From: Opitutales bacterium
GTDB taxonomy: Bacteria; Verrucomicrobiota; Verrucomicrobiia; Opitutales; Oceanipulchritudinaceae
Reading direction: 5' to 3'
DNA length: 44,936 bases
NCBI GenBank assembly: GCA_020831525.1
Contig: JAFIGH010000036.1
Location: 1 to 44,936, forward strand
The translations under genes were made by a program, and so were the position numbers. Positions 1-44,936 of the stretch are shown piece by piece. Position 1 is the stretch's first letter. Each line of letters begins with the position of its first letter. The notes beneath the pieces were generated by a model, which ran no database searches, was not told the origin of the DNA, and saw nothing but the letters and a program-made list of their open reading frames with translations.

Positions 1-52
<52 letters not shown>

Positions 53-95
53 ACGGCAGGACCGCCCAAGCCCCATGTCCCGCAGCGTCCAACCG

Positions 96-345
96 CAATG
101 GCGCGGTTAAGTCCGGCATCGTGCGGTGGAAGCCCGCCATGGAGTGCCTTTCGACAGGCTCAAGGCCTGAGCATCGCCGAAGGGCGGTGATTCTTCACCG
201 CCTTTGCCGTGCAACGACGCCGCCCGACCGCAAAGGCGGCGGTCCCCGCCGCACCAAAGCGCTCCGCGCGGGTTCTCCGGATGATGCGGAGTCGTTTTGA
301 AACGACCGGATTTCTTCGAGCACCCGGATTATCCGAGCGCCATTG
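96..345 (+). mobile_element. MITE-like element, copy 1
   Basis: The element starts with CAATGGCGC and ends with GCGCCATTG, a perfect 9 bp terminal inverted repeat. Its body is a near-identical inverted copy of 2378-2585, with the longest matching stretch at about 184-316. It contains strong internal palindromes, for example GCGGTGA/TCACCGC near 184-200, and no convincing ORF. It lies 9 bp downstream of the stop codon of the minus-strand CNNM gene. It is about 40 bp longer than copy 2 because of an extra palindrome at 147-184. Non-coding, short, terminally repeated and present twice fits a MITE or large REP-type element; no clear target duplication is visible at this copy. Confidence 0.7.
147..184. 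repeat. Small palindrome nested in MITE copy 1
   Basis: This 38-base segment is absent from copy 2, where the flanking sequence joins directly. It is itself palindromic: an inner GCTCA-aggcc-TGAGC stem with outer CCTTTCG and CGAAGGG arms. It looks like a small REP-type palindrome that inserted into the larger element. Confidence 0.5.
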
Positions 346-354
346 GCGTCAGGC

Positions 355-1380
355 CTACATTGCAAGGGCCGGGGGCCGGGCGATTCCGCGAAGGAGGCGA
401 CCGAGGATATCCGTACCGGTGACGACGCGGGGATTCGCCGACCAGAGCAGGATGACGTCGTCCTCCACGATGTCGTCGCCGCCGTTTTGTCCCGCCCGCG
501 CGCAGTAGCGTGGAATGAGGTCGCCGAGGCGGGTTTTGGGGTCGCGTGCGACGATGGGCCGGTGGCAGTGCCGGTGGGGCTGGAACTGCTCGGGAGCAAA
601 GAGCGCCTCGCGCAGAAACCCCGCTGTTTGCAGGACAAGCCGCGGTTCGCCCGATTCGTCTACGATTACCACCCAGCTCTTGCCGGGGCGGCTGATCCGG
701 CGCAGAAACGGATCTTCCGGGCTCGGCGCGACCTCCGGAAAACGCGGGCGCGGCCCCTCGAACTCCAGCGGGATCACGCTCTCCGGATCGACGGGTTCGC
801 CTTCGTCGTCCATCGGCACGTCGTCGAGTTCGAGGAAGTTCAGGGCACCCTGGCCTTCCACCCGTGCGATGTCGCTGCCTTCGGCCTCCATGTGCAACTC
901 GATGACCCGGCGCAGATCGCGCTCGCGGTAGAACCGGATCTCTTCGCCGCCGAGCCACTGGTCGAGCACCCACGCCGTGGGCCGCGCGACGGGGTAAAGC
1001 ACCGCTTGGTAGACCCGCAGCACAGGCGCGAGAAGCGCCGCCATGCGAAGTGCGTTACGGGTAAAATACGACTGCGGCAGAATCTCCGCAAAGATCGTGA
1101 TGACCACCGTGGAGAAGAGAAACGCCGCCACCCCGCCCATGACCGACCCCGAGAGGAGGGCGAGGAGCACGTTCACCCCCACATTGCCCCACAGGATGGT
1201 GACCAGCGCGAAGTTGGCGTCCTTGCGCAGCTCGCGCACGCGCTTCGCTCCCGCGTTGCCCTTCTTCGCTTCCACCTCCAGTTCCAGCTTGCCCACCGAA
1301 AAGAGCCCGAGGTTCAGCCCCGAGAGCATGCCCGACTGCGTCAGGCACACAAAAATCCCCGCCCATGTCAGTAAAGTCAT
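355..1380 (-). CDS. CNNM/DUF21-domain membrane protein (CorC/HlyC family)
   Basis: A 341-residue integral membrane protein. The N-terminal part (residues 1 to about 150) is a DUF21/CNNM transmembrane domain with several hydrophobic segments, the typical small-residue and asparagine pattern (TILWGNVGVNVLLA) and the FAEILPQSYF stretch that matches the family's conserved GEIxPK region. The C-terminal part, with GKSWVVIVDESGEPR and LGDLIPRY, resembles the CBS-pair region of CorC-type proteins but is degenerate. Family members are linked to Mg2+ or Co2+ export or tolerance; the substrate cannot be told here. The ATG at 1380 is chosen because it begins the first membrane segment; upstream in-frame sequence is arginine-rich and not family-like. 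MITE copy 1 lies just beyond its stop. Confidence 0.75.
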   Translation of the reverse strand: MTLLTWAGIFVCLTQSGMLSGLNLGLFSVGKLELEVEAKKGNAGAKRVRELRKDANFALVTILWGNVGVNVLLALLSGSVMGGVAAFLFSTVVITIFAEILPQSYFTRNALRMAALLAPVLRVYQAVLYPVARPTAWVLDQWLGGEEIRFYRERDLRRVIELHMEAEGSDIARVEGQGALNFLELDDVPMDDEGEPVDPESVIPLEFEGPRPRFPEVAPSPEDPFLRRISRPGKSWVVIVDESGEPRLVLQTAGFLREALFAPEQFQPHRHCHRPIVARDPKTRLGDLIPRYCARAGQNGGDDIVEDDVILLWSANPRVVTGTDILGRLLRGIARPPALAM

Positions 1381-1597
1381 GGGCGCAACATGAGGAAGCG
1401 GCGGGATTCCGTCAGCTTCAATCGGCCAACGCACTTGTTCCGCACGGACCTCCGGCGAAACACGCCGCCAACGGAGCCGATACGTAGCGCGAAGCATAGC
1501 GATGCGGGTCCGGACCGAAACAAGGTATCCCGATTTTCGACGGCAAAGGATCGACTTCGCTTGGCGCATCGGTTGCCTCTCTTTCAGGAGAGTACAG

Positions 1598-2140
1598 ATG
1601 CCGGACGTTGTCGTTACAGTGATCGCTTACCTTGGGACGGTTCTGGCGGTGTGGATTTTCACGCGTCGGAATCCACGGCTCGGTCCGCTTTGGAAGCGTC
1701 CGTTTGGTATCCTTCTCCGCACAGCAATTGTTTTTCTTCTGACTCATGGCGTCTTTGTCGGTCTCGGCGTTTCGACAGGAAGAGGTTTTTTGCTGATTCT
1801 CCTTGGAACGTATGCGTCGATGACGACGATGTTGTTCATATTTCCGATGGCGGCTGCATGGATCGCCTATGAGTGGATCTTCTGGTTTCCGACAGACGGT
1901 GAAGAGGATCCGGACCCGACCGAGGTTTTGTTTCAACCACGGAAAGTCCCCGAAATCGTTGGAAAGGAGGGGGAGGCTGTGGAGGAGTTGAAACCCACGG
2001 GCCGTGTTCGGATAGACGGCAAGGTTTATACAGCTGTATCTAACAACGGTTGGGTGGATCGCGGCGAGAGGGTGGTTGTGGAACGGTCCGACGGATACGG
2101 GCTCACCGTGACGAAACGGATTGGCCGCAACGGCGGATAA
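1598..2140 (+). CDS. NfeD-like membrane protein with C-terminal OB fold
   Basis: A 180-residue protein with three or four hydrophobic segments in the first 110 residues, then a charged linker and a C-terminal domain (about 130-180) reading LKPTGRVRIDGKVYTAVS, WVDRGERVVV and GYGLTVTKR. This is the typical NfeD C-terminal OB-fold pattern. NfeD proteins usually work with stomatin/flotillin-type membrane proteins in membrane quality control, but no partner lies nearby. The start is well supported: CAGGAGAG lies 6-12 bases before the ATG. The gene is divergent from the CNNM gene, with a 217 bp gap in which no clear promoter was found. Its base composition is less GC-rich than the neighbours, which may indicate recent acquisition. 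Confidence 0.65.
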   Translation: MPDVVVTVIAYLGTVLAVWIFTRRNPRLGPLWKRPFGILLRTAIVFLLTHGVFVGLGVSTGRGFLLILLGTYASMTTMLFIFPMAAAWIAYEWIFWFPTDGEEDPDPTEVLFQPRKVPEIVGKEGEAVEELKPTGRVRIDGKVYTAVSNNGWVDRGERVVVERSDGYGLTVTKRIGRNGG

Positions 2141-2191
2141 GCCGCGTGCACGCGGGCCGCGATGCTCACCGAACGAGCCCGGCCACTGTAG

Positions 2192-2214
2192 CCGACTGCC
2201 ATCCTGGCGGTCGG
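2192..2214 (+). terminator. Hairpin downstream of the NfeD-like gene
   Basis: A 9 bp stem (2192-2200 with 2206-2214, one G-T pair) closes a 5-base loop 52 bases after the stop codon. No T tract follows, so intrinsic termination is doubtful. It may act as an RNA 3'-end stabiliser or be part of another palindrome. Confidence 0.3.
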
Positions 2215-2293
2215 TCGTACGCGCTTGAAGGCCCGAGGCCTTTCGATTCCTCGCCTAAACCGAGCACCATTCCATTCTCATTGTGGGCAAAAC

Positions 2294-2377
2294 TCACCCC
2301 TCGCTCAGCTTCCGAATGAGTGCTTCGCGTCGGGCGTCTTGTTCGAGAGCGTCGAGCGATGCATCCATGAGAAAGTT
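2294..2377 (-). pseudogene. Severed C-terminus of the small membrane protein gene
   Basis: Directly beyond the MITE end the minus strand encodes FLMDASLDALEQDARREA and, after a few more residues, SEG and TGA at 2294-2296. It has no ribosome-binding site of its own. If the MITE (2378-2585) and one AA duplication are removed, the upstream gene reads LDN and then continues in frame into this stretch. I therefore infer it is the original C-terminus of the gene now ending at 2573. A free-standing 24-residue peptide starting at the ATG at 2368 is possible but less likely. Confidence 0.55.
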
Positions 2378-2585
2378 CAATGGCGCACGGATAAGCCGGA
2401 GACTCGACAAAATCCGGTCGTTTCAAATCGACTCCGCATCGTTCTAAGAACCAGCGCGGAGCGCCTTGCGGCAGGGACCGCCGCCTTTGCGGTCGGGCGG
2501 CGTCGTTGCGCGGCAAAGGCGGTGAAGAATCACCGCACACTCCATGGCGGGCTTCGCCCGCACGATTCAGGGCTAACCGCCATTG
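2378..2585 (-). mobile_element. MITE-like element, copy 2 (inverted)
   Basis: This is an inverted copy of the element at 96-345. On the minus strand it begins CAATGGCG and ends GCGCCATTG. It lacks the 38-base palindrome nested in copy 1. The minus strand reads AA on both sides of the element, compatible with a 2 bp target duplication. It supplies the last codons (NGG) and the TAG stop of the minus-strand gene at 2573. Confidence 0.7.
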
Positions 2586-2920
2586 TTGTCCAGGATCACG
2601 AAGCGGGGAACAAGCGCTTCCCAATACGGTTCCGGCGAGTACTCCCAATCTGTCGCGCGCTCACGGTATTCCGCTTCTCGCACTGGAGTTTCCGAGTGGT
2701 CGAAATCCTGTAGATCGGCCATCAACTGGTTCGGGATGCGAAAGCCGTCGGCAAACTCCAGCAAGAGATTATACCCTTCGGCCGCATCGGCGGATGCTCT
2801 GCTGTAGTGGCTGGGGTCCGGCGAAAGGACATATTCTCTCTCGTCGATCATTGGGAAGATGATCATTCCTGTGACGGCTATGCCGAAAACACAGGCAGCA
2901 GCGTATATCCAGCGGATCAT
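2573..2920 (-). CDS. Small single-pass membrane protein, 3' end altered by a MITE
   Basis: A 115-residue protein of unknown function. Residues 1 to about 27 (MIRWIYAAACVFGIAVTGM) form a membrane anchor or uncleaved signal; the rest is acidic and soluble, rich in Asp, Glu and aromatic residues. The ATG at 2920 is preferred because AAGGGG sits 9 bases upstream. An alternative ATG at 2938 overlaps the glycosylase stop as ATGA, so the two genes are probably co-transcribed and translationally coupled. The final residues and stop come from the MITE end, and the original C-terminus appears to survive at 2294-2377. No family is recognised. Confidence 0.6.
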   Translation of the reverse strand: MIRWIYAAACVFGIAVTGMIIFPMIDEREYVLSPDPSHYSRASADAAEGYNLLLEFADGFRIPNQLMADLQDFDHSETPVREAEYRERATDWEYSPEPYWEALVPRFVILDNNGG

Positions 2921-2934
2921 GGCAGGCAGCCCCT

Positions 2935-3690
2935 TCATGCCCACAGGCCGAGGTCCTGCATCTGGCGCAGGGGACGCTCCGGCCACTCGCGGTTGGCGAC
3001 GGGACTGGCGGGGCTGGGGTGGAGGAGGGTGCCGATGCGGACGTCGAGACCGCGGGATTCGGCGACGCGTGCGGCGCAGCGACTGGCGAAGGCCCCTACA
3101 CCTATGACCCACGTGGGACGGAGGGCGGCGGCGAGATTGGCGAGGTGGCGGTCACAGGCGGCTTCGAGGGGGGCGCGTTCCGCGGCCGGAAGCTTGTCGG
3201 GTGTGATGTTCGCGCCCGTTTCGGCCATAAAGACGAGGGGACAGTAGTTGGCGACAAAGTGGTCGGCAAAAAAGGCATCCGCCGTGCCGAAGCGGGCTGC
3301 GAAGAGCCCCCAGAGGCGTCGCCCGCTCACTTCGGAGCGTTTGCAGGCGAAGCCCTCGATCGGGCGTTTGGGGTGTTCGCGGGCGGGCTTGCCGATTTCC
3401 GAGTCGATGCCCATCCAGTCGCGCACGGCGGGTATCTCACCGAAGGGCACGCCTGTCTGCGCCATGCCCCACGGCCCGGGATTCATGCCGAGGAAGACGA
3501 TGCGCTTCGGTGTCGCGCCGTAGGTGCGGATGTAAGCGCGGTGGGCGGGCCATGCGTAGCGCAGCGGGTTGTAGACGGTGTGCACGGGGGCACCGAAGCG
3601 GCAGGCGTCGACGGCGTCGGCAAGCTCTTCGGCGGCAGTGACGAGCTTTTGCGCCACCGGGGGGATGTTTTCGTCAGAAGGCGGTTTCAT
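2935..3690 (-). CDS. SMUG1-type uracil-DNA glycosylase
   Basis: A 251-residue base-excision repair enzyme that should remove uracil, and possibly oxidised pyrimidines such as hydroxymethyluracil, from DNA. The first catalytic motif is at residues 68-84 (GMNPGPWGM, then TGVPFG), with the Asn and Gly-Pro pattern of SMUG1. The second is LLHPSPASPVAN with His224, matching the HPSP loop of the family. VIGVGAFA marks the central strand. SMUG1 is mainly animal, with scattered bacterial members, Opitutae among them. The gene overlaps the small membrane protein start (ATGA) at its 3' end. The ATG at 3690 lacks a clear Shine-Dalgarno. Confidence 0.85.
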   Translation of the reverse strand: MKPPSDENIPPVAQKLVTAAEELADAVDACRFGAPVHTVYNPLRYAWPAHRAYIRTYGATPKRIVFLGMNPGPWGMAQTGVPFGEIPAVRDWMGIDSEIGKPAREHPKRPIEGFACKRSEVSGRRLWGLFAARFGTADAFFADHFVANYCPLVFMAETGANITPDKLPAAERAPLEAACDRHLANLAAALRPTWVIGVGAFASRCAARVAESRGLDVRIGTLLHPSPASPVANREWPERPLRQMQDLGLWA

Positions 3691-3866
3691 GAGTGGAGGG
3701 CGGTTTTCGCATTTGCGCTGAACGGGAGGGAGCGTGCATGGTCCAAGGCTTCAGGCAAGCGCCGGGCGGGATGGAATGTGTGCCGTTCCGTTTTTCGCCG
3801 GGTGCCGGAACCGCCGGTCCATCGGAATTGAACAAAATCTATGGCTAGAAAAGCGAGGTCGACAGA

Positions 3867-5138
3867 GTGATCCGGACCCGCCGCATGCACGCGCCGCGGC
3901 AGCTGGACAGCACCCGCCTGCTCGACACAACGCGCCGGATCATTGACCGCACCCGGTCGGGCCGGACGGACTGGGTGGGGCCGGTGTGTATGCTTTTGCT
4001 GGCGGTGACGGGCGTGTTTTTTATCTACTCCTCGCAGGCGTATGCGGCGAGTTCATTTTGGTCGCGCCAGCTGGTTTGGATGGTCCTCGGGGGGGCGGTG
4101 TATGTTGTCCTCTCCCGCATTGACTACAAGATCTACCTCGAAAATGCCTTCTGGTGCTACCTTGGCGCGCTCGTGCTCTTGATGGCGGTGCTGGCGTTTG
4201 GCGACGTGCGGGAAGGGGCGCGGCGCTGGCTGAACTTTGGATTCTTCAGCTTCCAGCCCTCGGAGGCGGCGAAAATCGGCACGTTGATCATGATCGCGAG
4301 CATTCTCGCACGCTCCGAACTGCGCAACTTGCGGGAGTCGGTATGGGTGTTGCTTAAGGTAATGGGTATCACGGCCTTGCCAATATTCTTGATTTTGCTC
4401 CAACCGGACCTAGGGTCTTCCCTAATCATCCCTCCTATGGTCCTTGCCCTATTATACGTTTCCAAGCTCTCCGAGCGCTTTTTTTACGCGTTTTTCGGGG
4501 TGGTGGTGCTGCTTGGGACGGTGCTCACGGTCGATCTCTACCGATACGCGGCCTTTCTGGAGGCGAACCAGCTTACGGCGCTGGAGGCGCGCAACCTCTA
4601 CCAAAAGGAGTCGTGGGTCCCCGGACTGCGCGACTACCAGCGCGAGCGTATCATGACCTTCATTGCGCCGGAGGTGGTGGATCCGCGCGGGACGGGTTCG
4701 GCGTGGAACGCCATCCAGGCGCAGCAGGCGGTGGGCACGGGCGGATTCTGGGGCAAAGGCTGGGGGGAGGGTTTGCAGGCGCGGCTGGGCTACCTGCCCC
4801 GGTCGGTCGCCCACAATGATTTCATCTTCGCCGTCGTGGCGGAGGAAAAAGGTTTTCTCGGCGGAATGCTCGTGATCGGGCTATACGCGGTTCTACTCGG
4901 CAACGGGGTTCGGATTGCCGGAATCGCGCGCGACCGTTTTGGTGTGCTTCTGTGTATAGGCGTGACGATGGTCTTCCTCGTCCACGTCTTCATCAATATC
5001 GGCATGACCATCGGGATCGCACCCATCACGGGTTTGCCTCTGCCGTTTGTCAGTTACGGAGGCTCCTTCATTTTGAGCTGCTGTATTCTTCAGGGCATTG
5101 TCCAAAGCGTTCACCGACACCGGAGGGAGTTTCAATGA
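3867..5138 (+). CDS. rodA: RodA, SEDS-family peptidoglycan glycosyltransferase
   Basis: A 423-residue polytopic inner-membrane protein that polymerises glycan strands from lipid II during cell elongation, with a class B PBP and MreBCD. Visible SEDS signatures are GARRWLNFGFFSFQPSEAAK, QPDLGSS, the WNAIQAQQAVGTGG stretch, and GLPLPFVSYGGS near the C-terminus; about ten hydrophobic segments are present. The GTG start at 3867 is preferred because a GAGG lies 8 bases upstream; an in-frame ATG is at 3885. Residues 1-33 are a basic cytoplasmic tail. The stop is immediately followed by the RNase G reading frame, the usual rodA-rng order, though mreBCD and the PBP gene are not in this window. Confidence 0.92.
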   Translation: MIRTRRMHAPRQLDSTRLLDTTRRIIDRTRSGRTDWVGPVCMLLLAVTGVFFIYSSQAYAASSFWSRQLVWMVLGGAVYVVLSRIDYKIYLENAFWCYLGALVLLMAVLAFGDVREGARRWLNFGFFSFQPSEAAKIGTLIMIASILARSELRNLRESVWVLLKVMGITALPIFLILLQPDLGSSLIIPPMVLALLYVSKLSERFFYAFFGVVVLLGTVLTVDLYRYAAFLEANQLTALEARNLYQKESWVPGLRDYQRERIMTFIAPEVVDPRGTGSAWNAIQAQQAVGTGGFWGKGWGEGLQARLGYLPRSVAHNDFIFAVVAEEKGFLGGMLVIGLYAVLLGNGVRIAGIARDRFGVLLCIGVTMVFLVHVFINIGMTIGIAPITGLPLPFVSYGGSFILSCCILQGIVQSVHRHRREFQ

Positions 5139-6998
<1,860 letters not shown>

Positions 6999-7021
6999 CG
7001 GCAGTGGCGGGCACGATAACC

Positions 7022-7684
7022 ATGGACCCCGGGGACCTTCTCCGCCGCCGCCACATCCTCTGGGACTGGAACGGCACCCTCCTCGACGACGCATGGCTGT
7101 GCGTCGAGGTGGTCAACGGCATCCTCCGGCCCCTCGGACTGCCTGCCGTCACGCTGGAGAGCTACCGCGAGCACTTCGATTTTCCCGTCGTGCGCTACTA
7201 CGAGCGTATCGGCCTGCCGACCGATCCGGAACAGTTCGACGCCATTTCGCATCGTTTCATCGCGGGCTACCACGAGCGTTTCGGCGAGTGCTCCCTGCGC
7301 GGCGGGGCGGAAGAGGCGCTGCGCGCCCTGCACGGACGCGGCACCGCCATGTCCGTCCTCAGCGCCAGCCGCCAGGACCTGCTGGAACTGGCCGTCGGGC
7401 GCTTCGGCATCGCGCGGTACTTCGCCTCGCTCAACGGCATCGACACCATCCACGCCACCGGCAAGCTGGAGCGCGGGCGCCGTCTCGTGGAGACCCTTGG
7501 TGTGCCGCCCGCGGAGTGCGTCCTCGTCGGCGACACCGTCCACGACTTCGAGGTCGCCCACGCCCTCGGGCTCGACTGCATCCTCCTCGCCGACGGCCAC
7601 CACGGCCGCGTCCGCCTCGAAGCCACCGGCGCCCCCGTCATCGATTCCCTCGCCGACTTGGCCCGCGCCTTGCGCGCGGCATGA
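7022..7684 (+). CDS. HAD-superfamily hydrolase, phosphoglycolate phosphatase-like
   Basis: A 220-residue HAD subfamily IA protein. Motif I is WDWNGTLLDD: the nucleophile Asp is present, but the second Asp of the usual DxDGT is Asn. Motif II is MSVLSASRQD, the motif III lysine is in ATGKLERG, and motif IV is LVGDTVHDFEVA. A helical cap spans about residues 20-85. Many bacterial proteins with DWNGT are annotated as HAD hydrolases, so it is probably a small-molecule phosphatase, but the substitution of the acid/base residue leaves activity open. It starts 23 bases after rng, likely in the same transcript. Downstream it converges on the first PEP-CTERM gene. Confidence 0.8.
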   Translation: MDPGDLLRRRHILWDWNGTLLDDAWLCVEVVNGILRPLGLPAVTLESYREHFDFPVVRYYERIGLPTDPEQFDAISHRFIAGYHERFGECSLRGGAEEALRALHGRGTAMSVLSASRQDLLELAVGRFGIARYFASLNGIDTIHATGKLERGRRLVETLGVPPAECVLVGDTVHDFEVAHALGLDCILLADGHHGRVRLEATGAPVIDSLADLARALRAA

Positions 7685-7714
7685 GGCCGCCGGGTGCAGC
7701 GGGCGGTTGGACGG

Positions 7715-7798
7715 CGTAGGCTGACGCTTCAGCGAGGCAGGATGCGGATGGAAGGTGCGGTCGGTTCCGGCGCACGCTCGCTGAAGCTTCACGCTACG
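7715..7798 (+). repeat. REP-like 84 bp imperfect palindrome, copy A
   Basis: The left arm CGTAGGCTGACGCTTCAGCG and right arm CGCTGAAGCTTCACGCTACG are near inverted repeats around a variable centre. The same structure recurs in the same orientation at 8882-8966. The element lies between converging genes and its right end overlaps the 3' end of the minus-strand gene at 7789, giving that gene its stop codon. Confidence 0.75.
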
Positions 7799-8619
7799 AC
7801 GGAGCGCGCGCGCCGGCGCAGACGCAGCAGCGCGAGGGCGGCTGCGGCGAGGGCGACGCCGGGACCGACGTATCGGCTCTCCGGGATCTGGTAGACGTAT
7901 TCGACCTCGATCCAGCTATCGTAGAATTGAGCGTCCGCCCACACATCGGCGCTCTCCACATTGTCCAAAAGGAAGTTGCCGGACAGGGGCACAAACATTC
8001 CGGGACGGAGCCCGACGATGCTTCCCGCGCCGACGAAGTCGTCGAGGTTGACGAGGTCGACCTCGTTGGCCGGATCGTAGACGGTGACGACTTCCTGATA
8101 CAACATACCGAATACGTCGCTGGTCTGGCTTTCACTATCATCCGAGGTAGCGTCCCTCTCAAGAAACAGATCGACGTTCACTTCGGCCTCAAAGAAAATG
8201 TCGAGGGATGTCCCGGGTGTCGGCGTGTAGTAGAGCCCGGCAAAGAACGGGTGGGTGAATGTGTCGAATCCCGCCGAGTGAGGTTCGGTTTCGTCCATGA
8301 CATTCCACGCCTGCAACTCCGCACTGACCTCCAACCGTACATTGACGGAGATGTTGATTTTTTCAAGGATCCCGAAAGATGGATCGAACTTTGGTATAGG
8401 ATCCTCAACGCTTCCCTCGAAGAACGACCAGCCCGGAACAACAGCGTGGTCGGATGAGTAGGCCTCGCTCGCCTCGACTTCGATCAGGTCCGAGTAGTGG
8501 GTAAGCGATTGTATTTGCGCGGTGAGGGCGGAGGGCAGAAGACACAGGACGGCGGACCAAAGGATCCGGTTCACGGTGTTGTGCTGCGGGAGGGCGGACA
8601 GGTTTGCAGGCAGGTGCAT
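7789..8619 (-). CDS. Secreted protein with PEP-CTERM-like sorting tail
   Basis: A 276-residue exported protein of unknown function. The N-terminus has a signal peptide (ILWSAVLCLLPSALTAQ) ending near residue 36 if the ATG at 8619 is used; a GTG at 8574 would give a more compact signal. The body is acidic and beta-rich. The C-terminus reads QIPESRYVGPG, a hydrophobic helix (VALAAAALALL) and RLRRRARS, the three-part PEP-CTERM layout recognised by exosortases. The last residues (VVA) and the TGA stop fall inside REP-like copy A. The likely fate is anchoring or processing at the cell envelope; no exosortase is encoded in the window. Confidence 0.7.
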   Translation of the reverse strand: MHLPANLSALPQHNTVNRILWSAVLCLLPSALTAQIQSLTHYSDLIEVEASEAYSSDHAVVPGWSFFEGSVEDPIPKFDPSFGILEKINISVNVRLEVSAELQAWNVMDETEPHSAGFDTFTHPFFAGLYYTPTPGTSLDIFFEAEVNVDLFLERDATSDDSESQTSDVFGMLYQEVVTVYDPANEVDLVNLDDFVGAGSIVGLRPGMFVPLSGNFLLDNVESADVWADAQFYDSWIEVEYVYQIPESRYVGPGVALAAAALALLRLRRRARSVVA

Positions 8620-8881
8620 TGGATGGAAGGGAAGACAGACGGCATCTTCGCCCCGAGGACGCCGGGTCAACGGTAACAAGCGTGGATGCGATGCGAGTAT
8701 ACTCGGTTACCGGAAATTCCGCCATACGTAAATACGCGTAGGCCGGTAGCGGTTTTTTGAGGATTACGGCGAGGGGGCAATCATCCACGGTTGGTCTGTC
8801 GCGATACCCATTGTTCGCCGGAGTCCAAAGCGGCGTCCGCAGGTTGACCGCGCCACGGCTGCGGCGGGGTCCGGTTGCAGG

Positions 8882-8966
8882 CGTAGGCTGAAGCTTTAGC
8901 GAGGCATGGACGCGGTTGGAAAGGGCGGGCATTCACTGCGCTCGCTCGCTGAAGCTTCACGCTACG
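8882..8966 (+). repeat. REP-like 85 bp imperfect palindrome, copy B
   Basis: This is a direct repeat of 7715-7798. The arms are CGTAGGCTGAAGCTTTAGCG and CGCTGAAGCTTCACGCTACG, which pair at 17 of 20 positions. The centre differs from copy A. It lies in the 446 bp stretch (8620-9065) between two minus-strand PEP-CTERM genes, where nothing else but a terminator was seen. Confidence 0.75.
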
Positions 8967-9009
8967 ACGGCACCGGTCGGCGTCGACTGCAGTGAGGCAC
9001 CGACACACG

Positions 9010-9038
9010 AAAAAGGGGCGACCGATTGGCCGCCCCTT
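9010..9038 (-). terminator. Intrinsic terminator of the second PEP-CTERM gene
   Basis: AAGGGGCG (9013-9020) pairs perfectly with CGCCCCTT (9031-9038). On the minus strand the hairpin is followed by a T run (9014 down to 9010). It lies 28 bases beyond the stop of the gene at 9066, the expected place for a rho-independent terminator. Confidence 0.85.
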
Positions 9039-9065
9039 GAAAAAAGCTGCTTTCTCCGCCTGCCC

Positions 9066-9947
9066 TCAGCTCCGGCGGCGGCGCAGGAGCACCAGCCCGA
9101 GGGCAGCCAGCCCGAAGAGCGCGGCGTAGACACGGGGCTCGGGGATGACCGTGAGGTCGGTGAGGGTGAAATTTGTGCGTCCCGCCAAGGCGATGCCGGA
9201 AAGCGTTGTTGGACCGTCTCCGACAGTAAAGGTCGAGATGATTGTGCCCACACCCTCGGAAGCCGACCACTGTGTGGGAATGCCTCCAAGGGTTGCGGAG
9301 TTGCTGCCCGAGGCATCCGGGTCGGTATCAAAAACCGTGGTCAATGTAATTTCCGTAGCGGAGATCCGCTCCAGCGTCATCTGCACGTTTGTGGTGACAT
9401 TCTGATTGATTGTGATGCGGGGATTCGCTCCGCCGCCGGAGCCGGCATGATTGCCTTGCCCATCCACGTCGGCGGTGGTGTTTCCGCCAGTCCACGAAAC
9501 GCGGTCCATTAAAGGCTGGTCACCTTCTCCTTGACGGTACACTGCCACGGTTTGATTGACACCTGCATCCGGTCTTGTGCCGATGGCGTGGAAATAGCCA
9601 ACCCAATCGTCGGTAATTGCAGTCTGCCCGTTGTCAGTGACGGCGTCACCGTCGAAAAGCCCGAAGAGCAATTGCTGGCCCGCGTTGTTTGTTCCGCCGC
9701 CCTGCCACTGGAAGGTGACTTCGAGCTTCTTGCCCACGTTGTCCAGCGTCCAACCGCTGAAACTACCCACGATGCCTTGGCGCGCATCGTCGCCCGACCG
9801 GGCGAACATGCCGGAGGCCTGCGTGAAGGAGCCGTCGTTGATGACAAACAGGTCGTCGGAGGCTTGGGTGAGCAACACCTGCCCCTGCATCGCGGCGGCA
9901 CCGCAGACGAGGAGGGAGAGGGCGAGAGGGGGGAGTTTGTGATTCAT
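9066..9947 (-). CDS. Secreted PEP-CTERM protein
   Basis: A 293-residue exported protein. Residues 1-25 form a signal peptide (LPPLALSLLVCGAAAMQGQ). The body is rich in Gly, Asn, Thr and Asp, with a lectin-like beta-sandwich flavour (SFSGWTLDNVGKKLEVTF, LLFGLFDGDA), but no catalytic motif is seen. The C-terminus is a textbook PEP-CTERM signal: VIPEPRVYAALFGLAAL, a hydrophobic helix, then LLRRRRS. Such proteins are sorted by an exosortase and often linked to extracellular matrix. The ATG at 9947 is chosen for the signal peptide. It is divergent from a XylR-type regulator 106 bp away, which makes that regulator a candidate controller. Confidence 0.75.
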   Translation of the reverse strand: MNHKLPPLALSLLVCGAAAMQGQVLLTQASDDLFVINDGSFTQASGMFARSGDDARQGIVGSFSGWTLDNVGKKLEVTFQWQGGGTNNAGQQLLFGLFDGDAVTDNGQTAITDDWVGYFHAIGTRPDAGVNQTVAVYRQGEGDQPLMDRVSWTGGNTTADVDGQGNHAGSGGGANPRITINQNVTTNVQMTLERISATEITLTTVFDTDPDASGSNSATLGGIPTQWSASEGVGTIISTFTVGDGPTTLSGIALAGRTNFTLTDLTVIPEPRVYAALFGLAALGLVLLRRRRS

Positions 9948-10053
9948 AAGTCTGGCGTGTTTGGAGTTATTTTGTTCGGTAAAGAATTCGCTGAAGATTG
10001 TATTGATTCCCTGGCGATGCGTCCATACATAATCACGCAAATTTTTATCAGAA

Positions 10054-11268
10054 ATGCGCAGAAGTGGATCTGGAGCCGGGGTTGACGGGTCGGCGGGCGG
10101 GGCGGGTTCGCTGCCGCGGGTGGCGCTGATCTTTGATCTGGAGCAGCACTACCACCGCGAGGTGCTTGCGGGGGTGTTGCGCTACCGGAAGGAGCGCGGC
10201 GACCTTGTGGTGCTGGATTGGGCGGGTATTCCGTACCAAAGCCCGGCGCGCCTGCCGTCTCTGGAGGGGGATGCCGTCCTCGGTTTTGTTTCTCCGGCGT
10301 TTTTGCGTTCGCTTCCGCAGTGGCGGGGCAAACCCGCCGTGACCGTTTCCAACAAACCCGACCCCGGGGATCTTTCCGTGGTTTGCTCCGACGACCGTGC
10401 GGTGGGGCGGATGGCGGCGGATTACTTGACGGGGCTCGGCTTGCGGGAACTCGCGGTGCTCGGCTGGTGGGACGGTGGCTACACGAGGGAGCGCGCGGAC
10501 GGATTTTCCAACCGTGCGGAAGCGCTGGGTTTGGGCTGTGCGGTTTTCCGCCCCGACGCGGGCACGCGGGACGTCCACCGTGTGCGGCTCCTTGACGAGG
10601 AGATCGGGGCGTGGCTCACGTCGTTGCCAAGCCCGTGCGGGGTGTATTGTGTGGACGACCGGTTCGCCGTGGACGTCTACAAATGGGCGGCCCGGCTCGG
10701 GCGGCGGATTCCGGACGACTGGGCGGTTCTCGGCACGGACAATGATCACCTGCTCCTCGAATTACTGGACTGCCCGTTGAGCAGCGTGGAACTGAACGGG
10801 CGGGAGATCGGGTACCAGGCGGCGTCACTGCTCGCACGGCAATGCCGGGGCGAAGCAGCGGTGCCGGTGCGGGTGGCGGTGCCGCCCCTGCGTGTCGTGC
10901 GGCGGGCGTCGACCGATCTTCTGTATAACGACGATCCGGTCGTGCGGGCGATTCTCGGGCGGATTGCATCGGCGCCGGGGCGGGCGTGGACAGTCGCCGG
11001 TTTGGTGGAAGGCCTCGGGCTCTCGCGGCGCGCGGCGGAGCAGCGCTTCCGTGTGCGCACCGGCGGCGGGATCTACGACCGCCTCATCGACGTGCGGATT
11101 GAGCGGGCGAAGGAGTTGCTGGCCGACAGCACGCTCCCGGTGGGACGTATCTCCGACGAACTGGGGTTTTATGACCAGCGGCAGCTCAGCCATCTTTTCA
11201 AGCGCCGCACGGGGATGACGCCGCGGGATTTCCGGCGGCACAAGGGGGTGCCCGGTGAGTTCCGCTGA
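10054..11268 (+). CDS. XylR-type AraC-family transcriptional regulator
   Basis: A 404-residue DNA-binding protein. Residues 20 to about 280 form a LacI/periplasmic-binding-protein-like sensor (RVALIFDLEQHYHREVLAGV, CSDDRAVGRMAADYL, GVYCVDDRFA, VLGTDNDHLLLELL, PLSSVELNGREIGYQAA). Residues about 295-400 are an AraC HTH pair (TVAGLVEGLGLSRRAAEQRF, then VGRISDELGFYDQRQLSHLF and the TGMTPRDFRR ending). This architecture is that of XylR, which senses a sugar, but the ligand here is unknown. The gene is divergent from the PEP-CTERM gene at 9066-9947, and their shared 106 bp spacer is less GC-rich than the surroundings. A GAGGC/GCCTC hairpin without a T tract follows the stop. Confidence 0.85.
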   Translation: MRRSGSGAGVDGSAGGAGSLPRVALIFDLEQHYHREVLAGVLRYRKERGDLVVLDWAGIPYQSPARLPSLEGDAVLGFVSPAFLRSLPQWRGKPAVTVSNKPDPGDLSVVCSDDRAVGRMAADYLTGLGLRELAVLGWWDGGYTRERADGFSNRAEALGLGCAVFRPDAGTRDVHRVRLLDEEIGAWLTSLPSPCGVYCVDDRFAVDVYKWAARLGRRIPDDWAVLGTDNDHLLLELLDCPLSSVELNGREIGYQAASLLARQCRGEAAVPVRVAVPPLRVVRRASTDLLYNDDPVVRAILGRIASAPGRAWTVAGLVEGLGLSRRAAEQRFRVRTGGGIYDRLIDVRIERAKELLADSTLPVGRISDELGFYDQRQLSHLFKRRTGMTPRDFRRHKGVPGEFR

Positions 11269-11326
11269 GGCGGCAAGCCTCGCCGGACGCGCGGTTGATG
11301 CGGGCTGAAGATTTCCAAAAAACATC

Positions 11327-11354
11327 TTGCGTCGGGTAGGGCGAGGTCTACTTT
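11327..11354 (+). promoter_or_regulatory. Candidate promoter of the str operon
   Basis: TTGCGT at 11327-11332 and TACTTT at 11349-11354 are 16 bases apart, in the only sizeable gap upstream of rpsL. The -10 match is weak. The TTGCG type of -35 recurs upstream of the 16S gene and the A-type carrier gene in this window. Confidence 0.35.
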
Positions 11355-11390
11355 GGCCGTTTTTCCGTAATTTCTGCGCACAGCCGAAGT

Positions 11391-11765
11391 ATGCCTACAA
11401 TTAACCAACTCGTACGCAAACCCCGTGTCCTCGTCACGGCGAAGAGCAAGTCGCCCGCGTTGAAGGAGAATCCCTTCCGCCGGGGCGTTTGCACCCAAGT
11501 CATGACCCGCACGCCCAAAAAGCCGAATTCCGCCATCCGCAAGGTGGCGAAGGTGCGGCTCACAAGCGGCTACGAAGTGATCGCCTACATTCCGGACGAA
11601 GGCCACAGCCTGCAGGAGCACAGCGTGGTGCTCGTGCGCGGCGGGCGCGTGAAGGACCTTCCCGGTGTGCGCTACCACATTGTGCGCGGCACGCTCGACT
11701 GCACGGGCGTGGAGAAGCGCCGCCGCAGCCGTTCGAAATACGGCGTCAAGCGTCCGAAGAGCTGA
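11391..11765 (+). CDS. rpsL: 30S ribosomal protein S12
   Basis: A 124-residue decoding-centre protein of the small subunit. The N-terminus [11 protein letters not shown], the [17 protein letters not shown] loop (holding the lysine where streptomycin resistance maps) and [16 protein letters not shown] are fully conserved. The length matches the family. It opens the str group, followed by rpsG after 27 bases. A candidate promoter lies about 40 bases upstream. Confidence 0.97.
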
Positions 11766-11792
11766 TCGTTTTCCTCCCGAATCTTTTAGACC

Positions 11793-12263
11793 ATGTCACG
11801 CCGCCGCAGAGCCGAAAAACGCGAGTACACCGCCGACCCCCGCTACAACAGCACGCTGGTCAGCCAGCTGATCAACGTGATCATGCTGGATGGCAAGAAG
11901 TCGGTCGCACAGAAGATAGTCTACAGCGCCTTTGAGCGCGTCAGCGAAAAGCTGGAGAAGGGCGACCCCGTCGACCTCATGCTCGGAGCGCTTGAGAACA
12001 TCCGCCCCAAGCTCGAAGTGAAGAGCCGCCGCGTCGGCGGAGCGACCTATCAGGTGCCGCTTGAGATCTCCTTCGAGCGCCAGCAGAGCCTCGCTTTCCG
12101 CTGGCTCGTGACAGCGGCGCGTTCCCGCCGGGGTTCGATGCGCGAATGCCTCGCCTCGGAAATCATCGACGCCTACAACAATACCGGCTCGGTGGTGAAA
12201 AAGAAGGACGACACGCACCGGATGGCCCAGGCAAACCGCGCTTTCGCCCACCTCCGCTGGTAG
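11793..12263 (+). CDS. rpsG: 30S ribosomal protein S7
   Basis: A 156-residue primary 16S-binding protein that organises the 30S head. [12 protein letters not shown] at the start, [36 protein letters not shown] and AFAHLRW at the end are diagnostic. The length is standard. It lies between rpsL and fusA in the usual str order. In E. coli S7 represses this operon; no such site was identified here. Confidence 0.97.
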
Positions 12264-12311
12264 TCCGCTCCGGCGGCTCCGGCACTTTGTTCTTTCCCAG
12301 ATTTTCCTCCT

Positions 12312-14480
12312 ATGGCTACTGTAGACACGAAAAAGCTTTCGGCTGCGAATTCGGCGCAGCGCAAATGCCCGCTGGAATTCCAGCGCAATATCGGTATTGC
12401 CGCCCACATCGACGCGGGCAAAACGACCACGACGGAGCGCATCCTCTTTTACTCGGGCCGCATCCACAAGATCGGTGAGGTCCACGACGGCGCGGCCACG
12501 ACGGACTGGATGGAGCAGGAGCGCGAGCGCGGGATCACCATCACCTCGGCGGCGGTTGCGGCCGAGTGGATCACGAAAGACGGTCCTTTTGAGGGCATCC
12601 CGCACCGCATCAACATCATCGACACCCCCGGCCACGTCGACTTCACCGCCGAGGTGGAGCGTTCGCTCAAGGTTCTCGACGGCGCGGTGGCGGTTTTCTG
12701 CGCTGTCGCTGGCGTGCAGCCCCAGTCCGAGACGGTCTGGCGGCAAATGGATAAGTACAAGGTCCCCCGCATCGCCTTCATCAACAAGATGGACCGCACG
12801 GGCGCGGACTTCCTCAATGCCGTCAACGACATCCGCGAAAAGCTCGGCGGCAACGCCCATCCCCTTTACCTGCCCATCGGCGCGGAGGAAAATCTGCGCG
12901 GTCTCATCGACCTCGTTGCGATGAAGGCCATGATATACGATGCCGATGACGCCACGGGGGCCACCATCGCAGTCTCCGATGTTCCCGCCGAATACGCTGA
13001 GCAAGCGAACGAGTACCGTGAGAAGCTCATCGAGGAGGTCTCGGCCCACGACGACGTCCTCATGGAGAAGTATCTCGAGGGCGGGGAAATCACCGAGGAC
13101 GAACTGCGCACCGGCATCCGCAAGGCCACGCTCTCGCTCGACTTCGTCGGTGTCATTCCCGGATCCGCCTTCAAGAACAAGGGTATCCAGCGTGTGCTCA
13201 ACGCCGTCGTCGACTACCTGCCGAGCCCGATCGACATTCCGCCGCAGAAGGGCCACTCCCTCGACGACGAGGAGACAATCGTGGAAGTCGCGCCGGACGA
13301 CAGCAAGAAGGTCGCCGGTCTCGTCTTCAAACTCTGGTCCGATCCGTTTGTCGGTAAGCTTGTTTTCTTCCGTATCTACCAAGGCACCCTCGAGAAGGGG
13401 TCGACCCTCGTCAACCCGCGCACGGGCAAGACCGAGCGGGTGAGCCGCCTCATGCTCATGCACGCCGACAGCCGCGAGGATATCGACCGTGCGTTTTCCG
13501 GCGATATCGTGGCCCTCATCGGCGCGAAAGACGTGCGGACGGGCGACACCCTCGCGGAAAAAGGGGAGGACATCATCCTCGAGCCGCCGACATTTCCCGA
13601 GCCGGTCATCAGCATGTCCGTCGAGCCGAACTCGAAGGGCGACCAGGAGAAACTTTCCCTCGGCCTCCAGCGCCTCGCCGAGGAGGACCCGACCTTCGTC
13701 GTTTCGACCGATGAAGAGACCGGCCAGACGATCATCGCCGGAATGGGTGAGCTTCACCTTGAGATCATCCGCGACCGCCTCTTCCGCGAGTTCAAGGTCG
13801 AGGCCACGGCGGGCAAGCCGCAGATCGCCTACCGCGAAACGATCACCCTGGCGGCAGGCGGTGTGGGCAAGTTTGTCCGTCAGTCCGGCGGCCGCGGTCA
13901 ATACGGCCACGCCGAGATCAAGATGGAGCCCCTCGAAGCGGGCAAGGGCTACGAGTTTGAGAACGAGATCGTCGGCGGTGTCATTCCCAAGGAGTACATC
14001 AAGCCGACCGAGGAAGGCATCAAAGAAGCCGCGCGCAACGGCACCGTCGCGGGTTACCCGGTGGTCGATTTCAAGGTGCGCCTCGTCTTCGGTTCTTTCC
14101 ACGAGGTCGACTCCTCCGAAATGGCGTTCAAGATGGCGGGTATTTTCGCCTTCCGCGACGCTATGGCGAAGGCCAAGCCGCAGCTCCTCGAGCCCGTCAT
14201 GAAGGTCGAGGTGGAGACGCCCGATGAATACCAGGGCGACATCGTGGGCGACATCAACCGCCGCCGCGGCGTCATCCAGGGCATCAATACGCGCGGCCAC
14301 CTTGTGCGCATCCTCGCCAACGTGCCGCTGGAGCAAATGTTCGGCTATTCCACGGATGTCCGCTCCCTCTCGAAGGGACGCGCTTCCTACAGCATGGAGC
14401 CGTCGCACTTTGAACCGGTCCCGCCGAGTCTCGTCGAGGGCATCGTCAAAACCCAATCCCGCGCCCCGGCACGGACCTGA
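12312..14480 (+). CDS. fusA: Elongation factor G
   Basis: A 722-residue translational GTPase that drives translocation. The G motifs are AHIDAGKTT at residues 31-39 (G1), DTPGHVDF (G3) and NKMDRTG (G4); the switch I threonine is in RGITITSAA. Domains II-V follow, including [17 protein letters not shown] of domain IV and [20 protein letters not shown] of domain V. It is slightly longer than E. coli EF-G (about 704), with a short N-terminal tail. rpsJ follows after 51 bases; tuf, often present here, is absent. Confidence 0.97.
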
Positions 14481-14531
14481 GGTCCGCCGTCCGCCGCATC
14501 CCGCACCACAAACCATTATTCCATCCAGACC

Positions 14532-14840
14532 ATGAGCGGACCACGCATTCGCATCAAACTCCAAGGTTACGACTATCGTATCATCGACCAGAGCGCGACG
14601 GAGATCGTCGACACGGCCAAGCGCTCGGGCGCCCGCGTCGCCGGGCCGGTGCCTCTTCCGACGCGCATCGAAAAGGTGTCCGTCAACCGTTCGCCGCACG
14701 TCGACAAAAAGTCCATGGACCAGTTCGAGCAGCGCACGCACAAGCGCCTTATCGACATCGTTGAACCGACCGCGCAGACGGTGGACGAGCTGAAGAAGCT
14801 CAACCTTCCCGCCGGCGTCGACATTACCATCAACGTCTGA
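14532..14840 (+). CDS. rpsJ: 30S ribosomal protein S10
   Basis: A 102-residue small-subunit protein, also the NusE subunit of rRNA antitermination complexes. Diagnostic stretches are [23 protein letters not shown] and [19 protein letters not shown]. The length is standard. It is the last gene of the str group here: a hairpin with a T tract lies 20 bases after its stop, and a new promoter follows, so it is separated from rplC, its usual operon partner. Confidence 0.97.
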
Positions 14841-14860
14841 CCTCCGGGCCGCTTTCCGCG

Positions 14861-14897
14861 GGTGGTGGAAATTCTTCCGCCTACCCCGTTTTTTTCT
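14861..14897 (+). terminator. Intrinsic terminator between rpsJ and rplC
   Basis: GGTGGTGGAA (14861-14870) pairs with TTCCGCCTACC (14875-14885) with one bulge and one G-T pair, and a run of seven T begins at 14889. It ends the rpsL-rpsG-fusA-rpsJ transcript and separates the str group from the rplC operon. Confidence 0.6.
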
Positions 14898-14907
14898 TTG
14901 GAATAGC

Positions 14908-14936
14908 TTGACAGGGGTCGGGCGCGGGCGTTGCTT
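14908..14936 (+). promoter_or_regulatory. Candidate promoter of the rplC operon
   Basis: TTGACA at 14908-14913 is a perfect -35 hexamer. A 17-base spacer leads to TTGCTT at 14931-14936, a weak -10. It sits directly after the terminator and about 175 bases before rplC, implying a long structured leader. Confidence 0.5.
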
Positions 14937-15024
14937 CAACCGCTTTGACTCAAAACCCGTAGGGGGTTTGTCCGGAAAGCCGCCAGCACCGCTGCGGACC
15001 TCCGCTTTCAAGCCTCCTCTCACC

Positions 15025-15052
15025 GGTTTTATCGCAAAACCCTTTATTTTTC
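15025..15052 (+). promoter_or_regulatory. AU-rich leader hairpin upstream of rplC
   Basis: GGTTTT (15025-15030) pairs with AAAACC (15036-15041), followed by TTTATTTTTCT. The stem is weak, but the T-rich tail resembles a terminator. With the strong hairpin at 15073-15088 it could form an attenuator of the ribosomal operon. Confidence 0.3.
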
Positions 15053-15072
15053 TCACCCTAATGCAGGGCCTG

Positions 15073-15094
15073 CGGGCGCATGCGCCCGTTTTCT
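15073..15094 (+). promoter_or_regulatory. Attenuator-like hairpin just before rplC
   Basis: CGGGCGCATGCGCCCG is a perfect 16 bp palindrome (15073-15088) followed immediately by TTTTCT. It lies 21 bases before the rplC start. A GC-rich stem plus T tract in the leader of a ribosomal protein operon suggests transcription attenuation, or sequestration of the start region, as in r-protein autoregulation. The binding protein is unknown; L4 does this job in E. coli. Confidence 0.5.
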
Positions 15095-15109
15095 CTGCCG
15101 CTTAGCATC

Positions 15110-15748
15110 ATGAAACAACTCATTGGAAAGAAGATCGGCATGACGCAGGTCTACGGCGAGGACAATGCCCTCATCCCCGTGACTGTGATCGAAGCCGGAC
15201 CGTGTTCGGTCGTGCAGGTGAAGACTGCCGAGTCCGACGGCTACAACGCCGCGCAGATCGGCTTCCAGCCCGTCAAGGACAAGCACCTCACCCGCTCCAT
15301 GAAGGGACACTTCGCGAAGTTCGGCGCCCCGGCGTCGCGCACCGTGCGGGAAGTCCGCCTCGACGACGCCTCCGGGGTCGAGCCCGGCCAGGAGCTGACG
15401 GTCGCCATCTTCAAGGACGAGGCCAAAGTCGATGTCATCGGCACGACGAAAGGCCGCGGTTTCCAAGGGGTCATGAGGCGCTACGACTTCGCGGGCGGGC
15501 CCGCCTCGCACGGACACATGACGCACCGCCGCGGCGGTTCCTACGGTATGTGCCAGTTTCCCGGCCACGTCATTAAAGGTAAGAAGATGCCGGGGCACAT
15601 GGGCGACGTGCGCCGCACGCAGCAGAGCCTCAAGGTCGTGCGCGTGATCGAGGAGAAGAACCTGATTCTCGTGAAAGGCAGCGTGCCCGGCGCGAACGGG
15701 ACCACCGTCATCGTGCGCGGCACCGTGAAAAAGCGCAAATCCGCCTAA
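15110..15748 (+). CDS. rplC: 50S ribosomal protein L3
   Basis: A 212-residue protein that starts 50S assembly and approaches the peptidyl transferase centre. The N-terminus MKQLIGKKIGMTQVY, then DVIGTTKGRGFQGVMRRY, RRGGSYGMCQFPGHVIKGKK and the GSVPGANGT loop are typical. The ATG at 15110 is chosen because it begins the conserved sequence; an in-frame ATG at 15080 lies inside the leader palindrome and is unlikely. It is the first gene of the S10-type operon here. Confidence 0.96.
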   Translation: MKQLIGKKIGMTQVYGEDNALIPVTVIEAGPCSVVQVKTAESDGYNAAQIGFQPVKDKHLTRSMKGHFAKFGAPASRTVREVRLDDASGVEPGQELTVAIFKDEAKVDVIGTTKGRGFQGVMRRYDFAGGPASHGHMTHRRGGSYGMCQFPGHVIKGKKMPGHMGDVRRTQQSLKVVRVIEEKNLILVKGSVPGANGTTVIVRGTVKKRKSA

Positions 15749-15768
15749 TCCCGAAGGAAGCGCAGCAC

Positions 15769-16401
15769 ATGAAACTCAAATTCCATACCGCCGACGGAGC
15801 GTCCGCCTCCGAAAAGGACTTTCCCATTCCCGAGCTGGAAGGGGAGAAGGGGGTGCAGGCCCTCAAACAGGTCATCCTCGCCTACATGGCGAACAAGCGC
15901 CGCGGCACGCACAGCGTGAAGACCCGCTCCACCGTGCACGGCACGGGGAAAAAGCCGTTCCGCCAGAAGGGCACCGGCATCGCCCGGCAGGGCACCCGCG
16001 TCGGCCCGCAGCACCGCCACGGGTCCGTCGCCCACGGCCCGCAGCCCCGCGACTACTCGCAGCACATCAATAAAAAGATGCGCCGCCTCGCCCTCAAGCG
16101 TGCTCTCTTTGACCGCGCCAAAGACGGAGAGATCGAAGTTATCGAGCGCTGGGACTCCAACGGAAAGACCAAGGAGTTCAACGGCACGCTCGGGCGCATC
16201 GTCCCGGAGGGCAAGGTGCTCATCGTCGATGACGCATGGTCGGACCAGACGATCCTCGCCGCGCGCAACATCGCCCGCCTCGACCTGCGCGAAGCCACCG
16301 GCGTGAACGCCCACGACCTCTGCCACTTTGACCGTATCATTTTCAGCGAAGGCGCCATCGGCAAGCTCCTCGGCCGCCTCGACGGAGGGTCCCAGTCATG
16401 A
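15769..16401 (+). CDS. rplD: 50S ribosomal protein L4
   Basis: A 210-residue exit-tunnel protein. The extended loop shows KTRSTVHGTGKKPFRQKGTG and RQGTRVGPQHRHGSVAHGP; MRRLALKRALFDRA follows. AAGGAAG lies 8 bases before the ATG. Its stop overlaps the rplW start by 4 bases (ATGA). In E. coli L4 also regulates its own operon through the leader. Confidence 0.95.
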   Translation: MKLKFHTADGASASEKDFPIPELEGEKGVQALKQVILAYMANKRRGTHSVKTRSTVHGTGKKPFRQKGTGIARQGTRVGPQHRHGSVAHGPQPRDYSQHINKKMRRLALKRALFDRAKDGEIEVIERWDSNGKTKEFNGTLGRIVPEGKVLIVDDAWSDQTILAARNIARLDLREATGVNAHDLCHFDRIIFSEGAIGKLLGRLDGGSQS

Positions 16402-16688
16402 TCGAACCGGAACGCATCATCATCCGCCAACTGGTCACGGAAAAGGCCACCGCCGCCACCTCCGAGGCCAACCAATACTATTTCCGCGTCGCCCCCGGTG
16501 CCAACCGTATCGCCGTCAAGCAGGCGATCGAGAAGCAGTTCGGGGTCAACGTCCGCTCCGTGAACATCGCCAACGTCAAGCCGAAGGTCAAAAGCAACCG
16601 CATGCGCGGCGGCAATCCCGGTCGCAAGCCGGGCTACAAAAAGGCGATTATCACTGTCGCCGCGGGCGAATCCATCGACCTCGTCTGA
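16398..16688 (+). CDS. rplW: 50S ribosomal protein L23
   Basis: A 96-residue protein at the tunnel exit, docking site for trigger factor and SRP. The pattern LVTEKATAATSEANQYYFRV, NRIAVKQAIEKQFGVNVRSV and RKPGYKKAIITV is characteristic. Translation is coupled to rplD by an ATGA overlap. Confidence 0.95.
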   Translation: MIEPERIIIRQLVTEKATAATSEANQYYFRVAPGANRIAVKQAIEKQFGVNVRSVNIANVKPKVKSNRMRGGNPGRKPGYKKAIITVAAGESIDLV

Positions 16689-16711
16689 ACCGCGTAAAGG
16701 ACATACACGCC

Positions 16712-17554
16712 ATGCCCATTGTTCCCAAGAAACCCGTCACGCCCTCCCAGCGCTTCCAGGTGCAGAACAGCCAGCCGCAGCTCAGCAAAGAGCGGCCGGT
16801 CAAGAAGCTCACCGAGATCAAGAAGCGCACCGGCGGTCGCAACGCCTACGGCCGTATCACGAGCCGCCGTCGCGGCGGGGGCCACAAGCGCCTCCTGCGT
16901 ATCGTCGATTTCCGGCGCGACCGCCTCGACGCTCCCGCCGAGGTCGTGCGCTTCGAATACGACCCGAACCGGTCGGCCAATCTCGCGCTTGTGCGCTATG
17001 AGGACGGCGAACTGCGCTACATCCTCGCCCCGCAGAAGCTCGAAGAGGGCGCGAAGGTTGTGAACGCCTCGGAGACAGCCGCGTTTTCGGCGGGCAACAG
17101 CATGCCGTTGAAGAGCATTCCGCCCTCGACTTCGATCCACGCGATCGAAATGCGGCCCAACACGAAGGGCGCTCTTGTGCGCACCGCCGGTAACTCCGCC
17201 ACCCTTGTGGCCGTGGAAAAGGGTCTCGCCTCCGTGCGCATGCCCTCCGGCGAAATCCGCCAGTTCAACGAGAACTGCCGCGCCACCATCGGTGTCGTCG
17301 CCAACTCCACCCACAACAACCGCTCGCTCGGCAAGGCCGGGCGCAAGCGCTGGCTCGGCAAGCGCCCGCGTGTGCGCGGTGTGGCCATGAATCCGGTCGA
17401 CCATCCCATGGGCGGCGGCGAAGGCCGTTCCTCCGGCGGCGGTCACCCGGTGAGCCCATGGGGCCAGCTCGCCAAGGGCTTCCCCACCCGCCGCAAGGGC
17501 AAGCAGTCCGAGAAGTACATCCTTGTGCGCCGCAACGGCCGCCGCGTGAAGTAA
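16712..17554 (+). CDS. rplB: 50S ribosomal protein L2
   Basis: A 280-residue 23S-binding protein needed for subunit joining and peptidyl transfer. [38 protein letters not shown], the [16 protein letters not shown] signature holding the conserved His, and [20 protein letters not shown] are present. The ATG at 16712 begins the conserved protein, with AAAGGA upstream. Confidence 0.96.
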
Positions 17555-17573
17555 TCCAAATTCGACAAACGAC

Positions 17574-17843
17574 ATGGCACGTTCACTGAAAAAAGGCTTC
17601 TTTGTGGATCCCGGGCTTTGGAAGCGGATTGAGACCGCCCAGGCCAAGGACGACCGCAAGCCCATCCGCACATGGTCGCGGCGCTCCCAGATCACGCCCG
17701 AGTTCGTCGGCCTCAATATCGAGGTCCACAACGGCAAGGGCTTTGTTCCTGTCCACGTGACGGAGAACATGGTGGGGCACCGTCTCGGCGAGTTCTCGCC
17801 GACGCGCCAGTTCAAGGGGCACCAGCCGCACACCAAAAAGTAA
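17574..17843 (+). CDS. rpsS: 30S ribosomal protein S19
   Basis: An 89-residue protein of the 30S head. [39 protein letters not shown] and [19 protein letters not shown] are diagnostic. In nearly all bacteria rplV follows directly; here an exported protein gene intervenes. Confidence 0.96.
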
Positions 17844-17866
17844 TCCCTTTCCGCACACGGTCGACA

Positions 17867-18217
17867 ATGTTCCGCATCCTCCAGCTCCTCCTCGTCTGCG
17901 CCTTCGCGGGTTCTCTTGCCCGCGCCGAAGCGCCGGCGTTTGGCCACGCCCCGCTGCACGCGGCGGGCGAGGGCAGGGTCATGGAAGTGGCGGAGACCGA
18001 GGCGGCCGACCTCATCGTCCTCGCCGGCGGGATCGACAGCGGCTTCCGCGAAGGCATGCTTGCGCAGGTTGTCCGCGGTGACGTCTACGTGGCCACCGTA
18101 CTTCTCGCCGCCGTGGCGGGGGAGCGGGCCGTAGCGCTCATCACTGATCTCGCGCCGGGGCAGGTTATCGCCGCCGGCGACCGTGTCCGTATCCAAACTT
18201 TCCAACTCAATTCCTGA
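17867..18217 (+). CDS. Exported small protein inside the ribosomal operon
   Basis: A 116-residue protein of unknown function lying between rpsS (23 bases upstream) and rplV (10 bases downstream), on the same strand. Residues 1-21 are a signal peptide (MFRILQLLLVCAFAGSLARA, cleavage after AEA or nearby). The rest is a small beta-type domain, LIVLAGGIDSGFREGMLAQV, ATVLLAAVAGERAVALITD and IAAGDRVRIQ, which resembles the C-terminal domain of FlgT-like and related envelope proteins (a GIxxGxxxGM turn and a terminal GDxV). No RNA-binding or ribosomal features are present. Tight spacing and intact reading suggest real co-expression with ribosomal proteins. Its job is unknown. Confidence 0.75.
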   Translation: MFRILQLLLVCAFAGSLARAEAPAFGHAPLHAAGEGRVMEVAETEAADLIVLAGGIDSGFREGMLAQVVRGDVYVATVLLAAVAGERAVALITDLAPGQVIAAGDRVRIQTFQLNS

Positions 18218-18227
18218 ATTTCATCCC

Positions 18228-18584
18228 ATGGAAGTGACATCCCTTTCCCGTTTCACCCGTATCTCGCCGATGAAGGCGCGCGAGGTCGCCCGCTCCATCC
18301 AAGGGCGTCCGGCCAACGAAGCGCTCGAGCTTCTCGCCTTCATCCCGCGCAAGTCGGCGCGTCTGCTGCGCAAGACGCTCCAGAGCGCCATTGCCAACGC
18401 GGAGAACAACCATGACCTCTCGTCCGACGACCTCATTATCAAGAGCGCCGTTGTCGAGCAGGGTCCGGCCTTCCGCCGTTTCAAACCCGTCGCGCGCGGC
18501 TCGGCGCATCCTTACCGCAAACGCACGAGCCACCTGCGCATCATCCTCGCCGAGGCCGAGGATTCCAAAACCGCCAACACCTGA
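18228..18584 (+). CDS. rplV: 50S ribosomal protein L22
   Basis: A 118-residue tunnel-wall protein. RFTRISPMKAREVARSIQGR, AFIPRKSARLLRKTLQSAIA and the hairpin loop ending RGSAHPYRKRTSHLRIIL are typical. The ATG at 18228 begins the family sequence; in-frame sequence before it belongs to the end of the upstream gene region. Confidence 0.95.
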   Translation: MEVTSLSRFTRISPMKAREVARSIQGRPANEALELLAFIPRKSARLLRKTLQSAIANAENNHDLSSDDLIIKSAVVEQGPAFRRFKPVARGSAHPYRKRTSHLRIILAEAEDSKTANT

Positions 18585-18592
18585 GTTTTCCC

Positions 18593-19231
18593 ATGGGCCA
18601 GAAAGTCAATCCTATCGGTTTCCGTCTCGCCGTCCGCCGCGACTGGCAATCCCGCTGGTTCGCCCGCAAGAAGGACTTCGGCACACTCGTCGCCGAAGAT
18701 CAGCGCATCCGCGAGTTTCTCGGCGAAAAGTTCCGCTTTGCCGCCGTGCCGCGCATCTTCATTGAGCGCGCCGGCAACCGCGTGCGCGTCAAAGTCTTCA
18801 CCGCCCGTCCCGGCATCGTCATCGGGCGCAAGGGGCAGGAGCTGGAGAAAATCAAGGCCGATCTCTCCAAGATGGTGGGCCGCGACATCCTTCTCGATAT
18901 CCAGGAGGTAAAGAAGCCCGACCTCGTCGCGCAGCTTGTCGCCGAGAGTGTCGCCCTACAGCTGGAACGCCGCATTTCCTTCCGCCGTGCCATGAAGAAG
19001 ACCGTGCAAAGCACCATGAGCATGGGCGCACTGGGTATTCGACTGCAGGTTTCCGGTCGCCTCGGCGGCTCCGACATCGCCCGCACCGAGACGACGCGCG
19101 CCGGATCGGTGCCCCTGCACACACTCCGCGCGAATGTTGACTACGGCTTTTCCGAGGCGCGCACAGTCTACGGTCTCATCGGTGTCAAATGCTGGATTTG
19201 CGTGGCCGACGACGAATCATCCATTGGCTGA
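18593..19231 (+). CDS. rpsC: 30S ribosomal protein S3
   Basis: A 212-residue protein of the mRNA entry site. MGQKVNPIGFRLAVRRDWQS at the N-terminus, the KH motif PGIVIGRKGQELEKIK and the C-terminal GRLGGSDIARTE and LRANVDYGFSEARTVYGLIG are clear. It is shorter than E. coli S3 (233) because the C-terminal tail is reduced. It starts 8 bases after rplV. Confidence 0.95.
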   Translation: MGQKVNPIGFRLAVRRDWQSRWFARKKDFGTLVAEDQRIREFLGEKFRFAAVPRIFIERAGNRVRVKVFTARPGIVIGRKGQELEKIKADLSKMVGRDILLDIQEVKKPDLVAQLVAESVALQLERRISFRRAMKKTVQSTMSMGALGIRLQVSGRLGGSDIARTETTRAGSVPLHTLRANVDYGFSEARTVYGLIGVKCWICVADDESSIG

Positions 19232-19282
19232 GACCTTCCGCCCACTCCACCGAATTTATAAACTTCATCCCATCGCACAGCC

Positions 19283-19699
19283 ATGCCTTTAATGCCATCC
19301 AGGACCAAGTACCGCAAGCAGCAGCGGGGCCGCAATCGCGGCAACGCCAAGGGGGGCGACTCCCTCGCTTTCGGTGATTACGGAATCCAGTGCCTTGGCC
19401 GGGGAATGATCTCCGCGCAGCAGATCGAAGCCGCCCGTGTCGCCATCAACCGCTACCTCGCCCGCCGGGGCAAGGTGTGGATCCGCGTCTTCCCCCACAA
19501 GCCGATCACCAAGAAACCCGCCGAAACCCGCCAGGGCAAGGGCAAGGGCGGCGTCGAGTTCTGGGCCGCCGTGGTGAAGCCCGGCACTGTCCTCTTCGAA
19601 TTGTCCGGCGTCAGTGTGACCGCTGCGCGGGAGGCCATGCGCCTCGCCGACGGCAAGCTGCCCCTGCGTTGCCGCTTCATCACACGCGACTCCCTCTGA
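19283..19699 (+). CDS. rplP: 50S ribosomal protein L16
   Basis: A 138-residue protein near the A-site and 5S rRNA. PSRTKYRKQQRGRNRG, ISAQQIEAARVAINRYLARR, GKVWIRVFPHKPITKKPAETRQGKGKGG in pieces, and LPLRCRFITR are diagnostic. The start may be 19283 or the ATG three codons later at 19292. Confidence 0.95.
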   Translation: MPLMPSRTKYRKQQRGRNRGNAKGGDSLAFGDYGIQCLGRGMISAQQIEAARVAINRYLARRGKVWIRVFPHKPITKKPAETRQGKGKGGVEFWAAVVKPGTVLFELSGVSVTAAREAMRLADGKLPLRCRFITRDSL

Positions 19700-19734
19700 T
19701 CCCGCTCCCGTTTAACCGGAAGGACCGACATCCC

Positions 19735-19944
19735 ATGGCCGAAAAAACCAAAGATCTCCGCGAGCTTTCGCTCAATGAACTCGACAAGAAACTGCGCGAC
19801 CTCCGCCAGGAGCTGCTCCAGAGCCGCCTCAACAAGCGCACCGGCCAGCTCGAACGCACCCACCTCCTCAGGGAACTGCGGCACGATATCGCCCGTGTGC
19901 GCACCGTGCTGAACGAGAAAAAGAAAGCGGTTCCGGCTGCCTGA
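19735..19944 (+). CDS. rpmC: 50S ribosomal protein L29
   Basis: A 69-residue helical hairpin protein next to L23 at the tunnel exit. LRELSLNELDKKLRDLRQEL, RLNKRTGQLERTH and IARVRTVLNEKKK match the family. It has normal length, and GGAAGG lies upstream of the ATG. Confidence 0.93.
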   Translation: MAEKTKDLRELSLNELDKKLRDLRQELLQSRLNKRTGQLERTHLLRELRHDIARVRTVLNEKKKAVPAA

Positions 19945-19980
19945 AGGCACCCCGCCACAACACTGTAACACATCCGCACC

Positions 19981-20247
19981 ATGTCCGACCGCAACCAACG
20001 CAAGACCATCACCGGCGTCGTCACCAGCCGCTCCGGTGACAAGTCCGTCAAGGTCACTTACGACTACAAGATCCGCCACCCGCTCTATCTCAAGGAGGTG
20101 AAGCGCAAGACGGTTGTCCACGCGCACGACGACTCCAACGAATGCGGCATCGGCGACCGCGTCATCATCATGGAGACGCGTCCCATGAGCAAGCTCAAGC
20201 GGTTCCGCATCGTGCAGATCGTCGAGAAGGCGCCGGTCATCGACTGA
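19981..20247 (+). CDS. rpsQ: 30S ribosomal protein S17
   Basis: An 88-residue OB-fold protein binding 16S rRNA early in assembly. RKTITGVVTSRSGDKSVKVT, then HPLYLKEVKRKTVVHAHDDS and GIGDRVIIMETRPMSKLKRF are conserved. Position and length are standard. Confidence 0.95.
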   Translation: MSDRNQRKTITGVVTSRSGDKSVKVTYDYKIRHPLYLKEVKRKTVVHAHDDSNECGIGDRVIIMETRPMSKLKRFRIVQIVEKAPVID

Positions 20248-20294
20248 CGGCCCCGCGCCATCCTGCCCAACTACTTAATCCAAGAGGACACGCT

Positions 20295-20660
20295 ATGATC
20301 CAGATGCTTTCCATGGTCGACGTCGCCGACAACACCGGCGCCAAAAAGGCCAAGATGATCCGTCGGCTCGGCCAGTTGAAGCGCACGGCTTCCGTCGGCG
20401 ACGAGATCGTCGTCAACGTGCGCGATTCTTCGCCCGACGCGACCGTCAAAAAGGGCACGGTGTGCCGCGCCATCGTCGTGCGCACGCGCGCTCCCATCCG
20501 CCGCGCCGACGGCAGCTACCTGCGCTTCGATTCGAACGCCGTGGTGCTCATCAATCCCGACGGGCAGCCCCGAGGCAACCGCGTCTACGGCCCCATCGCG
20601 CGCGAACTTCGCCAGCGCAAGTACATGAAAATCGTCAGCCTCGCACCGGAGGTGCTCTAA
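20295..20660 (+). CDS. rplN: 50S ribosomal protein L14
   Basis: A 121-residue subunit-interface protein. MIQMLSMVDVADNTGAKKA, GDEIVVNVRDSSPDATVKKG, VRTRAPIRRADGSYLRFDSN and VYGPIARELR are diagnostic. AAGAGGA lies 8-14 bases before the ATG. Confidence 0.96.
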   Translation: MIQMLSMVDVADNTGAKKAKMIRRLGQLKRTASVGDEIVVNVRDSSPDATVKKGTVCRAIVVRTRAPIRRADGSYLRFDSNAVVLINPDGQPRGNRVYGPIARELRQRKYMKIVSLAPEVL

Positions 20661-20662
20661 TC

Positions 20663-20923
20663 ATGAAGCAGAAGATCAAATCAGGAGACGAAGTTGTCGT
20701 CATCGCCGGCAACCACCGCGGCGACCGCGGCAAGGTCATGCAGGTCTTTCCGGTGCAGCAGCGCGTCATCGTCGAAGGCGTCAACCGCCGCAAGCATCAC
20801 GAGAAAGCGCGCTCCGAGAGCGATCCCGGAGGCATCACCGAGCGCGAAAACCCCGTTCACATGTCCAACGTCATGCTCGCCTCCCGCTACGACGAAAAGG
20901 TCGGCGCGAAGGCCGGATCGTGA
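20663..20923 (+). CDS. rplX: 50S ribosomal protein L24
   Basis: An 86-residue assembly initiator with a KOW motif near the N-terminus (IKSGDEVVVIAGNHRGDRGK), then VIVEGVNRRKHHEKARS and PVHMSNVML. It begins 2 bases after rplN, so translation is probably coupled. The C-terminus is short compared with many homologues (about 100-105). Confidence 0.94.
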   Translation: MKQKIKSGDEVVVIAGNHRGDRGKVMQVFPVQQRVIVEGVNRRKHHEKARSESDPGGITERENPVHMSNVMLASRYDEKVGAKAGS

Positions 20924-20952
20924 CCACGCCGCTAACCACTTTTTACAGCCAT

Positions 20953-20977
20953 GCGGGCCGGCCGGAAATCGGCCCGC
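20953..20977 (+). promoter_or_regulatory. Strong hairpin between rplX and rplE
   Basis: GCGGGCCG (20953-20960) and CGGCCCGC (20970-20977) form a perfect 8 bp stem with a 9-base loop, 18 bases before the rplE start. No T tract follows. Position suggests control of rplE translation or an RNA processing site, in the region where the spc operon begins in other bacteria. Confidence 0.5.
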
Positions 20978-20995
20978 GAAACGCAGGAAACTGAA

Positions 20996-21571
20996 ATGCC
21001 CACACCTTATTTAAAAGCCTATTACCAGGAGCAGGTTGTCCCGCAGCTCACCAAGAGCGGCGGCTACGGCAACGTGCACCAAGTCCCGCGCGTGACCAAG
21101 GTTGTCCTCAACACCGGTTTCGCGAGCACCCTCGAAAAGAAGGAGATCGAGGACGTAACCAAGCAGCTCTCCACCGTTGCGGGGCAGAAGGCCGTCATAA
21201 CCAAGGCGAAGAAGAGCGTCTCCAACTTCAAGTTGCGCGAGGGCATGCCGATCGGGGCCAAGGTCACCCTCCGCGGCGCGAGCATGTATGAGTTTCTTTA
21301 CCGCCTCATCGGTGTGGCCTTGCCCGGGATCCGTGACTTCCGCGGCGTCAGCGACCGCTTCGACGGCAAGGGCAACTACACCGTGGGGATCACCGACCAC
21401 ACAATTTTCCCCGAGACCCATGGCGACGGCTCCAAATCCGGCTTCGGTCTCGACGTCACCATCGTCACCACGGCGGAGACCGACGATGAAGGGCGCGAGT
21501 TGCTCCGCCTCCTCGGCATGCCCTTCCGCAAGCGCCAAGCCGCCGCAACACCCGAAACCGCCACAGCATAA
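20996..21571 (+). CDS. rplE: 50S ribosomal protein L5
   Basis: A 191-residue 5S rRNA-binding protein of the central protuberance. NVHQVPRVTKVVLNTGF, AGQKAVITKAKKSVSNFKLR, GAKVTLRGASMYEFLYRLI and RDFRGVSDRFDGKGNYTVGI are clear. The ATG at 20996 (AGGAAA upstream) begins the family sequence; in-frame sequence upstream spans the hairpin and is not conserved. Confidence 0.96.
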   Translation: MPTPYLKAYYQEQVVPQLTKSGGYGNVHQVPRVTKVVLNTGFASTLEKKEIEDVTKQLSTVAGQKAVITKAKKSVSNFKLREGMPIGAKVTLRGASMYEFLYRLIGVALPGIRDFRGVSDRFDGKGNYTVGITDHTIFPETHGDGSKSGFGLDVTIVTTAETDDEGRELLRLLGMPFRKRQAAATPETATA

Positions 21572-21594
21572 ACCCTTTCGGAGAACCTTGACCA

Positions 21595-21900
21595 ATGGCT
21601 AAAAAAGCAATGATCGAACGCCAGAAGAAGCGTGAAAAACTCGCCGCGCGCTTCCGTGCCAAGCGCGAGGAACTCAAGCGCGTCATGGCCGACCCGTCCA
21701 CGGGCGACGAAGATTTCTACGCCGCCCAGCGCAAGCTCACCAAGCTGCCCCGCAATTCCAGCGCGGTCCGTCTGCGCAACCGCTGTTCCATCACGGGCCG
21801 TCCGCGCGCCTACATCCGTAAATACGGTGTCAGCCGCATCACCTTCCGCGAACTCGCCTCCCAGGGGAAGATCCCCGGAGTGACGAAGTCCTCCTGGTAA
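21595..21900 (+). CDS. rpsN: 30S ribosomal protein S14, zinc-free long form
   Basis: A 101-residue protein of the 30S head. It is the long, E. coli-like form without the two CxxC zinc motifs: only [20 protein letters not shown] carries a cysteine. It ends [12 protein letters not shown] zinc-free S14 means this step does not depend on zinc supply. Confidence 0.95.
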
Positions 21901-21930
21901 CACCGCCACGGCAAAAGGAGAAACCGTCCC

Positions 21931-22323
21931 ATGTCTGATTCCATCAGTAATTTCCTGACCATCGTCCGCAACGCCTACTCGGCCCGCAAGGACACCTGTG
22001 TCGCGCGCTACTCGAAGATGCACCTGAGCATCGCCGAGATTCTGCGCGACGAAGGCTACCTCCGCAGCGTCGAGGTGGTTGAGGACGAGCGCAAGCGCAA
22101 GTCCATCAACCTCACCCTCAAGTATGTGGACGACACACCCGCCATCACCGGTATCCGCCGCGTGAGTACGCCGGGCCGCCGCCTCTATTTCCAAGCCACG
22201 GACATACCGCGCACGCTTGGTGGAATGGGTGTGGGCATCCTCACCACCTCCAAGGGTATCCTCAAGGACCGCGACGCGCGTCGCCAGAACATCGGCGGAG
22301 AACTCATCTGCTCCGTCTGGTAA
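21931..22323 (+). CDS. rpsH: 30S ribosomal protein S8
   Basis: A 130-residue 16S-binding protein, translational repressor of the spc operon in E. coli. FLTIVRNAYSARKD, IAEILRDEGYL and GILTTSKGILKDRDARRQ with the final GGELICSVW are diagnostic. A good AAAGGAG lies 12 bases before the ATG. Confidence 0.95.
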   Translation: MSDSISNFLTIVRNAYSARKDTCVARYSKMHLSIAEILRDEGYLRSVEVVEDERKRKSINLTLKYVDDTPAITGIRRVSTPGRRLYFQATDIPRTLGGMGVGILTTSKGILKDRDARRQNIGGELICSVW

Positions 22324-22342
22324 TAAGGAAAGCATCAATACC

Positions 22343-22882
22343 ATGAGCCGTATCGGAAAACTTCCCGTAGCCATCCCCGACAAGGTCAAGGTCGCCATCG
22401 ACGGCGGCACGATCCGTGTCGAGGGACCGGTTGGAAAACTTGAGAAAACATTCGATCCCAAGGTGGTCACCCTTTCGGAGGAAGATGGCAGCGTCACTGT
22501 GAAGCCCGTCGACCAAAGCCGCCACGCACGCGCCATGTACGGCACCGCCCGCAGCATTATTGCGGGTATGGTCGAGGGCGCGAGCAAGGGCTTCGAGAAA
22601 AACCTCACCATCTCCGGTGTCGGCTTCCGCGCCATTCTCAAAGGGAAGGTTCTCGAGTTGAACGTGGGCTACTCGCACATCATCGAGCACGAAATTCCCC
22701 AAGGCATCACCGTGACTCTCGCCGATCCGACGAAGGTCAAGGTGCAGGGTGCCGACAAGCAAATGGTGGGGCACTTCGCCGCACTCGTCAAATCGGCCAA
22801 GCCGATGGAGCCCTACAAGGGCAAAGGCATCACCATTGACGGTGAATACGTCCGCCGCAAGGAAGGCAAGAAGGCGGGCTGA
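22343..22882 (+). CDS. rplF: 50S ribosomal protein L6
   Basis: A 179-residue protein near the sarcin-ricin loop. MSRIGKLPVAIPDKVKV, VEGPVGKLEKTF, GVGFRAILKGKVLELNVGYS and the C-terminal YKGKGITIDGEYVRRKEGKK are typical. It has standard length and spacing. Confidence 0.95.
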   Translation: MSRIGKLPVAIPDKVKVAIDGGTIRVEGPVGKLEKTFDPKVVTLSEEDGSVTVKPVDQSRHARAMYGTARSIIAGMVEGASKGFEKNLTISGVGFRAILKGKVLELNVGYSHIIEHEIPQGITVTLADPTKVKVQGADKQMVGHFAALVKSAKPMEPYKGKGITIDGEYVRRKEGKKAG

Positions 22883-22938
22883 TCTTGAACCATGCGAGGG
22901 AGACCTTCCTCTCCCGCAAGTAAGAAACAAGAGTTATC

Positions 22939-23301
22939 ATGCATTTGGAAAAGAAACAAACCCTGCGGCAGCGCCGGATATGGCGCATCCGCAAAAAGGT
23001 CAAAGGCACGGCGGATCGTCCGCGTCTCTGCGTCACCTTCACCAACCTCCACATCCACGCCCAGGCCATCGACGACGTGAACGGGCGCACCCTCGTGGCG
23101 GTCTCCACCGTCTCCAAGGACCAGCGCGACGCCAAGCTCCGGGCCAATGTCGCCGGTGCCTCCGCCCTCGGCAAAGCCATCGGCGAAAAGGCCAAGGCCG
23201 CGGGTATCGAAAGTGTGGTCTTCGACCGTCACGGGCGCCGCTACCACGGACGCGTGAAGGCTTTTGCCGACGCCGCCCGCGAGGCCGGCCTCAACTTCTA
23301 A
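22939..23301 (+). CDS. rplR: 50S ribosomal protein L18
   Basis: A 120-residue 5S rRNA-binding protein. [40 protein letters not shown], and [20 protein letters not shown] with a final EAGLNF match the family. rpsE begins 12 bases after its stop. Confidence 0.95.
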
Positions 23302-23313
23302 GGAAAGCTGATC

Positions 23314-24192
23314 ATGTCCGACGAACCGAAGAAACAGGATTTACCCGAAACCGACGCGGCACCCGCGCCGGAAAAGCCGTTGCCACCGGAACCCGCCGCC
23401 GAGGAGAAGGTCCCCGCGCCTCCTCCCGCGCCGGAAAGTGCCGACGCCCCCGAACCCGCCGCCGCGGACGATGCCAAAGGCGGTGACGGCGAAGAACTTG
23501 ACGGCGATATCATCGCCTCGCCCGAGAAGAAAAGCCGTGTGAGCGCCGTTGTCGGTCGTGTCGACCGTCCGCTTGTCGATCCTCAGCAGCAGCGCCGTGG
23601 GCGCGGTGGTCGCGGGCCGGGCGGCCCTGGCGGTCGTGGACGCGGACCGGGCGGCCCCGGTGGCCGTGGACGCGGTCCGGGTCGCGGTCCGGGTGGTCGC
23701 GGGCGCGGCCCCGGACAGCAGGAAGAGGAAGACAGCGGCCTCATCGAAAAGGTGGTCCACATCAACCGTTGCGCCAAGGTCGTGGCGGGCGGGCGCCGCT
23801 TCTCCTTTGCCGCGCTGGTCGTCGTCGGCGACGGCGACGGGCAGGTGGGCGTGGGCTACGGCAAGGCCAAGGAAGTGCCCGAGTGCATCCGCAAGGGCAC
23901 TGAACAGGCACGTAAGAACATGGCCACCGTGAAGCGCAAGAATAACACCATCCCCCACGAGGCCGTGGGCGAACACGACGGCGGCAAGGTTCTTCTGCGC
24001 CCCGCCACACCCGGTACTGGCGTCATCGCCGGCGGTGGTGTGCGTGCCGTCCTCGAAGCCGCCGGCATCAAGGACGTCCTCACCAAAAGCCTCCGCTCGA
24101 ACAACCCGGCGGCGATGGTTTTCGCCACCCTCGATGCTCTGCGCCAGATGCGTTCCATGGAGGATATCCGCAACCTCCGCGCCGCCGAGTGA
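23314..24192 (+). CDS. rpsE: 30S ribosomal protein S5 with long acidic and RG-rich extension
   Basis: A 292-residue protein; S5 is usually about 165. The S5 core begins near residue 142 ([20 protein letters not shown]) and includes [19 protein letters not shown] and [19 protein letters not shown], so decoding and helicase roles should be intact. The extra N-terminus has an acidic, Pro/Ala/Glu-rich stretch (residues 1-70), a basic link (71-92), an Arg/Gly/Pro-rich region built from repeated [10 protein letters not shown] units (94-134) and a short QQEEED. It is in frame, preceded by AAGGAAAG, and shows no stop or frameshift. The extension is intrinsically disordered in appearance and could bind RNA. 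rpmD does not follow. Confidence 0.93.
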
Positions 24193-24241
24193 CGCGCGGC
24201 CGTTCCACCAACCGGTCAACCAAAGAAAGAGAATATTTGTC

Positions 24242-24718
24242 ATGAGACTGCACAACCTCGTCAAAAGCGGCGGCTTCAAAAAGCGCAAGCGCGTCGGGCG
24301 CGGTGAAGGCGGCGGCCTCGGGAAGACTTCCGGTCGCGGGCATAAGGGCCAGCGCGCCCGTGCGGGCCACAGCCTCCGCCCCGGCTTCGAGTCCGGCCAC
24401 GTTCCCCTTTACCGCAAGCTGCCCAAGCGCGGCTTCAGCAACTTCCGCTTCCGCAGGGAATACGCCATCGTCAATGTCGGCGATCTCGAACGCGTCGCGG
24501 GCGACACCGTCGACAAGGACTCGCTTGTCGCCGCCGGTCTCGTGCGCCGTAGCGCCGGCCTCGTCAAGATACTCGGCGTCGGCGAAGTGTCGCGGGCCCT
24601 CACGGTCACCGCTGACAAACTCTCCGCCACAGCCAAGGAAAAGATTGAAAAGGCAGGGGGCAAAGTCATCGTCCCTGAAGTTTCAGCCGAACAAACCCCC
24701 GCCGCTGACGCCGAGTAG
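24242..24718 (+). CDS. rplO: 50S ribosomal protein L15
   Basis: A 158-residue 50S assembly protein. KKRKRVGRGEGGGLGKTSGR, GHKGQRARAG and VPLYRKLPKRGFSNFRFRRE are diagnostic, and the C-terminal domain ends with an acidic tail. It lies 49 bases after rpsE; that gap is too short for rpmD, which normally separates them. Confidence 0.95.
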   Translation: MRLHNLVKSGGFKKRKRVGRGEGGGLGKTSGRGHKGQRARAGHSLRPGFESGHVPLYRKLPKRGFSNFRFRREYAIVNVGDLERVAGDTVDKDSLVAAGLVRRSAGLVKILGVGEVSRALTVTADKLSATAKEKIEKAGGKVIVPEVSAEQTPAADAE

Positions 24719-24790
24719 CGTCCCCGCCGATCCGGCGGGGGGAGTTCGCCGGACAGTCCGGCACCTGCCTTCAAAACCGCCCAGCCCACG

Positions 24791-26299
24791 ATGTTTTCCG
24801 CCTTTATCAACGTCTTCAAAATCCCCGAACTGAGGGATAAGATTTTTCTCACCCTGTTCCTGCTTTTTATTGCGCGGGTCGGTGCGAATATCCCTCTCCC
24901 GGGGCTGGATCCGACTCCCCTGCGCGATTTCTTCGAAGCGCAGGCGAGGGAAACCGGCGGGAGCCTCATTGGTCTCTACAATATGTTCACCGGCGGCGCG
25001 CTCCTCAACGGAGCGCTCTTCGCCTTGGGTATCATGCCCTACATCAGCGCGGCGATTGTCTTCCAGTTGTTGACCGCCGCCGTGCCGTCGCTCTCCCGCC
25101 TCCAGCAGGAGGGCGAAGTCGGGCGCCAGAAGATTTCGCAGTACACGCGCTATGCCACACTCGGCATCTGCTTCGTGCAGTCGATCCTGCTCGTTATCAC
25201 CCTGCAGAATCCGCAGCGGCTGTTTCCGGACTACGATCTGGCGCGCTTCGGCAACATCATCCTCATCGATCCCACGTGGTTCATGATCACGGGGGTGATC
25301 TTCCTTACGAGTGGCACCATGCTCCTCATGTGGCTGGGCGAGCAGATCACCCAGCGCGGTATCGGCAATGGTATCTCGCTGCTCATCACGATCGGCATTC
25401 TTGCCGATCTCCCCGCCGCCATCACGCTCACCGCCTCGCTCTTCACCGCTCCCGTCGGTGCGGGCGGCCCGCAGCTCAACGCCGGGCAGGGCATCGTGAT
25501 GTTTATCTTCCTCTTCCTTGTTATCGCCGGGGTCGTCCTCGTCACGCAGGGCACGCGCAAGATCCCCGTGCAGTACGCCAAGCGGGTTGTCGGGCGCAAG
25601 GTCTTCGGCGGGCAGAGCAGCTTCCTGCCGCTCAAGGTCAATTACTCCGGGGTCATGCCGATCATCTTTGCCTCGGCCATCCTCATGTTCTTCACCACCA
25701 TCTTCTCGCAGGTGGGCGGCGCCCTCAACGCGCGGTGGCTGACGAACTTCGGGCTCCTTTTCCAGCACGGCACATTCACCTATTACCTGATTTTCGGCGG
25801 CCTCATCGCGGCCTTCGCCTTCTTCTGGGTGTCTGTCATGTTCAAGCCGGTGCAGATTTCCGACGACCTCAAGAAGTACGGGGGCTATGTGCCCGGCGTG
25901 CGCCCCGGCCAGCCCACGGCGCGCTACCTCGATTTCATCATGACGCGCCTCACCATCTTCGGGGCAGCGTTCCTTGTCGTCATCGCCATCATTCCCGACA
26001 GCGTCAACATGGCCACGGGCGTGCCCTTCCAAGCCGCGCAGTTCTTCGGTGGCACCGGCCTGCTCATCATGGTCGGCGTGCTCCTCGACTTCCTCCGCCA
26101 AGTGGAGACCTACCTCCTGCAGCGGCACTACGACGGCTTCCTCAAGAAGGGCCGCATCAAGGGCCGCAGCCAGGGGCGCGTGCGCCAACTCGTCGATACC
26201 GTCGGTATCGCGCAGGGCAAAAAGCTCTGGCGCTGGCTCATCGTCATGTTCATTTCCGGTGCCCTCGCCTGGAGCCTCAACGCTTACTTCTTCGGGTAA
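24791..26299 (+). CDS. secY: SecY, protein translocase channel subunit
   Basis: A 502-residue inner-membrane channel of the SecYEG translocon with ten expected transmembrane helices. PELRDKIFLTLFLLFIARVG, TGGALLNGALFALGIMPYIS, the plug region before it, LSRLQQEGEVGRQKISQYTR and GIGNGISLLITIGI are recognisable; the C-terminal end has YDGFLKKGRIKGRSQ. It is longer than E. coli SecY (443), mainly from extra periplasmic loop sequence around residues 130-160 and 220-235. Its place after rplO is standard, and map follows after 64 bases. Confidence 0.95.
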   Translation: MFSAFINVFKIPELRDKIFLTLFLLFIARVGANIPLPGLDPTPLRDFFEAQARETGGSLIGLYNMFTGGALLNGALFALGIMPYISAAIVFQLLTAAVPSLSRLQQEGEVGRQKISQYTRYATLGICFVQSILLVITLQNPQRLFPDYDLARFGNIILIDPTWFMITGVIFLTSGTMLLMWLGEQITQRGIGNGISLLITIGILADLPAAITLTASLFTAPVGAGGPQLNAGQGIVMFIFLFLVIAGVVLVTQGTRKIPVQYAKRVVGRKVFGGQSSFLPLKVNYSGVMPIIFASAILMFFTTIFSQVGGALNARWLTNFGLLFQHGTFTYYLIFGGLIAAFAFFWVSVMFKPVQISDDLKKYGGYVPGVRPGQPTARYLDFIMTRLTIFGAAFLVVIAIIPDSVNMATGVPFQAAQFFGGTGLLIMVGVLLDFLRQVETYLLQRHYDGFLKKGRIKGRSQGRVRQLVDTVGIAQGKKLWRWLIVMFISGALAWSLNAYFFG

Positions 26300-26363
26300 A
26301 GCGTTGTTCGCGCGGTCGTTTTGACTGCGTATCAACGGGTCCTCAGCGGAGAAAAGCAGGTAG

Positions 26364-27134
26364 ATGATTCCGGTCAAGAGCGCCCGCGAGCTTGCCGTCA
26401 TGCGCGATGCCTGCCGTATCGCGGCCAATGTGCTCGAACAGCTCTGCGGAATGGTCGCGCCCGGGATCAACACCTACGACCTCGACCAAGAGGGTCGGCG
26501 CCTCATCGAAGGCTACGGGGGCAACAGCGCCTGCTACGACTACCGCTCGGGCAACAAGCGCTTTCCCGCCTTCACCTGTCTCTCCGTCAACGAAGAGATC
26601 GTCCACGGTATCGGCGATCTGCGGCGCATCCTGCGCGAGGGCGACATTATCACCGTCGACGTCTGCGTGCTCTACGAAGGCTACATCGGCGACAACGCCC
26701 GCACCATCGCCGTGGGCGCGGTCGATGAGCCCGTGCAGCGCCTCCTCGACGCCACCCGCGACGCCCTCTACAGTGCCATCGACCAAGCCCGTGCGGGCAA
26801 CCGTGTCGGCTACATCTCCAACGCCGTCGAAAAGGCCATTCTGCCCAAGGGCTTTGGTATCGTACGCGACTTCGTCGGCCACGGGGTGGGGCGCACCATG
26901 CACGAAGAGCCGCAGATCCCCAACTTCGGTCCGCGCAAGCGCGGCGACCGCCTCCGCCCGAACATGACCCTCGCCATCGAGCCCATGATAACTCTCGGCA
27001 GCCCCCGCGTCGAAATGGCCGCCGACGGCTGGACCGCCCTCACCCGCGACCGCTCCCCCAGCGCCCACTTCGAGCACACCGTCCTCGTCACCCAAGGCGA
27101 GCCCGAGATACTTACCGTCCCGGACATCGGGTGA
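26364..27134 (+). CDS. map: Type I methionine aminopeptidase
   Basis: A 256-residue cytoplasmic enzyme that removes the N-terminal Met from nascent proteins. The five metal ligands are visible: Asp in TVDVCV, Asp in GDNART, His in GHGVGRTMHEEP, Glu in LAIEPMITLG and Glu in FEHTVLVT. The substrate His is in EEIVHGIG. No N-terminal zinc finger is present (bacterial Ia form). It is the last gene of the ribosomal block here. The usual followers (infA, rpmJ, rpsM) are missing, and a transposase remnant begins about 55 bases after the stop. Confidence 0.93.
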   Translation: MIPVKSARELAVMRDACRIAANVLEQLCGMVAPGINTYDLDQEGRRLIEGYGGNSACYDYRSGNKRFPAFTCLSVNEEIVHGIGDLRRILREGDIITVDVCVLYEGYIGDNARTIAVGAVDEPVQRLLDATRDALYSAIDQARAGNRVGYISNAVEKAILPKGFGIVRDFVGHGVGRTMHEEPQIPNFGPRKRGDRLRPNMTLAIEPMITLGSPRVEMAADGWTALTRDRSPSAHFEHTVLVTQGEPEILTVPDIG

Positions 27135-27189
27135 ACACGGTGCTGTTCTGCCCGTGCCGCGCTTCCACATGCCGGGGGCGGCAGACACC

Positions 27190-27540
27190 TCCACATATCT
27201 TCGGTGGCGCCAGCCACCCAATCGCCGCAGCCGGCCGCTTCGATCTGTTTGAAGTAGCGCCGGATGGAATCGTCGCCGCCGAGCCGCTGGAGGCCGAAAA
27301 GCTCCTTGAGCAGCGGGTCTTCCCGCAACCGGTTGACGTGCGCGAAGCGCGCTCCCGTCAATGAACGTCGTCAGGAAGAACGAGCAGATAATGTCGTAGG
27401 CACGGCTGGCATTGGGACTGGTGCGCAGAACCGGAGAGGAGTCGGCCGGTCGCTGCAAAAAATCCCAGCTTCTGCAAAAACGAAGCCGGGGGCACGAAAC
27501 CTCCGACTGCGCCACCCGCACCCCTGTCTACTTGACTCTG
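27190..27540 (-). pseudogene. Decayed IS1380-family transposase, N-terminal remnant
   Basis: Three minus-strand pieces in different frames line up with the N-terminal part of IS1380 transposases: VGGFVPPASFLQKLGFF (about 27480-27430), SPNASRAYDIICSFFLTTF (about 27410-27363) and TGARFAHVNRLREDPLLKEL with GDDSIRRYFKQIEA (27361 to about 27215). At least two frameshifts separate them, and the catalytic DDE region is gone after about 27190. No inverted repeats of the element were identified. It lies between map and a truncated mazG-like gene. Confidence 0.7.
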
Positions 27541-27636
27541 TCGGCAGGTCGGGACCTTGTCCCTCCCTGCCGGAATCACATCTGAAGACCAAAGCAATCC
27601 TGTCCAAGTGATCCAACCACCTCAGTTGCGGATGCC

Positions 27637-27906
27637 GTGCCCGCGCCGCTTCCGGCGCTGCTGTTCGCCACGGAATTCCTCAAGCAGGCGAAAAAAAGGG
27701 GGTTGGAGATTGATGGCGGGAGAAAACGAGTGCAGCTTCCGGTAAATCCGGAGGAATTGACGGAGGAGGTGGCCTCCGCGCGGCTGTTCGAGCTGGCGGC
27801 GGCCTGCCGCTCCGCCGGGATCGATCCGGAGTCCGCGCTGCGGCGGCATGTGCGGAAGCAAATGGAGCAAGCCGACAATGCCCAAAAGCGACGTGAAACT
27901 CTGTGA
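27637..27906 (+). CDS. MazG-like C-terminal fragment, probably 5'-truncated
   Basis: An open frame of 89 residues from a GTG. In-frame sequence just upstream (SVADAV) joins it to give a SVADAVPAPLPALL reading, which resembles the linker before the second MazG domain (GVPxSLPALLRA in typical MazG). It continues with FLKQAKKRGLEI, a helix EELTEEVASARLFELAAACR in the position of EExGDLLFALVN, and AGIDPESALRRHV like GIDPExALRRA. The metal-binding Asp of the EExxD motif is replaced by Ser. The N-terminal MazG half is missing and an IS1380 remnant lies just upstream, so it looks like a gene cut by an insertion. The assignment rests on pattern similarity only. It overlaps the next gene by 29 bases. 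Confidence 0.5.
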   Translation: MPAPLPALLFATEFLKQAKKRGLEIDGGRKRVQLPVNPEELTEEVASARLFELAAACRSAGIDPESALRRHVRKQMEQADNAQKRRETL

Positions 27907-28615
27907 ACTGAGGACCTCGGAAGGTTCTTTTATGGTACCCTACGAAGTGCACCGCCGCAAAGGCATGCGCCATCTGCGTGTGCTCGTGGATGACTCCAAC
28001 CGCGTACAGTTGAAGGTTTCCTACCGGATATCGGAGGCAAACGCGCTGCAGTTTTTGCGGACGCAGGGCGAGTGGGTGGTGAAAACGCTCGAGCGCACGC
28101 CGCGTCGGCTCACGCTGCATGAATATTTGGTGACGCAGAAGACGGTCTCGGCGAGCGGGCGCGATTTCCCCGTCGAGATGGGGTTCCGGGCGCGGGAATT
28201 GAGTTACCTCCTCTGCGACGAGCCGGAACGCGTGGAAATCGCCCTTGATCCGCAGTTGGAGATGGAGCGGCAACTGCGGCTCGTGTTGCAGGCGTTTGCC
28301 CGCGAGGTTGTGCCCGAACGGGTGAAGGCTCTTGCCAAAGAACACGGTCTACGCGTGAAGCGAGTAACGATCCGCGACCAGCGCACGCGCTGGGGGGCGT
28401 GCACGGACCGCTCGACGCTTTCCCTGAACTGGCGGTTGGTGCTTTTGACCGCGGCTTTGCAGGACCACGTGATCCTGCATGAGCTGGCGCACCTGAAGCA
28501 GCTCGACCACTCGAAGAAGTTTTGGAACCTTCTGCGTGAGATGGATCCGGCCTGCGACCGGCATGACCGCGCGCTGACGAAGGTCTCTCGCGCGCTGATG
28601 CAGATGGGCCGATGA
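27878..28615 (+). CDS. YgjP-like (M48/DUF45) zinc metallopeptidase
   Basis: A 245-residue protein. The C-terminal third has RTRWGACTDRSTLSLNWRLV, then HVILHELAHLKQLDHSKKFW, with the HExxH zinc motif (HELAH, about residues 201-205) and the downstream His of LDHS, the pattern of the YgjP/SprT-like WLM group. The N-terminal part is the usual DUF45 beta region with RKGMRHLRVLVD. Substrates of the family are poorly known. The start at 27878 has GGAG 10 bases upstream. Its stop overlaps the next start (ATGA), suggesting coupling. Confidence 0.8.
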   Translation: MPKSDVKLCELRTSEGSFMVPYEVHRRKGMRHLRVLVDDSNRVQLKVSYRISEANALQFLRTQGEWVVKTLERTPRRLTLHEYLVTQKTVSASGRDFPVEMGFRARELSYLLCDEPERVEIALDPQLEMERQLRLVLQAFAREVVPERVKALAKEHGLRVKRVTIRDQRTRWGACTDRSTLSLNWRLVLLTAALQDHVILHELAHLKQLDHSKKFWNLLREMDPACDRHDRALTKVSRALMQMGR

Positions 28616-31600
28616 GCGGAGACGGGCACTGGCGAATCGCCGTCGATACCGGCGGCACGTTCACCGATTGCCTCGGATACGCGCCCGACGGCTCCTTCCG
28701 CCGCGCCAAATTGCTTTCCTCGGGCCGGCTCCGGGCGCGGGCGAAGCGCACCGACGGCAAGCGCCTCTCCTACGAAGCGGGGTGGGGGCTCCCGGACGGT
28801 TTTCTTGACGGCGCGCGGGTGGAGTTTGCCGACGGCACGCGCCGGGTCATCGATAGGCACGGCGCACACACGCTTGAACTGGACGACGCTCCGCCGCCCG
28901 GAGCGGCGGAGGGCGGCTTGTTTTCGGTCGACACCGGCGAAGAGGCGCCGGTCTTCGGAGCGCGCCTGCTCACGGGAACGCCGGTGCGCGGAACGCTGCC
29001 TCCCTGCGATTTCCGGCTCGGTACGACGAAGGGCACCAACGCTCTTCTGGAGGGCAAGAGCGCGCCGGTGTGTCTTGTCGTGACGGCGGGCTTCGAGGAC
29101 TTGCTCGCCATCGGCGACCAGCGCCGCCCGGATCTCTTCGCCCTACAAGTGGTCAAGGAGCGGCTCGACCCGGCGAGGATCGTCGGGGCCACGGGGCGGA
29201 TTGACGCGCGGGGCAGGGAGATCGAGCCGCTGGAGGAGGGGCGGCTTGCGGAGGCCTTCGCGGAGGCGCGCGGGGCGGGTTGCTCGGTGGCGGCGGTAGC
29301 ATTGCTCAATGCCTACCGCAACGACAGCCACGAGCGGCGGGTCGCGGCCCTCCTGCGCGAGGCGGGGTTTGCGACGGTCGTGGAGTCCGCCGCGCTGTGC
29401 CCCTTTATCAAGTACCTCGACCGCGCGGAGACAGCGGTTGTCGATGCTTCGCTCGGTCCGGTTCTCCAATCCTATCTCGACGCGGTGGAGAGCGGCCTTG
29501 CACGAGGAAGCCGGGTGCTCGTCATGAACAGCGCGGGGGGACTTCTGCCGCGGGAGCGCTTTCATCCGGTCGACAGCCTGCTCAGCGGGCCGGCGGGCGG
29601 TCTCGCGGGGGCGGCCCACTGCGCCGCGCGGGCGGGGATCGACCGCGTCATCGCTTTCGACATGGGGGGCACAAGCACGGACGTTTCGCGCTGGGCGGCC
29701 GGGTTTTTGCTGCGGCGTTCGCGCAAGGTGGGTCCGGCCCGTGTTGTCGCGCCGTCGCTGCATATCGAAACCGTGGCGGCGGGCGGGGGGAGTGTCTGCG
29801 CTGTGGCGGGGGAGACGGTGACGGTTGGCCCGGAGAGCGCGGGCGCCGACCCGGGACCCGCATGCTACGGGCGCGGCGGACCGCTGGCACTGACGGATGT
29901 GCACCTGCTTCTCGGCCGCCTCGATCCCGCTGCCTTTCAGATACCGCTCGACCGGTCCGCGGCGGAGCGCGCCGCCGAAGAGCTGTCCCGCGCCGGCGGC
30001 CTCGACCGCGACCGTATTCTCGCGGGTTTCCTGCGGATTGCAGACGAGCGCATGGCGCAGGTGGCCCGAACGATCAGCGTGCGCGAAGGCTACGACCCGC
30101 GCGAACACGCGCTCCTCGTCTTCGGGGGCGCCGGCGGGTTGCACGCCTGCGCGGTCGCGGGCCTCCTCGGCATGGAGACGATCCTCATGCCTGCCGACGC
30201 CGGTTTGCTCAGCGCGCTCGGCATCCTGCATGCAGCGGAGGAGAGCCGGGCGGCGCGGCAGGTGTTGCGGCCCCTCGACGCATGCGCCGGAGACATCCCG
30301 GACTGGATGGATACGCTGGGACGTGAGGCGGGCGAGTCCCTCGGGCGCGACGGTGCGGCGGCGGAGAGGACAGATTTTGAGGCAGAACTGCGCTTCACCG
30401 GGCAGGAGCATGCGCTGCGACTGCCGTGGACACCCGGCAGCGATCTTGCGGAGGCGTTCCGCGAGCGGCACGAGGCGGTTTTCGGCTACGCGCCGGAGGG
30501 CGGACGCATCGAAGTCGTGGCAATCTCCGCAGTGTGCCGGTCGGCGGCTCCGCCGGCGGAGGAGGAATCGTTTCCGGACGGCCCCGCCGCGGAGGCGGTG
30601 CGGCATACGCGCCTTTACGCCGGAGGGGACTGGCGGGAGGTGCCGGTCTACGAGCGCGACGCCCTCCCGCCCGGTACCCGTCTGGAGGGGCCGTGCGTGG
30701 TCTACGATGCTTTCAGCACATTGGTCGTTGAGCCAGGTTGGTCGGGGGCGACCGGTTCGCTGGGTTCCCTCAAGCTCACGGCGGGGGAGGCACGGCGGGA
30801 TACATCCGCCGCCGCGGGGGCAACGGAGCGCGACGCCGTCAGCCGCGAGCTGTTTGCCAACCGCTTCCGCTCCGTCGTGGAGGAAATGGGCGACCAACTG
30901 CGGCGCACGGCGGTGTCGGTGAACATCCGCGAACGGCTCGACTTCTCCTGCGCCCTCCTCGACGCGGAGGGGCGGCTTGTCGTCAACGCGCCGCATATTC
31001 CGGTGCATCTCGGGGCGATGGGGACGTGTGCGCGCGCCCTGCGCGAACGTCTCGGGAAGCCGGAGGCGGGGGACCTGTGGGTGACGAATCACCCCGGATT
31101 CGGGGGCTCCCACCTGCCGGATATCACCGCCGTGGCCCCGGTCTTTGACCGCGAGGGGCGCTGCTTCGCCTACCTTGCCACCCGCGCCCACCACGCCGAG
31201 GTGGGCGGGCGGCGGCCCGGCTCCATGCCGCCGGAGGCACGTTCGCTCGCCGAGGAAGGCGTTCTCATCGCCCCGCGCCGTCTTTCCCGCGCCGGGCGGT
31301 TGGATCTCGACGGTGTGGAAGCGCTCCTGCGCGGCGGCGCCTATCCGAGCCGCAACCCGGCGGAAAACCTTCTCGACCTCCAGGCGCAGGTCGCCGCCCT
31401 GCGCCTCGGCGGGGAGCGGTTGCGCGCATTGGAAGAGACGGTGGGCGCCGACGCGCTCCATGGCTGGTTCAAAGAACTTCGGCGGCTCGCCCGTGACGGA
31501 ATGGAGCGGTGGCTGGAGACGCTCGACGGGCGCGGGGGCGAAGCAGAGGAGCGCCTCGACGACGGGACGCCCATTGTTCTGCGGTGGCGGAGCGCGGGAG

Positions 31601-32373
31601 GCCGCCTCGAACTGGATTTTACCCGCTCCGGCGGTCGCCACCCCGGCAACCTCAACGCGACGGAGGGCATAGTTGCGAGCGCGGTGCTTTACGTCCTGCG
31701 CTGTCTCTCGGGCGGCGATTACCCGCTCAACGAGGGATTGATGGAGCGCGTCGCCATCCGCGCGGAAGGCACCTTTCTCACCCCGGTATTCGAGGGAGAG
31801 GCGGAGTCGATGCCCGCCGTTGTCGGCGGCAACGTGGAAACGAGCCAGCGCCTTGTCGACACCCTCCTCAAGGCCTTCGGCGAGACGGCGTGCTCGCAGG
31901 GCACGATGAACAACCTCCTCTTCGGCGATGGGCGCTTCGGCTACTACGAAACCGTCGGCGGCGGTTGCGGCGCCGGTCCCGGATTCGCCGGCGCGTCCGG
32001 CGTGCAGGTGCACATGACCAACACCGCCATCACCGACCCCGAGGTCATTGAACTGCGCTACCCCGTGCGCCTGCGGCGATTTGCCTTGCGGCGGGGCTCC
32101 GGCGGCGCGGGCCGCCACCGCGGGGGCGACGGCCTCGTGCGGGAGATCGAGTATCTCGCCCCTGTCGAGGTGTCTCTTGTCACGCAGCACCGTGTCGAAG
32201 CGCCCTACGGTCGCGACGGCGGCGACCCCGGCGCGCGGGGCCGGCAAGTCCGGATCTCTGCGGAAGGGGAAACGACCGAACTCGATGGCGTCGCCGCCTT
32301 TCACGCCGCCCCCGGCGACCGCCTGTGCCTCGAAACCCCCGGCGGCGGCGGATGGGGCCCGCCCGAAGACTGA
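28612..32373 (+). CDS. 5-oxoprolinase (fused HyuA-HyuB, ATP-dependent)
   Basis: A 1253-residue cytoplasmic enzyme predicted to hydrolyse 5-oxoproline to glutamate with ATP. The HyuA half (residues 1 to about 720) has the phosphate loop [35 protein letters not shown] and [11 protein letters not shown] with AGGGS. The HyuB half (about 740-1245) starts [20 protein letters not shown] and has [39 protein letters not shown] and [13 protein letters not shown]. Bacterial hydantoinases often split the halves into two genes; this single chain is the eukaryotic OPLAH-like layout. Length matches (about 1250-1290). It overlaps the metallopeptidase stop by 4 bases. Confidence 0.85.
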
Positions 32374-32607
32374 GAGCTTGAATACCGCCCGCAGACTGAG
32401 CGCCGCCGCAGGGCCGGTGTCTCCCTCCGCGCCCGCGACAAAAAAGTTAGCACCTGCAATTGGTTTTGTCGCACGCCGGGTTCGCGGGGTTGCTTGGGGG
32501 TTTGTGACCGGGTGAGGGCGTTACCTTGGCGCAAACGGGGCTTGCTCCGGTGCGCGGGCGGCCCGTATGGATTGGCTTGATAGATTATTCAATTTCCGTA
32601 TTCCCCG
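32374..32607 (+). other. Non-coding gap before the GH30-like gene
   Basis: No gene, tRNA or clear repeat is seen. The last 40 bases are AT-rich (TTGGCTTGATAGATTATTCA) and may hold the promoter, but hexamer matches are poor: TTGATA with a 16-base spacer to TATTCC would put transcription start almost on the ATG. Confidence 0.3.
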
Positions 32608-34947
32608 ATGAAATTTTTCCAACAAGGCGTGATTTCCCTTTTGTTATGCGTACCGGCCGCTGCGTGCGGCGGTCTGTGGGAGGCGGACTTTTCGCCGCCG
32701 ACCTACGAACACGGCGCGGACCTTGACGGACAGGCCGGATGGACCGCCGGGGCGGGTGCGGACGGCTTCCCGGCGTTTGTCCCGCGCGCTGGCGCTCTGG
32801 ACTACGCGGCGGGTTACGTGGCGCATGGCGGCGGAACGGGCTATCTTGAAGCGCGCGGGGGCGGGGAGGGCCGTGCATGGATCGAATTGCCGGCGAAGTT
32901 CGGACCAAGAGAGCCGCTGTATTTCAGCTTCCTGACGGAGGCGGTGGAGCCCCCGACGTTTGCGTGGGTAGCGTTTGGCGGTGGGCCGGAGGACGGCCCG
33001 TCGCTGGGCGTGGTGCGCACGGGCGCAGGGAATCCGGTGATGCGGGCCCGCGCGCGCGGAGAGAGCGGCGCGCAGACGGAGGGCGAAGAGGCGGTGGCGC
33101 AGGCGGGGGTGAATCTCGTCGTCGGACGGGTGGTTCTCGGCGGCGGCGCGGGCGGCGCGGACCGGATCGATGTTCTTCTCAACCCCGCCGACTACCGCGA
33201 GCCCGCTGCATGGGACAGCGGAGCGGAGTTGTCCACCGGGCTGCCGGAGGTGTCCACTCTGTGGATACGCAAGGGGTCGGGCGACGGCGTCTCGGCATTC
33301 GGCCGGTTGCGGGTTGGACGGGCGTTTGGCGATGTTGTCGCAGCGGTTCCGGTCGAGGTGCGCGATGTCTTTGCCCGCGCCAGTTATGTCCGCGCACTCG
33401 GTGCGCCGCGTGCGCTCGGAGTCGTGCGCGAAGAAGGCGCGGAGGCAGTGGAGTTTTCGTGGCACCGCCCGCCGGGCCTGGCCGTGGCCTTGCAGGAGAG
33501 CGCCGACCTCCTCGAATGGAGGGAAGTGCCGGACAGTGCAGCGGAGGTGCTGCGCAGCGATCCGGATCCGCGCGGGCTCGGTGAATGGCAGCGCGTGCGG
33601 CGCGGTCTCGGGGACGGGGGCGGGGCTTTGTTTTTCCGGGTCCTTGCTGAAGCGGAAGCCCCTGCCGACGAGTCCGTGGAAGTCACCCTTGAACCCTCGG
33701 AGGTGCATCAGATAATCGACGGCTTCGGCGCGAGCGTGGCCTACTCCGCGCAAAACATGACGGATGCCATGGCGGACCTGTTTTTTCATCCGGAGAACGG
33801 GCTCGGGCTCTCGCTCTGCCGTATCCGTGTGAATTTCCGCGGGGGCAACACGAACAGCTGGGAGTGGAGGACCGCACGCCTCGCGCAGGCACGCGGCGCA
33901 CGGGTGTGGGCATCGCCATGGTCACCCCCGGCGGAATTGAAGGAGGGTGCGACGGGTGCGCACGGGCACCGGGGGGGGCGCCTGCGGGACGATGCCTACG
34001 CGGATTACGCGGCGTTGTTCGCCGACTTCGTTGACTGGATCACGCACCCGGACCGGGGGATCGATCTATACGCCCTTTCGCCACAGAACGAGCCCGACTA
34101 CCGCGTGGGCTCCAATGAGTCCTGTGATTGGAGACCGGCGGAGCTGCTCGAATTTCTCGCCGCGCACCTGCGGCCGACCCTCGATGCGCGCGGATACGCC
34201 GACCTGCCGATCGTCGCCCCGGAAACGATGGAATGGGACCGGGGCGGAGGCTGGAACGCCTTCCTCTCCTCACCGGATGTCGATATCGTGGCGTTTCACA
34301 ATTACGACTGGTCGTGGGACCGCTTCCGGCTCAACTCGGCGAATCCGCGCGTGCCGGGGCCGGTGAACACGGAAAAGCGTATCTGGCAGACGGAGATTTC
34401 GGACGATTTCTCCGGCAATGATTATACGGATACAATTGAAGATGCGCTCGTCTGGGCGGACCACATCCACCGTGTGATCGTCGACGCCGGGGCGGCGGCA
34501 TGGCACTGGTGGTGGATCGCCCCGCCGGGCGACGACACGGGCATCAATAACCAGACGCTCGTCGATTCGCGCACCGGTCTCATCGAGCATGGCGAGCCTG
34601 TCGGGGAGGGTTTGCCGCATGTGCTCAAGCGCGGGTACGCCATCGGGCAGTTCGCGCGCTTCGTCCGTCCGGGATTTCGCCGGGTGGGTGTCGATGCGGT
34701 GCCCGCGCCCGGGCTCAAGCTATCCGCCTTCAAAGGCGGGGGCCGCCTTGTCGTCGTCGCGATCCACAGCGGCGACAGCACACTGCCGCTGCGAATCGGC
34801 GGACTGCCCGCGGGGGTGGAACGGGTGGCCGCATGGATGACGACGGCACAGGACGATCTCTCGCCCCAAGGGCATCTGCCCGGGATCGGAACCATGCTCG
34901 ACGCGGTTTTACCGCCCCGCTCGATCGTGACATTTGTTTTTGACTGA
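32608..34947 (+). CDS. Secreted GH30-like glycoside hydrolase
   Basis: A 779-residue exported enzyme. Residues 1 to about 20 are a signal peptide (FFQQGVISLLLCVPAAACGG). Residues 20-220 look like a beta-sandwich carbohydrate-binding or LamG-like region (YFSFLTEAVEPP), followed by a linker. The catalytic domain starts near residue 357 (IIDGFGASVAYSAQNM) and matches GH30: ARVWASPWSPPAELK, the acid/base Glu495 in SPQNEPDY, and the nucleophile Glu596 in IWQTEISDD, then AAAWHWWWIAP. A C-terminal beta domain (IHSGDSTLPLRIGG) closes it. GH30 includes xylanases, glucanases and glucosidases; the fine substrate is not decided. It is preceded by 234 bases without a gene. Confidence 0.8.
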   Translation: MKFFQQGVISLLLCVPAAACGGLWEADFSPPTYEHGADLDGQAGWTAGAGADGFPAFVPRAGALDYAAGYVAHGGGTGYLEARGGGEGRAWIELPAKFGPREPLYFSFLTEAVEPPTFAWVAFGGGPEDGPSLGVVRTGAGNPVMRARARGESGAQTEGEEAVAQAGVNLVVGRVVLGGGAGGADRIDVLLNPADYREPAAWDSGAELSTGLPEVSTLWIRKGSGDGVSAFGRLRVGRAFGDVVAAVPVEVRDVFARASYVRALGAPRALGVVREEGAEAVEFSWHRPPGLAVALQESADLLEWREVPDSAAEVLRSDPDPRGLGEWQRVRRGLGDGGGALFFRVLAEAEAPADESVEVTLEPSEVHQIIDGFGASVAYSAQNMTDAMADLFFHPENGLGLSLCRIRVNFRGGNTNSWEWRTARLAQARGARVWASPWSPPAELKEGATGAHGHRGGRLRDDAYADYAALFADFVDWITHPDRGIDLYALSPQNEPDYRVGSNESCDWRPAELLEFLAAHLRPTLDARGYADLPIVAPETMEWDRGGGWNAFLSSPDVDIVAFHNYDWSWDRFRLNSANPRVPGPVNTEKRIWQTEISDDFSGNDYTDTIEDALVWADHIHRVIVDAGAAAWHWWWIAPPGDDTGINNQTLVDSRTGLIEHGEPVGEGLPHVLKRGYAIGQFARFVRPGFRRVGVDAVPAPGLKLSAFKGGGRLVVVAIHSGDSTLPLRIGGLPAGVERVAAWMTTAQDDLSPQGHLPGIGTMLDAVLPPRSIVTFVFD

Positions 34948-35067
34948 GGCCGGGACGCTTCCGCTCGGCGGGGACCGCGGAACGACCGCCCCGTTTGGCG
35001 GCGCGATGGGGCTTGCGCGGCAAGAAGTGCCGATCCATGAATGGCTTCCGGTTTTTCAACGGGAATC

Positions 35068-35652
35068 ATGGCGGCATTCGACGAACAGGTGTTGCGGGAG
35101 TACTTCGAGGCGCACGGTGTTTTTGTGCGCGCGGAGCGGCGGCGGCCCGTGCCGCGGCGGAAGGGCGGGGAGGAGACGCTGGATTTTCATATCCACAATC
35201 CGGAGGCGGTGGGGTCGCCGGCGGGGTTTGTCTGGTTTTCGAGCGATTTGCGGGCGGTGCGGGAGGCGCGGGTGTTCATCCGTCCGTGGCACCGCGAGGC
35301 GGGGTTTACCGCGCGGATGCTGGCGGGTCGTCCGGCGGAACTGGCGAAGTTTTTGCAGACAAAGGTGGTGAAGTCGCTGGCGGATGTGCTTGAGGGCACT
35401 GGAAAGGATGTTCCGCGTGTGCTCGTGCTGCCCGCCTTTCCCACGACGGATCCACAGCGGACGGAGTGCGCGCGGGAACTGCGCTCCGGCGGGGTGGACG
35501 CGGTTTTGTCCTTCCGGTCGATTCTCGACGATGTGTTGCAGCGGGTGGACTTGGGGCAAGCCTACACGAAAACGGGTTTTATGGAGACGCTGCGGGTATT
35601 GAAGAGTTATGATTTGCTGCGCGAGCCGCAGCTGGGTTTGTTCAAGGGATGA
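35068..35652 (+). CDS. Unrecognised soluble protein upstream of lpxA
   Basis: A 194-residue protein that I do not recognise. It begins MAAFDEQVLREYFEAHGVFV, has an aromatic-rich central part (PAGFVWFSSDLRAVREARVF), FLQTKVVKSLADVL, and a region LVLPAFPTTDPQRTECAREL that looks like an alpha/beta strand-loop-helix, ending in SYDLLREPQLGLFKG. No signal peptide or membrane segment is present. The start may be 35068 (GGGA 5 bases upstream) or 35041 in the same frame. It is 28 bases before the lpxA start in the same direction and so probably co-expressed; a role in the envelope pathway would be inference from position only. Confidence 0.65.
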   Translation: MAAFDEQVLREYFEAHGVFVRAERRRPVPRRKGGEETLDFHIHNPEAVGSPAGFVWFSSDLRAVREARVFIRPWHREAGFTARMLAGRPAELAKFLQTKVVKSLADVLEGTGKDVPRVLVLPAFPTTDPQRTECARELRSGGVDAVLSFRSILDDVLQRVDLGQAYTKTGFMETLRVLKSYDLLREPQLGLFKG

Positions 35653-35680
35653 TGATGCACACTTGGAGGGAGGTGCGCCG

Positions 35681-36517
35681 GTGAGCGGCGGTGAAAACCC
35701 GGCGGGCGTGGGCGCGGTCCATGCGACGGCGGTGGTGCACCACGCGGTGCGGCTCGGCACGGGGGTCGTCATCGGCCCCTACGCTGTGGTGGAGGACGGT
35801 GTGGAACTGGGCGACGGCGTCGTCCTCGCGGCACATGCCGTGGTGCGCAGCGGCACGATCCTCGGCACGGGCACGTCGGTCGGCGAACACGCTGTGATCG
35901 GCGGATGGCCGCAGGACTTGAAGTTTGATCCGCGCACGCCGAGCGGGGTGCGGGTGGGCGCGGGCGTGACCCTGCGCGAGGGGGTGACGGTGAACCGCGC
36001 GACCCGCGCCGGTGCCTTCACGGAGATCGGCGACGGGGCGTTTCTCATGGCCGCGGCGCATGTCGGGCACGATTGCGTGATCGGCCGCAATACGATCCTC
36101 GCCAACAATGTCATGGTGGCGGGTTTGGTGCGGATGGGGGATTACGTATTCGTCGGCGGCGGGACGGGGTTTCACCAAGGCGCGCGTGTTGGCGAGGGGG
36201 CGATGGTCAGCGGACTTGCCCGCATGTCGCGGGATGTGCCGCCCTTTACGATGGTGGCGGAGCGCGACGAAGTCGTGGGGCTGAACCTTGTGGGGATGCG
36301 GCGGCGGGGGTTCGTGCGCGAAGCTGTCCGGGAGATAAAGGAGGCCTACCGGCGGGTTTACAGCGGTCCGGGCAACCGCCGCGCGCGTGCGGCGGAGGCG
36401 TTGGAGGCCCGCCCGTGGCTGAGCGCCGAGGCGCGCGGCTTTTTAGAGTTTTTCGCGGAGGGCAAGCGCGGGTTTGTGCAGCCGAGGAAACGGGGCCATG
36501 CCGATGCCGACGATTAA
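35681..36517 (+). CDS. lpxA: UDP-N-acetylglucosamine O-acyltransferase (LpxA)
   Basis: A 278-residue left-handed beta-helix acyltransferase that starts lipid A synthesis by acylating UDP-GlcNAc. The hexapeptide repeats run from residue 10 to 200 (AVVHHAVRLGTGVVIGPYAV and onward). The catalytic His is in MAAAHVGHDCVIG, and GGWPQDLKF and VVGLNLVGMRRRGF are family-specific. A GTG start at 35681 is chosen because GGAGGG lies 10-15 bases before it and upstream residues are not LpxA-like. It overlaps pdxA by 20 bases. It shows the organism has a lipid A-bearing outer membrane. Confidence 0.88.
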   Translation: MSGGENPAGVGAVHATAVVHHAVRLGTGVVIGPYAVVEDGVELGDGVVLAAHAVVRSGTILGTGTSVGEHAVIGGWPQDLKFDPRTPSGVRVGAGVTLREGVTVNRATRAGAFTEIGDGAFLMAAAHVGHDCVIGRNTILANNVMVAGLVRMGDYVFVGGGTGFHQGARVGEGAMVSGLARMSRDVPPFTMVAERDEVVGLNLVGMRRRGFVREAVREIKEAYRRVYSGPGNRRARAAEALEARPWLSAEARGFLEFFAEGKRGFVQPRKRGHADADD

Positions 36518-37418
36518 GCCTATCGCCATCGCGGCGGGCGATCCCTCGGGGGTCGGGCCGGAGATCCTCGTGCGCTGGGCGCGCGGTATTGACGACAAAC
36601 AGCGGTTCCGGCTCTACGGCCCGCCCGCTCTCCTGCGCGAGACAAGCCTGCCCGGTTGGGCGTGTGGCGGCGAAGCGCTGCCGCTGAGCGACGGCAAACC
36701 GACGGTCGAGGGGGCGCGCGCCGCGTGGGCAGCCATGGAGGCGGCGGCGGTGGCGTGTTTGGCGGGCGAGGCGCGTGCGGTCGTGACCGGACCTGTCTGC
36801 AAGGCGACCTTGAGCGAAGCGGGCTTCGGATTTCCGGGCCAGACCGAGTTTTTTGCGGCGAAGTGGGGCGGTGAACCGACGATGGGATTCGTCGGCGAAA
36901 CGCTGCGGGTAGTGCTGGCCACGTGGCATTTGCCGCTGCGTGCGGCGGTGGAGGCGATCATAGCCCGGCCGGAGCTGCTGGAGCGCGCCGTCGAGCGGGC
37001 GGGTGCGCTGGCGAAGCGCCTCGGCACGCCGGAACCTCGTATCGCCGTGTGCGGTCTCAATCCCCACGCCGGGGAGGGCGGGCTCATGGGCCGGGAGGAA
37101 GTCGATCACCTCGATCCGGCCCTCGACCGCTTGCGGCGCATTTGGCCGGGGCTGAGCCGGTGCCTGCCCGGCGACACCGTCTTCCACCGCGCCCTGCGGG
37201 GTGAGTTCGACGCCGTCGTGGCCCTCTACCATGACCAAGGCCTTGCGCCCCTGAAGACCGTCGAGTTCCACACCGCCGTGAACGTCTCCCTCGGGCTGAC
37301 CTTCGTGCGCACCAGTCCCGACCACGGCACCGCCTTTGATATCGCCGGGCGCGGCCTCGCCGACCCCGGCAGCTTCACCCGCGCCACCGACCTCGCCGAC
37401 CGCCTCTCCCGCCCCTGA
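36498..37418 (+). CDS. pdxA: 4-hydroxythreonine-4-phosphate dehydrogenase
   Basis: A 306-residue NAD-dependent enzyme of the DXP-dependent pyridoxal phosphate pathway. AIAAGDPSGVGPEILVRWA at the start, TGPVCKATLSEAGF, GLNPHAGEGGLMGREEVDH, ALYHDQGLAPLKTVEF and RTSPDHGTAFDIAGRG hold the metal and substrate ligands (His and Asp residues). The length is slightly below E. coli PdxA (329). The ATG could be 36498 or 36504. It is co-directional with and overlapping lpxA. Confidence 0.92.
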   Translation: MPMPTIKPIAIAAGDPSGVGPEILVRWARGIDDKQRFRLYGPPALLRETSLPGWACGGEALPLSDGKPTVEGARAAWAAMEAAAVACLAGEARAVVTGPVCKATLSEAGFGFPGQTEFFAAKWGGEPTMGFVGETLRVVLATWHLPLRAAVEAIIARPELLERAVERAGALAKRLGTPEPRIAVCGLNPHAGEGGLMGREEVDHLDPALDRLRRIWPGLSRCLPGDTVFHRALRGEFDAVVALYHDQGLAPLKTVEFHTAVNVSLGLTFVRTSPDHGTAFDIAGRGLADPGSFTRATDLADRLSRP

Positions 37419-37475
37419 GTCCAGCCATCCGCCCCGGCCAAAGCAGGCATTTATCTGACGTCGAGTTAAATTACT

Positions 37476-37506
37476 TGCGCAAAATTTATATCCTAGAAAT
37501 AAATTA
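37476..37506 (+). promoter_or_regulatory. AT-rich candidate promoter/operator before the A-type carrier gene
   Basis: The region 37440-37545 is unusually AT-rich for this window. AATTTAT (37484-37490) and ATAAATT (37500-37506) form a perfect inverted repeat with a 9-base centre, suitable for a dimeric regulator. TTGCGC at 37476-37481 could be a -35, with AATAAA 17 bases downstream. The ATG of the Fe-S carrier gene is about 125 bases further on. An iron- or redox-responsive regulator would be logical but is inference. Confidence 0.4.
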
Positions 37507-37629
37507 CTAGCAAAAACAAGATCCGGAGTTATAGAACTTGACGACGGGGTGGGAGGGCGAAAACCGGGGGGTAAAGGCGGGAATGGGTTGAAAGGGGTGC
37601 GGGTCGGGGCATTGTTTCGGGAGATTGCA

Positions 37630-38007
37630 ATGAGTGAGACGATGGTTCCAACAACGCCCGAGGGGGTGCGGGTGGGCGACGAGCGGCTGATCCGGGTGAC
37701 AGACGCGGCGGCGGCGAAGGCGGCGGTGCTGCGCGAGCGTGAAGACGGCGGACCGTACCTGCGGGTGCGGGTGACCGGAGGCGGCTGCAACGGCTTGTCC
37801 TACGGACTTAAGTTTGTCAGCGAGACAAAGCGCGGCGATATCCTGATCCGGGCGAAAGACGTGGAGTTGCTGGTCGATCCAAAGAGCGCCTTGTATTTGC
37901 GCGGGATGACGCTGGACTACTCCGACCGTCTGGTGGCGGGCGGGTTTAAGTTCAGCAATCCTAATGCGAAGGCGAGCTGTTCCTGTGGGGAGAGTTTCTC
38001 GGTCTGA
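37630..38007 (+). CDS. A-type Fe-S carrier (HesB/IscA/ErpA family)
   Basis: A 125-residue protein that holds and passes on iron-sulfur clusters. The three cluster cysteines are C53 in GGGCNGLSYG and C117, C119 in ASCSCGESF, with normal spacing. RVTDAAAAKAAVLRE, VDPKSALYLRGMTLDY and GFKFSNPNAKASC are typical. Whether it is IscA, ErpA or SufA cannot be told. GGGAG lies about 6 bases before the ATG. It stands alone, not beside isc or suf genes, and has an AT-rich control region. Confidence 0.9.
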   Translation: MSETMVPTTPEGVRVGDERLIRVTDAAAAKAAVLREREDGGPYLRVRVTGGGCNGLSYGLKFVSETKRGDILIRAKDVELLVDPKSALYLRGMTLDYSDRLVAGGFKFSNPNAKASCSCGESFSV

Positions 38008-38119
38008 AGGGCGCTCCCGCAGCCCGGTCGTATAGGCCGCGGCTGCAGTGTCGGAAACCGTCTGTGTATGCCGCAAGAATCCATTGCAAAAGCGCATGTG
38101 TGCGTCCAGCTTGTGCGCG

Positions 38120-39547
38120 ATGAGTAGGCAGCGGATGACGCCCGTGGTGATCGGGGTGGCGTGGTTGGTTTCGCTCGGGGCGGTTTTCGTCCTTGGGATC
38201 CTTTCGGCATTTGCGTTTCACCGCGCGCCGGAGTCGGTTTTGGACGTGCGGCTGGACCGGGCGGACCGTGAACTGGCATTTGCGGTGGAGTCGCTGGCGG
38301 GCGAACCGGCGGACCTCGCGGCGCTGAAGTCGGTATCGGCAAGGGACGCGTTTCCGGCGCAACTGGAGCGGGCGCTGGAGGGGCTGTCGGGGATGGAACC
38401 TGGTGTGCGGCGATCCTTTTATACCGAAGCGCTGGTGCGGGGCTTGCCGATGCGGCCGGTGGTGGCTTCGGTGCAGCATCTCGCGGAGCAGCCGCTGTCG
38501 GAGGGTCGGCGTGCGCTTTCGCGCGAGCTGCTGCGGCGCTGGGGCGAGCTGGACGGGCGCAGCGCGGTGGCCTTCGCGGGTACGCGCATGGCGGAGGCGG
38601 TGCGCGAGGAGATGTTGGCGGCGGTTCTTGCGGGCTGGGCGCGGGTGAGTGCGAGCGACGCGTGGAGTTGGGCGATGCGGCAGGAAGTCAGCGACGCGGT
38701 GCGGTCGCGCTTTCTCGGGCGAGTCGTCAGTGCGGAGGCGGAGGTCGACTTGGAGTCGGCGGTGGCGCGCGTCGGCGCTATGGAGGAGACGGCGCTGCAA
38801 GCGGTTGTGATGCGTGCGCTCACCGACTGGCTCGTGGACAACCTCGGGGGCGAACGGGCGCTGCCATGGCTGGTGGAGATGGACCCGGAGGGGCTGCCCT
38901 TGGACCTGATTGTTTATTTTTCGCGCCGGTGGGCGGATACGGACCCGTGGATGGCGGCGGAGTGGGCCGGAGGACTCGACGGCATGGCGCGTGAGGAGGT
39001 TTATGGAGCGGTGGCGGCGCAATGGGCCTCGCGCGATCCGGCGGAGGCGGCGCGCTGGGCCTACGGGCTGCCGCGCGGGATGGAGCGGATGACCATGCTG
39101 CGCCGGATAGTGGGACAGTGGATCCGCCTTGAAGGACTGGAGTTTCCCACGGAGTGGCTCGCCGCGCAGGACCCGGACCCGGATTTCGACGGTGCCATCG
39201 AGGCGGTAGTGGTGGCTCTGGTAGAGCTGAATCCCGCGGCGGCGTTCAGTTGGGCGATGTCGATTGTCGACCGGGTGCGTCGGGAGGTGGCGGCGGACGC
39301 TGTAGCCCGCTACTGGCTGGAAGTCGATCCGGAGGGGGCAGCGCCGGTGCTGGCGGAGGAGTTGCCCGCTTCGGTGGCCCGCGACCTCTTTGCCGAACCG
39401 GAACCGGACCCGCTGCCCGCAGCGCTGGATCCGCCGGAAGACCCGGCGGGGGACGAACCGTCGGAGGAGCTTCCCGCGGACGAGTCCGAGTTTGCCGAGG
39501 AAGAAACCGACGATCCTGAATTTCGTTTCGACGATGACGCATACTGA
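38120..39547 (+). CDS. Membrane-anchored Ala/Trp repeat protein
   Basis: A 475-residue protein of unknown function with one N-terminal membrane segment (TPVVIGVAWLVSLGAVFVLG). The body repeats a helical motif of the form WAxxxDPxxAAxWAxxL, seen for example in ASDAWSWAM, DPWMAAEWAGGLDG, ASRDPAEAARWAYGLPRG and NPAAAFSWAM, an alpha-solenoid pattern common in Verrucomicrobia and Planctomycetes. The C-terminal 60 residues are very acidic and Pro-rich. The ATG at 38120 is chosen for the membrane segment; 38135 is an alternative. Its end overlaps the histidine kinase start by 14 bases, suggesting joint expression and perhaps joint function. Confidence 0.65.
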   Translation: MSRQRMTPVVIGVAWLVSLGAVFVLGILSAFAFHRAPESVLDVRLDRADRELAFAVESLAGEPADLAALKSVSARDAFPAQLERALEGLSGMEPGVRRSFYTEALVRGLPMRPVVASVQHLAEQPLSEGRRALSRELLRRWGELDGRSAVAFAGTRMAEAVREEMLAAVLAGWARVSASDAWSWAMRQEVSDAVRSRFLGRVVSAEAEVDLESAVARVGAMEETALQAVVMRALTDWLVDNLGGERALPWLVEMDPEGLPLDLIVYFSRRWADTDPWMAAEWAGGLDGMAREEVYGAVAAQWASRDPAEAARWAYGLPRGMERMTMLRRIVGQWIRLEGLEFPTEWLAAQDPDPDFDGAIEAVVVALVELNPAAAFSWAMSIVDRVRREVAADAVARYWLEVDPEGAAPVLAEELPASVARDLFAEPEPDPLPAALDPPEDPAGDEPSEELPADESEFAEEETDDPEFRFDDDAY

Positions 39548-41375
39548 GACGGAGCCCTATGCTTCGGCGGAATCCCCCAGACCGGAGATTCTGGCGAAGG
39601 TTGACGCCCTCAACGACGCGGCGTGGGAAGCGCGCACACGCGACCCCGGCGAAGCCATCCAACGCTGCCTCGAAGCATGGCGCCTTGCCGTCGAAGCAAG
39701 GTATGCCGACGGCGAGGCGTATGCCCGCAGCACGCTCGGGCTGTGCCACTGGATCCGCCGGAACTACCGCGAGGCGCTGCAGGAAGCCATCGCGGCGCGC
39801 TCCCTCTTCGAACAGAGCGGCAACCGCATGGGGCTGGCTCGCACGCTCAATGTTGTTGGTCTCACCTTCTGGCACCTCGGAGACTATGCGCATGCCCTTG
39901 AAGGGTTCATGGGCGCGCACCGCATCTACCGCGAGGCAAATCACCTCGCCGGGATGGCTAACCAGATGGGGAATATCGCCGCGATCCGGGCGACAATGGG
40001 CGAGTATGACGGCGCCCTCGAAGCCTACCGCGAGTCCATCCGGATCATGGAGGCGGCAGGAAACCAGCATGGGTTGAGTGACGCTGTGCATAATACGGGC
40101 GAAACGCTCGCCCGGACGGGTCAGTTGGAGGAGGCGCGGGAGTATTTGCAGCGGGCAATGGACCTGAAGGCCTCTATCAGCGACTGGTCGGGCTTTCTCG
40201 GGTCGGCCGTGAGCACTTCGCAAGCACTGCTGCAACTCGGGCGCGTAGAGGAGGCCGAGGCCTGTGTGGATGCGGCATATGAGGCCGTTGCGCGCCTTGG
40301 CCTTGAAAAAGCGCCGCCGCATGTGCGAGTCGCGCGCGCGCAGGTAGTGGCGGAGCGCGGCGATGCTACCGCGTTGGCGGGGGCCATTGAACTGACCGAA
40401 GGCGCGCTCGCAGATTTGCGCGAGGGCGGGGAGTGGGAGGTGGCGCACAATGCATATATTCTCCTTTCCGACCTGTGCGAACGGTCCGGCGACACGGCGA
40501 AGGCCCTGCGAACGCTGCGCGGGCTTGTCGGGATGCAGCGCGAGCGGTTTTCGGAGGACTCTGCCCGTCAGGTGCGTCGGTTGCAGGTGGCGTTTGACGT
40601 CGAGCAGAACCGTGCGGCGGCGGATGAGGAACGCCGTCGGCGCGAGGAACTGGACGATCTCACGCAGGAGTTGCGCCGACTCATCGAGGAAAAAGACGCG
40701 ATCATGGGCACGGTGTCCCACGATCTGCAGAATCCGCTGGGCGCGATTCTTGGTTTTGCGGGGCTTCTCGGCGAAGAACCGCTCACATCGGAGCAAAAGG
40801 AATATGTCCGCGACATCCGTGCCGCCGCGAACGAAATGTCGTCGATCCTCGGCGATTTACTGCGCATGAACGAACTGGATGTGCGCTCGGGCTCTGCCGA
40901 TGTCGTGGCGACCGACCTCGCTCCGCTCCTCGCCGAGATGATGCGCCGCTATGCGGGGCGTGCGAGGAGCAAGGGGATCGACCTCCGCGTGTCGGGCGAG
41001 AGTGCGGACCTTACGTGTCTTGCGGAAGAGCGCAGCCTGCGGCGTGTCGTCGACAATCTTGTTTCCAACGCCGTAAAGTACACGCCGAAGGGCGGGCGTG
41101 TGGAATTGACGGCGCGGTACGAGGGCGCGACGGTCGCTTTTGATGTCACCGACACCGGGCCGGGGATCTCGGAGGAAGAGCGCGAGCGGCTCTTCCGTCC
41201 CTTCGAACGCCTTACCGCCAAGCCGACCGGCGGCGAGGACAGCATTGGGCTCGGATTGCATATCGCGCGGCGGCTCGCGCGCTCCATGGGGGGCGACATC
41301 CTGTGCGAGAGTGCGCCTGGCAAGGGGTCGACCTTTACCCTCTACTTGCGCGCGCCGCCCGTAGACAGCGCCTGA
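39534..41375 (+). CDS. TPR-containing soluble sensor histidine kinase
   Basis: A 613-residue cytoplasmic kinase without membrane segments. Residues about 15-350 are tetratricopeptide repeats (for example GLTFWHLGDYAHALEGFMGA and GETLARTGQLEEAREYLQRA), then a coiled coil (about 355-390, ADEERRRREELDDLTQ). The HisKA helix has the phospho-acceptor His396 in GTVSHDLQNPLGAILG. HATPase_c has the N box VVDNLVSNAVKYTP and the G boxes DVTDTGPGIS and GLGLHIARRLA. The TPR sensor suggests regulation by protein contact. No response regulator is adjacent. The start overlaps the repeat protein by 14 bases. Confidence 0.88.
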   Translation: MTHTETEPYASAESPRPEILAKVDALNDAAWEARTRDPGEAIQRCLEAWRLAVEARYADGEAYARSTLGLCHWIRRNYREALQEAIAARSLFEQSGNRMGLARTLNVVGLTFWHLGDYAHALEGFMGAHRIYREANHLAGMANQMGNIAAIRATMGEYDGALEAYRESIRIMEAAGNQHGLSDAVHNTGETLARTGQLEEAREYLQRAMDLKASISDWSGFLGSAVSTSQALLQLGRVEEAEACVDAAYEAVARLGLEKAPPHVRVARAQVVAERGDATALAGAIELTEGALADLREGGEWEVAHNAYILLSDLCERSGDTAKALRTLRGLVGMQRERFSEDSARQVRRLQVAFDVEQNRAAADEERRRREELDDLTQELRRLIEEKDAIMGTVSHDLQNPLGAILGFAGLLGEEPLTSEQKEYVRDIRAAANEMSSILGDLLRMNELDVRSGSADVVATDLAPLLAEMMRRYAGRARSKGIDLRVSGESADLTCLAEERSLRRVVDNLVSNAVKYTPKGGRVELTARYEGATVAFDVTDTGPGISEEERERLFRPFERLTAKPTGGEDSIGLGLHIARRLARSMGGDILCESAPGKGSTFTLYLRAPPVDSA

Positions 41376-41464
41376 GGGGTCCGGCGTTATCCGCGCGCAT
41401 GCTGCGGGGCGGAGGAAAAATTTGACGCGCGGGCGGGGCCGCACAGCCTTCGAGGGTTTTGACC

Positions 41465-42721
41465 ATGAGCTGGCTGGACAAAATCACCTTTGAAGATGCC
41501 GATACTTGGCGCCGGGAGTTCGGAACCCCGTGTTTCCTCTATGACGAGTCTGCGCTGCGTGCCGCGGCGGAGGCGGCGAAAGCGTTTCCGGCGGCCTACG
41601 GACTGACCGTGCGCTACGCCATGAAGGCCGCGCCCAACGCGAATCTGCTGCGGTGCTTCCGCGACTGGGGCCTGTCCTTTGATGCGAGCAGCCTCTACGA
41701 GGCGCTGCGGTTGGAAGCGGCGGGTGTTCCCCTTGAGCGGGTGTCGCTCTCCTCGCAGCAACTCGACGCCGGCTTTGCCGACCTGCACCGGCGCGGCATG
41801 GCCGTCAACGCCTGTTCGCTCGACCAGTTGCGCCGCTTTGGCGAGGCGTTTCCGGATGGGCGCGTGGGTCTGCGCTTTAATCCAGGGCTCGGTTCGGGTG
41901 GCACCAATCGTACCAATGTCGGCGGCCCCGCCTCGAGCTTCGGTATCTGGCATGCGTCGCTCGACGCCGCGCGGGAGCTGGCGGCGGAGCATGGGCTTGT
42001 CGTGGAGCGCATCCACTCGCACATCGGTTCGGGCTCCGATCCCGAGGTGTGGAAGCGCGTGGCGGCTTTGACGCTCGATCTCGCCCGCGCCTTTCCAAAG
42101 GTGGAAACGGTCAATCTCGGCGGCGGCTACAAGGTCGCGCGCATGCCGGGCGAGGGCGCGACCGACCTGCAGCGGATCGGCGCGCCCGTGCGTGAACTGT
42201 TCGAACGCTTCGCGGCGGAGACGGGGCGGCGGCTGCGCCTTGAGATCGAGCCCGGCACCTTTCTCGTCGCCAACGCGGCGGCTGTTCTCGCATCCGTGGA
42301 GGATGTTGTCGACACCGGAGCGGAGGGATACCGGTTTATCAAGCTCGACACCGGGATGACGGAAATCCTCCGCCCCTCCCTCTACGGCGCGCAGCACCCG
42401 ATCCGCGTCTTGCGCGCGCGTGAAGGCGCGGCGGAGAGGGATTACGTGGTCGTCGGCCACTGCTGCGAGTCCGGCGACATCCTTACGCCCGCGCCCGGCG
42501 ATCCCGAGTTGCTCGCGCCGCGTCCGCTCCCCGAGGCCCGCGCCGGCGACCTCTGCCTCGTGGGCGGCGCGGGCGCCTACTGCGCGGCCATGTCGGCGAA
42601 GAACTATAATTCTTATCCCGAAGCACCGGAGGTTCTCCTCTGTGCCGACGGGGCCGCCCGGCTCATCCGCCGCCGCCAGACCCTCGGGCAAATACTTGAA
42701 AATGAGATTTCGGTCGAATAA
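41465..42721 (+). CDS. lysA: Diaminopimelate decarboxylase-like PLP enzyme
   Basis: A 418-residue fold-III PLP decarboxylase. The PLP lysine is K54 in RYAMKAAPNANLL; HSHIGSGSDPEVW, NLGGGYKVARMP, LEIEPGTFLVANAA and GHCCESGDILT (conserved Cys at the active site) are present, with GAYCAAMSAKNYNSY near the end. These fit diaminopimelate decarboxylase, the last step of lysine synthesis; carboxynorspermidine or ornithine decarboxylase are less likely alternatives. GAGGG lies 8 bases before the ATG. A cystathionine gamma-synthase-like gene follows in the same direction. Confidence 0.8.
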   Translation: MSWLDKITFEDADTWRREFGTPCFLYDESALRAAAEAAKAFPAAYGLTVRYAMKAAPNANLLRCFRDWGLSFDASSLYEALRLEAAGVPLERVSLSSQQLDAGFADLHRRGMAVNACSLDQLRRFGEAFPDGRVGLRFNPGLGSGGTNRTNVGGPASSFGIWHASLDAARELAAEHGLVVERIHSHIGSGSDPEVWKRVAALTLDLARAFPKVETVNLGGGYKVARMPGEGATDLQRIGAPVRELFERFAAETGRRLRLEIEPGTFLVANAAAVLASVEDVVDTGAEGYRFIKLDTGMTEILRPSLYGAQHPIRVLRAREGAAERDYVVVGHCCESGDILTPAPGDPELLAPRPLPEARAGDLCLVGGAGAYCAAMSAKNYNSYPEAPEVLLCADGAARLIRRRQTLGQILENEISVE

Positions 42722-42763
42722 GTCCGGTGCCGCCGGTCCGCGGCCGTGTGTCCGCCTTTTCCC

Positions 42764-44254
42764 ATGCTGAAGCACTATCCCCTTGGCGATCCGATCAATG
42801 GCAGCCCGCACAGCGTGTGCGTGAGCCTGCCGACGATGGCCGGCATCATCGGCTATGAGGAAGGGGATGCGGCGGTGCGTGGCGCTTTGCGCACAGGATA
42901 TCCGCGCTTCATCACCCATCCCTTGGTTGTGCGCCTAAAGGCCGCCGCGGCGGAGTCGATGGGGGAGGCTGCGGAGGGACTCTTTCCCGTGGCCTCGGTG
43001 CGGGCGGCGGATCGGTTGCGCGGCTACGCGGGCGTAGGCGGGGTTTTCGAGTGGGGCGGGCTCGCGTGGGCGCGGGTACCGGAGGAAGGAGACGCACGTG
43101 CGCGCGCGGGAGCGTTTCTTCAACACACGGGGTGCGGGGTGTCCTCGCGCGAGGCAGAGGACGTCCTGATTGCCCTCGGGTTGCTGTCGAGCCGCTTCTC
43201 CGAGGCTTCTGAGGCGGAGGACGCCGGCGGTCGGGTACGGCGCGCCCTGCACGCCTGCTACGGCACGGCTTCGCCCGACGACATCGTGCTGGCTCGCGGG
43301 GGAATGAACGCCTTTTACGCCGGTTTCCGTTTGCTCAGCGATTATCAGCGGGAGCGCGGGCGGACGCGCTGGGTGCGTCTTGGCTGGTTGTATGTCGACA
43401 CGATCCGCGTGCTGGAGCGTCTAAACGGGGGCGGACCGGAGCCGGTGGTCTTCAACGATGTGGCCGATCTCCACGCTTTGGAGCGGCTCCTCGCGGAGGA
43501 GGGCGCGACAGTGGCGGGGATTGTCACGGAGGTGCCGACCAATCCGCTCCTCGAGACAACGGATGTCCGGCGCCTGCGCGCGCTCGCCGACCGGGCGGGC
43601 TGTGCGTTGATACTCGATCCTACACTCGCAAGTCCGCACAATGTGAATGTGCTGCCCGTGGCGGATCTTCATATCAACAGCTTGACGAAATATGCCTGTC
43701 GCGCGGGAGACGTGATGATCGGCGCGGCGGCGCTCAACCGCGTCTCGCCGTTTTACGACTGCCTGCGTGCGGGCCTCGCGGCGGAGGTGGAGCGGCCCTA
43801 CGCTCGGGATCTCGCGCGCCTCGCCGCCCAGATCGACGGCTACGGCCCGTTTGTTCGCGCCGTCAACCGATCGGTCCCGCGGGTGGCGGCGTTTCTGGAG
43901 AGCCACTCCGCGGTGGAGCGCGTGTGGTGGGCGCGGCAACCGGATCACGGCGCGCGCTTTGAGTCCATTGCGCACAAAGAGCGGGGCGCGGGCTGCATGG
44001 TGTCTTTTCTGCCGAAAGCGCCGCTGGCGCGCGTCTACGACCGGTTGCGCATGGCGAAGTCACCGAGTTTCGGCACAGAATTCTCCATGATCTGCCCGTT
44101 TCTCTACCTCGCGCACTACGACCTCGTCTCTACGCCGGAGGGCCGGGAGCAGCTGCGCTCGGCCGGGCTCGCGCCCGATTTGCTCCGGCTTTCCGTCGGT
44201 GTGGAGCCCGTCAAGGGGATTATCGAGGCGCTCGACGAGGCGCTCTCTGATTGA
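42764..44254 (+). CDS. Cystathionine gamma-synthase-like enzyme, fungal type
   Basis: A 496-residue PLP enzyme of the Cys/Met metabolism family, predicted to make cystathionine from cysteine and an activated homoserine. The PLP lysine is K309 in NSLTKYACRAGDVMIG; ILDPTLASPHNVNVLPVADL, TEVPTNPLLETTDV and the C-terminal LLRLSVGVEPVKGIIEALDE are family features. It is about 100 residues longer than E. coli MetB. The extra N-terminus, PLGDPINGSPHSVCVSLPTM, GIIGYEEGD and GYPRFITHPLV, closely resembles that of fungal cystathionine gamma-synthases (yeast Str2, Neurospora met-7). That comparison is from memory. The start at 42764 fits that N-terminus. Confidence 0.75.
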   Translation: MLKHYPLGDPINGSPHSVCVSLPTMAGIIGYEEGDAAVRGALRTGYPRFITHPLVVRLKAAAAESMGEAAEGLFPVASVRAADRLRGYAGVGGVFEWGGLAWARVPEEGDARARAGAFLQHTGCGVSSREAEDVLIALGLLSSRFSEASEAEDAGGRVRRALHACYGTASPDDIVLARGGMNAFYAGFRLLSDYQRERGRTRWVRLGWLYVDTIRVLERLNGGGPEPVVFNDVADLHALERLLAEEGATVAGIVTEVPTNPLLETTDVRRLRALADRAGCALILDPTLASPHNVNVLPVADLHINSLTKYACRAGDVMIGAAALNRVSPFYDCLRAGLAAEVERPYARDLARLAAQIDGYGPFVRAVNRSVPRVAAFLESHSAVERVWWARQPDHGARFESIAHKERGAGCMVSFLPKAPLARVYDRLRMAKSPSFGTEFSMICPFLYLAHYDLVSTPEGREQLRSAGLAPDLLRLSVGVEPVKGIIEALDEALSD

Positions 44255-44266
44255 GTCGGGCCCGAC
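44255..44266 (+). repeat. Palindrome after the gamma-synthase-like gene
   Basis: GTCGGGCCCGAC is a perfect 12 bp palindrome beginning right at the stop codon of the upstream gene. A short T tract comes only 18 bases later, so a terminator role is uncertain. Confidence 0.3.
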
Positions 44267-44362
44267 GGAGGCCTGTGATCTGCGCTTTTTTCGCCGTGCC
44301 CCGATCCGTCCGGCGAGCGCTTTTGCCGGGACGCGAGCGGGCTTCCGGGCAGGTGGATTTTT

Positions 44363-44411
44363 TTTTCGGAAAAGCCTTGCGCGGGCACCGTCGGCCCCGT
44401 TTCGTCCGCAG
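44363..44411 (+). promoter_or_regulatory. rRNA leader promoter-like module 1
   Basis: TTTTCGGAAA is followed by CCTTGCGC, with TTGCGC at 44377-44382, then a 17-base spacer and TTTCGTCCGCA. The same arrangement with the same spacing recurs at 44509-44558. Spacing and position upstream of 16S suggest tandem rRNA promoters, although TTTCGT is a poor match to a standard -10. Confidence 0.45.
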
Positions 44412-44508
44412 CTTCCTTTTTGGAGTCCGCCCGGTTTTCCGGGCCTGTTCTTTTCTCATCGGGGTGCGTGCGGAGGGCCTGTTACAGGGCTGCGGCGAAT
44501 GTGGAAAC

Positions 44509-44558
44509 TTTTCGGAAATTTTCCTTGCGCCGCAGGCTCCGGGAATCTTTCGTCCGCA
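44509..44558 (+). promoter_or_regulatory. rRNA leader promoter-like module 2
   Basis: TTTTCGGAAA, then CCTTGCGC (TTGCGC at 44525-44530), a 17-base spacer and TTTCGTCCGCA at 44548-44558. It repeats module 1 in its conserved blocks while the spacer sequence differs, which points to selection on the blocks. Confidence 0.45.
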
Positions 44559-44661
44559 ACCTTTCTCCAACGAGGAGAGCCCGTTCTTTTCTTTCTTTGC
44601 CGGTCCGCCGAGCGCTCCGCCGGGGCGCGAAAAAAAATCGGAAAAATCTTTCCGAAAGGTC

Positions 44662-44690
44662 TTGACCGGCCGATACGGACTCTCCTTCAT
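44662..44690 (+). promoter_or_regulatory. rRNA leader promoter-like module 3
   Basis: TTGACC at 44662-44667 is a good -35; 17 bases later lies CTTCAT, a weak -10. A CGGAAA/TTTCCG hairpin (44639-44654) lies just upstream, recalling the TTTTCGGAAA block of the other two modules. It is the promoter candidate nearest to 16S, about 60 bases before boxA. Confidence 0.4.
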
Positions 44691-44722
44691 GGAAGTCTTT
44701 CTCGCATCGGAAAACGGTGCGG

Positions 44723-44734
44723 CGTTCTTTGAAA
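44723..44734 (+). promoter_or_regulatory. boxA antitermination signal of the rRNA operon
   Basis: CGTTCTTTGAAA matches the bacterial boxA consensus (TGYTCTTTRAMA) and lies about 150 bases before 16S, where the NusB-NusE (S10) complex binds the rRNA leader to block premature termination. Confidence 0.65.
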
Positions 44735-44793
44735 GTTACTCAGTGCGATTGGGAGGTTCATTTGAACCGGTCAATCCTTTGAATAACAATTGC

Positions 44794-44815
44794 GCCACGG
44801 CATTTTTGCCGTGGC
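44794..44815 (+). promoter_or_regulatory. Leader hairpin 1 before 16S
   Basis: GCCACGGCA and TGCCGTGGC form a perfect 9 bp stem with a TTTT loop. It resembles the boxC/processing stems found between boxA and the mature 16S end. Confidence 0.55.
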
Positions 44816-44817
44816 AA

Positions 44818-44837
44818 ACGTGACCTAAAAGTCACGT
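44818..44837 (+). promoter_or_regulatory. Leader hairpin 2 before 16S
   Basis: ACGTGAC and GTCACGT form a perfect 7 bp stem with a 6-base loop, directly after hairpin 1. It is probably part of the structured rRNA leader that guides folding or RNase III processing. Confidence 0.5.
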
Positions 44838-44886
44838 ACTAGTAGTCAGTCCGAACTAGGACGAGACTCCGCAAAGTCTTAAAAAA

Positions 44887-44936
<50 letters not shown>

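Follow-up and report, generated by a model that had tools for sequence, protein, structure and literature searches.

An exported protein of Verrucomicrobiota encoded in the S10 operon immediately upstream of rplV

The window, i.e., the whole stretch of 44,936 nucleotides analyzed here, carries on its + strand a part of the S10 operon in which the open reading frames follow the order L2-S19-X-L22-S3. The upstream neighbor within the operon is rplB (L2, 16712 to 17554), and rpsS (S19, 17574 to 17843), whose 89-residue product served as the query for the S19 scan described below, directly precedes X; rplV (L22, 18228 to 18584) directly follows it, and rpsC (S3, 18593 to 19231) comes after L22, all on the + strand. 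Gene X (17867 to 18217, + strand, ATG to TGA) encodes a protein of 116 residues (MFRILQLLLVCAFAGSLARAEAPAFGHAPLHAAGEGRVMEVAETEAADLIVLAGGIDSGFREGMLAQVVRGDVYVATVLLAAVAGERAVALITDLAPGQVIAAGDRVRIQTFQLNS) and is separated from the rpsS stop at 17843 by 23 nt (17844 to 17866) and from the rplV ATG at 18228 by 10 nt (18218 to 18227). The gene order of the S10 operon serves as a yardstick of conservation, and in both E. coli and Chlamydia S19 and L22 are direct neighbors. The initial annotation had placed an intact 116-residue gene at this junction, and this was confirmed by the ORF and by its relatives: two genomes of the same genus retain X in the identical place, with 91% and 84% identity. Within its own genome, X was the sole match to itself. 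Its strand, which is that of its neighbors, its short spacing, and its conserved order are those of a non-ribosomal resident of a ribosomal operon. Two long antisense frames are also present in the window, at 16634 to 18205 (- strand, 523 aa) and 11796 to 15056 (- strand, 1086 aa), both probably mere shadows cast by coding sequence of high G+C.

The nucleotide differences between X and its closer relative numbered 28, 6, and 5 at codon positions 3, 1, and 2, respectively. The dN/dS of X was 0.114 and 0.152 for the window versus the two same-genus relatives and 0.178 for the relatives versus each other, while that of S19 in the same pairs was 0.00 to 0.015. These ratios indicate that X is under purifying selection, yet evolves faster than S19. 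A spurious or chance ORF was ruled out by the conservation of X in relatives, the third-position differences, and the dN/dS. The codon adaptation of X, calculated with the ribosomal genes of the window as the only reference, was 0.556, the lowest among the 15 operon genes compared, with S19 near it at 0.583.

We then determined the distribution of X in the Opitutae. Scanning named genome records with S19 gave 80 Opitutae loci, and wherever both genes were present the S19-L22 gap was bimodal, measuring either -4 to 61 nt or 360 to 606 nt. Each long gap encoded an X homologue with a signal-like N terminus (33 of 33 junctions with an insert, the window counted). The long gap was found in three Cerasicoccus species and the short one in Pelagicoccus. 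A profile built from the Opitutae homologues (A1) matched 268 of the 384 genomes of the class, and the order S19-X-L22-S3 on one strand was found in all 49 class-level loci read (L085 to L134 minus L133, a 100-base stretch). Thus, rather than being absent from its relatives with signs of decay, X was homologous at every Opitutae junction with an insert and was met further through the phylum. Outside the order to which the window belongs the protein is longer, about 237 to 298 aa as read, and the 115 distinct insert proteins collected, which include one nonmember (L222, where a 552-nt gap holds an ORF unlike X), range from 108 to 321 aa.

In this set of 115 the median spacing was 19 nt between S19 and X and 11 nt between X and L22, the latter being no more than 60 nt in 106 cases. 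A consensus scan of the + strand found no promoter- or terminator-like site in the S19-L22 interval, the 23-nt spacer between S19 and X included. Since the spacing is short and no such site lies between S19 and L22, we infer that X is co-transcribed with the ribosomal genes. The N terminus of the window's X (residues 1 to 20, 17867 to 17926, + strand), MFRILQLLLVCAFAGSLARA/E, resembles by eye a Sec signal peptide, with the likely cleavage at ARA/E. A hydrophobic core was detected within the first 60 residues of 97 of the 115 insert proteins, versus 5 of 115 when counted from residue 61 and 31% of shuffled sequences, and most of the 18 inserts under the hydrophobicity threshold show a signal-like start by eye. 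The signal peptide and the non-ribosomal nature claimed at the outset therefore both stood: X matched none of the ribosomal families of Pfam or NCBIfam, and its start is a hydrophobic export signal.

The search was extended to 289 genomes of the phylum with a second profile (A2), and the contexts of its matches were read, since some of them were likely MreC; the resulting tally of 186 out of 289 is accordingly not a count of X, some weak or second matches being probably MreC. Among 20 further loci read (18 from families listed merely as belonging to the same phylum and 2 from the class), 18 had the order S19-X-L22, and the remaining two (L173 and L180) had X-L22 without S19 upstream. In L173, upstream of position 4393, the reading frame of X seems to break in the N-terminal part, so that the signal and the remainder of the protein are in different frames, a frameshift that may be real or due to assembly, and in L170 X apparently begins at a nonstandard codon. 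Of 30 genomes, mostly without a clear X, that were searched with S19, two (L205 and L211) turned out to have X at the S19/L22 junction. In many loci of families f77, f82, f83, f87, f93, f95, and f101 the S10 block stops at S19 and L22 is located elsewhere. The break falls exactly at the junction occupied by X in L209, L210, L212, L215 to L220, and L226 to L234, in several families outside the class of the window; there S19 is the last gene of the S10 operon and L22-S3 is located at another site. Some of these split-operon families may, at a guess, be Lentisphaeria.

When 18 genomes with a split operon were searched with S3, X was found immediately upstream of L22 in 15 of them; none was found upstream of L22 in L235 and L236 (both family f83) or L242, where it has been lost, moved, or become too divergent. 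Since 15 of the 18 split-operon genomes keep X directly upstream of L22, a break in the operon leaves X with L22 and not with S19. The distribution as a whole indicates that X is not peculiar to this genome and was an ancestral feature of the S10 operon of Verrucomicrobiota. From the size and clustering of the families, relatives of Akkermansia probably also carry it.

To follow gain and loss, the concatenated L2, S19, L22, S3, and L16 proteins of 106 rows were placed on a tree by a quick method, with the more distant loci as the outgroup. The presence of X required 7 changes of state with L028 and L080 set aside because their contigs end after S19, and 8 with them. Every outgroup row carries X at the same site, and the simplest reading is thus an ancestral X with several losses in Opitutales, after which S19 and L22 were rejoined; the outgroup rows had been picked for having X, so the change count holds for Opitutales only. 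Several lineages have dropped X and kept the ribosomal genes, which can thus do without it. Such recurrent losses, with the junction cleanly reclosed, are also what would be expected if X were a mere passenger that chance had kept in the operon and whose function had nothing to do with ribosomes or growth rate, and the order of genes in an operon may persist without functional need. We nevertheless regard such a passenger as unlikely, because the linkage to rplV lasts across classes and operon splits in a gene under purifying selection, and because no copy of X apart from rplV was seen among the profile matches read, which covered a part of the secondary matches, several of these being probably MreC.

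The predicted structure of X was determined next. The AlphaFold2 model of the window's protein had a mean pLDDT of 83.7, with the barrel blocks at about 86 to 96, and consisted of a short N-terminal helix followed by strands at residues 35 to 43, 48 to 53, 65 to 70, 73 to 83, 87 to 95, and 106 to 109. This C-terminal six-stranded beta barrel (residues 35 to 109, 17969 to 18193, + strand), supported by the model, the fold searches, and alignments A1 to A3, is the conserved domain of the family. In the model of a long form (L137; mean pLDDT, 87.0; pTM, 0.49), helices at residues 4 to 27, 30 to 78, and 86 to 123, which we read as a coiled coil, precede the same barrel. The profiles of the short and long forms aligned with an hhalign probability of 98.9% over 77 columns, indicating that the two forms are homologous. 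According to these models, the distant members consist of a C-terminal barrel preceded by an export signal and a coiled coil, and the order of the window has kept the predicted signal and barrel and lost the coiled coil.

A Foldseek search with the short model placed FlgT first (3w1e; E value, 6.7e-3; TMq, 0.54), and with the long model FlgT or the flagellar LP/HT ring came first (8z5n, 1.5e-5; 3w1e, 1.7e-4), F1-ATPase barrels and MreC being close behind. In VIA-align, 8z5n was also ranked first for the short model (Z, 10.6), with the ring chain and F1/V1 barrels scoring alike (Z of about 10). Because F1-ATPase barrels score equally, the fold is not specific for FlgT; the six-stranded barrel is common to proteins of many functions and names no role. 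The N-terminal barrel (crown) of the F1/V1-ATPase alpha/beta subunits resembles X in fold (VIA-align Z of about 10, with an rmsd of 1.9 over 68 residues) but shares only 7 to 21% identity with it, and X is exported and lacks an ATPase domain.

The initial annotation had also assigned X a FlgT C-terminal-like domain, and the first rank of FlgT in Foldseek bears this out at the level of fold, but at the level of sequence the window's X had no Pfam match to it and its relatives remained under the cut-off. Three long relatives matched FlgT_C (PF16538) with at best 23.8 bits versus a gathering score of 27, and 2 of 34 long members did so at an E value of ≤0.001. Like the C-terminal domain of FlgT (3w1e, 8z5n), X is an exported protein with a small C-terminal beta barrel; FlgT, however, has further N-terminal and middle domains and a flagellar context, whereas X has a single barrel and a ribosomal context in every locus read. 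X as FlgT was ruled out by the sub-cut-off or absent Pfam match, the single barrel, and the lack of flagellar context. Neither Pfam (at an E value of ≤1, except for one irrelevant match) nor NCBIfam had a match to the window's X, no model of either collection claims the family at its cut-off, and a sequence search of the PDB with A1 gave a chance match only.

MreC (7eft, 2j5u) was a Foldseek match and has a membrane signal, a coiled coil, and a barrel, a layout that the long forms may share; the long form has the long helices followed by the barrel, and no such helices are present in the X of the window. MreC (PF04085) aligned with the long-form profile with an hhalign probability of 92% over 49 columns, versus 3.6% with the short-form profile; X differs from MreC in having about half the barrel region. 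No Pfam MreC model matched X, and the best NCBIfam MreC score was 25.4 bits versus a cut-off of 343. The genome has a separate MreC on another contig (G000:C149; E value, 1.4e-30), which rules out X as its MreC. A Pfam MreC match was found in 22 of the 24 class genomes searched; the two without one, G018 and G035, belong to family f12, measure 2.4 and 3.2 Mb, and have relatives that carry X.

In all the loci read, split operons included, rplV directly follows X, at a median spacing of 11 nt, and the export signal is conserved; this would also fit a cis-acting secretion monitor whose translation and export tune translation of rplV, as SecM does for secA. Conservation in X, however, is concentrated in a folded barrel of about 75 residues, and the final four residues of the long forms belong to the least conserved positions. 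No shared arrest-like motif was seen in alignments A1 and A2, and the lengths vary from 108 to 321 aa; we therefore consider a secretion monitor highly improbable.

A familiar precedent for the placement of an envelope or export gene among ribosomal protein genes is secY, which lies in the spc operon of bacteria generally. SecY, however, is a universal membrane protein, whereas X is exported, lineage specific, and encoded in the S10 part of the cluster. With secY so placed, and with X being exported and having in its distant forms long helices before the barrel, X could be a protein export accessory, e.g., one that partners the Sec translocon from the periplasm. Against such a role, which we likewise find unlikely, X matches no known translocon accessory in sequence or fold, is absent from many genomes that must export proteins too, and shows no trade-off with Skp. 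Skp (PF03938) was found in 50 of 50 genomes with or without X, and X as a replacement of Skp was ruled out.

We found no paper on X or its operon arrangement in the open-access literature. An abundant lipoprotein of Methylacidiphilum (PMC10260701) is a different protein encoded in a different place. The statement in PMC7203096 citing Lagkouvardos 2014 describes a small RNA-binding protein of the PVC superphylum that is thought to replace L30. As described there, that protein resembles X in being lineage specific, linked to ribosomal proteins, and from the same superphylum, but it is RNA binding with an L30-like fold, whereas X is an exported protein with a barrel fold.

The explanation that we favor, and to which as a whole we give about even chances, is that the X family is ancestral to Verrucomicrobiota and provides an exported periplasmic scaffold or adaptor whose dose is linked to ribosomes. 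Residing in the S10 operon just upstream of rplV, X would share a transcript with the ribosomal genes and be coupled to them in translation, and its amount would thereby track ribosome synthesis. Once in the periplasm or the inner membrane, it would form oligomers that serve as a scaffold or adaptor on the inner membrane side, much like the MreC or FlgT barrels, the coiled coil joining X subunits and the barrel contacting partners, with Opitutales keeping the barrel only; its purpose would be envelope assembly or protein export. More tentatively, and with rather less confidence than in that explanation, we propose that Verrucomicrobiota ancestrally wired a dedicated periplasmic scaffold into the S10 operon, such that ribosome synthesis would directly set the dose of a structural envelope component, as a link between growth rate and envelope assembly, which was kept through the operon splits by the linkage to rplV.

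Much of one phylum holds, inside the S10 operon, an exported protein without a family name, one that current annotation pipelines leave nameless. The recurrence of the arrangement across most of Verrucomicrobiota suggests that production of an envelope protein has for a long time kept pace with that of ribosomes in this phylum. X is thus a specific candidate, ready for knock-out, for the means by which ribosome production and envelope growth may be connected.
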